Positions 1-7,354 of a stretch of DNA of 7,354 nt are shown here, one piece after another. Numbering within the stretch: the first letter of the stretch is position 1; every line of letters starts with the position of its first letter. The DNA comes from JBGPLH01 sp041486365 [NCBI: Thermodesulfobacteriota bacterium] (lineage in GTDB: Bacteria; JAUYMQ01), in contig JBGPLH010000163.1 in the NCBI GenBank assembly GCA_041486365.1, positions 1 through 7,354 of the forward strand, written 5' to 3'. A program made the position numbers and the translations under genes. Under the pieces are notes generated by a model that worked only from the letters and a program-made list of their open reading frames with translations, was not told the DNA's origin and did no database searches.

Positions 1-446
1 AGCATCCGGCGCTCTTCCCGCGCTCCGAACCCCGGCACCCCCGCGTTGATCACGTCGGCCTTGACGCCCCGGGCGCGCAGCCGGCGCTCCAGTTGCGCCG
101 GGAAGCTCTCACCCTGGTCCACTCCGTAGCCGAAGGTGTAGGAGTCGCCCAGGATGGCCACCCGCAGGCCTCCCTGCAGGCCGTCGTCGCGGAAGCCAAC
201 GGACCGGCCCTCTCCCGTGGTCCGAACCCGCACCGGGCGCTCGAGCAAGGGGATCGTGAGCCGCGCATCGACACCGGGGCGAAGGACGATTCCCACGTCG
301 GGATCGAACCGGTACAGGCGCAACCGGGCCAGCATCTCGACGCCTCCCGGGATCGTGGAAGGAAAGATCCGCCAGAACGCCTCGGCCGCGAAAACGAACA
401 GGAGCACCGACAACAGAGCCAGCAGCAAGCTTCTGGTCCCTTTCAC
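1..446 (-). CDS. SGNH/GDSL-family hydrolase, N-terminal part (truncated by window edge)
   Basis: Only the first 148 codons are in the window; the gene continues past base 1. The start is a GTG at 446, preceded by a strong Shine-Dalgarno AGGAGAGGG (454-462) at seven-base spacing. The ATG just upstream is out of frame and hits a stop at once. A hydrophobic stretch at residues 6-23 after Lys2/Arg5 looks like a signal anchor or signal peptide, so the enzyme probably acts at or outside the membrane. Residues 45-88 form a short lead-in ending in GFRD, often seen before this domain. SGNH block I is GDSYTFGYG at 100-108, with Ser102 the expected nucleophile. Block II is NAGVPGFG at 134-141, with Gly136 the likely oxyanion residue. 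Blocks III (Asn) and V (Asp/His) would lie outside the window. SGNH enzymes are esterases, lipases or polysaccharide O-acetyl hydrolases; the substrate cannot be told here. Confidence 0.85.
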   Translation of the reverse strand, partial: MKGTRSLLLALLSVLLFVFAAEAFWRIFPSTIPGGVEMLARLRLYRFDPDVGIVLRPGVDARLTIPLLERPVRVRTTGEGRSVGFRDDGLQGGLRVAILGDSYTFGYGVDQGESFPAQLERRLRARGVKADVINAGVPGFGAREERRM

Positions 447-489
447 CGCATGACCCTCTCCTGGACGAACGGACACCGGGCCGCGAGCC

Positions 490-517
490 TTGCAGCGGTC
501 AGGGGAACGTGTATGCT
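490..517 (+). promoter_or_regulatory. candidate sigma70-type promoter for the potassium channel gene
   Basis: TTGCAG (490-495) and TATGCT (512-517) stand 16 bases apart in the space between divergent genes. The -10 matches the consensus at four of six positions and the -35 at three. The expected transcription start is near 524, which is itself an in-frame GTG codon, so the transcript may be leaderless. If this promoter is right, the earlier GTG at 509 would not be transcribed. Confidence 0.4.
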
Positions 518-1624
518 CGCCCCGTGAACCCTCGGGACGACGGCGCTTCGCAGCAATCCCGCGGCGCCCCGCCGCCCGGCCCCTTTTCCGCCGCGCGAGA
601 CTGGCTCGTGAGCGCGAAAGACGTCGCGCTCTCGCTGGAGCACCTCCGTCTTCCTCTCGCATTGCTGTTCGTGCTCACCGTGCTGGGCACGGCCGGCTAC
701 TGCCTGCTGCTGTCCGTCGATCCGATCGACGGCTTCTACCAGGCCGTCACCACGCTCTCCACGGTCGGCTTCCGGGAGATCAAGCCCTTCGATCACGGGA
801 CCAAGATCTTCACGATCCTGCTGATCCTCGTGGGAGTGGGGACCGTTTTCTACACCATCACCCTCCTCGCCGCCACCGTGGTGGAGGGCGACCTGCGTCG
901 GCGATTCCGCCGGAGAGTCATGATGCGCCGCATCGAAGGACTGGAGAAGCACTACGTGATCTGCGGCTTCGGCCGGGTGGGGGAATCCATCGCCCGCGAG
1001 TTCCTGGAGCGGCGCGAGGACTTCGTGGTGATCGACGCAGCCCAGGAGGCCGTGGAACGCGCGGAGGCGCTGGGCTGCCTCGTCGTCCGCGGAGACGCCG
1101 CCGCAGAGGACGCGTTGCGCTCTGCCGGGGTGGACCGGGCGCGCTCCCTGCTGGCCGCCACGGACTCCGACCCGACGAACATCTATATCACCCTCACCGC
1201 GAAGAGCGTGAACCCCTCCCTCTACGTGATCGCGCGGTCGGCCGGCGCCATCAGCGAGGAGAAACTCCGCCTCGCGGGCGCCGACCGCGTCGTCTCGCCC
1301 TATGCCATCGGCGGCCGGCGCATGGTGCTGAGCGCGCTCCAGCCGATGATCACCGACTTCATCGATGTCCTGGCGGCCGGCCGTCACGGGGACTTGATCC
1401 TCGCGGAGCTGGAGGTCTGCGCCGGATCCTCGCTCGAGGGCTCGGCGCTCGCGGACGCCTTCACCGAGGCGCCCTCGACCAAGGTGCTGGGCGTACGCAA
1501 GAGCGAGGGTGGTCTCGTCGTGGGGCCCGGCGGCGGCGAGGTCCTGCGCGCGGGCGACATCGTGATCGTGCTGGCCGACGAGACCGAGATCGAGCGCCTG
1601 GACACGCGCCGGTGGCGCCGCTGA
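509..1624 (+). CDS. two-TM potassium channel with RCK (TrkA_N/TrkA_C) regulatory domain
   Basis: A 371-residue single-subunit potassium channel of the MthK/YugO type, acting in the inner membrane. TM1 is about residues 46-69, the pore loop 73-92 and TM2 97-124. After a basic cytoplasmic linker (129-141), a Rossmann RCK domain begins with CGFGRVG (152-158, GxGxxG) and has Asp176 at the end of the second beta strand, where NAD or nucleotides usually bind. A TrkA_C domain fills about 290-368. The selectivity filter reads STVGFRE (84-90) instead of the canonical TVGYGD, so the Gly-Tyr-Gly core is altered. RCK channels are gated by Ca2+, nucleotides or similar ligands; the ligand here is unknown. 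The start is uncertain. GTG 509 has an AGGGGA only two bases upstream, which is tight, while GTG 524 sits seven bases after a TATGCT box and would give 366 residues. The N-terminal 40 residues are Pro/Ala-rich and unlikely to be conserved. Confidence 0.88.
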   Translation: MYARPVNPRDDGASQQSRGAPPPGPFSAARDWLVSAKDVALSLEHLRLPLALLFVLTVLGTAGYCLLLSVDPIDGFYQAVTTLSTVGFREIKPFDHGTKIFTILLILVGVGTVFYTITLLAATVVEGDLRRRFRRRVMMRRIEGLEKHYVICGFGRVGESIAREFLERREDFVVIDAAQEAVERAEALGCLVVRGDAAAEDALRSAGVDRARSLLAATDSDPTNIYITLTAKSVNPSLYVIARSAGAISEEKLRLAGADRVVSPYAIGGRRMVLSALQPMITDFIDVLAAGRHGDLILAELEVCAGSSLEGSALADAFTEAPSTKVLGVRKSEGGLVVGPGGGEVLRAGDIVIVLADETEIERLDTRRWRR

Positions 1625-1633
1625 GCGATTCCT

Positions 1634-4015
1634 TCAGAGGGACAGCCGCCTGAGCCGAAGCGCGTTGAAGATCACCGACACCGAGGACAGGCTCATCGCC
1701 GCGCTGGCCAGCACGGGGCTCAGCAGTATCCCGAAGAACGGGTAGAGCGCGCCCGCCGCGATCGGCACGCCGAGCGTGTTGTACACGAAGGCGAAGAAGA
1801 GGTTCTCGCGGATGTTGCGCATCGTGCCCCGCGAGAGCCGCCGCGCTTTCGCCACCCCCCGGAGATCCCCCTTCACGAGCGTCACGCCCGCCGATTCCAT
1901 CGCCACGTCGGTCCCTGTCCCCATGGCGATTCCCACCTGCGCCTGGGCCAGCGCGGGCGCGTCGTTGATCCCGTCGCCGGCCATCGCGACGATCCGTCCC
2001 TCCGCCTGCAGGTGCCTTATGGCCTCGATCTTCTGATCGGGAAGCACCTCCGCCCTCACGTCGTCGATGCCGAGCCGCCGCGCCACCGCCTCCGCCGTGG
2101 TCCGGCTGTCGCCCGTCACCATCACGATCCGCACCCCTTCCTCCCGCAGGATCCGGATCGCCTCCGGGGTCGACGGCTTCACCGGATCGGACACGCCGAG
2201 CAGGCCCGCGGCGCGGCCGTCGATGGAGACGAACATCACGCTCTGCCCCTCCGCCCGGAGCCGCTCCGCGTCCGCGAAGAGCGGGGTCGCGTTCGCGCCC
2301 TCCTCCTCCAGCAGCGTGGCGGTGCCCAGCGCGACGGCGCGCCCCTCCACGCTCCCCCGCACACCCTTCCCCGTGATCGAGCGGAAGCCGGAGGCCTCCG
2401 GCAGGGCGAGATTCCGTTCCCGCGCAGCCGCGACCACCGCGGCGGCCAGGGGGTGCTCGCTCCCGCGCTCCAGACCCGCGGCGAGCCGCAGGAGATCGGC
2501 CACCGCGATTCCCGGCGAAGCGATCGCGGCGGTGAGACGTGGCTTCCCCTCCGTGAGCGTCCCCGTCTTGTCCACCAGGAGCGTGTCGACCTTCTCGAGG
2601 ATCTCGAGCGCCTCCGCGTTCCGGATCAGCACGCCCATGGTCGCGCCGCGGCCCGTGCCCACCATGATCGACATGGGCGTTGCGAGGCCCAGCGCGCAGG
2701 GACATGCGATGATCAGCACGGCCACGGCGTTGACCAGTGCGTGGGCCACGCGGGGCTCCGGGCCGAAGAGCCACCAGACCATGAACGTGATGGCAGCGGC
2801 GGCCATCACCGCGGGGACGAACCAGCCCGTCACGCGATCGGCGAGCCGCTGGATCGGCGCGCGGCTACGCTGCGCCTCGCTCACCATGCGGACGATCCGC
2901 GCGAGGAGCGTGTCGCTCCCCACCTTCTCGGCCTCCATGATCAGGGCGCCCGTCCCGTTGATCGTGGCGCCGGTCACCGGATCGCCGGCGCCCTTCTCCA
3001 CGGGGATCGGCTCCCCCGTCACCATCGACTCGTCCACGGCGCTCGCGCCCTCGAGCACGACGCCGTCTACGGGGATCTTCTCGCCCGGACGCACGCGGAG
3101 CCGGTCGCCCGGTCGGACCTGTTCGAGCGGGACGTCCGCGTCCGCCCCGTCCTCCCCGATCCGCCGCGCCGTCGTCGGCGCGAGCCCCAGCAGCGCGCGA
3201 ATTGCTCCGCCCGTGCGGCTGCGCGCGCGCAGCTCCAGGACCTGTCCGAGCAGCACCAGCACGGTGATCACCGCGGCGGCCTCGAAGTAGACCTCCACCC
3301 GGCCGTGGTGGCCGCGGAAGGATGCGGGGAACGCGCCCGGGAAGAGCGTTGCGATCACGCTGTAACCCCACGCCGCGCCCACGCCCATCGCGATGAGCGT
3401 GAACATGTTCGTGTGGCGGCTCTTGAGGGCCGTCCATGCGCGCTCGAAGAAGGGCCCTCCCGCCCAGAGCACGACCGGGGTCGAGAGGAGAAGCTGGATC
3501 CAGACCGACAGGCGCGGCGCGACGAACCGATCGATCGGCAGGCCCGGGATCATCCCGGCGTTCGACAGGAGAAAGACGGGGACGGCCATTGCGAGGCCTA
3601 TCCGGAAGCGGCGTTCCATGTCGAGGAGCTCGCGCGAGACCTCCTCCCCGAGCGCGACCGTCCGCGGCTCGAGCGCCATGCCGCAGATCGGGCACGCGCC
3701 CGGCGCGTCGCGCACGACCTCCGGATGCATCGGGCAGGTATATTCGGCCGCTGCGGGACGCACGGGGGGGACGGCGGGCAGGGGGTTCTCGGGGATGAGC
3801 ACCGGCTCGGCACGGGAAAGGATCGCGGCGGGATCGCGCTCGAAGGCGTTCCGGCAGCCCGCGCTGCAGAAGTGGTACGTCGTCCCCTCGTGCGTGAGCG
3901 ATGCGGCCGCGCGCGAAGGGTCCACCGTCATGCCGCAGACGGGATCCCGCGCGGCCGGTGGCCCGGTCCCGTGACGCTCCCCCCGCGCGTGAGCGGAATG
4001 CCTTTCCTGCTCCAT
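1634..4015 (-). CDS. copA: Cu(I)-exporting P1B-1-type ATPase (CopA-like) with YHS and HMBD N-terminal domains
   Basis: A 793-residue heavy-metal P-type ATPase that moves Cu(I) (possibly also Ag(I)) out of the cytoplasm using ATP. The metal specificity is well supported: CPC at 438-440 in TM6, N738-x6-YN(745-746)-x4-P751 in TM7 and M774-x2-SS-x5-N784 in TM8 together form the P1B-1 signature. Catalytic parts are TGEP (333-336, actuator), DKTGT (482-486, phosphorylated Asp482), HP (521-522, nucleotide-binding domain) and GDGIND (680-685). Instead of classical CxxC HMA domains the N terminus has a YHS domain (24-66; Cys27, Cys50, Cys54) followed by a heavy-metal-binding domain with CPMHP (94-98) and CPICGM (109-113). 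The reading frame is open further up to 4192, but ATG 4015 is preferred. It has a GAGGA upstream, the YHS domain begins soon after, and the extension would cover the shared intergenic region. It is divergent from the metal-binding protein at 4193 and convergent with the channel gene, stop codons nine bases apart. No regulator is adjacent within the window. Confidence 0.95.
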
Positions 4016-4101
4016 GAGGCGCTTTCCTCGAATGAAAGGCCGTGAACCCGGTCGCAGCCCGCGCCGTTTCGACGCCGTGCTCGCGGAGGGAGCGTCGGGA
4101 T

Positions 4102-4115
4102 GGTAAAACTTTACC
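4102..4115. promoter_or_regulatory. perfect palindrome, candidate operator shared by copA and the Cys/Met-rich protein gene
   Basis: GGTAAA-AC-TTTACC is a perfect 6+2+6 inverted repeat and an AT-rich island in very GC-rich DNA. It lies in the 177-bp divergent region, 86 bases from the copA start codon and 77 from the start of the other gene. Inner geometry (TAAA-N2-TTTA) resembles the TACA-N2-TGTA box of CopY/BlaI-type repressors but differs at one position per half. No clear -35/-10 pair was found on either strand around it. Operator function is inferred from position and symmetry. Confidence 0.5.
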
Positions 4116-4177
4116 CCGCCCCCTGCCAACGCCCCGGCCTCCGCTCGCGCGAAGGCACTGCCGGGGCCGGCGAATCG

Positions 4178-4185
4178 AAAGGAGA
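4178..4185 (+). promoter_or_regulatory. ribosome binding site that fixes the start at 4193
   Basis: AAAGGAGA lies seven bases before ATG 4193, a near-ideal Shine-Dalgarno. It settles the start in favour of the codon that opens a clean signal peptide, over the in-frame start at 4100, which would run through the palindrome and lacks such a site. Confidence 0.8.
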
Positions 4186-4192
4186 CGAACAC

Positions 4193-4663
4193 ATGAAAAG
4201 GTCACCTGCCGTCGCAGCCCTCCTGGTCGCGGCGTTTCTCGGATCGGGCGCGCTGCTCGCCGCCCTGGCCGCCCCAGCCTCGGGCACGGGCGCCCCGGCC
4301 AAGGCCCCCTGCTGCGCCGACAAGAGCGGCGCGCGCAAGCACGCCTGCTCCGACAAGCAGGGCTGCGCAGACAAGGATGGCCGCTGCCGCGATCACATGG
4401 GGATGAACCCCGAGATGGCCGCGAAGATGACGGAGATGGACAAGCACATGGACGAGCTCGCGGCGAAGATGAACAGCGCGAAGGGCGACGAGAAGGTCGA
4501 CGCCATGGCCGCACTGCTCAACGAGATGCTCGCCCGGCACAAGACGATGGGCGACATGATGCGCGCCCACCACGAGGGGATGTGCGGCGAGGCGGCGGCG
4601 GGAGAGGACAAGAAGGAAGAGAAACCGAAGAGCCTCCTCGGCGAGCCGGGGCAGAGCCGGTAG
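4193..4663 (+). CDS. small exported Cys/Met/His-rich protein, putative copper-binding
   Basis: A 156-residue protein I cannot assign to a named family. Residues 1-28 form a signal peptide (Lys2/Arg3, a hydrophobic run at 6-26, then Ala-Ala-Pro), so it should be periplasmic or secreted. The mature part opens with a Cys cluster (Cys40, 41, 52, 58, 65) spaced by Lys/Asp/Gly-rich turns. It is followed by two predicted amphipathic helices (about 72-96 and 101-129) packed with Met and His, then Cys131 and a charged tail (137-149). The mature protein has six Cys, thirteen Met and six His and no Trp, which suits soft-metal binding, particularly Cu(I). A strong Shine-Dalgarno supports ATG 4193. It is transcribed divergently from the copper ATPase with a shared palindrome between them, so joint control by copper is plausible. 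Being exported, it could take up or buffer the metal that CopA releases. The metal, stoichiometry and role are inference; a general stress or disulfide role is not excluded. Confidence 0.8.
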
Positions 4664-4687
4664 CCGGTTCCCCCTCCACCACGTAGC

Positions 4688-4720
4688 GCGACGGCCGGCG
4701 GGCGATCCGCCGGCCGTTGC
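4688..4720. terminator. strong hairpin between convergent genes, likely bidirectional terminator
   Basis: ACGGCCGGCGG (4691-4701), a five-base loop and CCGCCGGCCGT (4707-4717) give a perfect 11-bp stem, extendable by a G-T and two G-C pairs. It sits between the stop codons at 4663 (plus strand) and 4722 (minus strand). Neither strand has a good U-tract, so it may work with Rho or as a 3'-end stabiliser rather than as a classical intrinsic terminator. Confidence 0.6.
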
Positions 4721-4721
4721 T

Positions 4722-5621
4722 TCATGGCCCGAAGAAGTCCTTGCCGTGCTCCTTCAGGAACGCGTCGCCCGCCTCGTTCCCCCACCGGACCGCCCGCGCC
4801 ACCTTCGACACGCTCCAGGAGTACTTGGAGAGGCCCAGCTCCCGCGACGGACGAAGCACCACGAGCCGTCCCGATCGACGGGCTTCCCGGACCGCCTCGC
4901 TCTCGCCCTCGTTGAAGAAGGACTCGCGCACGATTCCCTGCGGGTTGCTCACGAGAGCGAGCACGCGATCGCATCCGCGCTCGAAGAGGGACATGACGGG
5001 GTTCTTGTCCACGAAGCCGCCGTCCACGTAGTGCGTCCCGTTGATGCGCGCGCGGACCGGGTAGAGGACGGGGATCCGCCCGCTGGCGTACAGCACCTCC
5101 CGCAGGTTCTCGCGCATCTCGGGCTCGCGGCTGCTGAAGACCACGCCCTCCAGCGGCGGGAGTGGCAGATCGCGGCCGCGGACCCGGGCGAGCCGCCGCG
5201 AAAGCGGATAGCGGAGCAGCGCCCCCTCCGTCCACGCGCCCGTGTGCCAGTCGTCTCCCACGAGGCGCGTGCAGACGACGAGGAACTCCATGGACGATCC
5301 GGTGATCGTGCGGGCGACGCCCGGAGCGAGCCCGCGATCGAGGGCACGGCTGAAGATGCGGCTCATGTTGAAGATCGATCCGCCGTTCGCTGTCCGCGAT
5401 TCACGCCGGAAGTCCACGAGCGGCATCGACGCGAGGCCGATCCAGTTCTCCTCGAGCAGATCGGGCCGCCCCGCGATAAACCCCGCGCCGTTGCAGGCGC
5501 CGGAGGAGGAGCCGGCCACGAGATCCGGACGGATCCCGCGTCGCAGGAATGACTGCAATACCCCCGCGATGAAGGCGCCGCGCCAGCTCGCCGCCTCCAG
5601 GCTGATCCCGATCCGCGCCAC
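4722..5621 (-). CDS. patatin-like phospholipase family protein
   Basis: A 299-residue lipid acyl hydrolase of the patatin fold, with a Ser-Asp dyad and no signal peptide or membrane segment, so probably cytoplasmic. The nucleophile elbow is GSSSG at 37-41 with Ser39. The catalytic Asp is in DGG at 200-202 (Asp200), preceded by ASGRIPVLYP (179-188), which matches the ASxxxPxxFPP stretch of the family. The oxyanion-hole loop, normally Gly-Gly-Gly-x-Arg-Gly, here reads AASWRG (10-15): the three glycines are replaced, yet Arg14-Gly15 and the following AGVL (19-22) fit. Start is GTG 5621 with GGAGG five bases upstream. It converges on the metal-binding protein gene and ends at a shared hairpin. 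Upstream it is separated from the di-haem peroxidase by that gene's terminator, so it is probably a single-gene unit. Patatins release fatty acids from phospholipids or neutral lipids; the actual substrate is unknown. Confidence 0.88.
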   Translation of the reverse strand: MARIGISLEAASWRGAFIAGVLQSFLRRGIRPDLVAGSSSGACNGAGFIAGRPDLLEENWIGLASMPLVDFRRESRTANGGSIFNMSRIFSRALDRGLAPGVARTITGSSMEFLVVCTRLVGDDWHTGAWTEGALLRYPLSRRLARVRGRDLPLPPLEGVVFSSREPEMRENLREVLYASGRIPVLYPVRARINGTHYVDGGFVDKNPVMSLFERGCDRVLALVSNPQGIVRESFFNEGESEAVREARRSGRLVVLRPSRELGLSKYSWSVSKVARAVRWGNEAGDAFLKEHGKDFFGP

Positions 5622-5663
5622 GCTTTCCTCCTTCGCGATGCCGCCGAGCGGCGTGGGCCGTCG

Positions 5664-5669
5664 ATCTTA
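5664..5669 (-). promoter_or_regulatory. possible -10 element for the patatin-like gene
   Basis: On the minus strand TAAGAT lies about 40 bases before the GTG start at 5621. It matches the -10 consensus at five of six positions, but no convincing -35 is seen 16-18 bases upstream. It is one of few AT-rich hexamers in the gap. Confidence 0.3.
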
Positions 5670-5720
5670 CGCGACGCGGACCCGGGCGGCCAGACCCGCC
5701 GCGGAATCCGGGCGCCGTGC

Positions 5721-5756
5721 CAAAGAGGAAGGCCGGGCGCCGATCGACGCCCGGCC
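5721..5756 (-). terminator. intrinsic terminator of the di-haem peroxidase gene
   Basis: Read on the minus strand, GGCCGGGCG (5756-5748), an eight-base loop and CGCCCGGCC (5739-5731) form a 9-bp stem followed by TTCCTCTTTGG, a moderately U-rich tail. It begins about 30 bases after the stop codon at 5786, where a Rho-independent terminator would be expected. Confidence 0.75.
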
Positions 5757-5785
5757 CTCGGGTGACTTCGCTCACGTGGCGAGCT

Positions 5786-7093
5786 TCAGTTGCCGGGCGA
5801 CGCGGGAGGCGTCGACCCGACCGGCGCCTCGGGCGCAGGTGCGGGGGCCACGGGCTGGGCGGCCTCAGGCGCAGGCGCGGTCTCCGCGGGTGGTGCCGCC
5901 TCCGGCGCAGGCGCCGCCTCCGGCGCAGGCGCACCCTCCGGGGGTGGCGCCGCTCCGGGCGACGGCGCGGCGGGAGCTTCGACTGCCTGCGGGGGCGAGG
6001 CCGGGAGGGTGGGCTCCGCCACGTCGATCTCGCGCGTCAGCCCCTCCGTCATGAACGTCACCAGATCGCCCATTTCCTCCGGCGTGAGGTGCAGGGGCTG
6101 GATCAGGGGATCGAGGTTCTTGTTCGCGATGCCGCCCCGGTCGTACAGCTCCACCACCTTCTCGATCGTCGCCTCGCTCCCGTCATGCATGTAGGGCGCC
6201 GTGAGCGCCACGTTGCGCAGCGTCGGCGTCTTGAACTTCGCCCGGTCCTTCTCTTCCTTCGTGAAGTCCATCCGACCCGCGTCGGGCTTCGGGTTCTGCG
6301 TCCCCACGCCGAGGTTGTGGAACTGGTTGTCCATGAAGCTCGGCCCGAGGTGACAGACCACGCAACGCCCCTTCCCCTCGAACACTGCGAGCCCGCGCTG
6401 CGCTCCCTGCGAGAGCGCCGCATTGTCGCCCGCCCTGAAGCGATCGTAGGGCGCGTCACCCGAGAGGATCGTCCGCTCGAAGCTGGCGATCGCCATGGCC
6501 ACCCTTTCCGGCGTGATCGGCCCGGGGCCGAAGGCCTTCTCGAAGGCCTGGGCGTAATCCCCGAGCCCCGAGACGGTCTTCACCATTCCCTCGACTGTGT
6601 TCCCCATCTCGATCGGGTTCTGGACCGGGCCGAGCGCCTGCTCCTCGAGGCTGCGCGCGCGGCCGTCCCAGAACTGCACGGCGCCGTAGGCGGCGTTGTA
6701 GATCGTCGGCGCGTTGCGCGCGCCGAGCTTGCCGCCGACACCCGGCGAGAACGCGACGCCGTTGGAGAAACCCATGGCCGGGTTGTGGCAGCTCGCGCAG
6801 GAGATCGTGCTGTCGGAGGAGAGCCGCTTGTCGAAGTAGAGCTGACGGCCCAGCTCGACCTTCTCCGCCGTCACGGGGTTGTCCGCTGGAATTGGAACGG
6901 GCGGGAGCCCCTCGGGGGGATCGTGCGCGAGCTCCGCGCTCCAGGGGATCTTCGCCGGCTGGACGGGCGCGGGCTCGGCCTTCTGCGCCGGCGCGGGCGG
7001 TGCGGGCGGCGCCTCCTCCTTCTTCGGGCCGCCGCAAGCGGACAGTGCCAGGACCAGGCCCGGCACGAGGACTCCTCGGAAGATCGAGTGCAT
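5786..7093 (-). CDS. di-haem cytochrome c peroxidase / MauG-family lipoprotein
   Basis: A 435-residue di-haem enzyme of the bacterial cytochrome c peroxidase/MauG superfamily. The N terminus is a lipoprotein signal with lipobox LSAC (Cys20), followed by a Pro/Ala linker (28-49), so it is membrane-tethered on the periplasmic side. Haem sites are C99-A-S-C102-H103 and C244-V-V-C247-H248. Trp142, Gln152 and Glu162 lie 39, 49 and 59 residues after His103, the same spacing as Trp94, Gln104 and Glu114 after His55 in Pseudomonas CcpA (reference numbering from memory). The distal His (CcpA His71) is not found; Val119 falls at its spacing. The position of axial Met275 (14 residues after the His of HDG, here His303) is Tyr317. 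Both changes point towards MauG-like chemistry. The last ~75 residues are a Pro/Ala/Glu tail with PAPEAA repeats. Start is ATG 7093 with GGAGGG seven bases upstream, preferred over TTG 7099. It has its own promoter and terminator. Substrate unknown. Confidence 0.9.
   Translation of the reverse strand: MHSIFRGVLVPGLVLALSACGGPKKEEAPPAPPAPAQKAEPAPVQPAKIPWSAELAHDPPEGLPPVPIPADNPVTAEKVELGRQLYFDKRLSSDSTISCASCHNPAMGFSNGVAFSPGVGGKLGARNAPTIYNAAYGAVQFWDGRARSLEEQALGPVQNPIEMGNTVEGMVKTVSGLGDYAQAFEKAFGPGPITPERVAMAIASFERTILSGDAPYDRFRAGDNAALSQGAQRGLAVFEGKGRCVVCHLGPSFMDNQFHNLGVGTQNPKPDAGRMDFTKEEKDRAKFKTPTLRNVALTAPYMHDGSEATIEKVVELYDRGGIANKNLDPLIQPLHLTPEEMGDLVTFMTEGLTREIDVAEPTLPASPPQAVEAPAAPSPGAAPPPEGAPAPEAAPAPEAAPPAETAPAPEAAQPVAPAPAPEAPVGSTPPASPGN
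5816..5974 (-). repeat. low-complexity coding repeat (PAPEAA-type) in the peroxidase C-terminal tail
   Basis: Codons for residues 374-426 are almost only Pro, Ala, Glu, Gly and Ser. Two adjacent 18-base units (5894-5911 and 5912-5929) differ at one base and encode PAPEAA twice; a third copy encodes residues 407-412. Such tails are extended and flexible and can change length by slippage. Confidence 0.8.
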
Positions 7094-7147
7094 CGCCAAT
7101 CCCTCCCTCTCTCCGTCCGTTACACGAATCTCCGTCAGGTCCCGGGC

Positions 7148-7176
7148 ATCCTAGGTAGCCCCTCCTTCCCTGTCAA
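7148..7176 (-). promoter_or_regulatory. near-consensus sigma70 promoter of the di-haem peroxidase gene
   Basis: On the minus strand a perfect -35 TTGACA (7176-7171) is followed after exactly 17 bases by -10 TAGGAT (7153-7148), four of six to consensus. The predicted transcription start near 7141 gives a leader of about 48 bases before ATG 7093. This is the best promoter in the window and suggests strong basal expression; no operator-like dyad overlaps it. Confidence 0.8.
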
Positions 7177-7177
7177 G

Positions 7178-7354
7178 AATCCGGGCCCGGACCTCCTTCG
7201 CCCGGAGATCCCGCGCCCGGAGGTCCCAAGCGCAGCGAGGGCCGACTCCAGAAAGGCGAGGGCCGACTTCAGGAATGCGCGGGCGGCTCCAGGAATGCTT
7301 CGCCCGCGGACGCCTCATCGATTCGGCCCGGCGGCCTCCCTTGACGTGCTCCCG
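7178..7354. other. right-hand end without a supportable gene
   Basis: Short open frames cross this stretch on both strands but none has a recognisable start, ribosome site or protein motif. It contains CCCGGAGATCCC (7201-7212) and its near copy CCCGGAGGTCCC (7216-7227), the imperfect tandem repeat at 7235-7297 and a lone TTGACG at 7341-7346 that could be a -35 for a gene beyond the window. It is probably intergenic, or the end of a gene lying mostly outside. Confidence 0.4.
7235..7297. repeat. three imperfect ~21-bp tandem repeats
   Basis: Units are GCGAGGGCCGACTCCAGAAA plus G (7235-7255), GCGAGGGCCGACTTCAGGAA plus TG (7256-7277) and the more diverged CGCGGGCGGCTCCAGGAATG (7278-7297). Units one and two share their first 13 bases; units two and three share the end CAGGAATG. 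Function unknown. Confidence 0.6.

Follow-up and report, generated by a model that had tools for sequence, protein, structure and literature searches.

The window, by which we mean the whole 7,354-nucleotide stretch of DNA analysed here, contains a short gene transcribed divergently from a copper-ATPase gene (copA), and we infer that its product, an exported protein rich in Cys, Met and His, binds copper and on balance serves as a periplasmic sponge for Cu(I), possibly also for Ag(I). A protein of this functional kind is already known, and the best reading, by analogy, is that the small protein would work like SilE, PcoE and CopM without belonging to any of them; its sequence matches no described family among those searched.

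Table 1. Features of copA, the small gene and the region between them, as positions in the window.
Feature	Position	Strand	Basis
copA, P1B-1 Cu(I)/Ag(I)-type ATPase, 793 aa from ATG	1634..4015	-	Pfam, NCBIfam, motifs
Sigma-70-like hexamers TTGGCA/TACCAT, 18 nt apart, copA-directed	4100..4129	-	9/12; consensus match only
AT-rich palindrome GGTAAA-AC-TTTACC, possible operator	4102..4115	.	Sequence, shuffles
Likely ribosome-binding site GGAG	4181..4184	+	8 nt before ATG; sequence
Gene for exported Cys/Met/His protein, 156 aa	4193..4663, including stop	+	ORF; codon composition copA-like
Export-type signal, residues 1-29	4193..4279	+	By eye
Cys cluster C40, C41, C52, C58, C65 (residues 40-65)	4310..4387	+	Sequence
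Predicted helix 1, residues 73-95; one-face Met 75, 79, 82, 86, 93	4409..4477	+	AlphaFold2, face test
Predicted helix 2, residues 99-130	4487..4582	+	AlphaFold2, face test
Sixth Cys, C131, immediately past helix 2	4583..4585	+	Sequence

The copA region

The arrangement described in an earlier note on this DNA, in which the small gene diverges from a Cu(I) ATPase gene across a palindrome, is borne out (Table 1), and the gap between the two genes is 177 nt. CopA scores over the cut-offs for E1-E2_ATPase, HMBD and YHS (Pfam), with YHS and HMBD lying N-terminally, and for TIGR01511 and TIGR01525 (NCBIfam); no HMA domain was matched up to E 1. Its motifs include CPC at residue 438, YNTLGVP at 745 and MSLSS at 774, and it thus carries what we take to be the P1B-1 Cu(I) signatures, CPC in TM6, YN in TM7 and MxxSS in TM8; with these and TIGR01511 present it is classed as a P1B-1 Cu(I) ATPase, and export of Cu(I) from the cytoplasm is predicted from the family signatures. 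Searches with CopA (tblastn) match at least 5000 plasmid records, and among the matches listed the best have ~63% identity over nearly the whole query and one has 65.6% identity over 87%.

The ORF at 4193-4663 is a real gene, with codon-position G+C (0.66/0.49/0.91) close to that of copA (0.72/0.52/0.92), as expected of one. A longer reading of 187 aa from an ATG at 4100 was set aside, as it begins at the edge of the palindrome and, judged by eye, would leave the signal sequence internal. The signal comprises K2-R3, a hydrophobic segment at residues 6-27 and A27-P28-A29 as a cleavage motif (by eye), and from this N terminus we infer export via Sec. The small gene appears to stand alone, since the next gene downstream, encoding a patatin-like phospholipase (4722-5621), is on the opposite strand.

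It is plausible that the palindrome in the intergenic gap is an operator, and the sigma-70-like hexamers directed toward copA overlap it. A 6-bp arm is not in itself unusual for this gap, being attained in 134 of 300 shuffles that keep mononucleotide composition and in 158 of 300 that keep dinucleotide composition. Palindromes with 6-bp arms that are also AT-rich are rare (4 of 2000 shuffles and 11 of 1000, respectively), although this criterion was set post hoc. The exact core, GTAAANNTTTAC, is present in none of 23 comparison loci, and no regulator gene was recognised within the window.

Three other genes of the window are noted here. A potassium channel with Ion_trans_2, TrkA-N and TrkA-C domains is encoded at 509-1621 (+), and a leftward ORF running off the window end (3 to ~450) begins with a hydrophobic segment and contains the motif GDSYTFG, which from the sequence perhaps indicates an SGNH-type hydrolase. 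The di-haem peroxidase encoded at 5786-7099 (-) is MauG/MbnH-like; its start carries a lipobox-like LSACGG and its tail is rich in Ala, Pro and Glu. It stays well under cut-off for both TIGR03791 (246 of the 444 bits required) and TIGR04039 (241 of 363 bits); enzymes of the MbnH kind have links to copper proteins.

Cys repeats and Met/His faces in the small protein

The protein had been described from the sequence as short and secreted, with a five-Cys cluster near the N terminus and two helices studded with Met and His, and this description stands: an export-type signal, the Cys cluster and two predicted helices follow one another along the chain. Within the cluster there are three C-[AS]-D-K-x-G repeats (residues 41-46, 52-57 and 58-63); when residues 38-70 are shuffled 20000 times, no shuffle has two or more copies of C.DK.G, a motif defined post hoc. 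In the periplasm these Cys residues could oxidise to disulfides. The mature portion (residues 29-156) has 13 Met and six His. It lacks F, W, Y and I altogether and contains six Leu and a single Val, so that Met is its commonest bulky residue.

AlphaFold2 run without an alignment predicts, with moderate confidence, the two helices and little else in the full protein (pTM 0.37), with pLDDT of 74-89 in the 10-residue blocks from 71 to 130 and lower values in the remainder; both helices are predicted again when residues 30-156 are modelled by themselves (pTM 0.39). A Foldseek search of the predicted structure against the PDB gave no match at E ≤0.001 (best E 1.4). The helices hold 11 of the 13 mature Met, and in helix 2 Met and His lie mostly on one face (residues 105, 112, 116, 119, 122, 123, 126, 127 and 130). 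With helix limits taken from the AlphaFold2 model, Met clusters on one face of helix 1 (R 0.94, P 0.0003; P 0.004 when only A/L/V/M/H positions are permuted), and so do Met plus His taken together (P 0.003 and 0.025 respectively). The corresponding values for helix 2 are P 0.002 and 0.009 for Met, and 0 of 50000 and P 0.0015 for Met plus His. When helix 1 is widened to residues 68-95 and the hydrophobic-position pool is used, the signal is weaker (Met P 0.062, Met plus His P 0.028). Such a stripe need not mean metal binding, since Met also packs helix cores.

There are also five SilE-type motifs, HxxM at residues 68, 116 and 127 and MxxH at 82 and 123, compared with a shuffle mean of 1.2 for the mature chain (0.3% of 20000 shuffles reach five). 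The excess is smaller inside the Met-rich core: for residues 66-132 it is 5 against 1.9 (2.2% of shuffles), and 6.6% of shuffles reach the count with MxxM added.

Relationship to known copper and silver proteins

For SilE, PcoE and CopM, all of them exported and rich in Met and His, binding of silver or copper is reported in excerpts of PMC5008109 and PMC4335983, and SilE is described in the former as disordered when free, folding on Ag(I) and helical when metal-loaded. The small protein resembles SilE and PcoE in being short, exported and Met/His-rich with HxxM/MxxH motifs, and its locus resembles that of SilE in its ATPase, window CopA being ~58% identical to a SilP whose silver-resistance locus includes silE; unlike SilE and PcoE, it has six Cys. 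Membership in the SilE family was rejected. The SilE model NF047789 is absent among the matches of the small protein up to E 1 (290.6 bits for a SilE control), the composite motifs given for SilE in the excerpt of PMC5008109, MxxHx(5-6)HxxM and HxxMxxxHxxM, are both missing, and the alignment score against SilE is reached by 108 of 1000 shuffles.

CopM, a DUF305 protein, is described in the excerpt of PMC4335983 as exported, Met-rich and encoded near copper genes. The small protein shares with the DUF305 protein of one CopA-anchored plasmid locus (L002) the pentapeptide AHHEG (residues 125-129), and differs in that the portion past HH in DUF305 proteins has, by eye, no visible counterpart in it. 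PF03713 (DUF305) gives no match up to E 10 (DUF305 control, E 4.2e-14), and in pairwise alignments with three DUF305 proteins 90, 699 and 38 of 1000 shuffles do as well as the real sequence, the last count being for a Hymenobacter protein; with 13 such tries these are not beyond shuffles, and membership in DUF305/CopM was rejected. CutF-like (DUF2946) proteins, small exported Cys proteins linked to copper genes in the excerpt of PMC8456105, are likewise similar in size, export, Cys content and position beside a copper gene. They too were rejected as relatives, the small protein having no CxxxC, no CxxC, no PP (C-terminal in CutF) and no Pfam match to PF11162 (DUF2946). CusF, CopK and DUF411 were set aside as kin after profile and pairwise comparisons.

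Across all 13 proteins compared pairwise, between 9 and 892 of 1000 shuffles attain the observed score, and the two lowest counts, for a Pseudomonas kurunegalensis protein (9/1000) and the Hymenobacter DUF305 protein, are not significant over 13 tries. The likeness to these proteins is one of composition and layout and not of demonstrable descent. The lack of a match to known copper proteins in the earlier note thus holds through the searches run (Pfam, NCBIfam, PHROGs, PDB and pairwise).

Searches for homologues

The small protein has no match near cut-off in Pfam, NCBIfam, PHROGs or PDB chains, and tblastn finds none in plasmids, with E up to 0.01 for the full protein and up to 10 for its core, or in phages (to E 0.1). 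Masking is unlikely to be the cause, since residues 40-156 still match themselves in a local run with SEG on. A scan of genome contigs, which detects only relatives sharing one of six octapeptides, returned 129 stretches matching a pattern, of which one was reported. It was rejected as a homologue and looks like chance: the identical run MTEMDKHMD, an octamer of which was itself a search pattern, starts a 420-aa Dojkabacteria ORF and is accompanied by scattered identities (19 of 48; 32.7 bits). None of 96 genomes comprising this one and its kin has a match, which is uninformative because nothing links that group to the window. Among viral contigs 12 stretches were found with none confirmed, two degenerate patterns gave none, and short peptide words of the small protein were not found in the literature. 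The missing homologues reflect the limit of the search and are not proof of an orphan.

Small Met-rich proteins near other CopA-type ATPases

Thirteen CopA-anchored plasmid loci (L002-L014), each from a different genus or lineage, were taken from 120 matches listed. A crude six-frame filter, which picks short ORFs whose start is apolar and whose body is Met/His/Cys-rich, finds candidates in 4 of the 13 (L002, L005, L009 and L012), although it undercounts, missing SilE itself, and takes ORFs without asking if they are genes. In a Hymenobacter plasmid (L010:3859-4335) a small Cys/His protein with the segment HDCCKDKS is encoded divergently from CopA; it has no Pfam match up to E 1, and its alignment score with the small protein is reached by 278 of 1000 shuffles.

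The L012 ORF (3552-3983) belongs to a Met-rich family with export-type starts, annotated 'hypothetical protein' and found in 83 plasmid records. Its members are 133-151 aa long, their hosts are Acinetobacter, Pseudomonas, Burkholderiales and Legionella, and they have no cut-off match in Pfam (L012 scanned) or NCBIfam (L012, L015, L018 and L021 scanned). Nine further loci of this family (L015-L023) were taken from 60 listed of the 83 records, and in six (L015, L017, L018, L020, L021 and L023) the fetched stretch contains a CopA-type ATPase by tblastn. L022 has an annotated multicopper oxidase and no CopA-type ATPase, L016 has neither, and no ATPase was found by tblastn in the unannotated L019. 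In L012, L018, L020, L021 and L023 the ATPase aligns with window CopA as far as its YHS part; the alignment for L017 starts at residue 92, short of the YHS part, and L015 holds only the C-terminal part. A DUF2933 gene follows the Met-rich gene in L012 and in the six ATPase-bearing loci, and five of these seven loci also have an isoprenylcysteine methyltransferase.

The small protein is like this family in its export-type start, its Met and His content and the CopA-type ATPase nearby, and unlike it in that the family has no comparable Cys cluster. An HMM of ten members scores the core of the small protein at -2.2 bits, a value that plain shuffles attain in 661 of 3000 cases and class-preserving shuffles in 649 of 3000. 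Membership in the plasmid family was therefore rejected, the best pairwise result among the 13 targets also being non-significant when corrected.

Function of the small protein

If the small protein is a sponge, then CopA would pump Cu(I) out of the cytoplasm, and the small protein, exported via Sec, would capture the metal in the periplasm through its Cys repeats and through the Met/His sites that line one side of a hairpin of two helices. Binding might be accompanied by folding or dimerisation, as reported for SilE and PcoE, and would keep free periplasmic Cu(I) low; the shared intergenic region and palindrome would allow one metal-responsive regulator to switch on both genes. Support comes from the divergent pairing with a P1B-1 ATPase that resembles SilP, the export-type signal, the layout as a single gene, the one-sided Met/His arrangement, the motifs and the Cys repeats, and from the precedents of SilE, PcoE and CopM together with the small Met/His-rich export-type proteins near plasmid CopA-type ATPases. 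It is weakened by the lack of a homologue and by a structure predicted from one sequence at low pTM, and a single divergent pair, seen in one window, may be a coincidence. The earlier note had proposed a periplasmic acceptor or buffer for the metal exported by CopA, which is supported in part. The periplasmic Cu(I) role fits the position, export-type signal and composition, and agrees with the one-sided stripes, the Cys repeats and the likeness of CopA to SilP; of the two alternatives, analogy with SilE and PcoE would favour a buffer over an acceptor.

The main rival to a sponge is a chaperone like CutF or CusF, one dedicated to periplasmic Cu(I) that would dock to CopA, accept a single Cu(I) with its Cys cluster and deliver it to a cuproenzyme or efflux system encoded elsewhere in that genome. 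The cluster and the adjoining copA suit such a role, which is proposed for CutF and reported for CusF in the excerpt of PMC8456105; we nevertheless consider it unlikely, given the missing CutF motifs and DUF2946 match, a complement of 13 Met and six Cys that suggests capacity for several ions, and the fact that the scanned window genes include neither a multicopper oxidase nor an RND efflux gene. Doubtful to a similar degree is a more novel scheme in which the protein is the first member to be described of a new family of two-part Cu(I)-capturing proteins, whose C-x-D-K-x-G repeats would take copper from a YHS-type CopA lacking HMA and pass it to the Met/His-lined hairpin, with the pair under one operator and perhaps a dimer forming a Met-lined four-helix store.

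That the protein is a coiled-coil component of the envelope, with Met used for packing and its place by copA accidental, seems improbable. Only a helical hairpin is predicted, there is a weak HSBP1 match (E 0.089, under cut-off), and no homologue shows the linkage to copA; packing, however, would hardly call for 13 Met against six Leu, one Val and no Ile, and has no need of HxxM/MxxH motifs or Cys repeats. Equally the Cys repeats, if metallothionein-like, and the identity of the partner ATPase to the silver exporter SilP could point to an exported binder of one or more other soft metals (Ag, Hg, Cd or Zn), but the P1B-1 signatures of the partner and the Met/His sites, which favour Cu(I)/Ag(I) over Zn/Cd, make this quite improbable.

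To our knowledge, the recipient of Cu(I) beyond CopA has been worked out in few bacteria. If the small protein is a sponge, it would do the job of SilE and PcoE with a sequence of no detectable kinship to theirs and with thiol and thioether sites combined, and it would be a hint that unannotated Met-rich proteins may frequently accompany CopA-type pumps.
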